NCBI GenBank assembly: GCA_903893445.1
Contig: CAITMG010000092.1
Location: forward strand, 1-38,654
Source: Candidatus Uhrbacteria bacterium
Lineage (GTDB): Bacteria > Patescibacteriota > Patescibacteriia > 2-12-FULL-60-25
Length of the DNA stretch: 38,654 nucleotides
Direction of reading: 5' to 3'
The notes below the pieces were generated by a model. It searched no databases, was not told the origin of the DNA, and saw nothing but the letters and a program-made list of their open reading frames with translations. Position 1 is the first letter of the stretch, and every line of letters starts with the position of its first letter. This document shows positions 1 through 38,654 of this stretch, one piece after another. The position numbers and the translations under genes were made by a program.

Positions 1-24
1 CTCTACCAGCTGAGCTAACGGCCC
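1..24 (-). tRNA. tRNA, 5' portion only (cut by window edge)
   Basis: The reverse complement of these bases reads as the acceptor 5' strand and D arm of a tRNA, with the D-loop signature TAGCTCAGCTGGTAGAG. The anticodon lies outside the window, so the isotype cannot be read. The start GGGCCGTTAGCTCAG resembles Lys/Ile/Ala-type tRNAs, but that is only similarity from memory. Confidence 0.85.
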
Positions 25-59
25 ATGAATTGATGGGTGCTGTTCTTTTTCGCCGCTCA

Positions 60-88
60 AGAATGCCACGATGCAAGAAAAACGTCAA
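60..88 (-). promoter_or_regulatory. Candidate promoter of the minus-strand tRNA
   Basis: On the minus strand TTGACG (88-83) is followed after 17 bases by CATTCT (65-60), about 36 bases upstream of the tRNA 5' end. The -35 is good, the -10 weak. Confidence 0.45.
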
Positions 89-157
89 CGAGGGGGGATT
101 TTTTTGCTAAAAAACTTCAATTTGTGCATTTTTAGCCAAAATATTGACGTGGAAGGG

Positions 158-186
158 TTGACAAAACCCTCTTTTTGTGATATCTT
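158..186 (+). promoter_or_regulatory. Module promoter P1 (TTGACA-17-TATCTT)
   Basis: TTGACA at 158-163, a 17-base spacer AAACCCTCTTTTTGTGA, and TATCTT at 181-186. The last seven spacer bases and the -10 match promoter P2 at 14681 exactly. The upstream DNA (about 100-150) is A/T-rich with A and T runs and could act as an UP element. The leader of about 85 bases ends in a GGAGG Shine-Dalgarno sequence at 266-270. Confidence 0.8.
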
Positions 187-276
187 CTTTTGTTGAGTTG
201 GAGGACCTAGCACGTAGGGATTACGCGCACATCCAGCTAAAAATTCACCATTTGTTCATTTCTCACGGAGGCCTCA

Positions 277-501
277 ATGTTCGATCGCATTTCCGACCGC
301 ATCACTGACAGCAAGGCGTTCGAGGTCATCTGGTTCGGCATCCTCATCGTGTTCGCACTCGCCGTGTTGCTGGGATGCATCTACGGGATCGGCGCGCTGC
401 TCGGTGTCGTGTTCTGGAAGACGCTGGTGATCCTCGTGATGGGTTTCGTCATGCTGATCGCTGCTCTTTTTCTTCTGAATTGGATGCTCTCGTCCAGCTA
501 A
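277..501 (+). CDS. Small two-helix membrane protein, unknown function
   Basis: A 74-residue protein with a short charged amphipathic N-terminus (about residues 1-14, several Asp and Arg) and two hydrophobic segments, about residues 17-42 and 45-70. It has no recognisable domain. The start is set by GGAGG at 266-270, six bases before the ATG. It is the first gene of a module driven by P1, followed by a structured intergenic repeat (512-600), a lipoprotein and a PEGA protein. The codons are rich in C-ending triplets, like the other module genes and unlike galU or the pilin operon. Membrane location is clear from composition; a role in envelope organisation is only a guess from the neighbours. 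Confidence 0.75.
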   Translation: MFDRISDRITDSKAFEVIWFGILIVFALAVLLGCIYGIGALLGVVFWKTLVILVMGFVMLIAALFLLNWMLSSS

Positions 502-511
502 CAGCCGCTCA

Positions 512-600
512 TTCTCGCTCTCGGAGAAGATGGTGTTCCATCTTCTCCTGCGATTTCGGAAGCTCGATCTGAAAAAGATCGGGACGCCGAAAATGCAGTT
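512..600 (+). repeat. Structured intercistronic repeat, copy 1
   Basis: These 89 bases recur almost unchanged at 1217-1304; the visible difference is one A in a loop. Two RNA structures can be drawn. The first is a perfect 11-bp hairpin, GGAGAAGATGG (523-533), loop TGTT, CCATCTTCTCC (538-548). The second is a tiered stem: CTGC/GCAG (548-551/595-598), TTTCGG/CCGAAA (554-559/587-592) and CGATCT/AGATCG (565-570/576-581) with loop GAAAA. No U-tract follows, so this is not an ordinary terminator. It lies between two genes of one operon, and mRNA processing, stabilisation or protein binding are possible roles. Confidence 0.85.
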
Positions 601-632
601 GGGTACGCAATTTCAATTTTGTGAGGTTGATC

Positions 633-1211
633 ATGTCGTTTTCTTCGAAGCTCTTCGTGTTGGTCGTTGCTGCCTCGATGTCGCACGTTGCGTGCACGTA
701 CGAGACTAATAACTACTACTCGGGCGCTGACGTTTCATCCGATACAAGCGGTGCATTCACGTTCGCGCTCGACGAGTACACGCCTGAATCGCAGGCTGTC
801 TCCGTGGGTCAGAAGGGTTTGCCGGTGCTGTACCTCACGGTTACGGCCGGAGATTCTGGCGGCTGTCTTGGCAAGATCACGTTGCAGCGCGGCGGGGTGA
901 GTAGCGATGGCCTTCTCGAGAGCGCTTCACTCTACGACATGACGAACAAGCCGTGGATCCTGATCTCGACGGGTTCGTTCAATGGAAGTAAGGCTCTCAT
1001 CGGTTCGACTGGCCTCGGCTGGCTCATCTGTCTGAAAGGTGGTGAGTCGCGTCGCTATGCGATCACGGTCGATGTGACGTCGAGCTTGTCGAGTGGGCAG
1101 ACGTTCGCGCTCGGTATCGGTTCCGCACAAGATATCGAGACTTCGGACAGTAGCTCTGTTGGTGGGTCGTTCCCCATTTTCGGGAATTCCTTCACGATTG
1201 TCGCAAACTAA
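633..1211 (+). CDS. Secreted (probable lipoprotein) beta-sandwich protein
   Basis: A 192-residue protein with an N-terminal signal sequence ending at His-Val-Ala-Cys near residue 22, a weak lipobox. The mature part resembles the repeated domain of large CPR surface proteins: a start like FTFALDEYTPESQAVSVG, then a VLYLTVTAG strand, ITLQRGG, an ASLYD motif, and at the end 'FPIFGNSFTIV', as in pilus or S-layer-like proteins that carry many copies. Here there is one copy. I chose ATG 633 because GTGAGG sits six bases upstream; a GTG in the same frame at 621 would leave no ribosome site. Location on the cell surface follows from the signal; a ligand cannot be read. Confidence 0.7.
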   Translation: MSFSSKLFVLVVAASMSHVACTYETNNYYSGADVSSDTSGAFTFALDEYTPESQAVSVGQKGLPVLYLTVTAGDSGGCLGKITLQRGGVSSDGLLESASLYDMTNKPWILISTGSFNGSKALIGSTGLGWLICLKGGESRRYAITVDVTSSLSSGQTFALGIGSAQDIETSDSSSVGGSFPIFGNSFTIVAN

Positions 1212-1216
1212 CGACG

Positions 1217-1304
1217 TTCTCGCTCTCGGAGAAGATGGTGTTCCATCTTCTCCTGCGATTTCGGAAGCTCGATCTGAAAAGATCGGGACGCCGAAAATGC
1301 AGTT
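1217..1304 (+). repeat. Structured intercistronic repeat, copy 2
   Basis: Second copy of the element at 512-600, again directly after a stop codon and before the next Shine-Dalgarno sequence. The 11-bp hairpin is at 1228-1238/1243-1253. The tiered stem is intact, with loop GAAA instead of GAAAA. Keeping both helices in full between unrelated coding regions suggests either recent duplication or selection on RNA structure. Confidence 0.85.
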
Positions 1305-1343
1305 CGTCTCGCAATTTGAAAACAGAAGTTCCTGGAGGGTTCC

Positions 1344-1694
1344 ATGAAACATCTGAAGTCCGCTCTCGTCTCGCTGTTCATGATCGCGTTCATCTACGTC
1401 GCGGCCTGGTACGCCTTCGGGAAGGTCGAGATCTCGGCTCGATGCGGGGATCAAGAGCTCGTCGGAGCCAAGGTGGTCATCGACGGTGAGAACGCCGGGA
1501 AGACGCCGTACGAAACGCGACTCAGCCCGGGGTTCCACGAGATCCGCGTCATTCCGCCCGAGTCGGCTTCGGCGCTTCAGACGGAGTGGAAGGCCGAGCT
1601 CGCGATCTTCGTTCGCGGCGACGAGCTCCAGGCGCAGTTCGATACGAAGGAGCTGAAGTCCTCCGAAGCGGTCACGGCCACCACGGGCAACTAG
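1344..1694 (+). CDS. Membrane-anchored PEGA-domain protein
   Basis: A 116-residue protein. Residues about 7-25 form a signal anchor (SLFMIAFIYVAAWYAFG), and residues about 30-75 match the PEGA pattern: a GAKVVIDGENAGKTPYE core, then L-S-P-G-F-H-E-I-R-V. PEGA domains are short extracellular beta modules common in surface proteins of bacteria and archaea. The tail (about 75-116) is polar and Thr/Ala-rich at the end. GGAGG at 1334-1338 lies five bases before the ATG. It is the last gene of the P1 module and is followed by a terminator. The role is probably structural in the envelope; no enzymatic motif is visible. Confidence 0.75.
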   Translation: MKHLKSALVSLFMIAFIYVAAWYAFGKVEISARCGDQELVGAKVVIDGENAGKTPYETRLSPGFHEIRVIPPESASALQTEWKAELAIFVRGDELQAQFDTKELKSSEAVTATTGN

Positions 1695-1723
1695 TCGTAC
1701 TTTCAGCAACGTTCACTCTCTTC

Positions 1724-1761
1724 AACGCCTCGCGGGTTCTCCGCTCGAGGCGTTGTTTTGT
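1724..1761 (+). terminator. Rho-independent terminator of the P1 module
   Basis: AACGCCTCG (from 1724) pairs with CGAGGCGTT (ending 1754), with an inner CGG/CCG pairing, followed by GTTTTGT. Confidence 0.85.
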
Positions 1762-1796
1762 ATCTGGCGATTTTGTTGCTACCCTCGTTTTGGACG

Positions 1797-1825
1797 TTGA
1801 CATTGGGGCGGAAAGAACGTAGTTC
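1797..1825 (+). promoter_or_regulatory. Candidate promoter of the sigma-factor gene
   Basis: TTGACA (1797-1802) and, 17 bases on, TAGTTC (1820-1825). The -10 is poor; TCTATT five bases later is an alternative. Confidence 0.4.
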
Positions 1826-1855
1826 TCTATTAGGTGCGTCATGAAGGAGGTGGGG

Positions 1856-2782
1856 ATGGCGTCCAAAAACGTTCGTGGTACGTATCAGGACCGGGTGGAG
1901 ATTGATGCCTGTCTTGCTCGTTTTCGGACCGTTCCAGTTTTGCGCGATCAGACGGAGTTTCGACGGCTTTTTCGGGAATACACTGATGGGGAAACGCCGC
2001 GGCTTCGTGAGCGTGCGGAAGGTCTCATCTTATCTGGAAATGTTCGGCTCATTCTTCCGGTTGCGCGTGAGTATCTTGGTCGAGGCGTGTCTGGTGGAGA
2101 TCTTTTTCAGGCGGGAATGTTTGGGATGAGACGCGCGTTGGCAAAATTTACGCTGGATCGTGAGGCGAAGTTTTCCACGTACGCGTGTTGGTGGATTCGG
2201 GCCGAGATGCTTCGGACGATTGATGAAGAAAGTACCTTGATGCCATTTCGGATCCCGGTTGGGATGTTGGGCAAGGTTCGTCGGTTGCGACGGGACATGG
2301 TTCGACACTTTTTGGATCATCTCACATGGCCGACGGCGGAGGACATGGCGCGTCTGAGTCTCCCGGGGGAATTTTCTCCGGATGAATTCGCCGCGCAGGT
2401 CGCGACTGCTCAGCGGCTCATGGAGATCTCGACGCATCAGGGCGTTTCCATTGATGCGCAATCCATGGAAGACGAGCGCGGTGAAGGATTTTCGCTGCAC
2501 AGTCAACTCGCAGATCCTCGTCCGCCCAGTGATGAATTGCTGACGCGTTTGCGGGCGAGCGTCAAAGTGAGAAAGCTTCTTCAGCGGTTTCCAGAACGGA
2601 CGCGTCAGATTCTTCAGCTCCGGTTTGGTCTTGGTGGGGAGGACGAGCTCACGCTCGAAGAGATTGGTGATCGATACAGCCTCTCTCGCGAGCGTATTCG
2701 TCAGATCGAATCGCAGGCACTCCGAGAGCTTCGATTTCTGTTTAAGACGCTAGGTCAGGATCGCTCTTCGTTTGAACTGTAA
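1856..2782 (+). CDS. RNA polymerase sigma factor, sigma-70 family
   Basis: A 308-residue sigma factor that directs core RNA polymerase to promoters. Regions 1.2 and 2 run from about residue 15 to 130: NVRLILPVAREYLGRG, then DLFQAGMFGMRRALAKF and STYACWWIRAEMLRTI, the core-binding and -10-recognition parts. Region 3 is in the middle, and region 4 is at the C-terminus with RTRQILQLRFGL and the helix-turn-helix LTLEEIG...LSRERIRQIE. Region 1.1 is absent and region 2.4 departs from the housekeeping consensus (EESTLMPFRIPVG), so it could be a group 2 alternative factor, or a divergent primary factor of a reduced genome. ATG 1856 is preferred over ATG 1841: AAGGAGG (1844-1850) is five bases before it and would lie inside the longer reading. 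It is a single gene with its own terminator. Confidence 0.9.
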   Translation: MASKNVRGTYQDRVEIDACLARFRTVPVLRDQTEFRRLFREYTDGETPRLRERAEGLILSGNVRLILPVAREYLGRGVSGGDLFQAGMFGMRRALAKFTLDREAKFSTYACWWIRAEMLRTIDEESTLMPFRIPVGMLGKVRRLRRDMVRHFLDHLTWPTAEDMARLSLPGEFSPDEFAAQVATAQRLMEISTHQGVSIDAQSMEDERGEGFSLHSQLADPRPPSDELLTRLRASVKVRKLLQRFPERTRQILQLRFGLGGEDELTLEEIGDRYSLSRERIRQIESQALRELRFLFKTLGQDRSSFEL

Positions 2783-2785
2783 CGT

Positions 2786-2816
2786 TGCCTTGATGAACTC
2801 ATCAGGGCATTTTTTT
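2786..2816 (+). terminator. Rho-independent terminator after the sigma-factor gene
   Basis: TGCCTTGAT (2786-2794) pairs with ATCAGGGCA (2801-2809), one G-U pair, loop GAACTC, then seven T. Confidence 0.9.
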
Positions 2817-2876
2817 ATGATCGTTTCTTCACCCGTTGCCAATTACGCGGTTTTCCGGCATGATGCGGCGGAATCT

Positions 2877-3959
2877 ATGTCTCTCCAAATCGGCATTGTC
2901 GGTCTTCCAAACGTGGGCAAATCCACGATGTTTCAGGCGATCACGAAAAAAGCCGTGGATTGTGCCAACTTTCCATTTTGTACGATCGATCCAAATGTCG
3001 GCGTGGTTGAAGTTCCGGATGAACGTCTGGAAAAATTGGCCGCAGTTTCCAATGCGCGAAAGATTGTTCCGACAACGATTGAATTTGTTGATATCGCCGG
3101 TCTCGTGAAAGGCGCGTCACAGGGTCAGGGTCTTGGAAATAAATTTTTGGCGCACATTCGTGAGTGCGATGCGATTGCGCAAGTGTTGCGCGCGTTTGAA
3201 AGTGAGGATGTGATTCATGTCGAAAACTCGGTTAATCCGGCACGTGATGCAGAGATTATCGGCATTGAATTAGCGCTGGCAGATTTGGATACGGTCACGA
3301 AGCGTTTTCAGAACGTGGAACGTCAGTTAAAGAGTGGGCGAACAAAAGAACTCGAAGCGACACTTGCGACGCTTCAGCGTGCAAAGGATGCATTGGAAGC
3401 GGGGACAGCCGTGCGTGATTTGGAATGGACGGAAGAAGAGTTGAAAGAATTGAAGCAGATTGCGTTGATGACGCTGAAACCAATGCTGTACGTTGTGAAC
3501 GTCAGCGAAATTCAGTTGCAAGACGGATCATGGAAAAAAGCTGTTGAAGGTATTAAGGGACGTTTTGTTCCGGTGTGCGTGAAGCTTGAAGCCGAACTGG
3601 CGTCGATGACCAAAGAAGAGGCGAAGGAATATTTGGAATCGCTTGGTCAGGAAAAATCTGGACTTGATCGGTTGATCGTTGAAGCCTATGAGGTGCTTGG
3701 TTTAATCACGTATCTCACCTCCGGTGAAATCGAAACGCGTGCATGGACGATCGTGAAAGGTGCAAAAGCTCCACAAGCCGCCGGCGTGATTCATACGGAT
3801 TTTGAAAAAAGTTTTATTCGCGTGGAAGTCACGAATTGGCAAGACTTTGTGCAATACGGCGGAGAAGCAAAATGCCGCGAAAAAGGGTTAGTGCGTATTG
3901 AGGGCAAGGATTACGTGATGCGTGATGGCGATGTGTGCTATTTCCGCGTTGGAGCCTAA
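2877..3959 (+). CDS. ychF: Redox-regulated ATPase/GTPase YchF (Obg family)
   Basis: A 360-residue cytosolic P-loop NTPase, the usual length for YchF/OLA1. It shows the G1 motif GLPNVGKST near residue 8 and the family signature NFPFCTIDPNVGVVEVPDERL after it. The switch II region reads DIAGLVKGASQGQGLGNKFL. The C-terminal TGS domain ends with FIRVEVTNWQDFVQYGG and DYVMRDGDV. Known family members bind ribosomes and use ATP rather than GTP. ATG 2877 is chosen because the family starts directly before the beta strand with MSLQIGIVGLPN; the longer in-frame reading would start inside the previous gene and cover the terminator. No Shine-Dalgarno sequence is visible. Confidence 0.95.
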   Translation: MSLQIGIVGLPNVGKSTMFQAITKKAVDCANFPFCTIDPNVGVVEVPDERLEKLAAVSNARKIVPTTIEFVDIAGLVKGASQGQGLGNKFLAHIRECDAIAQVLRAFESEDVIHVENSVNPARDAEIIGIELALADLDTVTKRFQNVERQLKSGRTKELEATLATLQRAKDALEAGTAVRDLEWTEEELKELKQIALMTLKPMLYVVNVSEIQLQDGSWKKAVEGIKGRFVPVCVKLEAELASMTKEEAKEYLESLGQEKSGLDRLIVEAYEVLGLITYLTSGEIETRAWTIVKGAKAPQAAGVIHTDFEKSFIRVEVTNWQDFVQYGGEAKCREKGLVRIEGKDYVMRDGDVCYFRVGA

Positions 3960-3963
3960 AGAA

Positions 3964-3969
3964 TATACT
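3964..3969 (+). promoter_or_regulatory. -10 box of galU (TATACT)
   Basis: TATACT lies nine bases before the galU ATG, so a transcript starting about seven bases further on would be almost leaderless. No good -35 is seen at 17 bases. Confidence 0.45.
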
Positions 3970-3978
3970 GTTCCCACT

Positions 3979-4851
3979 ATGCAAACCGTACGCAAAGCGA
4001 TTATCCCGGTTGCGGGATTTGGGACGCGATTTTTACCGGCAACCAAGGCCATGCCAAAAGAGATGTTACCGATTATCGACAAGCCGATTATTCAGTATGT
4101 CGTGGAAGAAGCGGTCGCATCTGGGATTACGGATATTATCCTTGTGACGAGTCATGCGAAGCGTCCGGTGGAAGATCATTTTGATGACAACAAGGAATTA
4201 GAAAATTGGCTTTTTAAACAAGGGAAAAAAGATTTGCTGGAGCAGATTCGGGAGATCGGTAAACTGGCGAATTTTGTGTATGTGCGACAAAAGGGTCCGT
4301 ATGGAAATGCGACGCCGGTGTTGAATGCGGCACATTTAATTGGCAACGAGCCGTTTGCCGTGATGTTTGGCGATGATGTGTTTCATTGCAAGGTTCCGCG
4401 ATTGAAGCAGATGATTGATGTGTACGAAAAATATCAAGATCCGGTGCTTGGTGTTGTGAAGGTGGATGCGGAGGGGACAAAGCAATACGGCATTATTGAA
4501 CCTGGCGCGAAAGTGGAGTCGCATGTGTATCAACTCAAAGGTGTGGTTGAAAAGCCAGGACCGGAAAAAGCACCATCCCGACTTGCGGCAAACGCTGGAT
4601 ATATTTTAACGCCAGACATTTTTGATGAAATTCGAAAATTGAAACCTGGGCATGGCGGCGAGTACGTTACGTTGGATGCGATTTATCGTCTCATGAAAAA
4701 ACGACCGGTGTATGCGTGTGAAGTTGAAGGCTCGTATCATGATACGGGAACAAAAATCGGCTGGTTACGCGCGAACATTGAAATGGCTATGGATCGACCG
4801 GATATGGCGGCTGAGGTTAAAGCGATGTTAAAGAGCATTGGGAAGAAATGA
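3979..4851 (+). CDS. galU: UTP--glucose-1-phosphate uridylyltransferase
   Basis: A 290-residue cytosolic enzyme making UDP-glucose from UTP and glucose 1-phosphate, the donor or precursor for envelope glycans. The nucleotide-binding N-terminus reads KAIIPVAGFGTRFLPATKAM followed by PKEMLPIIDKPIIQY. Later come VRQKGPYGNATPVL, the metal/substrate motif FGDDV, and VEKPGPEKAPS, all as in GalU. The length is typical. ATG 3979 is the start matching the family; there is no Shine-Dalgarno sequence, and TATACT is nine bases upstream. The product would feed the glycosyltransferases at 12086-14369 and the polysaccharide genes at 27450-30194, a link by pathway and not by operon. Confidence 0.95.
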   Translation: MQTVRKAIIPVAGFGTRFLPATKAMPKEMLPIIDKPIIQYVVEEAVASGITDIILVTSHAKRPVEDHFDDNKELENWLFKQGKKDLLEQIREIGKLANFVYVRQKGPYGNATPVLNAAHLIGNEPFAVMFGDDVFHCKVPRLKQMIDVYEKYQDPVLGVVKVDAEGTKQYGIIEPGAKVESHVYQLKGVVEKPGPEKAPSRLAANAGYILTPDIFDEIRKLKPGHGGEYVTLDAIYRLMKKRPVYACEVEGSYHDTGTKIGWLRANIEMAMDRPDMAAEVKAMLKSIGKK

Positions 4852-4896
4852 GGGGAACAAAACTCTGCTTAGGACATGTGCCGAATGCTTTTGCGT

Positions 4897-4925
4897 TTTC
4901 AATCTTTGTCGGAACAGGGTAAACT
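4897..4925 (+). promoter_or_regulatory. Promoter of the binding-protein/pilin operon
   Basis: TTTCAA (4897-4902), a 17-base spacer, and TAAACT (4920-4925), ending 11 bases before the ATG at 4937. The expected transcript has a leader of only about five bases. Confidence 0.6.
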
Positions 4926-4936
4926 ATACGGCGACT

Positions 4937-6367
4937 ATGCGTCTTCAACGCTTCGCTTCGCGAATCCTTCCATTGTTTCTTGTTGTAAGTTTGTTTGGTC
5001 AGGGCTGTACGGCCGGACCAGATCCTGCGGCGGCAAAGGCGGCGACAAAAACCGAACTCGTTGTTTGGAATGTTGTTGATGGTGAGGATACCTACGGGCC
5101 GGTGCTCGCGGATTATCACGCCCTGCATCCGTTTGTGACGATTACGTATCGTCGGTTTCGTTTAGAAGAGTACGAGTCACAGTTGTTGAATGCGCTTGCC
5201 GAAGATCGCGGACCGGATGTGTTTATGATCCACAACACGTGGGTCGGAAAGTACATGCCAAAGGTTTTGCCACAGCCGCTTTCAACGCATGTGGCGGTGA
5301 TGACGCAACAGGGGACGTTGCAAAAAACGGTTGTGCCGGTGTTGGTCACCAACCCCACGCTCTCGGTGAAGAACATGAAAAATAATTATGCGGATGTGGT
5401 TGCGAAAGATTTTATCCGCTACGTCAACATGTCGCCGACGCCGGACAAGCGAGATATGCAGCAGCGCGTGATCGGGTTGCCGCTCTCGGTTGACTCCATG
5501 GCGCTCTATGCGAATAAGGATTTGATGAATGCCGCTGGCATCCCGACACTCCCGGATTCGTGGGACGCGTTTCAAGCGGATGTGAAAAAATTAGTGAAGC
5601 TGGATGCGGACGGACAGATCCTGCAAGCAGGTGCGGCGATTGGGACAAGTTCGAATATTGATCGCGCTCCGGACATCCTCGCATTATTGATGATGCAGAA
5701 TGGTGCTCAAATGGTGGATGATAGCGGATTCCCAACGTTTCAAACGATTCCGGCCAAGTTAAGCGGGCTTCGCGATACACCGCCAGCGTATGATGCACTC
5801 AATTTTTATACAGACTTTGCGAATCCGGCGAAGGATGTGTACACCTGGAATGCGCAGCAGCCGAATGCTTTGGACGCGTTCATCCAAGGGAAGACGGCGT
5901 TCTATTTTGGCTACTCCTACGATCTTCCAACGATCAAAGCGAGTGCGCCAAAATTGAATCTTGCGATTGCGCCGATGCCACAAATTGCCGGAAACCCGGT
6001 TGCGAATTTTGCGAACTATTGGGCATGGGTTGTTTCCAAGAAAACAAAAAATCCAGATATCTCGTGGGACTTTTTGAACTTCATGCAACAGCCGACGGAA
6101 ACGTCGAAATATCTTGCCCTCGCAAAACGACCAGCGGCGTTAAAATCGTTGCTCACCGCGCAAGTTGAAGATGAGGACATCGGTGTGTTTGCCTCGCAGG
6201 TGTTAACGGCACAATCGTGGTATCGCGGGACAGATCCGGCATCCGCAGATGTCGCGTTTAATGAGATGATTGATTTAACCGCGTCGAGCACGCCGGAACA
6301 TCTTGGCGCGATTGTGAGTGGAGCTGCGGAAAAGATTACTCAGACCGTGGTCTCGTTAACGCCATAA
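4937..6367 (+). CDS. Extracellular solute-binding lipoprotein, family 1 type
   Basis: A 476-residue exported protein. The signal peptide has a Gly-Gln-Gly-Cys site near residue 24, after which the lipid-anchored protein would begin. The body shows features of the MalE/UgpB-like sugar-binding family: ELVVWNVVDGEDTYGPVLADY near the N-terminus, EDRGPDVFMIHNTWV, a GLPLSVDSMALYANKDLM block, and a C-terminal NFANYWAWVVSKKTKNPDISWDFLNFM block. No ABC permease or ATPase gene is in the window. It ends one base before the first Cys-rich pilin, so it is co-transcribed with the pilin cluster. It may bind a glycan or peptide ligand for surface attachment or uptake, not necessarily for an ABC importer. ATG 4937 precedes a good signal peptide and follows TAAACT. 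Confidence 0.85.
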   Translation: MRLQRFASRILPLFLVVSLFGQGCTAGPDPAAAKAATKTELVVWNVVDGEDTYGPVLADYHALHPFVTITYRRFRLEEYESQLLNALAEDRGPDVFMIHNTWVGKYMPKVLPQPLSTHVAVMTQQGTLQKTVVPVLVTNPTLSVKNMKNNYADVVAKDFIRYVNMSPTPDKRDMQQRVIGLPLSVDSMALYANKDLMNAAGIPTLPDSWDAFQADVKKLVKLDADGQILQAGAAIGTSSNIDRAPDILALLMMQNGAQMVDDSGFPTFQTIPAKLSGLRDTPPAYDALNFYTDFANPAKDVYTWNAQQPNALDAFIQGKTAFYFGYSYDLPTIKASAPKLNLAIAPMPQIAGNPVANFANYWAWVVSKKTKNPDISWDFLNFMQQPTETSKYLALAKRPAALKSLLTAQVEDEDIGVFASQVLTAQSWYRGTDPASADVAFNEMIDLTASSTPEHLGAIVSGAAEKITQTVVSLTP

Positions 6368-6368
6368 T

Positions 6369-7730
6369 ATGGATTTTCGATCTTACGGTATCGTTGCCTT
6401 TCTCGCTGCTGTTTTGTTGTTTCCGGGGACGGCATTGGCTGCGCCAGGGTCACAGGTGAATTGCCGAAAAATTACAGGGACTTGTGCGACGGTTTGCGGA
6501 AAAGGATTAACCGGTGCATCGGGATCGGATTTTTTGCCAGGCGATACGAATGATTGTCCGACGGATCCTATTACCTCAACGACGCAGGCGTGTTGTATCC
6601 CGGATGGGTCCGGCTGTAGTGCGGCTGGTGGATCTTGTACGGATGGATTTTCGTGTGTCGCTGGAAAGGTTTCTGTCTCGGCAACTTGTAAATATGGGAA
6701 AATTTGTTGTGCGGATGCCGCGTCATCGGTCCCTTCAACGAGCGGTCCATCGTGCGCGAGTGTCGGTGGTTCCTGTGAACCGGGAGCCACGTGCACGGCA
6801 AGTTCGTGCGTTCCACGCAGTTGTTCATCTGGGTCTCCGCGTGGCGATATCACATCTTGTCCAAAAGCATCCGGTGGTATTACGCAAATTTGTTGCGCGC
6901 CGCCAACATGCGCCACAACTTGTTCCAATACAGTTGGTGGCTTGATGAAAGCGTCGTGCGCGACGGGTGAAAATGAAAATGCGACGTGTACGATTGCCGG
7001 TGATCCGGATTTGAATAACAAGTGTTGTTCGAGCATTCCTGGTGTGGTGACGATGGGTGGTGGAACAACGGGTTCGACCGGATCGGGTGGTTCTTCGGGA
7101 AGCGGTGCGACCGGAGGAGCAGCAAGCGGCGCATCTGGTCCGTTGACCTGTCAGGACACCTGCACCGGTTCGCATGGTGACATGAAGTCCTCTTGTGACA
7201 CGACGGACGTGAAGCTTAATTCCTGTACCACGGCTGGCGATCCAAGCAATGGAATGGTCTGCTGTGTTCCATCTGCCGTGGCGACCTGTGCGACGTCTGG
7301 GGGAAAGTGTGCCGCTTCTTGCAGTGCATCGGAAACGGCGAGCACGTCGTGTATGAATAAGGCCGGTGAAAAATGCTGTGTCCCAACGAAGGCCTCCGCA
7401 ACGGGTGCGGCAACAGGAGGATTGAAAGCGGGATCTGCTGGGGGATTGCCGACGATCTTGGCGGCTTGTGCACAAAGCGGCGACTGTACGCTGAATGATA
7501 TCGTGAATACGGGTGCGAATGCCGCCAACTTTTTTACGGTCCTTTCGGCAGGATTATTTTTCTTTTCGTTTATTTACGGTGGCGCACGATATCTTTTATC
7601 CTTTGGTCGCAAAGAGTGGGTTACTGCTGGCACAAAGGCGATGACAACGAGCGCGTTGGGGATGGCGATCGTGATGTTTGCGTGGGTGATTGTGAATTAT
7701 GTTGCAAATGCCATTCAAGGAAAAGGATAA
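6369..7730 (+). CDS. Cys-repeat ectodomain fused to VirB2-like pilin hairpin (pilin A)
   Basis: A 453-residue protein with signal peptide MDFRSYGIVAFLAAVLLFPG plus an Ala-rich cleavage region. Next come six cysteine-rich repeats of about 35-50 residues, each closing with Cys-Cys (for example CSAAGGSC ... KYGKICC and CATSGGKCAASC ... GEKCC). A Gly/Ser/Thr linker (about residues 228-258) falls between repeats 4 and 5. The C-terminal 80 residues are two membrane helices separated by a short charged turn (FIYGGARYLLSFGRKEW), the pattern of type IV secretion system pilins of CPR bacteria. The repeats look disulphide-bonded and extracellular. The gene follows the binding lipoprotein after one base. 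It is probably a minor or tip pilin or adhesin. Confidence 0.8.
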   Translation: MDFRSYGIVAFLAAVLLFPGTALAAPGSQVNCRKITGTCATVCGKGLTGASGSDFLPGDTNDCPTDPITSTTQACCIPDGSGCSAAGGSCTDGFSCVAGKVSVSATCKYGKICCADAASSVPSTSGPSCASVGGSCEPGATCTASSCVPRSCSSGSPRGDITSCPKASGGITQICCAPPTCATTCSNTVGGLMKASCATGENENATCTIAGDPDLNNKCCSSIPGVVTMGGGTTGSTGSGGSSGSGATGGAASGASGPLTCQDTCTGSHGDMKSSCDTTDVKLNSCTTAGDPSNGMVCCVPSAVATCATSGGKCAASCSASETASTSCMNKAGEKCCVPTKASATGAATGGLKAGSAGGLPTILAACAQSGDCTLNDIVNTGANAANFFTVLSAGLFFFSFIYGGARYLLSFGRKEWVTAGTKAMTTSALGMAIVMFAWVIVNYVANAIQGKG

Positions 7731-8304
7731 GTTTGTTCTTGCTGTGTTCGTTTGCGCTGCTGTCGTTTGCAGTTCTTCGCTGACGGTTCATCCGGTTTTT
7801 GCTGCCGCGTGCACCGAGGGCGCATTGCAGGATAAGGCAGTCACACTGACGGCGGGCCTTGAAAAACAGGATTGCACAACGATGCCGACGGCTGCACTCA
7901 AAGCGAGTTGTGAGAAATCAAATGCACAGATCGATACGACGGCAACACAAACATCAAATGGAACGGTGAAGCAAATTTGTAAGGGAGGCGTTTGGACCAA
8001 TATTGTTCCTCCGGCTGCAGCTGCGGCTCCGACGGCCAGCCCACGTCAGGTTCAGCTTCCAGATCCGTTAAATGGAGCGAATCTTTTGCAGGTTTTGGGA
8101 AATGTTATTCGTGTCTTTTTAGGAACGGTCGGGGCAATTTCTTTAGCCGTCTTTGTGTATGCTGGCTTAATGTATCTTTTTTCTGCCGGCAGTTCTGACA
8201 TGGTTTCAAAGGCGAAAGAAACGATGAAATATGGAGCCATCGGCTTGTTGGTGATCATGGGTGCCTATTTGCTCACAACAGTCTTTGTGAATATTTTTTC
8301 CTAG
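7699..8304 (+). CDS. VirB2-like pilin with short Cys ectodomain (pilin B)
   Basis: A 201-residue protein with a signal peptide, an ectodomain of about 85 residues with a few cysteines (CTEGALQ..., KQDCTTM, SCEKSN, ICKGG), and a C-terminal membrane hairpin containing LGTVGAISLAVFVYAGLMY and KAKETMKYGAIGLL. It overlaps the previous gene by 32 bases; ATG 7708 is an equally good start. No Shine-Dalgarno sequence is seen for either. Its last 70 residues are nearly the same as those of pilin C, and the DNA there is also very similar, so B and C arose by a fairly recent duplication of the hairpin. Confidence 0.8.
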   Translation: MLQMPFKEKDKFVLAVFVCAAVVCSSSLTVHPVFAAACTEGALQDKAVTLTAGLEKQDCTTMPTAALKASCEKSNAQIDTTATQTSNGTVKQICKGGVWTNIVPPAAAAAPTASPRQVQLPDPLNGANLLQVLGNVIRVFLGTVGAISLAVFVYAGLMYLFSAGSSDMVSKAKETMKYGAIGLLVIMGAYLLTTVFVNIFS

Positions 8305-8309
8305 CCGTT

Positions 8310-8338
8310 TTGGTTTTTGGCTGGTTTCGCGGTACACT
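8310..8338 (+). promoter_or_regulatory. Promoter of pilin C
   Basis: TTGGTT (8310-8315), 17 bases, TACACT (8333-8338); the ATG follows after six bases, so the mRNA would be leaderless. Confidence 0.55.
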
Positions 8339-8344
8339 TGCGCC

Positions 8345-9565
8345 ATGTTCAGGTCACGCTTGTCGCAAAAGACGTTTACCGGTTTTTTTCTAGCTGCTTT
8401 GTTTGTTTTTGGTGGAATTTTTTTTCCGCCGACGCGAGTTTCTGCAAACGCCATTACGGATTTGGTTGATCTCATCATAAACATGCCAAGCGAAAATAAT
8501 ACGCAGTATGAAGGTGTTCTCGCGTGGTGTAAGTGGGCAGCTGCTGTTAATAAAAACCCTGTTTGTGATTTGATCGATCCGGATCATGCAATGACGAAAT
8601 ACAAAAATGTTCCAGCAGGCGAGTGCGATCGACAAAAAAATCCTTGTTGTACAGCTACTCTTGATTTTGAATCCGATAATCAGGATTGTATAGATATTTT
8701 GCTTTTTGATAGTCAGACAGAGGCTGGCAAATCTACACTTTGCGCAAAGTGGCAATCAGATCCGGCTACGATGACGAGATCAAAATTAGCTTACAATAAA
8801 ACGCAATGTTCATCGCGTGCCCTTGAGGTGACGTTCAATTACGTCCAAGCGACAAAAATGGCGTGTCAGCAATATACGAACAAAATTCCTATTTCTGGAT
8901 CAACGGATATTTCGTTATGTGATCCAACATGTGGTGCGTCAAGTCCAACATGTCGATGTGTAAAATTATCAGATTGTAATAACCTCGGGGCTGGTTTAGG
9001 CTCAGCCGGGGCTTTGGCTTCTGGGATGGATTTGAGTACGGGCGCACGAGGTGACGCGGCGCTGGCACGCATTCAGAAAGTGCTAGATACAGCAAAGACT
9101 CAAAAATTATCTGGAACTATTATTGCATCAATTGAAAAATATTTAAAACTTGGTCAGGATGCAAATGCAGAGTTAAAAAAAACGCTTATTACCAACGGTC
9201 AAAGCGCGGCTTCGTTGGCGCCACTGAATGATTTGGCGAAAAAGATTGAAGGGTATGCTGATGCAGCAGAAAAATTGATTCAGATTCCGGTTGAAACGGG
9301 TTCCTCAACGGTGTTGAACAATCCACTTGGAAATACAAGTATTTTGGGTGTGCTTGGTAATGTGATTAAAGTATTTTTGGGAACGGTTGGTGCGATTTCC
9401 TTAGCCGTCTTTGTGTATGCTGGATTGATGTACCTGTTATCTGCTGGAGATCCGGCGATGGTCACCAAGGCAAAAGATACCATGAAATATGGCGCATTTG
9501 GTTTGATTCTTATTATGGGTGCATACGCGTTGACGACGTTTTTCATCAAAACACTTTCCTTGTGA
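8345..9565 (+). CDS. Large-ectodomain VirB2-like pilin (pilin C)
   Basis: A 406-residue protein with signal peptide (residues about 1-30) and an ectodomain in two parts. The first is cysteine-containing (about 50-215: CKWAAAVNKNPVC, CDRQKNPCC, CDPTCGASSPTCRC). The second is a mostly helical, Cys-poor stretch (about 230-325) that may be a stalk. The C-terminal hairpin (about 335-406) is almost that of pilin B. It has its own promoter. Codon use here is more A/T-rich than in its neighbours. The fold of the ectodomain is not recognised. Confidence 0.75.
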   Translation: MFRSRLSQKTFTGFFLAALFVFGGIFFPPTRVSANAITDLVDLIINMPSENNTQYEGVLAWCKWAAAVNKNPVCDLIDPDHAMTKYKNVPAGECDRQKNPCCTATLDFESDNQDCIDILLFDSQTEAGKSTLCAKWQSDPATMTRSKLAYNKTQCSSRALEVTFNYVQATKMACQQYTNKIPISGSTDISLCDPTCGASSPTCRCVKLSDCNNLGAGLGSAGALASGMDLSTGARGDAALARIQKVLDTAKTQKLSGTIIASIEKYLKLGQDANAELKKTLITNGQSAASLAPLNDLAKKIEGYADAAEKLIQIPVETGSSTVLNNPLGNTSILGVLGNVIKVFLGTVGAISLAVFVYAGLMYLLSAGDPAMVTKAKDTMKYGAFGLILIMGAYALTTFFIKTLSL

Positions 9566-9566
9566 T

Positions 9567-10664
9567 ATGAAAAAGATTTTTCTTTCGTTGGCGATGATTG
9601 TTGGCGCGGTGTTCTTTTTTCGATCACCGGCGTATGCGTATCCAGACTGCAGTGATACGGCATTTCGAGCGCAGTGCTATAGCTTTAAGGGAACCGTTCA
9701 AAGCGGGCCATGTTCTGACTCTGGTCGGAAGTTTATTACGGTTGGTGGATCAGCGGTGACATCACTCTCGAGTTCATCGGAAATGCCGGATATCTGTTCA
9801 ACGGGCGGTGCCGGGGCTGGGGGGTATTGTTGTGGCTTGATGCCGGGTGAGGTGTGTAGCAATATTTCCGGTGCAGACTGCCGTCCAGATGCAACCTGCG
9901 CGCAGGTGAATAAGTGTACGATTGAGGGAACGGATTATATTACCTACGCTGATCGTGTTTGTACGGATGGGTATACGTGCTGTGCGAAGGTTAATGATGT
10001 GATTGCTGGATGTGTGGCAACGCCATCGTCTTCAGGAGCATCCGGAGGCGCAAAGGCATATGATGAAACGGCCTGTACGGCGGTGAGCGGTGTTTGCGGC
10101 ACATCTTGTGGAGCTTCTCAGCTTGCTAGCGGAACAGTAAATTGTGGAGAAAAGGATGGAGCGGCGTATGCCTGCTGCTTAGACAAGAATACGTGCACGT
10201 CTGGTGGTGGATATTGTGCGTCGTCTTGTTTAAGTGGTGATTCGCCGGATGCAACGAAGACAGACTGTAGCAGTGGCATTTGTTGTAAGGCGGGCGCTGG
10301 TGCCAGCTCTGGTCTTGGTGGGGCGACGGGCGGCGCATCTGGTGCGGCGGCTGGCGGCACGGGTGTTGGTACGGGAAGTTTGATTCAGGCGAATTCGTAC
10401 ACGTACAATCCGCCGGTTCGTGGAAATGTGAATCAGATTGTTGCGAGCATCATTAAAAAAATTACTCCGTATCTGGGTGGTGTGATGTTGCTCATGTTTT
10501 TCTACGGAGGCGTATTGTGGATGACGGCGGCGGGGGATGCGGCGCAGGTGAAAAAAGCCAAGTCGGTTTTGTCGACATCAGTGATTGGGATTTTGATTGT
10601 GGTCGCGGCATTTACCCTTGCCTCGGCCTTGGTGAAGGTTCTTGGGAATGCGTTGGCTCCATAG
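9567..10664 (+). CDS. Cys-repeat ectodomain fused to VirB2-like pilin hairpin (pilin D)
   Basis: A 365-residue protein. The signal peptide ends near Ala-Tyr-Ala (about residue 24). About four cysteine repeats follow, ending in Cys-Cys as in pilin A (DGYTCC, GAAYACC, SSGICC), then a Gly/Ala/Ser linker and a C-terminal hairpin with GGVMLLMFFYGGVLWMTAAG and a helix ending in VVAAFTLASALVK. One base separates it from pilin C, so the two are co-transcribed. The hairpin is closer to the minimal pilins (WMTAAGD motif) than to B and C. Probably an alternative minor pilin or adhesin. Confidence 0.8.
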   Translation: MKKIFLSLAMIVGAVFFFRSPAYAYPDCSDTAFRAQCYSFKGTVQSGPCSDSGRKFITVGGSAVTSLSSSSEMPDICSTGGAGAGGYCCGLMPGEVCSNISGADCRPDATCAQVNKCTIEGTDYITYADRVCTDGYTCCAKVNDVIAGCVATPSSSGASGGAKAYDETACTAVSGVCGTSCGASQLASGTVNCGEKDGAAYACCLDKNTCTSGGGYCASSCLSGDSPDATKTDCSSGICCKAGAGASSGLGGATGGASGAAAGGTGVGTGSLIQANSYTYNPPVRGNVNQIVASIIKKITPYLGGVMLLMFFYGGVLWMTAAGDAAQVKKAKSVLSTSVIGILIVVAAFTLASALVKVLGNALAP

Positions 10665-10695
10665 ACGCTTTTTCTCGACGTGCTGGCCTCGGATC

Positions 10696-10704
10696 TGGTA
10701 TGCT
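10696..10704 (+). promoter_or_regulatory. Extended -10 promoter of the minimal pilins
   Basis: TGGTATGCT gives an extended -10 (TG, one base, TATGCT at 10699-10704). The -35 region is weak. A leader of about 50 bases ends in the strong site AAAGGAGGTGA. Confidence 0.5.
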
Positions 10705-10742
10705 GGTATCCGTTCCGTATGAACGCTATATCCCAACAACGA

Positions 10743-10763
10743 AAGGAGGTGAACATGACATGA
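10743..10763 (+). promoter_or_regulatory. Strong ribosome site with a two-codon mini-ORF before pilin E
   Basis: AAAGGAGGTGA (10743-10752 region) is followed by ATGACATGA. The first ATG (10755) reads Met-Thr-stop, and its stop overlaps the ATG of the pilin at 10760. GGAGG is five bases from the first ATG and ten from the second. A five-base duplication (ATGAC twice) is the simplest origin. Confidence 0.7.
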
Positions 10764-11158
10764 CATTTTCAAAGAAACAGGTTGTCAGTCTTGCAGCCTC
10801 CATCGGTCTCGCGGCAGCTCTCGTGCTTCCGTCCGTTGCGTTTGCAGCTGATTCTTTGAACGCGAATGACCTTGGCGTCAACGCGATTCAGGGTTCGATC
10901 AAACTCGGCTCCGGCGATATCCGCCAGACCGCAGCAAACATCATCAACGTTGCGCTCGGTTTTCTCGGCATCATTGCCGTCATCATCGTCCTTCTCGGCG
11001 GCTTTAAGTATATGGTCTCCGGTGGAAACGAAGAAAAGACCAGCGAAGCAAAAAAGTTGATTATCTCCGGTATCATCGGTCTTGCGATCATTTTGTCCGC
11101 TTGGGCGATTACGAGCTTTGTGCTCTCGCGCCTTCTCTCGGCAACGCAGTCCGCTTAA
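10760..11158 (+). CDS. Minimal VirB2-like pilin (pilin E)
   Basis: A 132-residue protein: signal peptide ending around Ala-Phe-Ala-Ala, a short polar segment of about 35 residues, and two membrane helices (IINVALGFLGIIAVIIVLLG and IISGIIGLAIILSAWAITSF) joined by a turn with GGNEEKTSEAKK. This is the plain type IV secretion pilin-like architecture, likely the major subunit of a surface filament or conjugation-like channel. It has the strongest ribosome site of the cluster and C-rich codons, suggesting high expression. ATG 10760 is needed for the reading frame. No VirB4-type ATPase or VirD4 is in the window, so assembly genes must lie elsewhere. Confidence 0.85.
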   Translation: MTFSKKQVVSLAASIGLAAALVLPSVAFAADSLNANDLGVNAIQGSIKLGSGDIRQTAANIINVALGFLGIIAVIIVLLGGFKYMVSGGNEEKTSEAKKLIISGIIGLAIILSAWAITSFVLSRLLSATQSA

Positions 11159-11162
11159 TCGC

Positions 11163-11588
11163 ATGCCACACGTGCATATGACATACGCACAACGAATGTT
11201 GCGCATTCCGCTGACCTTGGCCGTGATGGCCGCGGTTTTTGTGCCGCTCGCTTCCTCCGCGCAAGTGAGTTCCGCGATTCAAGGAGGTTTATCTGGGACA
11301 GCCAATGCGGCTGGATACGGATCAACCGCACCGGATCTTGGGACCGTGGTTGGAAAGTTGATCGGACAGCTTCTTGGTCTTGTCGGCGTGATTCTCATGG
11401 CCTACGTTTTATACGGAGGTTTTATGTGGATGACCGCTGCCGGTGAACCGAAAAAAGTCAGCACGGCAAAAGACGTGATTCGTGATGCGATGATTGGGTT
11501 GGTCATTATTGTGACCGCCTACGCGCTGACGAACTTCGTTCTTGTCAATGTGATTGGCAGTGCATTTTCGGGTGTGACGGGTAAATAA
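11163..11588 (+). CDS. Minimal VirB2-like pilin (pilin F)
   Basis: A 141-residue protein with signal peptide, an Ala/Gly/Ser-rich exposed stretch (about residues 35-62) and the two-helix hairpin (GLVGVILMAYVLYGGFMWMT and MIGLVIIVTAYALTNFVLV) around the turn AAGEPKKVSTAK. The start may be ATG 11163 or ATG 11178 (MTYAQRM); neither has a Shine-Dalgarno sequence. It follows pilin E after four bases. The hairpin pattern Y-G-G-x(3)-M-T-A-x-G ... AK ... G-L-x-I-I is shared by E, F, G and D. Confidence 0.82.
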   Translation: MPHVHMTYAQRMLRIPLTLAVMAAVFVPLASSAQVSSAIQGGLSGTANAAGYGSTAPDLGTVVGKLIGQLLGLVGVILMAYVLYGGFMWMTAAGEPKKVSTAKDVIRDAMIGLVIIVTAYALTNFVLVNVIGSAFSGVTGK

Positions 11589-11613
11589 TTTTCGTTGGAC
11601 GTATCTCTCGCTT

Positions 11614-12006
11614 ATGAAACATCTTCAACTGAAACTTGCAGGTTTGACCGCCGCAACGCTCGCGCTTCCGGCAACGGCATTTGCGCAGACGAATCCGTTT
11701 CAGGCCGGACAGACGCTGACCAGTTCGGTCGGTCTCAACGCCTACGGAGCCGGTGCCGCAAATCAAAACTTAACGACCATCATTGGTCGCATCATTAACA
11801 CGGCTCTTGGTTTTCTTGGTGTCGTTTTCTTGTTCCTCGTCTTGTACGCTGGCTTCCTTTGGATGACGGCTCAGGGTGATGAAAAGATGGTGACGAAAGC
11901 AAAGGAAATCATGAAACAGGCCATTGTTGGCTTGGTCGTGATCGTGACAGGGTTTGCCATCTCGAACTTCGTGATGGGTTCGCTCATCAACGTGACATCG
12001 GGATAA
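11614..12006 (+). CDS. Minimal VirB2-like pilin (pilin G)
   Basis: A 130-residue protein: signal peptide to about Ala-Phe-Ala-Gln, a short exposed segment (NPFQAGQTLTSSVGLNAYG) and the conserved membrane hairpin with GFLWMTAQGDEKMVTKAK at the turn. It is the last gene of the array and is followed by a palindrome and a terminator. No Shine-Dalgarno sequence; TATCTC lies six bases before the ATG, so it may also have its own start of transcription. Confidence 0.82.
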   Translation: MKHLQLKLAGLTAATLALPATAFAQTNPFQAGQTLTSSVGLNAYGAGAANQNLTTIIGRIINTALGFLGVVFLFLVLYAGFLWMTAQGDEKMVTKAKEIMKQAIVGLVVIVTGFAISNFVMGSLINVTSG

Positions 12007-12009
12007 TCT

Positions 12010-12027
12010 TGTTTGTCGCGACAAACA
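12010..12027. repeat. Perfect 18-bp palindrome after the pilin array
   Basis: TGTTTGTCG is followed directly by its complement CGACAAACA, just before the terminator. It could be an operator or a DNA-level dyad; there is no loop, so an RNA hairpin would be strained. Confidence 0.6.
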
Positions 12028-12030
12028 TAC

Positions 12031-12055
12031 AAAACCCAGCTCTGCTGGGTTTTGT
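12031..12055 (+). terminator. Terminator of the pilin operon
   Basis: AAAACCCAGC, loop TCT, GCTGGGTTTT; roughly symmetric. Confidence 0.85.
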
Positions 12056-12078
12056 GTAGCCCGACTTCATGCTACGAT
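12050..12078 (+). promoter_or_regulatory. Candidate promoter of the glycosyltransferase pair
   Basis: TTTTGT (12050-12055), 17 bases, TACGAT (12073-12078), seven bases before ATG 12086. It overlaps the preceding terminator's T-run. Confidence 0.4.
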
Positions 12079-12085
12079 TTTGCGC

Positions 12086-13630
12086 ATGACGGTTCCAAAG
12101 TGGCTTTCCCCGGTTGGACTCTTTTTCTTTTGCGTTGCGTGGTTTTCCTTGTTTTTGCCGTGGAATGGATTTGTTGATCCGGATGCGTTTTATCATGCGC
12201 GGGCGGCGTTGCTGTTTTGGCAACATGGACCGTTGATGTCTTTTCCGTGGTTGGATTTAACGTCGCTTGGTTCCAATTATGCGGATCTTCACTTTTTGTT
12301 TCATGCGATCAGTGCGCCGTTTGTTGGGTGGCTGGGGATGATGAATGGGATTCGCGTGGTGACGGTCTTGCTTTCTGCGATTTTTATTGTCGTGTTTTGG
12401 GCGTGTCTGCGATGGTTGCACATTCGATGGCCAATGTTTTGGGCGTTAACGATGCTTTTTTCCATGGGATTGGATGTGCGGATGATGCTTGGTAAGGCCA
12501 CGTCGCTCGCATTGATTTGGTTTATTTTTGGATTGTCCGCGACGTGGAAGCGCCGTCCGTGGTTGGTCGCGTTGGCGACCGCGGGTTTTGCATTGTCGCA
12601 TGGAGGTTGGCCGTATTTGGCCGGTTCCGTCATTTTGTTTGCGATTGGCGAGGTTGTGTTTGATGTTGTGGTGAAAGATGTTCGGTTGAAGCAGGCGATG
12701 CAACGCATGCCGTGGCGTGAGGTCTTGGCGTCGTTTGGTGGTGCGGCGGTTGGTCTTGCGTTGCATCCGAATCGATTGTCGATTTTGCCCATGGCGTGGA
12801 CGCAAATTGTGACGATTGGATTGGGGACGCCGTTTCAACACGTGATGTTAGGCATGGAGTGGCTACCTGCAGATTTTGGGAGTTTGGTTGCTGCGTGTAC
12901 GCCGCTCGCGATTTTTACGATTCTTGCCGCAAGCGGGTTGCTCTTTGCTCGACGGACAGATGTGGATGAGCGCGCAATGCGCATGGTGATTGGGAGCGGC
13001 ATTGTGACAGCGGCGTTGTTTGCATTGACGCTCAAAAGCCGACGTAACGTGGAATATCTCGTGCCAGGATTAACGTTGTGGGTGAGTACGTTGTGGATGC
13101 AGATTGATGCGCCTGCATTTCGTCAGGTGCCAAAGCTGTTTAAGGGGGCCGTGCGCTATGTTGCGCCGGGTGTGATCATTTTGTGTTTTGCTGTGGCGTT
13201 TGTGAAAGAAACGTCATCGTTGTGGGTCGCGTTTCATCCGGTGAGTCATCCGGATCAGGAGTATTCACAAACCATGGCGGATGTCGCAAAGATTGCTGTT
13301 CCAGGGGATCGTGTTTTTCACACGAGCTGGGATGAGTTTCCGCAGCTCTTTGCGCAAAACGATCAGCTCAAGTACATCGCGGGATTAGACCCGACATTTT
13401 TATATGTCGCGTCATCAACGCTCTCGGATGCGTATCGAGATGCGACGATTGTAACCGCGTCCACGACCGGGAATGGCGTGTATCATCTTGCGCATGATCA
13501 GATGGGCTCGCGATTTGTGTTTGTGAGTAAAAAAAATCATCTGAATTTTTTATCGCTCATCCAAAACAATCCGCACTTTCGACAAATTTCGAATCACACG
13601 GATAGCGAAGCGTTTGAGTTGATGCCGTAG
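12086..13630 (+). CDS. GT-C superfamily membrane glycosyltransferase (STT3/ArnT-like)
   Basis: A 514-residue protein with about ten membrane helices and a C-terminal extracytoplasmic domain of about 140 residues. The first outer loop has the acidic motif DPDAFYHARAAL (residues about 32-43), typical of lipid-linked sugar-using GT-C enzymes such as oligosaccharyltransferase STT3. The soluble part contains HTSWDEFPQLF. The WWD-type acceptor motif of STT3 is not seen, so transfer to protein is not certain. It lies directly after the pilin array and one base before a GT2 gene. A role in glycosylating surface proteins, the pilins in particular, is inference. ATG 12086 is preferred over a TTG two codons earlier. 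Confidence 0.75.
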   Translation: MTVPKWLSPVGLFFFCVAWFSLFLPWNGFVDPDAFYHARAALLFWQHGPLMSFPWLDLTSLGSNYADLHFLFHAISAPFVGWLGMMNGIRVVTVLLSAIFIVVFWACLRWLHIRWPMFWALTMLFSMGLDVRMMLGKATSLALIWFIFGLSATWKRRPWLVALATAGFALSHGGWPYLAGSVILFAIGEVVFDVVVKDVRLKQAMQRMPWREVLASFGGAAVGLALHPNRLSILPMAWTQIVTIGLGTPFQHVMLGMEWLPADFGSLVAACTPLAIFTILAASGLLFARRTDVDERAMRMVIGSGIVTAALFALTLKSRRNVEYLVPGLTLWVSTLWMQIDAPAFRQVPKLFKGAVRYVAPGVIILCFAVAFVKETSSLWVAFHPVSHPDQEYSQTMADVAKIAVPGDRVFHTSWDEFPQLFAQNDQLKYIAGLDPTFLYVASSTLSDAYRDATIVTASTTGNGVYHLAHDQMGSRFVFVSKKNHLNFLSLIQNNPHFRQISNHTDSEAFELMP

Positions 13631-13631
13631 T

Positions 13632-14369
13632 ATGACGCGGATTTTGATCACCGTTCCGACGTGGAATGAGGAGCTCATCATTGCGAACACGCTTCGTGAA
13701 CTTTGTGATTTTTCCGCAACAAAACTCGCGGATTTTGATGTACTCATCGATGTTGCGGATAATGGAAGCACGGATGAAACGGTACGTATTGTGACCACCC
13801 CCAGCCCCTCCGATGGCCATCGGAGGGGATCTGGTTTGCGTGTTTCGTTGACGCGTATTTCGGCAAAGGGGAAGGGGTTGGCGATTCGGCAATCTTGGGA
13901 AGCGCATGTTGCTGATTGTGATGTGTTGCTTTTTACGGATGCGGATTTGGCTGCGGACTTGAACGTCATTCCGCACATGGTGGAACGGATTTTGTCTGGA
14001 TCGGCGGATGTGGTTGTGGGTTCGCGGTTTGTTGGAGGTGCGGCGGTTGAACGACGTTGGCATCGGGAAATGGCGTCGCGATTGTTTCGATTGTTCCAGC
14101 ATGTGATTTTGGGATTGCCGGTGCAGGATGCGCAGTGCGGGTTAAAAGCGATTTCTGCAAACGCCGCGAAAGAGATTTTGCCGTTGTGTCGTGAGACGGG
14201 GTGGTTGTTTGATAGTGAGTTGTTGTATCGCGCAAAAAAACGGTTTCGGATTTTGGAAATTCCGGTGGCGTGGGTGGAACATCGAGATCCTTCGCGCCGG
14301 AGTGCGATTCGGTTGTTTCGCGATGGGTGGGGATTTGTGACCGGATTGTTGCGTATTCGGTTTTATTGA
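13632..14369 (+). CDS. GT2 family glycosyltransferase (dolichyl-phosphate sugar synthase-like)
   Basis: A 245-residue GT-A enzyme. Motifs in order: VPTWNEELIIANTL at the N-terminus, VADNGSTDET (nucleotide binding), AKGKGLAIRQ, and FTDADLAADL (DxD-like metal site). VVVGSRF, DAQCGLKAI and a GWLFDSELLYRAKK block follow. This order is that of polyprenyl-phosphate mannose/glucose synthases, which load a sugar onto a lipid carrier. The downstream enzyme would be the GT-C protein encoded one base upstream. Unusually, a palindromic repeat (13797-13828) is inserted in frame between DNGSTD and GKG, adding about a dozen residues (PSPSDGHRRGSG) in what is normally a variable loop. Confidence 0.85.
   Translation: MTRILITVPTWNEELIIANTLRELCDFSATKLADFDVLIDVADNGSTDETVRIVTTPSPSDGHRRGSGLRVSLTRISAKGKGLAIRQSWEAHVADCDVLLFTDADLAADLNVIPHMVERILSGSADVVVGSRFVGGAAVERRWHREMASRLFRLFQHVILGLPVQDAQCGLKAISANAAKEILPLCRETGWLFDSELLYRAKKRFRILEIPVAWVEHRDPSRRSAIRLFRDGWGFVTGLLRIRFY
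13797..13828. repeat. Palindromic repeat inserted in frame in the GT2 gene
   Basis: CCCCTCCGATGG (13805-13816) is followed at once by its perfect complement CCATCGGAGGGG (13817-13828), preceded by CCACCCCCAG. The arm and its C-rich flank resemble the complement of the repeat at 36458-36477 (GGAGGGGGTTGGGGGTGG). Confidence 0.75.
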
Positions 14370-14371
14370 AG

Positions 14372-14391
14372 CCCGCGTATTCGTATGCGGG
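14372..14391 (+). other. Hairpin overlapping the four-way-junction element
   Basis: CCCGCGTA, loop TTCG, TATGCGGG, directly after the GT2 stop. Its last three G are also the first three bases of helix P1, so the two structures exclude each other. No T-run follows. Confidence 0.6.
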
Positions 14392-14613
14392 TCCTGCCAG
14401 TCGAATTTCCCCCAGTCCATGCTCGGTTCGCATTGGTGCTCACCTGCGCGTGGACCGGGGGACCCCCATTCGACTGTCACCCGCACGATTTTAGTTAAAA
14501 ATGGCACCGCACGGGTGACTCCCGAGTGGGGCCCCCGACAGCGCACAGGACGACATGGCAGCAAGAAAAGCGTCGTCGCGAGCACTGGCGGGGTGACGAG
14601 GGAGGCAGGACCC
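14389..14613 (+). ncRNA. Structured element: perfect four-way junction (candidate ncRNA)
   Basis: 225 intergenic bases fold completely. P1 is 10 bp, GGGTCCTGCC (14389-14398) with GGCAGGACCC (14604-14613). P2 starts on the next base: AGTCGAAT (14399-14406) with ATTCGACT (14468-14475), continued by CCCCC/GGGGG (14409-14413/14457-14461) and GTCCA/TGGAC. P3 starts directly after: GTCACCCG (14476-14483) with CGGGTGAC (14512-14519), with an inner ATTTT/AAAAT hairpin. P4 follows without a gap: TCCC (14520-14523) with GGGA (14600-14603), then CCCCG/CGGGG, CAG/CTG and GACGAC/GTCGTC (14549-14554/14572-14577). No base at the junction is unpaired. A terminator follows 20 bases later on the plus strand. 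I do not recognise the SRP, RNase P, tmRNA or 6S core motifs. It could be an RNA or a folded mobile element. Confidence 0.7.
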
Positions 14614-14632
14614 GTGCAATTTTCTGTAAATT

Positions 14633-14655
14633 TGGCTTATTTAAGCCATTTTTTT
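14633..14655 (+). terminator. Terminator after the four-way-junction element
   Basis: TGGCTT (14633-14638), loop ATTT, AAGCCA (14643-14648), then seven T. It ends transcripts of the GT pair and of the structured element on the plus strand. Confidence 0.85.
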
Positions 14656-14680
14656 ATTTCACATTTTGTACGGCTGGGGG

Positions 14681-14709
14681 TTGACAAAAGGGCCTTTTTG
14701 TGATATCTT
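14681..14709 (+). promoter_or_regulatory. Module promoter P2 (TTGACA-17-TATCTT)
   Basis: TTGACA (14681-14686), spacer AAAGGGCCTTTTTGTGA, TATCTT (14704-14709). The spacer centre is nearly palindromic (AAAGG-GCCTTT). Confidence 0.85.
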
Positions 14710-14713
14710 ATTT

Positions 14714-14807
14714 CGTTCTCTAAGAGCCGTGTCCACGCTGGACATCCTTGGGGAGACACCTCGAAAACTGAGACAAATCACACCCCGCAAGGGGAGAAGA
14801 GAGAACG
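14714..14807 (+). promoter_or_regulatory. Folded leader that can hide the ribosome site
   Basis: CGTTCTCT (14714-14721) pairs with AGAGAACG (14800-14807), ending three bases before the ATG and covering the only nearby purine-rich ribosome site. Inside are TGTCCA-CGC-TGGACA (14730-14744) and the GNRA-type hairpin CCCC-GCAA-GGGG (14783-14794). A competing pairing exists: CCTTGGGG (14746-14753) with CCCC...AAGG (14783-14792), which would break the GCAA hairpin. Two exclusive states with the ribosome site in one helix are what a translational switch needs; no ligand is suggested. Confidence 0.5.
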
Positions 14808-14810
14808 ATC

Positions 14811-15671
14811 ATGGCTGACAAGACGACTGCTGACGATTCCTCGAGCGATTCCAAGCCGAAGGGCAAGGGGCCGGACAAGAGCCGAGAGGACATCTCGAAC
14901 GATGTTGCGTACGGGACGAAAGTCCTGACGGAGATCGGTGAAGATATCTTCAGCGATCTCGGCGAAGCGTTCGGCGATGTTCCGATGGTTCGCGGCCTCT
15001 TGGAGAAGTTGCGCGCGTCGGACCCTGGGAAGCTTCTCGGTTCGTTCGCCATTGCTCCCGCGCTCCAAGCGTGGGCGGAGAAGAAGGGTTTGGTTAGCGC
15101 AACGCTCAAGGCGCTCGGCGCGCCGGACTTTCTCGTCACCAATGCCAATGAGATGCTCGGTGGCTTCTTTGAAGGCCTGCGACGGAAGTATCGGGAAAAC
15201 GGTGGGAGTCTCACGCGAGGCGATGTCGCTCAGGTGCGGAAGCAGCTGCAGACGGACATCGCTGCTCGTCTCGCCGAACCGCTGACGTACGCGCAGGCGC
15301 TTCAGACCCTGAACACGGAGGAGCAGGTCAAGTTCCAAAACAAGGTCGATGATCTTGGTGAGGATCGCCTGCCGCTGTTCAACAAGATCAAGACCAAGAT
15401 CAGCAGTCCCAAGGACGTGCGCGTCTTGCTCAAGCTCCGTGCTGATCAGTGGATCCCGCATCTCGAGCAGAAGTACGGATCGCTCGCTTCACCGCCCAAG
15501 TCGGGCATGCTGCTCGCCATCGATAAGGTCTTTGGCGTGATCACCAGCGCGGTGAACAAGGCGGTCGAGCCGATGCCGGAAGCGGAAAAGAAGAAACATG
15601 AGGACGATCTCAAGGAACGGCGCGATCAGATCGCGCAGCGCCGAGCGAATCGCCTCAACAAGCCGTGGTAA
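14811..15671 (+). CDS. Soluble helical protein of unknown function
   Basis: A 286-residue cytosolic protein with no signal or membrane segment. Residues 1-28 are Asp/Ser/Lys-rich and probably disordered. The rest is predicted helical with charged heptad-like stretches (EDIFSDLGEAFG, EKLRASDPGKLLG, YRENGGSLTRGDVAQVRKQL). It ends in a long Lys/Glu/Arg helix (EAEKKKHEDDLKERRDQIAQ). No family is recognised. Driven by P2 through a folded leader and followed 26 bases later by a large membrane protein, so the two probably work together. Codons are strongly C/G-ending. Confidence 0.7.
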   Translation: MADKTTADDSSSDSKPKGKGPDKSREDISNDVAYGTKVLTEIGEDIFSDLGEAFGDVPMVRGLLEKLRASDPGKLLGSFAIAPALQAWAEKKGLVSATLKALGAPDFLVTNANEMLGGFFEGLRRKYRENGGSLTRGDVAQVRKQLQTDIAARLAEPLTYAQALQTLNTEEQVKFQNKVDDLGEDRLPLFNKIKTKISSPKDVRVLLKLRADQWIPHLEQKYGSLASPPKSGMLLAIDKVFGVITSAVNKAVEPMPEAEKKKHEDDLKERRDQIAQRRANRLNKPW

Positions 15672-15697
15672 CCATCAGACTTTAGGAGTTTAACGCC

Positions 15698-17416
15698 ATG
15701 CAAAGTATCGTCATTGGAATTTTCGGTGTACTGGGTGTCCTGCTTGCGCTTGGCATCAGTCGGCGCTCCGCTGGAATGAGCAGCCTCACGGCGGCTCTCG
15801 GTGAGCTGCGTGTCGATGTCGAGGACGTCTGGGAGCGACTGACGGGGCTGTACATCGACCACATCTTGCCGATCATTCGGCGGATGGGGTACGTGGCCAT
15901 CTTCTACCTGGTCGCTTCGTTCGTCATCACGTACATCGAGTTCGTCACGTCGCCGTCGTCCACGTGGATGACTGGTACGACGTTCGCTAGTGGGGCGATT
16001 GCCGTCATCGGTAGTTGCTGTGTCTGGCTGTATTCCATGCAGCGCTCTCGGGACGACTTCTCGTCGACCGATCATGCGACGTACATCGCCGCGGCGCTCT
16101 TGGTGCAGGGGCTCGTCCTCTTCATCGGTGGTATCGGCGCGAATAGCATCGGGACCATCGCGCTCGGCGTCACGCTCATCCTCATGGCGAAGGAAGTCCT
16201 CTTCCTCGTCGTGAAGGTGTACGCAAAGCTCGCCGCGTACGGCGTGGACGTTGCGGAAGGGAGCTCCAACTTCCTTCTCAAGATCATCACGGGCGTGCTT
16301 TCGAAGAAGTCCTTCGAGGAAGTCGTTGCTCCGGGCGGCGTGAACATCGCCAACCAGGAGCGCTTCATCCCGATGGTCAAGTCGATCGAGCGCAACGTGA
16401 ACCTCGCGCTCTATCCGTTCCTCGCCGTCGGCATTTTGCTCCACGGGTTCGTGTGGCTCGGTGTCATCGGCGTCATCACCTTCGTAACCTTCTTCGCCTA
16501 CGCGATGCTGGAAGCCGAGGGTGTCGATGTCACGGAACGCCGCAAGCGTGCCGTGGTGGCGTGGGAGTGGGTGAGTTACGGGCTCACGATCCTCGCGGTG
16601 CTGAGCATGCTCATCCCGCAGCTGCGTTCGGCGATCGACGCGCGAATGGATCTCGTCAAGAACTGGATCGTCGGCCTCCCGAAGGGGACGTCGTCGCTCA
16701 AGTTCATGGATCTCAAGACGGCGGCCGTCGGCACGATCGTCTGGGGGATCCTCGCACTTTTCGCCTATCCGCATAAGACGAAGGCGAAGGACGGGACGGA
16801 GGTCGAGCCGGCCTTTGCTCGTTCGCGAAAGACGTTCGCTGCGATCTGCGCCGTCCCGTTCGCCGTTTTCCTCCTCGGAGGTGCGACGTCGTTCTCGGGA
16901 ACTGCGGCTCATGGCGACATGATCTCGTTCGACGGCGTGCGGGCCTCGGTCGCCAAGAGCCCGAAGATCGCACTCGACGGTACCGACGTCGTCATCGACT
17001 GGGAGTCGGTGCCGAATGCGATCGACTATCGGATCGAGAAACACCTCTCGGGCAAGACGGGTCAGTTCGAGACCGTCGCAAACGGGTTTGCCAAAGGGGT
17101 GACCCACTGGCGAGGCCCCGTGACGCCTGGGCTGTATCGGTTCCGCGTCGTGGCCGTGTACGTCAACTCGGGTACGGAGGTCGTGGAATCCGATCCGAGT
17201 CCCGAGACGGAAGACTTCCGCGTCGGTCCGGCTCACGCTCCTACGTCGATTCCGACCACGACGACGTCGTCTACGCCCCCCAAGCTGCCGGCTCCCAAGC
17301 CTGCTGCGACGGTGGCCACGGCGATTCCGGATTCGACCCCGTGCACGGAAGGTCACTGCGAACACTCGCAGGAAGCGCTTGCGATGTGCAAGAAGCTCAA
17401 GATTCCGTGCGACTGA
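15698..17416 (+). CDS. Polytopic membrane protein with extracellular FN3-like domain
   Basis: A 572-residue protein with about eight or nine membrane helices over residues 1-405. One long soluble loop (about residues 190-225) carries Gly and Lys. An outer domain (about 420-515) resembles fibronectin type III: strands at DVVIDWESVPNAIDYRIEKH and GLYRFRVVAVYVN, ending SDPSPETEDFRV. A Thr/Pro-rich linker and a Cys-containing tail follow (CTEGHC, MCKKLKIPC). No transporter or enzyme motif is recognised. AGGAG at 15683-15687 precedes the start. The FN3-like part suggests binding of a surface ligand or partner. Confidence 0.7.
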   Translation: MQSIVIGIFGVLGVLLALGISRRSAGMSSLTAALGELRVDVEDVWERLTGLYIDHILPIIRRMGYVAIFYLVASFVITYIEFVTSPSSTWMTGTTFASGAIAVIGSCCVWLYSMQRSRDDFSSTDHATYIAAALLVQGLVLFIGGIGANSIGTIALGVTLILMAKEVLFLVVKVYAKLAAYGVDVAEGSSNFLLKIITGVLSKKSFEEVVAPGGVNIANQERFIPMVKSIERNVNLALYPFLAVGILLHGFVWLGVIGVITFVTFFAYAMLEAEGVDVTERRKRAVVAWEWVSYGLTILAVLSMLIPQLRSAIDARMDLVKNWIVGLPKGTSSLKFMDLKTAAVGTIVWGILALFAYPHKTKAKDGTEVEPAFARSRKTFAAICAVPFAVFLLGGATSFSGTAAHGDMISFDGVRASVAKSPKIALDGTDVVIDWESVPNAIDYRIEKHLSGKTGQFETVANGFAKGVTHWRGPVTPGLYRFRVVAVYVNSGTEVVESDPSPETEDFRVGPAHAPTSIPTTTTSSTPPKLPAPKPAATVATAIPDSTPCTEGHCEHSQEALAMCKKLKIPCD

Positions 17417-17444
17417 TTGCGGCCTGTGGTTGCACTCAGACTCC

Positions 17445-17486
17445 TGACCCCGATCGACATTCTGTCGGTTGGGGTCATTTTTTATT
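17445..17486 (+). terminator. Terminator of the P2 module
   Basis: GACCCC (17446-17451) with GGGGTC (17471-17476) and an inner CGACA-TTC-TGTCG, followed by A and six T. The bulged long stem then A then T-run also ends the modules at 35196 and 35716. Confidence 0.85.
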
Positions 17487-17496
17487 CCCGGACATC

Positions 17497-17525
17497 TGGA
17501 CAAAATGCATTTTTTTTGGTATGGA
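17497..17525 (+). promoter_or_regulatory. Module promoter P3 (TGGACA-17-TATGGA)
   Basis: TGGACA (17497-17502), spacer AAATGCATTTTTTTTGG with the palindrome AAATGCATTT, TATGGA (17520-17525). Confidence 0.65.
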
Positions 17526-17552
17526 TGAACTGGTTCATAAAGGAGGCTGTTC

Positions 17553-17879
17553 ATGAAGCACCTGTTCGTCTTGATGTGCTGCGGTCTGCTCAGTGGCTGT
17601 TTCGCCTCGTCGGTGACGGGGCCGGGGAGTCAATCGTCCAACGTTCAGCTCGGCGTTCCTGGTGTGCTCGGCGCGTCGGTCTCGTCGTACGAGACGTTGC
17701 CGATGTACGAGTCGTGTCTCGCACGGTACGGCGGCTTGCCGGAGAGCGTAGAGCTGTGCCGCAGAGAGGTGCGACTGTCGTCGCCGACCTCCAATGTGTG
17801 GTACTGCAACGGCGGATACGGTTGGGTCGCTCCCAATCAGGCGCCGCGGTTGTGCGATGCCAACGGTCCGATCCCCTAG
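17553..17879 (+). CDS. Small lipoprotein with paired-cysteine motif
   Basis: A 108-residue protein with a clear lipobox Leu-Ser-Gly-Cys (Cys16), so it is lipid-anchored outside the membrane. The mature part has a Gly/Ser-rich stretch, then a motif YESCLARYGG ... LCRREV whose two cysteines are 13 residues apart, then two more cysteines (WYCNGG, RLCDANG). The same two-Cys pattern occurs in the lipoprotein at 20544. AAAGGAGG precedes the ATG. It is a single gene between P3 and a terminator. Function unknown. Confidence 0.75.
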   Translation: MKHLFVLMCCGLLSGCFASSVTGPGSQSSNVQLGVPGVLGASVSSYETLPMYESCLARYGGLPESVELCRREVRLSSPTSNVWYCNGGYGWVAPNQAPRLCDANGPIP

Positions 17880-17886
17880 GTTTCTC

Positions 17887-17910
17887 ACCCTGTTTTTACA
17901 GGGTTTTTTC
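17887..17910 (+). terminator. Terminator of the P3 module
   Basis: ACCCTG, loop TTTTTA, CAGGGT, then T-run to 17909. Confidence 0.9.
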
Positions 17911-17933
17911 TTTTGTCCGCGAGCCTCTTTCCC

Positions 17934-17962
17934 TTGACTTTTTCGACTTTCGCGCCTACAAC
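17934..17962 (+). promoter_or_regulatory. Promoter of the hybrid histidine kinase
   Basis: TTGACT (17934-17939), 17 bases, TACAAC (17957-17962). Its spacer lacks the AAA-GCC-TTTT pattern of the modules. Confidence 0.65.
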
Positions 17963-18002
17963 GAGCGCGTTAGGCGTTCCTTCCCAAGAAAAGAGCAAAC
18001 CC

Positions 18003-20405
18003 ATGGAAAGCTCCCCACATTCTGAGATGCCGTCGGAGCAGCGCAAGCAGTTGAAGGTCAGGATTGATGCGCTGATGCGTATCAACGCCTGCCTGGTTTC
18101 GCTTGGACCGTCGTTTGATGAAAACCTTCATCGATTGATCGGGCTTTGTCGCGAGCTGTGCAGTGCGTATCGTGTTGGCTACTTTCGACTCGATGGACGC
18201 CGGTTTGATCGCGTTGCTTGTACGTGCGGCTCAGTCTGTACGTATGCGAGCATGGATGATGTTTTGCAGATCGTGCTCCGGCAGGATCGCCAGAGCGTCT
18301 TCGATGTTGCGGTTGATATGCAACTTCCGTTGACGTTTGGTGGGTCATCCCAACTCGCATCCGTTTTGGGAACGTATCTTTCGCTCGATGAGGAGAAGGT
18401 TGGTGTCTTGATCGCGATTTACGAAGAGGCGTGTGAGCCGGATGACCAGATCAAACAAGGTCTGAGTATCGTGGCGCAAGCAATTGCTTCTGAAGAGGCG
18501 CGACATTATGCGCAGGTCAAGATCCATCGACAAGCGAGTATCATTTCGGCAACGGTTGATGCGGCACGAGATGCGATTTTCATGACGGACCAAAATGGTC
18601 TGATCGTGTATTGGAATCGCGCGGCAGATGCGTTGTTTGGCTGTTCGTCGTCGATGGCTTTGGGCAAAGATTATCGTGCGTTTTTCCTTCAGCCGACGGA
18701 TGTGACGGTGGAAGATCTTTCGTTGCTCGCCGCACCAGTGACTGTCGGCGTTGATCGTTCGTTTGGTCGACGACTTGATGGGTCATTGTTTCCCGTTGAG
18801 TGTACGACGTCGATGCCGTTTATTGACGGAGAATGGCGCGCGATTACGATCGTTCGTGACGTGAGTGAACGCATTGCGGCAACGAAAAAACTTCGTGAAA
18901 GCGAATCGCGTTACCACGCCCTTGCGGATGGACTACCGGATTCGGTCACGGTCGTTGATTCGACGGGCCAGATCATCTACGCGAATGCACAAGCGTTATC
19001 GCTCGCCGGACGGACATTTGCGGAGATTCAAGGAAAGCGTGCACAGGATTTGTGGCCAGCGTTGGCCGCGAGTCCGTTGCCGGATTTCATCCAAATGGTT
19101 CGTGAGAGCCGCGTTTCTCGTGTTGAACGCGTTGATGTTGAGATCAACGGACAACAGATTTGCATCGAGGCGCGTCTGCATCCGATGACGATGAATGGTG
19201 ATACGAACTGCGTCCTTAGCATCGGTCGGAATTTGACGGGTGCGCGAATGGCGGAACGCGAAGCCGAGCATCTGCGCGAGCAGTTGCTGCAGTCTCAGAA
19301 GATGGAATCCATTGGTCGATTGGCTGGCGGCGTTGCCCATGACTTTAACAATCTCCTGACCGTCATTCTGACGAATCTGGAATTGTTGTTCGAAGAACGG
19401 GCATTTTCCGATGACGTGAAGATGTCATTGGAAGAAGTGCAGACGTCCGCACATCGCGCCGCAGAATTGACGAAGAGTCTTTTGGCGTTTAGTCGTAAGC
19501 AGACGATGTCGCCCGTTGAATCTTCGCTCAGCGAAATCGTGAGCGGGACGAATCGGATGCTCGTTCGAATGTTGGGCGAAGATATCTCCATTGATACGAA
19601 GACGATGGGCATTTGTCCGGTCTATGTTGATCGGGCGCAGATCGAACAGGTGGTTCTGAATCTGGCGATTAATGCACGCGACGCCATGGCGCACGGCGGA
19701 TCGTTGAAGATCATGACGGAAGAGATTTCTTTGGACACTGTTGAGGCTCGTCGTTTGGATGTTCCTACGGGGATGTATGCGCAGCTGCGCATTTGCGATT
19801 CGGGTCACGGGATTCCGTCTGAGAATCTCGACAAGATCTTTGAACCGTTTTTTACCACCAAGCCGGTGGGCAAGGGGACGGGCTTGGGGCTCTCGATGGT
19901 TCATGGGACGATTCGACAGCACGGTGGCGCGATTCGCGTTGAATCTGAGTTGAGTCGTGGAACCACGTTTACCATCTTTCTTCCTCGTTCGAATGGACGA
20001 GGGCAGCGTACGATTGCCTTGTCGGGTATCCGAACTCGGGGGACGGGTCGAATTCTCCTCGTTGAGGATGAGCCGGACGTTCTTCGGGCAACGACGCGTC
20101 TGATCGAGCATCTTGGGTACACGGTGATCGCCGCCAAAGATCCGAAAATTGCGCTGGATATCGCTCGTGATCCGGATGCGGTGATTGATCTTCTCTTAAC
20201 GGACGTTGTGATGCCGCAGATGAACGGTCGTGAGTTGTGGGAGCAGATCCGCCGGATTCGTCCGGGACTCCCCGTGCTCTTTGCCTCTGGATATACGAGA
20301 GACGTGGACATCATGCGACAGGTCTTTGACGAAGGGTTGAGCTTTATTGAAAAACCCTTTGGATTGACGCAACTTTCTGTGAAAATTCGGGAGCAACTCC
20401 CGTAA
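18003..20405 (+). CDS. Hybrid sensor histidine kinase (GAF-PAS-PAS-HisKA-HATPase-REC)
   Basis: An 800-residue protein without membrane helices, so a cytosolic sensor. Order: a GAF-like region (about 20-190), PAS 1 (about 195-290, [20 protein letters not shown]), PAS 2 (about 305-410, [19 protein letters not shown]) and a coiled linker. Next is the kinase core with H box [18 protein letters not shown] (His446), N box [11 protein letters not shown]1 DSGHGIP and G2 [11 protein letters not shown]-terminal receiver domain has VEDEPD, phospho-acceptor Asp734 ([12 protein letters not shown]) and EKPF. All catalytic residues are present. No response regulator or target gene is adjacent. ATG 18003 is downstream of a good promoter; the longer reading starts before it. 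Such hybrids are uncommon in small CPR genomes, and transfer is possible. Confidence 0.93.
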
Positions 20406-20408
20406 CTT

Positions 20409-20437
20409 CCCCCTGGATTCTCCGGGGGCTTTTTTTA
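20409..20437 (+). terminator. Terminator after the histidine kinase
   Basis: CCCCC-T-GGA, loop TTC, TCC-GGGGG, then C and eight T. Confidence 0.9.
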
Positions 20438-20447
20438 TGTGCCACCC

Positions 20448-20476
20448 TTGACAAAATGCCTATTTTCTGGTATAAA
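20448..20476 (+). promoter_or_regulatory. Module promoter P4 (TTGACA-17-TATAAA)
   Basis: TTGACA (20448-20453), spacer AAATGCCTATTTTCTGG, TATAAA (20471-20476): the best -10 of the family. In the leader GTTGCT (20482-20487) can pair with AGCAAC (20515-20520); this hairpin leaves the ribosome site AGGAGA free. Confidence 0.85.
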
Positions 20477-20543
20477 CATCTGTTGCTTTGGATGCCGTTT
20501 TGTCGGTTTTCTTGAGCAACTCACCTTGACAGGAGAATGCAAA

Positions 20544-21041
20544 ATGACCCGTTTTTCCACGGTTTTCGTGTTCGCGTTCGCGCTCGTCGCTTGCGGCCCG
20601 ACCATGACCCAACGAGGGTTTGGGACGGAAGTCTCGACCCACCCCGGTCTGGCCGGTCCGGTCACGGAGTTCAACGGTGAAGAGGTCTTCAACCGCTGCA
20701 TGGCATTCGCGTCGCAAGACCCGAGCATGTCGCCGGCGATGAAGTTCCAATTCTGTCGCTCGCAGATGCCCGGTGTGGGCGCGGGCGGGATGTACGCCCC
20801 AGGCGTGCAGATGATGACGCCGGGAACGTCCGGGTACTACAACGCGCCGGGTTCGGCGGCGTTCGTCAGCGGTCCGTCCATGCCGGCGATCGCGCCCAAC
20901 AACGGCGCGACGTCGACCAGTGCCTCCTCCGGAAGCGGCGACTACGCCACCAAGGACGAAGTGAAGTCGATCGGCGTGACGGTCATGAAGCACGACAAGG
21001 ACATCTGCAAGCTCAACAAGAGCATCAACTGCGGCAAGTGA
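20544..21041 (+). CDS. Lipoprotein with paired-cysteine motif
   Basis: A 165-residue protein. The lipobox Leu-Val-Ala-Cys (Cys17) marks a lipid-anchored surface protein. FNRCMAFASQDP ... FQFCRSQMP is a two-Cys motif like that of the lipoprotein at 17553. A Gly/Met/Pro-rich flexible middle (about 85-135) and a polar C-terminal segment with two further cysteines follow (KDICKLNKSINCGK). AGGAGA lies seven bases before the ATG. It is the first gene of the P4 module and is followed 16 bases later by a second lipoprotein. Function unknown. Confidence 0.75.
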   Translation: MTRFSTVFVFAFALVACGPTMTQRGFGTEVSTHPGLAGPVTEFNGEEVFNRCMAFASQDPSMSPAMKFQFCRSQMPGVGAGGMYAPGVQMMTPGTSGYYNAPGSAAFVSGPSMPAIAPNNGATSTSASSGSGDYATKDEVKSIGVTVMKHDKDICKLNKSINCGK

Positions 21042-21057
21042 GAAGAAGGAGGACATC

Positions 21058-21804
21058 ATGACGAAGATGCATATCGTTTCGAGCGTCGTCATCATGAGCT
21101 CGCTTCTCGCCTTCGCGGGATGCGCGGCTCCGCAGTATCGTCCGTCGTCGGCCATGCCGTCGTACGCACAACCGTCCGTTCCGAGCGGGCAGGAGAGCTA
21201 CGGTCAGGGGAGTGGGGACTCCGGCGTCGGAAACCCGGCTCTCGCCTACGACAAGTCGGCAGGCAAGTGCGTGCCGTACTTCACCAAGACGACGCGCAAG
21301 GTCGACTACGACGCGTGCGTCGCCATGATGGGCAACGGCGCGGCGGGTCGATCGAACTCGGGCGGTGCGGTCGTCGCGACGCCCGGTCCGATGATGGCGA
21401 TCCCGACCGGCAGCGGTCCGATCTGCGTCGCGCCCATGGGCACGGCGGTCACCATCCACAACGACAGCGACTTTCCGGTCGAGGTTCTGTCGAGCGACGT
21501 CGCTCCGCTGAACTGCGATGCGTGGCGGTCGACGTCTACTGGTGGTGTCACGCGACCCGACGGTTCCGGCGCGGTCACGCGGCTCATTCCTCCGCACACG
21601 CGAAGCGAGTGGGTGTACGCGTTCGCGATGAACGGCATGGTGGCGCAGTTGCCGGAGAACATCGTGGTCCGTGTCGTCGCGTACCGCAATCTCGGAATCA
21701 TGGTCCGCGGTCCGTCGCTCGGCATGATCGAGAAGACCTGGCCCGTCTCGAGGTTCCCTCGCGGCGTGGACGTCTGGCTCTCGACGATGGACTTCGCTAA
21801 GTAA
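21058..21804 (+). CDS. Lipoprotein with beta-rich C-terminal domain
   Basis: A 248-residue protein with lipobox Phe-Ala-Gly-Cys (Cys22). A Pro/Ser/Gly-rich linker (about 25-60) leads to a paired-cysteine segment (GKCVPYFTKTTRKVDYDAC). The C-terminal half looks beta-rich: TAVTIHNDSDFPVEVL, IPPHTRSEWVYAF, NIVVRVVAYRNLGIMVRG. It may be a small beta-sandwich, but no family is recognised. AAGGAGG is six bases before the ATG. Encoded with the lipoprotein at 20544, and the pair may form a surface complex (inference). Confidence 0.75.
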   Translation: MTKMHIVSSVVIMSSLLAFAGCAAPQYRPSSAMPSYAQPSVPSGQESYGQGSGDSGVGNPALAYDKSAGKCVPYFTKTTRKVDYDACVAMMGNGAAGRSNSGGAVVATPGPMMAIPTGSGPICVAPMGTAVTIHNDSDFPVEVLSSDVAPLNCDAWRSTSTGGVTRPDGSGAVTRLIPPHTRSEWVYAFAMNGMVAQLPENIVVRVVAYRNLGIMVRGPSLGMIEKTWPVSRFPRGVDVWLSTMDFAK

Positions 21805-21832
21805 CGCTCATTCCACAGAAAGGAAACATCTC

Positions 21833-21872
21833 GCCTCGGTTATGCATGTGCATGACCGGGGCAATTTTTTTT
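21833..21872 (+). terminator. Terminator of the P4 module
   Basis: A 14-bp stem, 21833-21846 with 21849-21862, including two G-U pairs that only work in plus-strand RNA, followed by AA and eight T. Confidence 0.9.
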
Positions 21873-21879
21873 ATTACGA

Positions 21880-21907
21880 AAACCCCCCGAAATAAATCGG
21901 GGGGTTT
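21880..21907 (-). terminator. Minus-strand terminator
   Basis: AAACCCCCCGA (21880-21890), loop AATAAA, TCGGGGGGTTT (21897-21907). Read on the minus strand it ends in four T. It would end transcripts arriving from 22114 or from a start in the gap. Confidence 0.7.
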
Positions 21908-21910
21908 CCT

Positions 21911-22080
21911 CCTCGCGATGGATGCATCGTCACCAAGCATGGATTTGACGACACGTTCATCTGGTGGCCCGTGAGTCACCGTAAACGGTGAGTGTGACCG
22001 TGCACGATGTGCGACGTTCGACGCTCATCGGACCGCAGGCGATTCTCTCCGTCGCGCGTGCTGTCCGATAAACGTAAACT
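21911..22080 (-). other. Gap with hairpins: long 3' UTR or small RNA on the minus strand
   Basis: No convincing gene in about 200 bases. Several helices can be drawn: ATCGGAC/GTCCGAT (22027-22033/22063-22069) continued by CGC/GCG and GCGA/TCGC; TCACCG-TAAA-CGGTGA (21976-21991); CGATG-GATG-CATCG (21916-21929). The stretch ends at the minus-strand terminator. TTGACG over the stop of the gene at 22114 could be a -35 for a separate RNA, but the -10 is poor. Confidence 0.35.
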
Positions 22081-22113
22081 CATGCTGATTCTTCTCATGC
22101 CGCACAAACGCCG

Positions 22114-22404
22114 TCAAGCAGAAGGAGTGGATAACTTTTCGTTTTGATCATCATCTTCTTCGAAATCGAATTTTGGAATTGGCCAAAATCCACTTTCGCG
22201 CATCGTCTTGTCGGAAAGATCTTCGGCTGCATCAATGTCCATTCCGTCTTCGAGAATGAGATGATTAATCATCAATGCGCGACATTCATTTTGTTGTTTG
22301 AGTGCGCCGCTTTCTTCGTAGCACAGCGAGTGCAGTTTTTCTTTGAGCTCCATATGGGCATCAGCGTACGTGGAGAATGTTTTTTTGTGAAGCGAATGCC
22401 GCAT
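22114..22404 (-). CDS. Small acidic protein, unknown function
   Basis: A 96-residue soluble protein: basic N-terminus (MRHSLHKKTFSTYADAHMEL), a helical middle with two cysteines (SLCYEESGALKQQNECRAL), and a very acidic tail (FEEDDDQNE). No known domain. ATG 22404 is chosen because TATCGA lies upstream at a promoter-like distance; an earlier ATG at 22455 would bring the reading almost to the tRNA-Ser on the other strand. No Shine-Dalgarno sequence. Followed by about 200 structured bases and a terminator. Confidence 0.55.
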   Translation of the reverse strand: MRHSLHKKTFSTYADAHMELKEKLHSLCYEESGALKQQNECRALMINHLILEDGMDIDAAEDLSDKTMRESGFWPIPKFDFEEDDDQNEKLSTPSA

Positions 22405-22458
22405 TGACCGAAACGGGACTTTTCGATACGCTCTGTTCGCTTTCGACCAAAGCATTGT

Positions 22459-22548
22459 GGAGAGGTGGCAGAGTGGTCGAACGCGCCAGACTCGAAATCT
22501 GGTTTAGCCGCAAGGTTAACGAGGGTTCGAATCCCTCCCTCTCCGCCA
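22459..22548 (+). tRNA. tRNA-Ser(CGA), CCA encoded
   Basis: Class II tRNA. Acceptor stem GGAGAGG/CCTCTCC, D arm GCAGAGTGGTCGAACGC, anticodon stem CCAGA/TCTGG with anticodon CGA (22493-22495), a long variable arm (AGCCGCAAGGTTAACG), and T loop GGTTCGAATCC. Encoded CCA at 22546-22548. It reads the serine codon UCG. Confidence 0.97.
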
Positions 22549-22551
22549 TGA

Positions 22552-22577
22552 AAAAACGACCCACGTGGGTCGTTTTT
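22552..22577. terminator. Bidirectional terminator between tRNA-Ser and the next gene
   Basis: AAAAACGACCCAC followed directly by GTGGGTCGTTTTT, a perfect dyad that ends the tRNA on plus and the gene at 22579 on minus. Confidence 0.85.
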
Positions 22578-22578
22578 G

Positions 22579-22977
22579 CTATTTCACCCAAACGCCATTT
22601 TTGCATTCTGCTATCTCCATGGCAAACACAACAACCTCAGAATCAGAACTCGCGTATTCGATCTGATCGATGACGGTTCTTGTGCGGAAACTGCCACCAT
22701 GATTTCCCTTTAACATGTACGAGTAGCCCGAAGCGCTACCTGGGACTCTTAGCGATACAGAGAGGAGCACACCTTCGTGACTGACGAGCTGATCGGTGAC
22801 TTCTACGTTTCCCGCTTTTTGATCGAGCTCTTTTACTGCGGCTATGACCTCTTCTGCCGTAAACGTGCGTTCGCCTTCCCAGCCTGTTGATCCTCCTTCG
22901 CCAAGCGTTTTCGTTGTCACTTTTTTGACCTCGTTTGGCGAGGTCGTTGTTTGTTCTCCGAAGAATCTTTCTTTCAT
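22579..22977 (-). CDS. Hypothetical protein, 132 residues
   Basis: A soluble protein without signal or membrane segment. The N-terminus is polar and Thr/Lys-rich (about 1-35), then a helix FTAEEVIAAVKELDQKAG and a beta-rich part (VEVTDQLVSHEGVLLSVSLR, GYSYMLKG, EVVVFAMEIAE). No family is recognised. TAATAT lies nine bases before the ATG and there is no Shine-Dalgarno sequence, so it is probably leaderless. Confidence 0.6.
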   Translation of the reverse strand: MKERFFGEQTTTSPNEVKKVTTKTLGEGGSTGWEGERTFTAEEVIAAVKELDQKAGNVEVTDQLVSHEGVLLSVSLRVPGSASGYSYMLKGNHGGSFRTRTVIDQIEYASSDSEVVVFAMEIAECKNGVWVK

Positions 22978-23121
22978 AGCTGATACATATTACGGATTGA
23001 AAGCTCTGTTCACTATATCAGTCTCATTTTTCTTTGCATATCAAAGAGATGCTCTCGTGTTGGTTTTGTTTTTTGTGGGGAGTGCTATCCTGGAGGGGTA
23101 ATGAACTCCTAACCTTTTTCT

Positions 23122-23511
23122 ATGTCGCTCACGTCTTTGTTGGCTCAAGTGATGGGGGTGTATTTATTGTCCGTTGGTGTGTCGATGGTTTTTCAGAAAA
23201 AGCGTTTATTGGAGATTCTTGATGAGATGGCAAAGAGTCGGGCAATGCTGTACATCCTTGGGTTTATGACGATGCTCCTTGGATTATTGGTTGTGTTGAC
23301 GCATCACATCTGGACGTCGGGATTGTTGCCGCTGGTCGTGACGTTGATGGGTTGGGGGATGCTGTTGAAAGGTTTGACGTTGATGTTTACGTCGACCGAA
23401 GAGACGCAGTTATTGATGCGCGTGATGAAAGTGCAGGAGTTGATGTGGTTGTATGCGGTAATTGTTTTTGCCTTGGGCGCGTACCTGATGTACGGGGGAA
23501 TTGTTGGCTGA
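23122..23511 (+). CDS. Small four-helix membrane protein
   Basis: A 129-residue protein with four hydrophobic segments (about 5-24, 42-60, 66-88, 105-127) and short charged loops (FQKKRLLEILDEMAKSR, TSTEETQLLMRVMKVQ). Length and spacing are like small integral membrane proteins of unknown function. It converges with the lipoprotein gene on the other strand, and only three bases separate the two stops, so they share no terminator between them. Confidence 0.7.
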   Translation: MSLTSLLAQVMGVYLLSVGVSMVFQKKRLLEILDEMAKSRAMLYILGFMTMLLGLLVVLTHHIWTSGLLPLVVTLMGWGMLLKGLTLMFTSTEETQLLMRVMKVQELMWLYAVIVFALGAYLMYGGIVG

Positions 23512-23514
23512 CTT

Positions 23515-24279
23515 TTACTTTTTAGAATTCATTCCCGTGATGATGATTTGGCGTGGTATTTCGGTGTTGGGTTTATCGAATTGAACGGGCATTGTTCCGG
23601 CTGGTTGAATGCCAATCACGACGCCTTTTTGCGGATTCCAGATGACGATGTCACCGACGGGATAATAGCTCGGGCATTTCTTGTGAGGTGCGTTGTTGAC
23701 CGTGTATGTTTTGACGCCAGGTCGATCTTCGTATGATGATTCATCGCCCAAGACACATCCAATGCCATAGGCGCGCGTCGTAAATTTATTGAGTTCCTGC
23801 GTACTCGTTGCTTTGGCGAGATAGATTTGCGCTGGGTAGCGTTCGTCATTGAGATATGCCGCCGAGTAGTATGGATGACGGATTGAAAGATCTTCATTGA
23901 TTTGTATCGGCTGACCGTTTTTATCCGTATGAAATGCGCTTTGATGACGGCCCATGGAAAAGGTGATGATCTCGCCGTTTTCAATAACGCGTAGCGGGTA
24001 GATCGAGCCATCAGAGCTTGACCAATCTTCCGAGTAAATTTCTTTTGGGAATTGGATCGAAATGCCAAGACTGTGGTTTGTATATTCATTCCATTCCGAA
24101 TTCATCGATCGAACATCAGAGATATCCGAAATTTTTTCGATGGTTGAGGTTGGAGCGGTTAAGATCGTTGATGTTGTTTGCGTTTGTGGAGCTTGCGCAG
24201 ATTGTGGTGTTGGACGTGAAACCTCGCCGCAACCCACAAGAAGCGAGATGAGCGGCAACAGGAAGACGATTTTTTTCAT
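23515..24279 (-). CDS. Lipoprotein of unknown function
   Basis: A 254-residue protein with signal peptide MKKIVFLLPLISLLVGC (lipobox Leu-Val-Gly-Cys), a Thr/Pro/Gln-rich linker (about 20-55) that would reach from the membrane, and a globular domain. The domain begins NEYTNHSLGISIQFPKE, a pattern seen in many small bacterial lipoproteins with a PsbP-like or similar beta fold. Two cysteines (GIGCVLGD, KKCPSYY) may pair. ATG 24279 is favoured: TACGAT is exactly six bases upstream with TTTTCA 17 bases before it, so the mRNA is leaderless; a longer reading adds a non-signal N-terminus. Confidence 0.75.
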   Translation of the reverse strand: MKKIVFLLPLISLLVGCGEVSRPTPQSAQAPQTQTTSTILTAPTSTIEKISDISDVRSMNSEWNEYTNHSLGISIQFPKEIYSEDWSSSDGSIYPLRVIENGEIITFSMGRHQSAFHTDKNGQPIQINEDLSIRHPYYSAAYLNDERYPAQIYLAKATSTQELNKFTTRAYGIGCVLGDESSYEDRPGVKTYTVNNAPHKKCPSYYPVGDIVIWNPQKGVVIGIQPAGTMPVQFDKPNTEIPRQIIITGMNSKK

Positions 24280-24331
24280 GCCTGCATCGTAGCCGTTTTT
24301 GTTCATTCTGAAAAACATGTAGACTCGTTTT

Positions 24332-24661
24332 ATGGCCACCTCTCCATCAACGGCGGATTACATTTTGGATCAGCTCATGTCACTTGAGCGTGTTGCGGTG
24401 CGCAAGATGTTTGGGGAGTACGCGCTGTATTGCGATGGAAAAGTCGTGGCACTGATTTGCGATAACACCTTGTTCGTGAAAATCACGGAGCAGGGGAAGG
24501 CGTTTGTTGGAAAGAGATACGAAGAAGGCGCTGCGTATCCCGGCGCAAAACCGTCGATGATGATTGACGAAGGTTTGATTGAAGATCGCGAATGGCTGAG
24601 TCAGCTTATTCGGATTACGTCTGAACATGTTCCCAAACCAAAAACGAAATCAACCAAATGA
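24332..24661 (+). CDS. TfoX/Sxy N-terminal domain protein
   Basis: A 109-residue protein matching the TfoX N-terminal domain: DQLMSLERVAVRKMFGEYALYCDGKVVALICDN, then LFVKITEQGKAF and AKPSMMIDEGLIED, the order seen in this family. In gammaproteobacteria TfoX/Sxy regulates competence, but stand-alone N-terminal domains have no settled role. The C-terminal TfoX domain is missing, as in many family members. TAGACT lies six bases before the ATG. The promoter region is shared back-to-back with the lipoprotein gene at 24279. Confidence 0.85.
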   Translation: MATSPSTADYILDQLMSLERVAVRKMFGEYALYCDGKVVALICDNTLFVKITEQGKAFVGKRYEEGAAYPGAKPSMMIDEGLIEDREWLSQLIRITSEHVPKPKTKSTK

Positions 24662-24691
24662 TTCATGCCGGTATTCACCGGATATCTTGCG

Positions 24692-25378
24692 CTATCTTCC
24701 AAAACGACGCTTGCGCAGGGCGAACGTTGAGAGCGCGAGATCGAGTTCGTGTTCATTAAAATCGGGCCAGTGTTTGTCGCTCCACAAGAGCTCGCTGTAG
24801 GCAGACTCCCACGTTAAAAATCCAGAGAGACGTTCCTCACCAGATGTGCGAATAATGAGATCGGGTGCGGGCATGTCCGGCCAGTACATTCGAGCGGTGA
24901 TGGACTCCTCGGTGACATCTTCGATGCGGACACCGTCGGCCATTAATTTTTTGCAGGCATCGACAATCTCTGGACGGCCGCCGTAATTGAGACAGATGCA
25001 GAGCGTCGCACGCGTGTTGGATGCTGTGTCGTGTTCCGCGGTTTCAATGGCGCTGAGAATGGACGGACGTAATCGCTCTCGACGTCCAAGGATACGTAGA
25101 CGAACGCCGCGATCGCGAAAATGATGGAGGTCATTGACGAGTGCGCCTTCGAGAAGGTCCATCAAATAGCCAACCTCTTCCTCGGTGCGGTTCCAGTTTT
25201 CCGTTGAAAACGCAAAGACGCTTAACACGGCGATATTGCGATCCAGACACCAGTCTGCGACATCTTTCACGCGGTCGTATCCTGCGCGATGACCTTCGAG
25301 GGTCGGCATCCCGTGTTCCTTTGCCCAACGGCGGTTGCCATCCATGATGATGGCCAAGTGTGTGAGTGGCGGCGTCAT
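24692..25378 (-). CDS. uppS: Isoprenyl transferase (undecaprenyl diphosphate synthase)
   Basis: A 228-residue cis-prenyltransferase that extends farnesyl diphosphate with isopentenyl diphosphate to the C55 lipid carrier of cell-wall and glycan synthesis. Motifs are complete: IIMDGNRRWAKEHG near the N-terminus with the catalytic Asp, GHRAGYDRVKDV, FAFSTENWNR, LCICLNYGGRPEIVDA, and PDLIIRTSGEERLSGFLTWESAYSEL. It is slightly short but within family range. TAATAC lies nine bases before the ATG. The product is the carrier on which the GT2/GT-C pair and the flippase would act. Confidence 0.95.
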   Translation of the reverse strand: MTPPLTHLAIIMDGNRRWAKEHGMPTLEGHRAGYDRVKDVADWCLDRNIAVLSVFAFSTENWNRTEEEVGYLMDLLEGALVNDLHHFRDRGVRLRILGRRERLRPSILSAIETAEHDTASNTRATLCICLNYGGRPEIVDACKKLMADGVRIEDVTEESITARMYWPDMPAPDLIIRTSGEERLSGFLTWESAYSELLWSDKHWPDFNEHELDLALSTFALRKRRFGR

Positions 25379-25390
25379 ACCGGATCAGTA

Positions 25391-25708
25391 TTACAGATGT
25401 CGTTCGCCAAAGGAACGCATCGTCTCGATGAGCGCGATGAGGTCTTTGCCTTTATCTGTGAGTTCGTAGGTCGCGCGTGGTGGGCGGTGTTGGTACAAGT
25501 GACGCGCGATCATGTGATTTTTTTCGAGATGCTGGAGCTTGGTCGTGAGCGTGCGCGTGCTGATGCCTTGAAGGGAGGATGCAAGGTCGCCAAAGCGGCG
25601 AGATCCCATCGCGAGATCTCGAACGATGAGAAGCGTCCACATATCACCGACCAGTTCGGCGACCGCAGCGACCGGGCAGGTTTCCCCGTGTTGAATGTCG
25701 TTCTCCAT
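25391..25708 (-). CDS. HxlR-family transcriptional regulator
   Basis: A 105-residue winged-helix regulator. The N-terminal ETCPVAAVAELVGDMWTLLIVRDL contains Cys10 before Pro, at the position of the redox-sensing cysteine in HxlR proteins such as YodB and HypR. Next come the recognition region SRRFGDLASSLQGISTRTLTTKLQHLE and the wing ending RATYELTDKGKDL. It is the only cysteine, so sensing would rest on one residue per subunit. Divergent from a nitroreductase with a palindromic operator between them, the classic arrangement for electrophile or oxidant response. ATG 25708 follows TATGCT by 12 bases; a longer reading would cross the promoter. Confidence 0.92.
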   Translation of the reverse strand: MENDIQHGETCPVAAVAELVGDMWTLLIVRDLAMGSRRFGDLASSLQGISTRTLTTKLQHLEKNHMIARHLYQHRPPRATYELTDKGKDLIALIETMRSFGERHL

Positions 25709-25763
25709 AAGATTTGTTGGAGCATAGACGAGATGCTTTACAAAGTAAAGTGAGTGTGTCAGG
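25709..25763. promoter_or_regulatory. Divergent promoters with palindromic operator
   Basis: CTTTAC (25736-25741), three bases AAA, GTAAAG (25745-25750) form a perfect inverted repeat. On the minus strand TTTACT and TATGCT (17 bases apart) make the regulator promoter. On plus TTTACA is the -35 of the nitroreductase, with CAGGAT 17 bases on. The palindrome covers both -35 boxes, so one bound dimer could shut both. Confidence 0.75.
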
Positions 25764-25777
25764 ATGCAACTACATTT

Positions 25778-26410
25778 ATGCCAAACTCGCCTGAACACCT
25801 CGAGTGGCGCTATGCCACAAAACAGTACGATGCAACGAAAAAGTTAACAGATGAACAGCGCGCTGTCATTACAGATGCGCTTCGTCTTGCGCCGTCTTCG
25901 TTTGGATTGCAACCGTGGAAGTTTATTCATGTGACGTCACCGGAACTTCGTGAACAGCTGAAGGCGCAAGCCTGGGGCCAATCTCAGGTAACGGATGCAT
26001 CAGATCTTTTTGTCTTGTGTTCCGTGAATACGATTGATGAAGCGTATATCGATCGATATCTTGCCTCCATGGCAAAAACGCGTGGCATGGACGTTTCCCA
26101 GCTCGCGGGTTTTCGCGACATGCTCGTGAACACGACAAAGGGAATGACGCCGGAGCAGATGGAAGAATGGAATGCTCGTCAGGTGTATATCGCAATTGGT
26201 GTCGCGATGCATGCGGCGGCTGAACATCGGATTGATACGACGCCAATGGAAGGCTTTAACAAGCAGACGTTTGATGAGATTCTTGGACTCGGTGCTCTTG
26301 GTCTCAAATCTCGTCTTATCCTTGCTGCAGGTTTTCGTGCGGCCGAAGATGCGACACAAAATTACGCTAAGTCTCGTTTTACGAAGGAAGAAGTGTTTAT
26401 CGAACGATAA
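25778..26410 (+). CDS. NAD(P)H-dependent nitroreductase-family oxidoreductase
   Basis: A 210-residue flavin enzyme of the NfsB/YfkO type. Early motifs are WRYATKQYD and LRLAPSSFGLQPWKF, which contact FMN; later VYIAIGVAMHAAAEHRIDTTPMEGF and an LGALGLKSRLILAAGFR block. These enzymes reduce nitro compounds or quinones using NAD(P)H. Control by the divergent HxlR regulator suggests a role in quinone or electrophile detoxification, as for YodB/YodC (established family knowledge, not shown here). ATG 25778 matches the family start. No Shine-Dalgarno sequence. Confidence 0.93.
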   Translation: MPNSPEHLEWRYATKQYDATKKLTDEQRAVITDALRLAPSSFGLQPWKFIHVTSPELREQLKAQAWGQSQVTDASDLFVLCSVNTIDEAYIDRYLASMAKTRGMDVSQLAGFRDMLVNTTKGMTPEQMEEWNARQVYIAIGVAMHAAAEHRIDTTPMEGFNKQTFDEILGLGALGLKSRLILAAGFRAAEDATQNYAKSRFTKEEVFIER

Positions 26411-26428
26411 AAACGTTTGTGAGAATGC

Positions 26429-26457
26429 AAAAACCGATCCCTCAGGATCGGTTTTTT
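26429..26457. terminator. Bidirectional terminator
   Basis: AAAACCGATCC, loop CTCA, GGATCGGTTTTTT; between convergent genes. Confidence 0.9.
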
Positions 26458-26475
26458 GTTGTGATCGAAACGCGC

Positions 26476-27189
26476 TTATTTTTTCGCCCCACCCATTCCA
26501 CGAAATCGTCCCATCATGCCTCCCTTGAAGGAGCCTGGATCGGAGATTTTGGTTGCACTGATTGCTGTTCCGTTGATTGTGCCGTTGATCATCAATCGGT
26601 CACCGACTTTCACGTCTGTGATAGCGAGCGTCGTTGGCGTTGCTTTTGCGCCTTTGGTTGTTGGTCGTTGCATACGCGTGATGGCTGCCTGGCTTGCATC
26701 CACCGTATACGTTGTTTTGTTCATGCCCGTTATGGTGATCGTTGAACCGGAGATGGCTGTAACGGTTCCGGAGAACATTGTTCGGCTCATGAGGGATGAA
26801 TCAAACACGGATTTTGCGACCACATTTGTTCCGGTAACGGTTCCGCTGACAGAGACTTTATCACCGACCTGAATGTTCGCGATTGTATATTGTGATGCTG
26901 CGCTTTCGGAAAATTTCGCCTGGCTCGCATCAACGGTATACGTCGTATTGTTTGATCCGGTAATGGTTAACGTTGTGCCGTTGATCGATGCAACGGCTCC
27001 GCTAACACCGTATTTGTTGATGTGTGGTGTTTCCGTTTTTGTCGTGTCTTTTTTGACGAGTGGTTTTTTGATCGCGTGCATCACGGTTTTATGAACCGGT
27101 GTTTTGATGGTTTGTGCTTGTGACGCGATTGGTAACACAAGCGATGATGCAATGACGGCTCCAGAAATGAGGTGTTTTGATGAAATCAT
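26476..27189 (-). CDS. Secreted protein with two DUF5666-like domains
   Basis: A 237-residue protein with a signal peptide ending around Ser-Gln-Ala-Gln (residue 26), a basic linker (about 27-58, Lys/Thr-rich), and two tandem beta-barrel-like repeats. Each repeat has V-S/F-S-G-x-V, then S-I-N-G or A-I-S-G, ITIT/LTIT, TTYTVDASQA, and ends with VGDKVSVSGTV or VGDRLMINGTI. This is the DUF5666 pattern. The tail is Gly/Met/Arg-rich (KGGMMGRFRGMGG). Function unknown; likely surface-exposed. TATAAC about 15 bases before the ATG could be the -10. Confidence 0.85.
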   Translation of the reverse strand: MISSKHLISGAVIASSLVLPIASQAQTIKTPVHKTVMHAIKKPLVKKDTTKTETPHINKYGVSGAVASINGTTLTITGSNNTTYTVDASQAKFSESAASQYTIANIQVGDKVSVSGTVTGTNVVAKSVFDSSLMSRTMFSGTVTAISGSTITITGMNKTTYTVDASQAAITRMQRPTTKGAKATPTTLAITDVKVGDRLMINGTINGTAISATKISDPGSFKGGMMGRFRGMGGAKK

Positions 27190-27418
27190 ATGTGGGATTA
27201 TTTTGTTATATGACAGGGTACCGTCTGTCTGTAGTTGCGTTACGAGACAATGCGATTGATTGGTTCATTCTTTGTCGTGAACCATTCTTCGTTGCGCTTT
27301 CGTATCGTGAGCATCATCTCGACATCTCGATTGTTCGTGAATCGGCTTGGCTATTGCTGAGCAACGCTTTTTGATTCAGGAAGATCGTTTTCTCTGGATG
27401 ATGACTGTTCGGCATACC
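27190..27418. other. Intergenic stretch without a supported gene
   Basis: About 230 bases. The first part holds the promoter region of the DUF5666 gene. TGGTTCA and TGAACCA (from about 27260) can form a 7-bp stem with a 10-base loop. I see no gene; a 65-codon plus-strand reading overlaps the neighbour's start and has no ribosome site. Confidence 0.5.
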
Positions 27419-27448
27419 AAAAATCCGATCGTGATCGATCGGATTTTT
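27419..27448. terminator. Terminator of the O-antigen ligase gene (symmetric)
   Basis: AAAAATCCGATCG, loop TGAT, CGATCGGATTTTT, directly after the minus-strand stop. Confidence 0.85.
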
Positions 27449-27449
27449 G

Positions 27450-28694
27450 TTATTCTTTTTCGTTGATTGATATTGGTGTCGTTTGCGGTGAGAGCGCGAC
27501 AAGCGCAATGAGGACCCAAAACATCAACGCGAGATCATTTTTGAAGTAGGGAACGTCTACAGCGCCATGTGCGAGAATGGTGATGAGCGGCAAAGCATAC
27601 GCGCGCGAGGATCGGCGGAACCAGGTGAGGCAGATTCCGGTGAATGCAACGATGCCGAGTAAACCTGTTTCACTCCAGACATTGAGGAGGATGTTGTGTG
27701 GATATTGAAAGATTTCCATCCAGGTCGCGCGATGATAGGGGATGATGACGGTTGGGTATGCACCAAATCCGGCGCCAAGAAATTCATGTTGGCTTAACAT
27801 CTGTATCGTTTCGTTCCACATGATCGCCCGGACGCGTCCGGACCATTCGCCAAAGGAGAGTGTTGATGCGATGTGCGATTGAAGAGGGGAATTGACGATC
27901 GCGTAAAAGGCGAAAAATGAAACAATCAGCGTGGCGTAGCGTGTTTTTTTATTCCAGAACATTGCGAAGAGGACGGCGATCAGGATTCCAATAAATCCAC
28001 CGACGCTTTTTGCAAGAATAATGGATGCGAGTCCGCAGAGAAAACCGGCGATGAGAAGGATTTGTTCTTTTTTATTTCGCATCGTTTCTTTGATCGGCAT
28101 GACCAGCAATCCAAAACAGAGTGCAGCTATCGGCGCGACGTAGAGCGAAAGGGCGTTTGGATAGGGAAACAGTCCGGTCGCACGGCGTGTGGCGAAATCC
28201 GTATCCCATGGATGCGGAATGAATTTTCCTGTGACAAATTGTCCGATGGCAATGAGTGAGACGGCGATGACGGACCAGATGAGCGCTGAGAGGATTTGTT
28301 TTTTATCTTGTTCGGTGTCGATGATGCCTGCCACAAGAATGGCGTAGAGCATCGGCTCAAGGACAAAGGCACGCCACAGTCCGAGCGCGGCAACGTGGTT
28401 TGGAGCTACAACGATGGCGATGATCGTGGCGAGGAGCCATAGTCCGCCTGCAATATGAAATGGTTTGAGTTTGAGGAATCCTTTTTTCCAAGTGGTTTTG
28501 ATGTCTTTTCGCGTGGCAATGACGGCGGTTGCGAGGAGAGCGATTTCCAGCGCGGTTGATGGAATCGGGCCGATTTGTGCGCGGAGGACGTATGCCGGAA
28601 ACAGCATTGGTAACCACAAGACAGCCAATTTTGGCTTGAACCACGCAAAGACGGACCAAGCGAGGGCAATGAGAAGACAAGCGAGCGTCATCAT
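27450..28694 (-). CDS. O-antigen ligase / polymerase family membrane protein
   Basis: A 414-residue protein with about eleven or twelve membrane helices. The Wzy_C-type outer loop contains GAGFGAYPTVIIPYH and FQYPHNILLNVWSETGLLG; the HN and E-x-G residues are the family signature. Such enzymes join polysaccharide or O-antigen to a lipid or protein acceptor, or polymerise repeat units, on the outer face of the membrane. Two ATGs in a row (28694 and 28691) are possible. It lies 42 bases after the flippase gene on the same strand, and the two form an envelope glycan operon. Members of this family also glycosylate pilins in some bacteria, so the acceptor is open. Confidence 0.88.
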   Translation of the reverse strand: MMTLACLLIALAWSVFAWFKPKLAVLWLPMLFPAYVLRAQIGPIPSTALEIALLATAVIATRKDIKTTWKKGFLKLKPFHIAGGLWLLATIIAIVVAPNHVAALGLWRAFVLEPMLYAILVAGIIDTEQDKKQILSALIWSVIAVSLIAIGQFVTGKFIPHPWDTDFATRRATGLFPYPNALSLYVAPIAALCFGLLVMPIKETMRNKKEQILLIAGFLCGLASIILAKSVGGFIGILIAVLFAMFWNKKTRYATLIVSFFAFYAIVNSPLQSHIASTLSFGEWSGRVRAIMWNETIQMLSQHEFLGAGFGAYPTVIIPYHRATWMEIFQYPHNILLNVWSETGLLGIVAFTGICLTWFRRSSRAYALPLITILAHGAVDVPYFKNDLALMFWVLIALVALSPQTTPISINEKE

Positions 28695-28736
28695 TGCCGC
28701 AGGGTGACACGTTTTTCGATGTGTTTCAACGGTGTA

Positions 28737-30194
28737 CTAGAGCGCGTCTGGAGATGGTGCGGATCCGCGACGTAATGAAAGGACTTCTTTCATGGTCTCT
28801 GGTGGAATTACACCGATGCCCAAGATGATGAGTGTGTAGGAGATAGCGCCAACAAGAATGGGGATAGGAAGCCACATTTGTTTGACGAGTTGCGTGACGA
28901 GGACCATGACGATCGTTGCGAAAAAGATTTTGAGATAGGGAAGCGCAAAGAGTCTTGTCCCGGATTTTTGCACAGAGATCCAGGTTGCGGCAATGGCAAC
29001 GCAGGTTTCGGAAAAGACGGTGAGCCAAGCCGCGCCCCACATTCCGTAGATCGGAATGCAGACGAGGTATCCGATGAGGGTAATTGCAGCAACAACGAAG
29101 TAGACAGGGAGCATTTTCTTTTGCAGGTCGAGTGCGACGATGACGTGGGAAGAGACGGTTCCGACAAAAATCATGACGGCGGCAATCATGAGAATTTTGA
29201 GGACGCTACCGGAGTCGGCAAAGTCATTTCCGGCAACGGTTGTCATGACGCGATCGCCGAGGACATAGACGCCGCCAAGCATCGGCATCGCAAGGAGGAG
29301 CATGGCGACGAGCGAGTTGCGATACAGGCTTTGAAAACGTTCGTGATGTTTTTCAATCCAGGCGCGAGCGAGCATTGGGAGCAACACGCCGGTGTACATG
29401 AATGGAATTGTGATCAGGATTTCGAGAACACGATAGGCGGCGCCGTACACGCCGACCTCGCTAAACGAACGGATCATTGAAAGAATGAGCGTGTCAGCTT
29501 TGAAATAGACGAGATTAAATAAAATGGATACGCCGATGGGCCATGATCGTTTGAGAATTGTTTTCCAAAATTCGGGATCCCACACGAGGGCGATCGAGGA
29601 ATATCGATTGGCGATGAGCGTGAGGATGAGAAAATTGGTGAGTCCGCCGAGTGACACGAAGGTGACGATCGGGATAAGACCCCAGCCGAGATATTTTGCG
29701 AGCAAAACACCGGCAAGCAAGACGATGCGTCCCGCGACTTCCGCAATCGCCACGACGTGCATTTTGAGATGGCGTTGATGAACGCCGATCACGATTTGGC
29801 TTAAGCTGCTAAAAAAGAATGAACCCCAAATGGCAAAAATGGCGAATTTTAAAACGGGCGGATACGGCATGGCCAACCCAACAAACGCCGCGCCAGTGAG
29901 AATGATGCCGGCCATGATGGTCCGAAGCGAAAATGTTGCGCGAACGGCGCGATCTTCGTAGGCGCGGTCACCGGCATGCTCGCCGAGCATCTGCACGAGC
30001 ATGACATTGAGACCAAGGTCGAGGATGATGCCAAAGACTTGGAAGAACGCGTTTGCCGTGGAATACATGCCAAAACCTTCTTGACCGAGCAGTCGGGTCA
30101 TCAAGCCAACGACAAGCACGCCTAGGATAGTTGAGGCAACTTTTCCGATCATTTGAACGCCGGTGTTCCAGGCGAGGGCGCGGGCTGTGCTCAT
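28737..30194 (-). CDS. Polysaccharide flippase (Wzx/MATE-like, MOP superfamily)
   Basis: A 485-residue protein with about fourteen membrane helices. It begins with MSTARALAWNTGVQMIGKV, a start typical of Wzx-type flippases, and goes on with GLMTRLLGQEGFGMYSTANAF. The middle has FNLVYFKADTLILSMIRSFSEVG, also a family pattern. It would carry undecaprenyl-linked sugars to the outside, using the carrier made by UppS. ATG 30194 is preferred over ATG 30203 because CATGAC (30212-30207) would place the transcription start at about 30200. It is divergent from the SpoIID gene, with 93 bases between. Confidence 0.88.
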   Translation of the reverse strand: MSTARALAWNTGVQMIGKVASTILGVLVVGLMTRLLGQEGFGMYSTANAFFQVFGIILDLGLNVMLVQMLGEHAGDRAYEDRAVRATFSLRTIMAGIILTGAAFVGLAMPYPPVLKFAIFAIWGSFFFSSLSQIVIGVHQRHLKMHVVAIAEVAGRIVLLAGVLLAKYLGWGLIPIVTFVSLGGLTNFLILTLIANRYSSIALVWDPEFWKTILKRSWPIGVSILFNLVYFKADTLILSMIRSFSEVGVYGAAYRVLEILITIPFMYTGVLLPMLARAWIEKHHERFQSLYRNSLVAMLLLAMPMLGGVYVLGDRVMTTVAGNDFADSGSVLKILMIAAVMIFVGTVSSHVIVALDLQKKMLPVYFVVAAITLIGYLVCIPIYGMWGAAWLTVFSETCVAIAATWISVQKSGTRLFALPYLKIFFATIVMVLVTQLVKQMWLPIPILVGAISYTLIILGIGVIPPETMKEVLSLRRGSAPSPDAL

Positions 30195-30287
30195 GGTTGG
30201 CATTCTGTCATGTTTCGCGGGACAGGAAAAGCGATGCTCGTGTTTGGCAATTCCTGTGTGGCACGATATCCTCATCATACGACAACG

Positions 30288-32678
30288 ATGCGACTTCGCT
30301 TTTTTTCCGTTACCGCTTGTATTGCGACACTTGTGTTTGCGCCGTTTTCGCTTGTTTCCGCGGCAACGACGCCGTATGCGGCAACCGCGGCATCCGCATC
30401 TGTGACCATGAAGGCAGGGGAGACGAAAACCATTACACTCGCTTTTAAAAATGTTGGCACGGAAACGTGGATCAAGGGTGTTGATCGCACATCGGTGTTT
30501 ATTTTTGGTTCGTCATCCATTTTTGGTCATCCAACATGGGTGCACGATGATGAACCGGCGACGATCAACCAAAATAGCGTGAAGCCGGGTGAAACGGCGA
30601 CAGCGACGTTTCAGGTCAAAGCTCCGGCGAGCAGTGGAACGTACACGCAAAAATTTTTACTTTCCTATGCAACCGATAAGTGGGTGAAAGGTTCAACGAA
30701 GGTTGTTCAGTTTGTGGTGACTGGCGGTGTGCCGGCTGCAACGCCGGTGATTACGTCCGTTCCGCCAAAGGCACCTCCAGCAACGCCGGTCTCGGCACCA
30801 GCTCCAACTGCGACACCGGCGGCAACGACATTGCCAACGGCGGATACGGGTGAATGGAAAGCGCTGTTGACGGATCGTGGCGGGATCGAATGGCAGGTGG
30901 ATCCGCTTGCGCAGGCGACGGTTTCCATTGCGTTTCAAAATACGGGGACAGCAACGTGGACCAAAGATGGAAAAAATTACGTTTCTTTATACACGGGGAC
31001 GGATTCTCGAAAGAGCGTGTTTAAAGATGCGACCTGGAAAAGCGATACGCAGGTGACGGTGTTACAAGAATCTTCTGTGAAACCTGGTGGCATCGGACAT
31101 TTTTCATTTTATCTTCGGGCGCCAAAGACGTCGGGGAGTTACAAGGAAACGTTTCAACTTGCCGCAGAAAGCAAGGCTTGGATTGCGGGTGGGACGATTA
31201 CGGTTCCGGTTCGGGTGACGGCAAATGGTCCGGTGTTGACGGACAACATGACGAACGGCGTTGATACGTCTGTGGTTGAAGCGCCTCCGGCAAAGGGGAT
31301 GTATCAGGCGAATATGTTGCTCAGTTCCGTGAAGAGTGTGACGTTGTTGGGAAATGGTCGACAGGCATTAACATTTGGATTTAAGAATACAGGCGACCTG
31401 ATTTGGAATTCCATGACGTTGCGTTTGACGGGTGTCACGCCAGCGCTCGGGATTCGTCTGGCGAGTGTGCGCGATGATTCGTGGCTTGATTCCAGTAACG
31501 CGGCGAGTACGGTGAAGGATACGGCGCCGGGTGAAATTGGTTTTATTGGGTTTACCTTAAAAGCACCGGCGAAGCACGGGACATACAATGCGCGGTTTAC
31601 GTTGTACGCCAACAACCAACCGGTTGATGGTGGGATTATTGATATTCCGATTAGCGTGACAGCGGATGGGTACATTGAGCCAGAACCGACGACACCGACA
31701 CCGGTCACGCCTTCAACTCCATCTCCATCTCCATCAACACCAACACAGAGTGCACCGATTTTAACGGTTCAACCTGTTGGCGGAGACGTGAGCGCATTGC
31801 CACCAGAGCCGATTATCCGTGTTGGATTGTTTAAGGTGACAGATGATCAGATGATGGTGACGTCGGTTTCCGGAAATTTTCACATGCAGGATGTGAGTGG
31901 TTCGACCGTCTGTCGCTTTACGAGCGGACAGGTTGTGACGGTTTCCTATGATCGATCTGCGGTTGTGACAAAAGCTTCGGGCCCGGGCTGTACCACGCAA
32001 ACATCTGGATATTATGTGGTTGTTGCGGATGATGGTCTTTCACCGTTACAGCTCACCGATTTTTCTCGGCCTGTGAGTTGGTTGCCGGGAGCGAATGACA
32101 ACACCTTTCGTGCAAAACTTGAACTGCGATACGCGAAGGCGACGGATTCCGTTTGGATTATTAATGAACTGCCGATTGAGTGGTATTTGAAGGGGATTGG
32201 CGAGACGTCCAACTCGAGTCCGCAACAATATCAGCGCGCATTGCTGACGGCAGCTCGAACGTATGCGATGTATCACGTCCAACGCGGAACAAAGCATGCG
32301 GCGGAAAATTACACGGTGGATGCGACATATGATCAGGTGTATCGCGGATTTGGTGCCGAGGCGCGTGATCCAAATGTCGTTTCGGCGGTTGATGCCACTC
32401 GAGGTCAGATTGTGACCTATCAGGGCAAGTTGGCGCTGACACCATACTATTCTCGTTCTGATGGTCGAACGCGCTCCTGGACCGAAGTGTGGGGCGGTGG
32501 GCCATACCCATGGCTCGTGTCTGTCGCGGTTCCGTGGGATAACGGAAAAACGTTGTGGGGACACGGTGTCGGGTTGAGTGCGACAGGCGCACTTGGTGCA
32601 GCGGCCGATGGATGGACCTACGATCGCATTCTGTCGTACTTCTATCAGGGAACGGTGTTGGGACAAGTCTATAAATAA
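30288..32678 (+). CDS. Secreted protein with NBR1-type Ig domains and SpoIID/LytB domain
   Basis: A 796-residue exported protein. The signal peptide ends at Leu-Val-Ser-Ala (about 24). Three Ig-like domains of the NBR1 central type follow (about 35-145, 200-320, 335-465), each with a pattern such as FKNVGTETWIKG, FQNTGTATWTKDG or FKNTGDLIWNSM. Pro/Ser/Thr linkers lie between domains 1 and 2 and after domain 3. The C-terminal half is a SpoIID domain (about 540-796): INELPIEWYLKGIGETSN with the conserved Glu, QRALLTAARTYAMYH, a YYSRSDGRTRSWTEVWGG block, and GHGVGLSATGA. SpoIID domains cut peptidoglycan glycan strands. The Ig domains may anchor or space it at the surface. ATG 30288 is the only start with a signal peptide. 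Confidence 0.9.
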   Translation: MRLRFFSVTACIATLVFAPFSLVSAATTPYAATAASASVTMKAGETKTITLAFKNVGTETWIKGVDRTSVFIFGSSSIFGHPTWVHDDEPATINQNSVKPGETATATFQVKAPASSGTYTQKFLLSYATDKWVKGSTKVVQFVVTGGVPAATPVITSVPPKAPPATPVSAPAPTATPAATTLPTADTGEWKALLTDRGGIEWQVDPLAQATVSIAFQNTGTATWTKDGKNYVSLYTGTDSRKSVFKDATWKSDTQVTVLQESSVKPGGIGHFSFYLRAPKTSGSYKETFQLAAESKAWIAGGTITVPVRVTANGPVLTDNMTNGVDTSVVEAPPAKGMYQANMLLSSVKSVTLLGNGRQALTFGFKNTGDLIWNSMTLRLTGVTPALGIRLASVRDDSWLDSSNAASTVKDTAPGEIGFIGFTLKAPAKHGTYNARFTLYANNQPVDGGIIDIPISVTADGYIEPEPTTPTPVTPSTPSPSPSTPTQSAPILTVQPVGGDVSALPPEPIIRVGLFKVTDDQMMVTSVSGNFHMQDVSGSTVCRFTSGQVVTVSYDRSAVVTKASGPGCTTQTSGYYVVVADDGLSPLQLTDFSRPVSWLPGANDNTFRAKLELRYAKATDSVWIINELPIEWYLKGIGETSNSSPQQYQRALLTAARTYAMYHVQRGTKHAAENYTVDATYDQVYRGFGAEARDPNVVSAVDATRGQIVTYQGKLALTPYYSRSDGRTRSWTEVWGGGPYPWLVSVAVPWDNGKTLWGHGVGLSATGALGAAADGWTYDRILSYFYQGTVLGQVYK

Positions 32679-32709
32679 AAAACTCGAGCCCTATGGCTCG
32701 AGTTTTTTT
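32679..32709. terminator. Terminator after the SpoIID gene
   Basis: AAAACTCGAGCC, loop CTAT, GGCTCGAGTTTTTTT. Its right half overlaps the end of the minus-strand gene at 32691. Confidence 0.9.
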
Positions 32710-33299
32710 GCGATGCCTGCTGTTTTGTTGTGATCAGCGAGGCCAAAGTCTTCGACTGCGTCCTCGAGATGTTCTTTACGATCTTCTTCGGACCACTCGA
32801 GAATCATTTTTGCGACGTTGTTTGGATGAGGGATATCATCAAATTGGAATCGTTCTTCTTCGCCAGCGGTTTGGACGTGGATGGAGCCGTAGTCGAGAAA
32901 CGTGTGCATGACGCCTGTCACGACGGCGGTCACATCTTGCACGCGATAGAGTCGAAGTTCTGATACGGTGCGTTTGAATAATCCTTCTTGATCAATGTCG
33001 AGGATGCGCTTATCGGTCAGGATAAACACGTCGAGCCAATAATCGATGAAGCTTTGAAAGATGAACAGCCAGCCGCTGAGAAAAAAAGCACTGGCGACCA
33101 TGATGAAGATGGGAAAGACGCCGGTGATGGAAAAGAGTTCTGGTTTAATGACGCGTGCGAGAACGTATGCGGCCGGTGGAAGGATGAAGAGGACAGCTGC
33201 GGTCATCACCGTCGACATCATGACAATCGGATGTTTGCGAAAGGTGAGAACGCTTTTTTCCGGCAGGTCGGAACCTGGGAGGTGATGAAGGTCGAGCAT
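32691..33299 (-). CDS. PH-domain (DUF304-like) membrane protein
   Basis: A 202-residue protein with two membrane helices (about 28-50 and 60-85) followed by a bacterial PH-like domain: WLDVFILTDKRILDIDQEGLFKRTVSELRLYRVQDVTAV, then DYGSIHVQTAGEEERFQFDDIPHPNNVAKMI, the usual bPH2 order. The acidic tail (EWSEEDRKEHLEDAVEDFG) is probably a helix. Such proteins sit on the cytosolic face of the membrane; their role is not settled. It follows the 85-residue gene by three bases at the end of the ruvB operon. Confidence 0.87.
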   Translation of the reverse strand: MLDLHHLPGSDLPEKSVLTFRKHPIVMMSTVMTAAVLFILPPAAYVLARVIKPELFSITGVFPIFIMVASAFFLSGWLFIFQSFIDYWLDVFILTDKRILDIDQEGLFKRTVSELRLYRVQDVTAVVTGVMHTFLDYGSIHVQTAGEEERFQFDDIPHPNNVAKMILEWSEEDRKEHLEDAVEDFGLADHNKTAGIAKKLEP

Positions 33300-33302
33300 A
33301 CG

Positions 33303-33560
33303 TTATTGGAGATATGTTGTTGGGTTGCTGGAAAACGCGCCCAGGATATTGAGAGACTGATTCCAGTCCGTGCTGAGGAGAAAAAATCCTGCGCCGATCA
33401 CGACCAAGAGCGCGACCGTGCAAAACAGCATGGTTGTCACCCATGTGCCTGTTTGCGCAATGCCGTAGCGCATCAATTGAAAGACGCTGACGAGTGACAT
33501 TAGGCCGTAGAAGCCTAAAAAGACAAACCAGGCGAGCAGAAAGAGATACAACGGAATCAT
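33303..33560 (-). CDS. Small two-helix membrane protein in the ruvB operon
   Basis: An 85-residue protein with hydrophobic segments at about 3-25 and 40-63 and a short polar tail. No family recognised. Its ATG overlaps the ruvB stop in the form ATGA, so it is translationally coupled to ruvB, and it precedes the PH-domain gene by three bases. Confidence 0.7.
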
Positions 33561-34582
33561 ACGAGGGGTTGTTGGCGATTTGGTGGGAGCGGGATGTTGA
33601 GATGTGTGTAGGCGAGATCGGTTGCCATGCGTCCGCGTGGCGTGCGTGCGAGCAAGCCTTCTTGTAAGAGAAACGGTTCAATGACGTCTTCGAGGGTTTC
33701 GATTTCTTCGCTCGTTGCTGCAGCGAGTGTTGATGCGCCGGTTGGTCCGCCCGCGAATTTTTCAATCAACGTTCGCAGGGTGCGGCGGTCGGTTTCGTCT
33801 AACCCACGAGGATCAATTTCAAGGGCATTGAGCGCTAACGCAACGGTTTGCTCATCAAGGATACCATTTGCCCGAACCTGCGCGAAATCACGAACGCGTT
33901 TTAACAAGCGATTTCCCACACGCGGCGTCCGACGGCTGCGCGATGCGATGCGTCGTGCGGGGTCTGCTTCAATCGCAACATTTAATAAATTCGCCGTGCG
34001 TTGAACGATGGCCGTCATTTCGTCATCGCCGTAAAAATCGAGATGAAAAATGGAACCAAAGCGATCGCGGAGTGGCGCGCTTAACATGCTGATGCGCGTG
34101 GTTGCGCCGACGAGTGTAAAGCGTTTGAGATCGAGTCGCAGTGTGCGAGCGGTCGGACCTTTACCGATGACGATATCTAACGCGTAATCCTCCATGGCGG
34201 GATAGAGGACTTCTTCGATGTTGCGGTTAATGCGATGAATTTCGTCGATAAACAAAATGTCGCCGTCTTCGAGATTGGTGAGAATGGCGGCAAGATCGCC
34301 AACGCGTTCGAGCGCCGGGCCGCTGGTAACTTTGATATTGGCGGCCATCTCGCGTGCGATGACGTGTGCGAGCGTGGTCTTGCCCAACCCCGGCGGACCA
34401 TAGAGCATCACGTGTTCACATGGTTCGCCGCGTTGTTTTGCGGCTTCCAAAAAAATGGAGAGATTTTCTTTCACTTTTGGCTGGCCGATAAATTCCGCCA
34501 ATGTTTTTGGGCGCAATGAGAGCTCAAAGCCGGTTTCGGCTGGTTGGGCGTCTGGGGCGATTAGGCGTTCTTCCTCTTCCAT
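33557..34582 (-). CDS. ruvB: Holliday junction branch-migration ATPase RuvB
   Basis: A 341-residue AAA+ motor that drives branch migration of Holliday junctions with RuvA. Motifs: [19 protein letters not shown], Walker [27 protein letters not shown] (Walker B), [19 protein letters not shown] (sensor 1 and arginine-finger region), and a C-terminal winged helix ending [25 protein letters not shown] 34582 matches the family length. On the minus strand the promoter is TTGTCA-17-TAACCT with the ATG eight bases on, so leaderless. ruvA and ruvC are not in the window. Confidence 0.97.
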
Positions 34583-34590
34583 ATGCACAG

Positions 34591-34619
34591 AGGTTAGCGC
34601 GATGTGACCAGATTGACAA
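34591..34619 (-). promoter_or_regulatory. ruvB promoter
   Basis: On minus: TTGTCA (34619-34614), 17 bases, TAACCT (34596-34591). The -35 overlaps the -35 of P5 on the other strand. Confidence 0.65.
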
Positions 34620-34641
34620 AAGCCAAAATTTTTGGCATGTA
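34613..34641 (+). promoter_or_regulatory. Module promoter P5 (TTGACA-17-CATGTA)
   Basis: TTGACA (34613-34618), spacer AAAGCCAAAATTTTTGG, then CATGTA. The -10 is weak; TATGGA lies four bases further on. In the leader AAGAC (from about 34644) can pair with GTCTT, which would put GGGGGAGG in a loop; CAAACGTTTG inside is a palindrome. Confidence 0.65.
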
Positions 34642-34674
34642 TGGAAGACATCAAACGTTTGGGGGAGGTCTTTC

Positions 34675-34950
34675 ATGTCGTTTTTCAAAACGGTGTATTC
34701 CGCCATTCGAAAGATGTTTCGCCGACGATACGGTACGGTCTCTGATCCACCTCCGCACAGCGAGAGATTGATCGGGCACTATATTCAGCTCGTGGATCTG
34801 TACGGATCGGAATCGCCGGTCGCGCGTCATTTTCGCGAGGAGCATCGATCTGATGCGCATCTCGTGTGGCTCATGTCGCGCGTTGATGCGATGCGGATGC
34901 AGATCACGCGCAAGTCTGCGCGCTCAATATTCCCGAAGCAGTTGTCGTAG
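34675..34950 (+). CDS. Small helical protein, tandem paralogue 1
   Basis: A 91-residue cytosolic protein. A basic N-terminus (FRRRYG) leads to a helical domain: YIQLVDLYGSESPVARHFRE, then an LVWLMSRVDAMRMQI block. The same 42-residue domain, without gaps, is in the next gene: 15 identities including Y, I, L, G, S, AR, FR, L, LM, D, R and Q. GGAGG is six bases before the ATG. Driven by P5. Function unknown; the pattern does not match a helix-turn-helix that I recognise. Confidence 0.7.
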   Translation: MSFFKTVYSAIRKMFRRRYGTVSDPPPHSERLIGHYIQLVDLYGSESPVARHFREEHRSDAHLVWLMSRVDAMRMQITRKSARSIFPKQLS

Positions 34951-34959
34951 GGAGGAGAA

Positions 34960-35184
34960 ATGTCGAAGTTCGTGGGATTGACGGAGCGCGAAGACAAGTT
35001 GCTTTCGCTGTACATCGATCTTGCGCATGCAAAGGGAGCGGATTCGTTCGAGGCGAGGCAATTTCGTGACGCGTACGCGAGGAATCCCAAGCTTGCGAGA
35101 CTGATGGCGATCGCAGATACGGTTCGCCGTCAGCTCGCGTCTGGTGAACTCAAGTGCGATGATGAGGGGAATATCATCTCGTGA
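34960..35184 (+). CDS. Small helical protein, tandem paralogue 2
   Basis: A 74-residue cytosolic protein, almost only the shared domain: MSKFVGLTEREDKLLSLY at the N-terminus, then YIDLAHAKGADSFEARQFRD and LARLMAIADTVRRQL. It lacks the basic N-terminal arm of its partner and ends in an acidic tail (KCDDEGN). AGGGAGGAG lies three bases before the ATG. Nine bases separate the two genes. The pair may form a heteromer (inference from tandem duplication). Confidence 0.7.
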   Translation: MSKFVGLTEREDKLLSLYIDLAHAKGADSFEARQFRDAYARNPKLARLMAIADTVRRQLASGELKCDDEGNIIS

Positions 35185-35195
35185 GTTTCTCTGTT

Positions 35196-35240
35196 CCGCA
35201 TCCGCCGACAACCTGTCGGACCACGGATGCGGATTTTTTT
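35196..35240 (+). terminator. Terminator of the P5 module
   Basis: CCGCATCCG (35196-35204) with CGGATGCGG (35224-35232), inner CCGACA-ACC-TGTCGG, then A and seven T. The outer stem is the same sequence as in the terminator at 35716. Confidence 0.92.
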
Positions 35241-35248
35241 ATTATAAA

Positions 35249-35277
35249 TGGTCTTTTAAATGTTTTCCGGATATTGT
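35249..35277 (+). promoter_or_regulatory. Module promoter P6, divergent member (TGGTCT-17-TATTGT)
   Basis: TGGTCT (35249-35254), spacer TTTAAATGTTTTCCGGA, TATTGT (35272-35277). The AAATG and TTTTC-GG parts are kept; the -35 is poor. Confidence 0.4.
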
Positions 35278-35325
35278 TAGATACGTTCGTTCGTTCAGTA
35301 GATTGTTTTTAGAGGGGAGTCACTC

Positions 35326-35706
35326 ATGCGCACTAGGATCGATTCAATGTGTTCGCTTTCGGAAAATGCATTTGGCGCAAGAATTGAGAATGGCATCCTG
35401 TTCATTCCTGCAGAACTCGCTACTTTGGCGGGTCAGGGTCCAAACTTGTCGGTCGAAGAACTCCTTTCCGTTTTGCATGCTTTTCCGACTACTTTCGAAA
35501 AAGGATTTTGCTGGACGAAGGGACGATTCAAGAATGCCTTGGACAGCCTCGTTCGCATTTTGGATGGAAGGGTGAGCCGCGATTATCTCCATCCGGAGTC
35601 GGCTTCTACGAGGCATGGGATGGGTGCGACAGCTCCCCCGGATGCCGAAATTCGGAACGGATACGTTGTTCCTTTTCCAGCTGGTTTTCCGCTGAAGAAG
35701 AAGTAG
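35326..35706 (+). CDS. Hypothetical protein, 126 residues
   Basis: A soluble protein without signal sequence. The N-terminal part may be beta-rich (GARIENGILFIPAELATLAG), followed by a helical middle (VEELLSVLHAFPTTF, GRFKNALDSLVRILDG) and a polar C-terminus that ends PFPAGFPLKKK. No family recognised. GGGGAG is eight bases before the ATG. It sits alone between P6 and a terminator of the same type as the P5 module, so it looks like another module. Confidence 0.65.
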   Translation: MRTRIDSMCSLSENAFGARIENGILFIPAELATLAGQGPNLSVEELLSVLHAFPTTFEKGFCWTKGRFKNALDSLVRILDGRVSRDYLHPESASTRHGMGATAPPDAEIRNGYVVPFPAGFPLKKK

Positions 35707-35715
35707 GGCCTTTTT

Positions 35716-35754
35716 CCGCATCCGCCGACGTTCTGCCGGGATGCGGATTTTTTA
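35716..35754 (+). terminator. Terminator of the P6 module
   Basis: CCGCATCC (35716-35723) with GGATGCGG (35739-35746), then A and six T. Confidence 0.9.
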
Positions 35755-35781
35755 TATTTTTATATTTTGCTTACCTCCCCC

Positions 35782-35840
35782 TGCCACGCGCGTTCGCGAA
35801 CGTCGTGGCACTTGCCCCCTCCTGTTTCAACCGCAGGAGG
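35782..35840. repeat. Two hairpins at the 3' end of the HAD gene
   Basis: TGCCACG/CGTGGCA (35782-35788/35804-35810) with inner GTTCG-CGAAC, and CCTCCTG/CAGGAGG (35818-35824/35834-35840), whose C-rich flank (TTGCCCCCTCC) resembles the palindromic repeats at 13797 and 36442. The second overlaps the last codons of the HAD gene. Confidence 0.5.
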
Positions 35841-36433
35841 TGATTATTTCCAATTTTTTTAAATCACGAATCAGCTGTTTTGGATTTTTAAAATGAATGG
35901 TTTGCATACCAAGCGTCCGTGCTGGTAGAAGATTGTTGTCGCGGTCGTCGATAAACAAGCATTCGTTCGGTGCAACGCGAAGTTTTTTTTATAAGCCGTT
36001 TATATATTTTTGGATCAGGTTTTGCGACGCCTTCGCCATATGACGTAATGATGAGATGAAAATATTTTTCCAATTTCCACATTTTCATGAGCGTTTGATG
36101 CCATGATGAAATTTGGTTGGAAAGCATTGCGATGACGTATTTTTTTTGTAGTTGTTTGATGAGATCGACTATTTCCGGAACGAGTTGAGGAAATTCTAGG
36201 TATTCGTCGTGCAGTTGGATTTTTGAAATTTTCAATGTTTTTGCAACTTCATTCCAAAAAGAGTCATCATATTTTGGATGTATTCTTGCCTTTAGCCACC
36301 CACGCAACGTAATCTCGTCTAGTATTTTAGGGTTTACCTTATATTTTTTTGCTAGAAAACGCCCAATGTCCGTTAGATCGTCATCGGTTGAAATAACGCC
36401 ACCGAAATCGAAGATGATTGCACGGATAGACAT
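35827..36433 (-). pseudogene. HAD-superfamily hydrolase, frameshifted at an A8 run
   Basis: The first part is a normal HAD phosphatase: IIFDFGGVISTDDD (motif I with the nucleophile Asp), VIAMLSNQISSWH (motif II), and a GEGVAKPDPKIYKRLIKK block (motif III). On the minus strand the frame then breaks at a run of eight A (plus 35983-35990). The zero frame runs on as unrelated residues to 35888. Skipping one base restores LRVAPNECLFIDDRDNNLL, with motif IV (two Asp), and a proper end down to 35827, about 201 residues in total. Options: a sequencing error in a homopolymer, a true pseudogene, or slippage on A8. The gene is clearly more A/T-rich than its surroundings and has palindromic repeats at both ends, suggesting acquisition. 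Confidence 0.8.
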
Positions 36434-36441
36434 AAACTTAA

Positions 36442-36477
36442 TCCTTTTGTTGAAAAAGGAGGGGGTTGGGGGTGGTT
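36442..36477. repeat. Palindromic repeat, second copy (partial)
   Basis: CCTTTT, loop GTTG, AAAAAGG, then GGGGGTTGGGGGTGGTT. The G-rich half matches, in complement, the C-rich flank of the palindrome inside the GT2 gene. Confidence 0.55.
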
Positions 36478-36489
36478 AACGAATTGTTT

Positions 36490-37248
36490 TTATACCGGTG
36501 CGATGGAGCGGAAGATGAAGACGATTACGATGCCGAGAATGGTGAGGAACACACCCATTTTGCGGGAGAGTTTTCCGGCGTGTGCTTGTGGGAGGAGTTC
36601 GGAGAGCGAAAGGAAGATGAAGAATCCAGAGAAGACAGCGAGCATGATGGCAATCACGCTGGCATTTGGCGCAAGGGCAGATCCGACGATTGCGCCGATG
36701 AATGGAGCGATGGCATCGAGAGCGAGCATTGGAAACAGCGCCTTACTCTCATGTCCGAGGGCATTTTTTAAAATGGTGACCGTGCTCATGCCGTCGGAAA
36801 AATCGTGCATGACAACGGCGAGCGTGACCAGCAATCCGAGTTTTGGATCAACCGCAAAACCACCACCAATCGCGAGACCATCAAAAAAACTATGGATGAT
36901 CATGCCGGTCGCGCGGGCATAGGCAGGCGTTTTTCCATGGCGTTCGTTTTCGCAGTGTTCGCCAGGTTCCCCATGCGCGTGATCGTGATGCGCATGAACG
37001 GCAAAGACTTTATCAAGGATGTGAAAGCCGACAATCGCGAGCAGTGTTGCGCCAAGTACCGTTGATATTTCAAGACGTTCCGCGATGCCACGCGTGAGCG
37101 CCTCAGGCAGCAAATCGAGAAACGCGACACCCAGTAACAAGCCACCGGAAAGTGAGAGGAGCGGGTGAAGATCGCGTTTCCATTTTAAAACCACAAACCC
37201 TCCCAAAAATGTGGAGAGGATCGGGAGTGCGGCAAACAGGTAATTCAT
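36490..37248 (-). CDS. ZIP-family metal transporter
   Basis: A 252-residue protein with about eight membrane helices. A His-rich loop (VHAHHDHAHGEPGEHCENERHG, about 90-112) between helices 3 and 4 is typical of ZIP proteins. Helix 4 has HSFFDGLAIGG and helix 5 HDFSDGMS, the metal-site motifs (His and Asp residues). It imports Zn or related divalent ions into the cytosol. ATG 37248 is favoured: TGTAAT is six bases upstream. The NRAMP-like gene ends seven bases before it on the same strand, so both metal transporters form one operon. Confidence 0.93.
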   Translation of the reverse strand: MNYLFAALPILSTFLGGFVVLKWKRDLHPLLSLSGGLLLGVAFLDLLPEALTRGIAERLEISTVLGATLLAIVGFHILDKVFAVHAHHDHAHGEPGEHCENERHGKTPAYARATGMIIHSFFDGLAIGGGFAVDPKLGLLVTLAVVMHDFSDGMSTVTILKNALGHESKALFPMLALDAIAPFIGAIVGSALAPNASVIAIMLAVFSGFFIFLSLSELLPQAHAGKLSRKMGVFLTILGIVIVFIFRSIAPV

Positions 37249-37255
37249 TTCGGCA

Positions 37256-38509
37256 TTACAGCACGAAAATGAGCACCGAAGCAATGGTTGTGAGGACGAG
37301 CGTCAAGCCGCATAGCGCATTGGAAATCCACCCATTTGTATATTTTCCCATGACGCTTTTGTTGTTGGCGACGGCCAGCATAATGGCAATAATCGGCGGG
37401 GTGATGAGGCCATTGACGATCGCGGTCCAGATCAATGCTTTGATCGGATTGATGCCGATAAAGTTGATCAATAATCCGATAAGCGTGGAAACGGTAATGA
37501 CGCCATAGAAGCCATGTGCTTCTCGAAATTTGCGATACAAGCCTTCGTTCCATTGAAAGGCGTCAGACATGGCATACGACGCAGACGCGGAAAGGACCGG
37601 GACGGCGAGGAGACCAGTGCCAATGATGCCGGCGGCAAACAGGACGGAAGCATATTTCCCCGCAAGCGGTGCGAGGGCTTGTGCGGCTTGGCTGGTTGTT
37701 TGGATGTCAAAGAGCCCATGACGGAAAAACGTCATGGCCGCGGTGGTCATGATAAAAAATGTGATGAGCTGGGAAAACGACATGCCGATAAGTGTATCTT
37801 CGCGCATGCTCCGCATTTCGGCTTTTGTGGCGCCGCGTCTTGCTTTGGAGGTGTTGCGACCAAGGGCGATTTCTTCCTCGATCTCTTCATGTGATTGCCA
37901 GATGAAAAGATATGGTGAGATGGTTGTTCCGGCGACCGCGACGAGCGCGACGAGATACTCCTTGGTGAGTTGAAAATTCGGCACAACGAGACTAACGAAA
38001 ACGTCGGACCAATTGGTTGTGACGAGAAACGCTGTGACAACGTAGCTGAGAAGGCTCAGTGCAAACCATTTGAGGATTGATGCGTACGTTTTATAGGTAA
38101 CAAAGATTTCTAAAATCAAAATCAACAACGTGAAGAGGATGGCGAGAACGGTAAATGGAATCTGCGGAATAAGGAGGTGCGCAGAATCGGCCATGGCACC
38201 TAAATCCGCACCGATATTGATTGTATTTGCGATAAGGAGCAGTGAGACAAAGAGCCACAACACCCACTTTGGATAGCGACTGCGCAACACCATGGTGACG
38301 CCATCGCCCGCGACCATGCCGATGCGTGCGGACATCTCTTGAACCGCGGTCATGAGCGGGAACATGAGGAGAACCGTCCAGATCTGTCCTAATCCAAACT
38401 GTGCGCCGACTTGCGTATAGGTTGCGATGCCAGATGGATCATCATCGGATGAACCGGTGATAAATCCCGGACCAAATTTTTGCAGGAGTCGTCGAATAGC
38501 GCTTGGCAT
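37256..38509 (-). CDS. NRAMP-like divalent metal transporter, non-canonical motifs
   Basis: A 417-residue protein with about eleven membrane helices. Helix 1 reads GPGFITGSSDDDPSGIATYTQ: the NRAMP position Asp-Pro-Gly-Asn is Asp-Pro-Ser-Gly. Helix 6 reads AGTTISPYLFIWQSHEEIEEE, without the Met-Pro-His motif used by manganese/iron NRAMPs. Both changes are seen in NRAMP-related clades that carry other ions such as magnesium; which ion is used here is inference. The protein begins directly with MPSAIRRLLQKFGPG. TATACT lies six bases before ATG 38509, so the mRNA is leaderless. Confidence 0.88.
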   Translation of the reverse strand: MPSAIRRLLQKFGPGFITGSSDDDPSGIATYTQVGAQFGLGQIWTVLLMFPLMTAVQEMSARIGMVAGDGVTMVLRSRYPKWVLWLFVSLLLIANTINIGADLGAMADSAHLLIPQIPFTVLAILFTLLILILEIFVTYKTYASILKWFALSLLSYVVTAFLVTTNWSDVFVSLVVPNFQLTKEYLVALVAVAGTTISPYLFIWQSHEEIEEEIALGRNTSKARRGATKAEMRSMREDTLIGMSFSQLITFFIMTTAAMTFFRHGLFDIQTTSQAAQALAPLAGKYASVLFAAGIIGTGLLAVPVLSASASYAMSDAFQWNEGLYRKFREAHGFYGVITVSTLIGLLINFIGINPIKALIWTAIVNGLITPPIIAIMLAVANNKSVMGKYTNGWISNALCGLTLVLTTIASVLIFVL

Positions 38510-38545
38510 AGCCAAAGTATATCACCTCTCAAAATTAAACCACGA

Positions 38546-38574
38546 TTGACAAAAAGCCGATTTTCTGAAATTAT
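38546..38574 (+). promoter_or_regulatory. Module promoter P7 (TTGACA-17-AATTAT)
   Basis: TTGACA (38546-38551), spacer AAAAGCCGATTTTCTGA, AATTAT (38569-38574). In the leader CCTCC (38580-38584) can pair with the ribosome site GGAGG (38620-38624), which would hide it. Confidence 0.7.
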
Positions 38575-38628
38575 TTTTACCTCCCGTTTAACGTTGTTGA
38601 GCGAGAGATATCTTTTTCCGGAGGGTTC

Positions 38629-38654
38629 ATGAACGTTTCGTCATCAGAGATTCC
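38629..38654 (+). CDS. Start of a module gene (cut by window edge)
   Basis: Only eight codons are present (Met-Asn-Val-Ser-Ser-Ser-Glu-Ile). The call rests on GGAGGG four bases before the ATG and on P7 upstream, the same arrangement as the other plus-strand modules. Confidence 0.6.

Follow-up and report, generated by a model that had tools for sequence, protein, structure and literature searches.

A putative T4SS pilin cassette with beta-defensin-like cysteine units in an Uhrbacteria-group Patescibacterium

Arrays of VirB2-like pilin genes are already published for Patescibacteria, with 441 arrays of 2-11 genes counted in 383 assemblies (PMC12102498), and such an array is therefore not new in itself. 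According to the excerpts available of the published work, Southlakia epibionticum ML1 carries an essential pilin series (PMC10633639, PMC12857230), and in the only species tested the T4SS and its pilin genes are indispensable for epibiotic growth (PMC10633639). In Nanosynbacter lyticus the thick pilus was judged by the authors unlikely to be a T4SS, and the excerpted literature, that work included, reports no pilus of this VirB2-like type seen so far (PMC12206443). Defensin-type domains likewise occur in bacteria as cis-defensins, but these have the CS-alpha-beta motif, and the excerpted text describes the beta-defensin fold as animal (PMC11561630). A search of the open-licence literature found no paper on defensin-like domains in Patescibacteria.

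The window analysed here, a stretch of 38,654 nucleotides from a Candidatus Uhrbacteria bacterium (contig CAITMG010000092.1 of assembly GCA_903893445.1), contains seven consecutive plus-strand ORFs at 6369-12006, designated A to G. Like the published arrays, as far as the excerpts describe them, this one consists of divergent pilin genes in tandem, and a VirB4-like ATPase and PrgI are encoded in the same genome. It departs from the features described there in its Cys-rich, putatively defensin-like ectodomains, its apparent split into major and minor pilins and the strong translation start of one pilin, and it sits behind a solute-binding protein gene, not beside virB4.

Layout of the array and its secretion-system context

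The gene directly upstream of A encodes a solute-binding (lipo)protein (4937..6367, plus strand; PF01547 with 105.6 bits on ORF 4838-6367), its start at 4937 and its lipobox being judged by eye. A homologue is present in 33 of 40 array loci, making it a conserved neighbour of the array, and in 45 of 79 named loci it lies at most 300 bp from a hairpin gene. A (6369..7730, 453 aa), a member of the slot-1 clade of the hairpin tree, has an ectodomain of six CC-closed Cys units followed by the hairpin (7503..7703). Units 1-4 span 6462..7022 (6462-6596, 6615-6710, 6762-6902 and 6909-7022) and units 5-6 span 7146..7379, unit 6 covering 7287-7379. The two slot-2 pilins, B (7699..8304, hairpin 8089-8283) and C (8345..9565, hairpin 9350-9541), have ectodomains with 6 Cys and no CC and with 14 Cys and one CC, respectively; they are sisters in the hairpin tree with a support of 0.999 and therefore look like a tandem duplication. 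D (9567..10664, hairpin 10431-10628) carries four CC-closed Cys units. E (10760..11158, hairpin 10919-11122), whose start was corrected to 10760, is a candidate major pilin of 132 aa with a signal peptide; signal peptides in the array proteins were seen by eye in the translations. F (11163..11588, with a corrected start at 11163 or 11178) and G (11614..12006) are, like E, bare hairpins without an added ectodomain. All of these features lie on the plus strand. This layout agrees with the sequence-only reading of the locus, which had described one hairpin at the C-terminal end of all seven proteins, two with Cys repeats, two with other ectodomains and three bare.

The same reading had placed all seven in a VirB2-like pilin family, which is borne out by the Pfam profile T4SS_pilin (PF18895). 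Its curated cut-off is 26.6 bits, and A scores 30.7, B 28.5, C 32.5, E 44.7, F 30.9 and G 37.6 bits, with D exactly at 26.6. The model of the Mbov_0395 family pilin-like conjugal transfer protein (NF045849), whose 80 positions cover the hairpin only, matches six of the seven proteins, all under its cut-off of 40; the hairpins of E, F and G reach 39.1-39.6 bits with E-values of 3e-10 to 4e-10. TrbC/VirB2 (PF04956) gave no match at E <= 1 in any of A-G, and a related 774-aa protein of genome G082 scores 26.7 bits against its cut-off of 27.9. The AlphaFold2 model of E (pLDDT 78.2) has three helices, with hydrophobic helices at residues 27-62 and 67-107 and a short loop between them. Searched by sequence in the PDB, the hairpin and E profiles matched no solved pilin; their best rows (designed propellers, Cas13a, rhodopsins) were taken as chance. 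A Foldseek search with the E model returned no pilin among the best 50 of 319 rows and none of the 319 at E <= 0.001.

A check for a VirB4-like ATPase, suggested alongside that first description, found the gene on contig C46 of the same genome (PF19044, 95.8 bits), together with PrgI (32.0 bits), and PF19044 was found in 32 of 33 genomes searched. The array and VirB4 are on separate contigs in the window genome (G000) and far apart in G012 and G013. In G648, a PrgI gene is located about 6 kb away from an array of eight hairpins that begins with a member bearing the Cys repeat, and in G548 a 795-aa repeat-bearing protein sits before PrgI and a VirB4-like gene. An assignment of this 795-aa protein as VirB6 found neither Pfam support nor BLAST similarity to the own polytopic protein. 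Across 244 ORFs, Cys is confined almost entirely to the flanks of the hairpin (7 in 15,962 hairpin residues versus 1,491 in 27,592 flanking residues). The window genome also has DsbA-like proteins adjoining two other hairpin genes, and a VKOR match of 89.1 bits.

A candidate major pilin among variable neighbours

In the hairpin tree, orthologues from 18 same-family relatives mostly correspond by position; the arrays of all 18 have 6 or 7 genes, compared with seven here. The hairpin of E is the most conserved, with a mean pairwise identity of 84.5% (19 sequences) versus 46.6% for slot 1 (19) and 42.8% for slot-2-like hairpins (22). Aligned with 30 orthologues (alignment A5), E shares 64-85% identity with the first 22 and 45-57% with the other eight. 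E genes are also set apart by what precedes them: a Shine-Dalgarno sequence with 10-12 contiguous complementary nucleotides occurs in 20 of 20 E genes but in none of 106 other array genes (maximum 8), an extended -10-like pattern lies upstream of 15 of the 20 E genes versus 5 of 106 others, and the preceding gap has a median of 135.5 nt (n=20) versus 25 nt for 86 other gaps. In the window, the extended -10-like site is TGNTATNNT (10696..10704, plus strand) and the near-perfect Shine-Dalgarno sequence is GAAAGGAGGTGA (10741..10752, plus strand). A sigma-70 scan across the array found no excess over shuffles.

Hairpin conservation and the ribosome-binding site make E the likely major pilin of the array. 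One or more of E, F and G had been proposed as major pilins; both marks speak for E, and F and G have neither. The ectodomains of slots 1 and 2 differ greatly in how long they are and how many Cys they hold, whereas E stays constant; those of slot 1 range from 42 to 846 aa with 2-62 Cys, all mounted on hairpins. The proposal of a major pilin accompanied by minor subunits with exchangeable ectodomains is supported, and from their sequences A-D appear to be minor pilins with swapped ectodomains.

Resemblance of the Cys units to beta-defensins

The Cys units have the order C-C-C-C-CC with beta-defensin-like spacing, which we expressed as the strict motif C-x5-7-C-x2-6-C-x6-22-C-x3-12-CC. The three window ectodomains with at least 6 Cys contain six such motifs against a mean of 0.08, and none of 2000 composition shuffles reaches six; in 49 such ectodomains from the window and further loci there are 20 against 0.385, a count that none of 1000 shuffles attains. 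For the window, the number of CC pairs by itself is less telling, with 11 observed, 6.8 expected and 79 of 2000 shuffles reaching 11. A profile search with the repeat, as had been proposed, found it at E <= 0.001 in only 13 of 380 class genomes; it is therefore one ectodomain type among several. A repeat alignment mixing irregular units aligned poorly, and alignments A3 and A7 were used instead.

The repeats had been thought a possible new domain. They are not wholly unknown: a resemblance to the beta-defensin fold is suggested by Pfam, by a profile search of the PDB, by an AlphaFold2 model compared with known structures and by the reverse search described below. The whole-protein scan of A-G found no Pfam family for the Cys units at E <= 1, matches emerging only in scans of single units or unit pairs; NCBIfam gave no match for the repeats of A or D, and full-length A retrieved one unrelated weak row from the PDB by sequence. 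By Pfam score, A unit 6 is the most beta-defensin-like unit of the window (PF00711 19.8 bits, cut-off 21, E 8.2e-4; PF13841 16.9 bits). Two of the 10 units or unit pairs scanned singly pass a Pfam cut-off, and both come from outside the window; among relatives, L059 (25.3) and L056 (23.9) exceed the beta-defensin cut-off of 22.2. Twelve units outside A7, found with the A7 profile (11 from genomes, one from named loci), matched PF13841 (5), Defensin_big (3) and once each PF00711, Myotoxins, Meleagrin, FXa_inhibition, EF-hand_8, DUF5545 and WAP. Their profile retrieved three PDB rows, all beta-defensins, at E 1.0-1.3.

Structure prediction, also proposed at the outset, gave a compatible result. 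In the AlphaFold2 model of D units 3-4 (10065..10295; pLDDT 80.0, pTM 0.63), the first unit is predicted to form a short helix followed by a three-stranded sheet (H2-6, E10-12, E19-30, E33-40). VIA-align of this model against 32 chains gave seven rows with Z >= 2, all of beta- or big-defensin fold (Z 2.1-3.0), and the best Foldseek E-value for the likeness was 1.0. The units thus share with animal beta- and big defensins (PF13841, PF00711, PF14862) the arrangement and spacing of six Cys with a final CC, a GG before the second Cys, the predicted helix plus three strands and the best PDB and Pfam neighbours. Unlike animal defensins, in which the disulphides are reported as C1-C5, C2-C4 and C3-C6 for beta-defensins (PMC7203481, in excerpt), they stand in tandem inside a membrane-anchored bacterial pilin and are mostly not cationic; net charge is zero or negative in 25 of 30 (mean -1.6), and for this reason we call them beta-defensin-like in fold only, not defensins.

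That the repeats converged on the beta-defensin pattern without sharing ancestry with animal defensins, so that the resemblance says nothing about function, has in our estimate a chance just short of even. Domains of about 35 residues make chance likeness easier, the units are mostly acidic or neutral, and the similarity is modest in absolute terms, no window unit passing a Pfam cut-off. Against this, shuffles with Cys fixed abolish the matches to both PF13841 and PF00711 (0 of 57 versus 8 and 6 of 19 real units; one shuffle matches PF24552 Defensin at 0.017), and non-Cys positions therefore contribute to the match. Furthermore, in the reverse search of 380 genomes with PF13841, 24 match at E <= 0.05 and the only two matches over the cut-off, including G082 at 26.8 bits, are both pilin-array proteins; of the remaining 22 genomes, three have their match in arrays (G024, G025, G012), and most matches are short frames, some with stops. 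Genome searches found no match to PF00711 or PF13841 in the window genome. PF00711 gave none over the cut-off in 57 genomes at E <= 10, a search without weight because 13 of 14 control genomes match too. The shuffles and the reverse search argue for a shared fold, not for common descent.

A proposed contact apparatus and its alternatives

We favour, with some confidence, the reading of the locus as the pilin cassette of a chromosomal T4SS in an Uhrbacteria-group Patescibacterium, with E as the filament body and A-D as minor or tip subunits bearing beta-defensin-like ectodomains. Each product would be exported by its signal peptide and hold its two-helix hairpin in the membrane with both ends outside, as the positions of the Cys suggest. 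Its own strong translation start would let E be produced abundantly as the main component of a VirB2-like filament or channel, which the rarer A-D would join as minor or tip subunits with their N-terminal ectodomains pointing outward. The A and D ectodomains would be chains of small beta-defensin-like domains, cross-linked by a VKOR/DsbA system, and could give this probably surface-dwelling bacterium a robust and fast-changing surface with which to contact a partner cell. Here we infer pilus assembly, subunit proportions, disulphide formation and pairing, and partner binding.

The hairpin might instead be a membrane anchor only, fixing A-D and other hairpin proteins at the surface so that they never enter a pilus, with E-G forming small membrane assemblies. 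Six further copies of the hairpin do occur in the genome, joined to widely differing partners: one belongs to a 3716-aa protein containing TIG and Big domains, another to a Big_5 protein of 631 aa, and in the remaining four proteins the hairpin is internal. The excerpted literature also reports no pilus of this type. However, the profile PF18895 names the hairpin family a T4SS pilin, the giant-protein hairpins branch beside E (0.974), as expected for an E copy with cargo, and the array and T4SS genes share one locus in G648; we regard an anchor alone as unlikely. Somewhat less probable still, in our judgement, is that the ectodomains are a variable coat escaping phages or grazers and not adhesins. 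Wide divergence of the slot-1 and slot-2 ectodomains beside a constant E would suit such a coat, and antigenic variation is mentioned for pilin arrays of other bacteria in the available part of one study (PMC12102498), but the present data do not separate adhesion from evasion.

It is still an open question by what means Patescibacteria recognise their partner cells and hold on to them. The pilin cassette puts forward E as a candidate major pilin; its putative contact heads are separable and gene-encoded, and host range could therefore be tied to particular ectodomains. A reading that puts the trans-defensin fold in bacteria, on a secretion machine, we consider doubtful; if the heads do have the beta-defensin fold, this fold would occur in bacteria too, in a different job. 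If the predictions hold, the cassette would equip a secretion pilus with a novel type of contact tip.

Genomic setting of the pilin array

The seven consecutive forward-strand pilin ORFs A to G (6369-12006) begin immediately 3' of a solute-binding protein gene, and in a Pfam profile scan all seven meet or pass the cut-off of the T4SS pilin family PF18895, which describes their C-terminal two-helix hairpin. The window is one entire contig, C92, of a 1.19-Mb draft genome (completeness 97.55%) that holds 13 PF18895 matches, the other six lying on contigs C59, C45, C48 and C81. The array is accompanied (3922-6367) by a gene identified by eye as galU-like and by one for a solute-binding lipoprotein; across 40 array loci their homologues neighbour 25 and 33, respectively. 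Elsewhere in the window (17913-20405) this 1.2-Mb genome encodes a large hybrid histidine kinase that contains PAS and receiver domains. Named relatives retrieved with the E pilin are chiefly Candidatus Uhrbacteria, then Falkow-, Magasanik- and Buchananbacteria, a set we take to be the class ABY1.

PF18895 was matched in all 57 genomes searched and the VirB4-like ATPase family PF19044 in 32 of 33. In the own genome the ATPase gene adjoins a PrgI homologue on contig C46, and the array is separate from virB4 there and in the near-complete genomes G012 and G013; in a genome from a different class of the phylum (G648), eight hairpin genes share one locus with PrgI. Published work already describes arrays of 2-11 VirB2-like pilins in Patescibacteria (PMC12102498) and a pilin array essential in one cultured species (PMC10633639).

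Conserved hairpins, variable ectodomains and the candidate major pilin

In a FastTree analysis of hairpins from the window, 18 same-family arrays and nine other hairpins, the first, second, third, E and last genes cluster largely by position, with several deeper nodes weak, slots 5 and 6 mixed and D falling with slot 2. The B and C hairpins are sisters (support 0.999), explaining why the window has seven genes and most relatives six. E hairpins form one clade (0.997) and are far more conserved, with a mean pairwise identity of 84.5% (19 arrays) versus 46.6% for slot 1 (19) and 42.8% for slot-2-like hairpins (22). The gap preceding E spans 81-748 nt (median 135.5, 20 loci) versus a median of 25 nt for the other gaps, with gene starts assigned by a simple rule and 21 of the 86 non-E gaps also reaching at least 60 nt. 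All 20 E genes show 10-12 nt of contiguous complementarity to the 16S tail, versus at most 8 nt in 106 other array genes, and an extended -10-like pattern lies upstream of 15/20 E genes versus 5/106 others; a general sigma-70 scan over the array revealed no excess.

Hairpins of giant secreted proteins of 3.5-3.7 kilo-residues (L044:1900-13050 on contig C59; L107:8815-19464; L108:3887-14620) branch beside E (0.974); these proteins are an E-like pilin at the N-terminus carrying a TIG/Big-domain tail. They contain about 160 cysteines, and the own-genome copy has TIG, Big_5 and Big_7 domains downstream of the hairpin and matches the myxobacterial disulphide repeat model TIGR02232 (L044:1900-8000, 29.5 bits against a cut-off of 20.8). 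In the own genome and relatives a hairpin protein of 625-654 residues precedes the giant one, with Big_5 in the own-genome copy.

Across 19 arrays the slot-1 N-terminal part varies in length (42-846 residues) and in cysteine content (2-62), and the hairpins stay orthologous. Only 7 cysteines occur in 15,962 hairpin residues versus 1,491 in 27,592 residues flanking them on both sides, as expected if both hairpin ends lie outside. The own genome encodes DsbA-like proteins adjoining hairpin genes on C48 and C81, and a VKOR on contig C62. Hairpins also occur within longer proteins with differing C-terminal parts (L046:1-1741, L045:621-3775, L047:838-3956); one has a weak, sub-threshold Peptidase_C39_2 match, two adjoin DsbA-like thioredoxins, and all three are possible partners of the T4SS with a wall-acting or redox role.

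Beta-defensin likeness of the cysteine repeats

The canonical repeat unit reads C-x3-GG-x-C-x3-C-x~9-C-x~5-CC. Searched against all PDB sequences, a 25-unit profile gave six top matches in the beta-defensin superfamily, including crotamine (E 0.013-0.14); an earlier 17-unit profile had given one (E 0.2). In a Pfam scan of 19 units or unit pairs, eight matched the beta-defensin family PF13841 (best 2.1e-5) and six PF00711 (best 5e-4), with seven of the nine families matched being defensins, myotoxin or gamma-thionin. Scanned singly, two of ten units or unit pairs, both from relatives, exceeded the curated cut-off, and the final unit of A, which scored highest among those of the window, fell 1.2 bits under it. 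None of 57 shuffled units with cysteines fixed matched PF13841 or PF00711.

AlphaFold2 modelled D units 3-4 from a 19-row alignment at pLDDT 80, the first as a helix and three strands and the second as three strands. None of 14 Foldseek rows with this model was significant; six were helianthamide, big defensins or HBD4. Structural re-alignment of 32 chains gave Z of at least 2 for seven, all of beta-defensin fold, at values (2.1-3.0) that are low as expected for domains of only 35-40 residues and, taken alone, prove nothing. In the reverse direction, PF13841 passed its cut-off in two of 380 genomes of the class: in G030 within the pilin array, and in G082 within a protein of 774 residues that bears a T4SS_pilin hairpin and whose gene precedes a bare hairpin gene. 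As an array occupies about 6 kb of a roughly 1-Mb genome, both matches falling in pilin loci is not expected by chance.

Distribution and possible role of the repeat

At E <= 0.001 the 25-unit profile matched 13/380 class genomes and 4/379 phylum genomes, two being common to both. All 23 class-wide matches lie in hairpin proteins, as do all 14 repeat-bearing ORFs of 79 named loci. The phylum search added two matches, one to a hairpin protein and the other, from G548, at the start of a polytopic protein of 795 residues located before PrgI and VirB4-like genes. This membrane protein (L144:10314-12701, contig C4) carries two defensin-like units at its N-terminus and no hairpin. The repeat module thus follows the secretion system, but most arrays carry other Cys-rich ectodomains.

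Bacterial cis-defensins have been published, in a source that describes trans-defensins as an animal group (PMC11561630); our search of the open-licence literature found nothing on defensin-like domains in Patescibacteria. Net charge is zero or below in 25 of 30 repeat units. Since the units are thus mostly neutral or acidic, killing by charge is unlikely and a putative binding role is the better guess. We propose that E would build the filament and A-D would cap or decorate it, the beta-defensin-like units then serving as short, oxidation-locked and fast-evolving binding surfaces.

Follow-up and report, generated by a model that had tools for sequence, protein, structure and literature searches.

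Among the systems closest to the repeats described here, a REP is a palindrome of 20-40 bp, one end of which bears an unpaired tag, GTAG or CGTC; the CGTC type has been reported without a dedicated transposase, REPs are distributed near the 3′ ends of genes, and some REP dimers have been reported to sit within longer palindromes that have no empty counterparts (PMC3733652). In the Patescibacteria, whose genomes are very small, intergenic repeats are little described. The window considered here is the whole stretch of DNA that was analysed, 38,654 nucleotides of a contig from Candidatus Uhrbacteria bacterium, and its feature at 14389-14613 is very probably an inverted dimer of an interspersed, hairpin-forming DNA repeat, of a kind resembling both REP/BIME repeats and MITEs.

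A sequence-only reading had seen in these 225 bases one element folded into a four-way junction, and the four helices are borne out, since all are perfect and abut exactly: P1 joins 14389-14398 to 14604-14613 (10 bp, GGGTCCTGCC/GGCAGGACCC), P2 joins 14399-14406 to 14468-14475 (8 bp, AGTCGAAT/ATTCGACT), P3 joins 14476-14483 to 14512-14519 (8 bp, GTCACCCG/CGGGTGAC), and P4 joins 14520-14523 to 14600-14603 (4 bp, TCCC/GGGA). The pairing is also beyond chance, as had been claimed: the fold reaches -114.7 kcal/mol against -87.1 +/- 5 for 200 dinucleotide shuffles (z = -5.52), none of which was as good. At 14372-14391 the letters also show the competing hairpin, CCCGCGTATTCGTATGCGGG, and the plus-strand intrinsic terminator that follows the feature is present at 14633-14655, with its stem at 14633-14648 and a T tail, ahead of a promoter-like site of the next gene (TTGACA-17-TATCTT, 14681-14709, plus strand). 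A 40-base stretch at 14678-14717, at this promoter-like site before the gene at 14811, is 85% alike to positions 155-194, and this likeness perhaps reflects a shared promoter.

What did not hold is the singleness of the element. A search of its own genome returned matches to the left half or to the right half, never to both together, and each half recurs alone with 77-97% identity; the feature is made up of two related repeat units that run in opposite directions and lie tail to tail between the glycosyltransferase gene and the next gene. Each, in its own orientation, begins with GGGTCCTGCC and finishes with GTCACCC, and both have a common skeleton of stem, C-run, TGCTC, variable hairpin, TGCGC, G-run/C-run and stem. 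Unit A (14389-14482, plus strand) scores 61 bits and unit B (14513-14613, minus strand) 66.7 bits with the model R1 of the longer form, type I; the spacer between them is at 14489-14508. Copies of A in G000 are found at C44:34411-34516(-) with 94% identity and C18:8822-8927(+) with 90%, and those of B, each alone, at C37:25828-25948 (97%), C95:8220-8334 (96%) and C42:1496-1594 (77%). Because A is on the plus strand and B on the minus strand, P1 joins the two GGGTCCTGCC ends and P3 the two GTCACCC ends, P2 being a stem inside A and P4 a stem inside B. The 10-bp terminal inverted repeats seen in P1 are thus a single conserved end that occurs twice, once in each of the two opposed units, whose inversion allows the conserved ends to pair with each other and give the four-way junction, as in BIMEs. 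Of the options first put forward, a folded mobile element comes nearest, in that these are dispersed, multicopy, patchy hairpin repeats, but they are two units and not a single element. In the exact four-way form, P2 and P4 included, the energy is -112.5 kcal/mol, about 2 kcal/mol above the free minimum, which retains P1 and lengthens P3 in place of the four-way form; as A and B, each folded apart with its own arms, reach -55.7 and -54.4 kcal/mol, in total -110.1, the junction is about equal in energy to two hairpins, and is one among several near-equal forms.

The unit is a hairpin of 70-120 bases, running from GGGTCCTGCC to GTCACCC with asymmetric loops, and it has two forms, type I, that of the window, and the shorter type II. 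Its outer stem, GGGT/ACCC, is continued outwards by copy-specific arms, and inwards the CCTGCC/GTC asymmetric internal loop leads to a second stem that varies, after which come a C-run/G-run stem, a TC/TNC loop and, at the tip, a hairpin that is again variable. In unit A, on the plus strand, the CCTGCC strand (14393-14398), invariant in type I and type II copies, faces the conserved GTC (14476-14478); the intra-unit stem P2 (5′ strand 14399-14406, 3′ strand 14468-14475) covaries in relatives as helix 2, and the conserved TGCTC element (14420-14424) precedes the variable apical hairpin. As read from the letters, the left arm of A, TGC (14386-14388), pairs with the right arm GCA (14483-14485), and the arm GCAC of B (14614-14617, minus strand) with GTGC (14509-14512, minus strand). 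Arms are complementary in most copies of the family and differ from copy to copy, 39 of 152 matching at no fewer than six of the positions from -5 to -14 where about 4.5 would be expected. A target duplication was considered for the CTCG present on both sides, but these letters make up the TC/TC internal loop that the unit shows elsewhere too, and the idea was dropped.

Of the copies that the covariance model detects in the window's genome, seven are strong and two weak. Among 144 relatives, 10 contain the exact-end pattern (14 copies in G001), the reversed control giving no matches. Type I copies recognised by R1 occur in 24 genomes out of 381 for the class and in 24 out of 380 for the phylum, the counts per genome being lower bounds. 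About 6% of the sampled Patescibacteria are carriers, in a patchy distribution with several copies per carrier, and near-identical copies within one genome record recent duplication. Among the matches listed in a scan of genome contigs, structured copies belong to Omnitrophota, to many Patescibacteria including Saccharibacteria, to Gammaproteobacteria (including Coxiella and Legionellaceae bins), to Deltaproteobacteria and to an Elusimicrobia bin; those in Knoellia, Modestobacter, Curtobacterium and a few others are unstructured and were set aside as chance. An identical copy is common to G028, from the window's family, and an Uhrbacteria bin (L022 = L189), a link that makes an Uhrbacteria-like origin of the window probable. 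In the omnitrophotan genome G386 the end motif stands at 75 places, about 59 of which are complete copies with both ends, and the copies number about 65 in all. Close inverted pairs recur, besides that of the window, in L301 and L124. The 45 pattern matches in viral contigs were treated as chance because none was seen to fold like the family, and plasmids and phages gave no match for it.

Other repeats were seen in passing. Inside the glycosyltransferase reading frame of the window, 13805-13828 is a perfect 24-base palindrome, CCCCTCCGATGGCCATCGGAGGGG, possibly a small repeat inserted in frame; the window also carries direct repeats at 512-616/1217-1320 (105 bases, 94%) and 8098-8267/9356-9525 (about 170 bases, 77%). 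In G230, several core copies (L284, L290, L293) have immediately to their left a REP-like palindrome, for example ATTCCCGCGAAAGCGGGAAT, an arrangement that is a composite of two repeat families.

The surroundings of the copies bear on what they could do for their hosts. For 95 intergenic copies, a simple codon-based gene finder placed the flanking genes as ++ in 39, -- in 32, +- in 15 and -+ in 9; there is no orientation preference and few spacers are divergent. As a rule only some tens of bases separate the copy from the 3′ end of a gene, and the position of the window's pair directly behind a stop codon is one that the family commonly takes. A further 39 copies overlap a predicted ORF, in most cases, we think, because of crude gene calls, and with the same crude ORF calling the only recurrent neighbours were housekeeping families. 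A regulatory 3′ UTR of the glycosyltransferase operon, as a specific function, is not supported, because the same units occur behind unrelated genes. A more general role, in which the units are bidirectional terminators or protectors of mRNA 3′ ends retained for the host, would fit their location near gene 3′ ends in either orientation, and some copies have terminator-like arms (L005, L025, L031), those of L005 being A-rich and T-rich (AAAAAACGAT..ATCGTTTTTTT), while the arms of other copies resemble other repeats. The type II copies of G001, with right arms that are often T-rich and directly behind stop codons, could act as terminators, and one of them replaces the ordinary terminator of rplL: G001 has two type II copies, in the rplJ-rplL spacer and behind rplL, and its congener G021 has neither, with an ordinary terminator behind rplL. 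However, most copies have no T-run, an ordinary terminator stands separately at the copies of the window, C37 and C42, the family is absent from 94% of the sampled genomes, and target duplications mark insertion, all of which makes retention for such a function unlikely as the explanation of the family; termination may be a side effect. Around rplJ-rplL, G021 itself has short intergenic repeats of the TATAACCT/ACCTATA type (L404, 943-995 and 1690-1712), which are another small family.

The target duplications come from Omnitrophota, where the core lies inside two scaffolds. Scaffold 1, in G386, has ends GGTGCTGTCTCAATTTGGC, and of its nine cases eight are bounded by exact 8-bp target duplications. 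For scaffold 2, with ends TGCTCTGTCGAA, the duplication is of 9 bp and is exact in three of the five cases, one being from G389, and in the other two cases 8 of 9 and 7 of 9 positions match. These are unrelated MITE-like elements that contain the same core. Among the Patescibacteria copies, those of the window included, the scan gave no target duplications. It could be proposed that the core itself is mobile and inserts into the tips of palindromes, whether terminators or MITE arms, and this would account for arms that differ yet remain complementary well above expectation, for the same core in at least two unrelated scaffolds and for its two orientations within scaffold 1. Against it, empty palindromes that could serve as insertion targets were looked for and only deletion derivatives were found: G386 yielded no core-less scaffold-1 palindrome, one deletion excepted; the core-less scaffold 2 of G389 (L405, 62 bases, with an exact 9-bp target duplication, GAACCATCC) resembles a deletion between CCACGGG and CCACGAG, and is probably such a derivative, possibly the ancestral form; and in the rplJ-rplL spacer of G021 no palindrome is found at the site occupied in G001. 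A core mobile by itself is for these reasons improbable. Six scaffold-1 copies of G386 (L258, L263, L270, L272, L273, L274) have lost the right side with the left arm intact, and these losses start within about 12 bases of the GTCACCC end, which is a breakpoint hot spot.

The search for a mobilising enzyme concerned firstly the Y1 (RAYT) transposases. That the family consists of REP elements moved by such an enzyme would be in keeping with hairpin repeats, inverted dimers and a REP-like position, and a PF01797 match occurs in 13 of the 24 R1 carriers; but it occurs also in 6 of 20 genomes without R1 matches, which is no clear association, it is absent from 11 carriers, among them the nearly complete G230, G067, G011, G083 and G054 and the copy-rich G001, none of the 20 Y1 loci examined has a copy beside it, and the GTAG tag is missing. 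Y1 was accordingly rejected as the mobiliser, and REPs of this sort are a very unlikely identity for the units. IS1595, which its ends and 8-bp duplication had suggested as the parent of scaffold 1, was also discarded, being absent from G386 and having other ends in the four genes found. In G386 there is no long element bounded by the paired ends of scaffold 1 or of scaffold 2, and no transposase bearing the family's ends was found.

The strong covariation of the units could be taken for a sign of RNA. The covariance-model search recovered copies in relatives with abundant compensatory change: in 93 aligned copies 84.3% of cells are paired, compared with 63.2% when shuffled and 38-51% when slid, and double changes occur in 26 of 30 pairs, with 627 double-changed cells where 197 are expected; fitting the alignment to the model tilts these figures in its favour, the margin nonetheless being large. 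An RNA helix tolerates G-U and not A-C. The helices of 80 representatives have 1840 Watson-Crick pairs, 68 G-T and 60 A-C, and a second, anchor-based count of 79 representatives gives 393, 7 and 9, whereas a small tRNA control gives 89, 6 and 1. The equal rarity of G-T and A-C points to pairing in DNA, or to the correction of one arm from the other, and, together with the absence of strand bias in the neighbouring genes, it indicates that the pairing is apparently conserved in DNA and not in one RNA strand. The exception is a T-G pair beside the TC/TNC loop, conserved in 61 of 80 and never A-C, from which it follows that one strand matters for that motif. Comparison with Rfam agrees with the earlier statement that no known RNA class is matched, its covariance models, at gathering and relaxed thresholds, having returned only tRNA-Ser and chance microRNA matches. 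(Directly behind tRNA-Ser, 22552-22577 in the window is a perfect 26-base palindrome, perhaps its terminator.) A new non-coding RNA at this locus is unlikely, as there is no G-U excess over A-C and no strand preference of neighbours, and copies vary between related genomes at the same operon; and a multicopy class of structured or cis-regulatory RNA, with the unit's plus strand as the transcribed one, for which the covariation, the conserved internal loops, the single plus-strand T-G pair and the frequent position after stop codons could be adduced, is highly improbable in view of helix mismatches balanced at 68 to 60 in some 1970 (6 to 1 in tRNA), the balanced orientation to neighbouring genes, the patchy distribution with near-identical copies in one genome and the lack of an Rfam match. 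Strong covariation in intergenic DNA thus does not prove RNA, and the balance of G-T and A-C is what distinguishes the two.

If we accept, then, an interspersed DNA repeat of which the window has an inverted dimer, the unit would spread as non-autonomous DNA, with transposases acting in trans on the inverted repeats that flank it, in Omnitrophota probably through cut and paste of the DDE type, and a protein would recognise the conserved loops once one strand has folded or a cruciform has been extruded. The reading preferred here is that several transposases, recognising the flanking arms, move the unit in trans. A bolder version, which we offer tentatively and regard as possible but rather doubtful, makes the core a module of folded DNA, a hairpin with invariant loops recognised by an enzyme as a single strand or cruciform, which moves or is exchanged among terminator hairpins and MITEs of unrelated kinds, and which Patescibacteria, Omnitrophota and Proteobacteria have in common because it has spread between them. 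The core found across phyla, its covariation at the DNA level and its unrelated MITE scaffolds make the spread of REP-like repeats without RAYT directly testable.

As regards known systems, the family resembles REPs and BIMEs in being intergenic, palindromic, present in many copies and near gene 3′ ends (PMC3733652; PMC2817692), with many dispersed copies mostly downstream of genes; like CGTC REPs it is without a known transposase, and the RAYT (Y1) transposase flanked by repeats, which goes with GTAG REPs, is not seen. BIMEs are likewise inverted dimers foldable as one larger structure (PMC2817692), as are the window pair, L301 and L124, but they are built of REP units, and the units of the family have neither REP tags nor REP size: they measure 67-120 bases or more, both ends (GGGTCCTGCC/GTCACCC) are paired, there is no GTAG tag and no CGTC-stem-CCA layout, and they have conserved asymmetric internal loops, freely varying arms and no RAYT association. 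The REP dimers that lie within longer palindromes are, by analogy, a close parallel to the nested core. REPINs are also miniature mobile DNA of about 100 bases, with one long hairpin and conserved ends (PMC3116915), but the family does not consist of two GTAG REPs, has no RAYT partner seen and is mostly of low copy number. With the MITEs of DDE transposons it has in common, in the two Omnitrophota scaffolds only, terminal inverted repeats around the core and target duplications of 8 or 9 bp; it differs in that one core is common to scaffolds with unrelated ends, and no parent transposon was found. Integron attC sites are single strands of DNA that fold, with a tip that varies and conserved bases left unpaired, and in this the family is alike; an attC identity was nevertheless rejected, as the RYYYAAC/GTTRRRY core boxes are absent, there are no cassette arrays and the copies are dispersed between ordinary genes. 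The literature search, many subscription papers lying outside its scope, gave no paper that brings REP or MITE repeats together with Patescibacteria or CPR, and nothing relevant for the family's 10-mer. Within the literature searched, a family with a large looped core in unrelated scaffolds across phyla is thus undescribed, and the kind of repeat to which it belongs is one already known.
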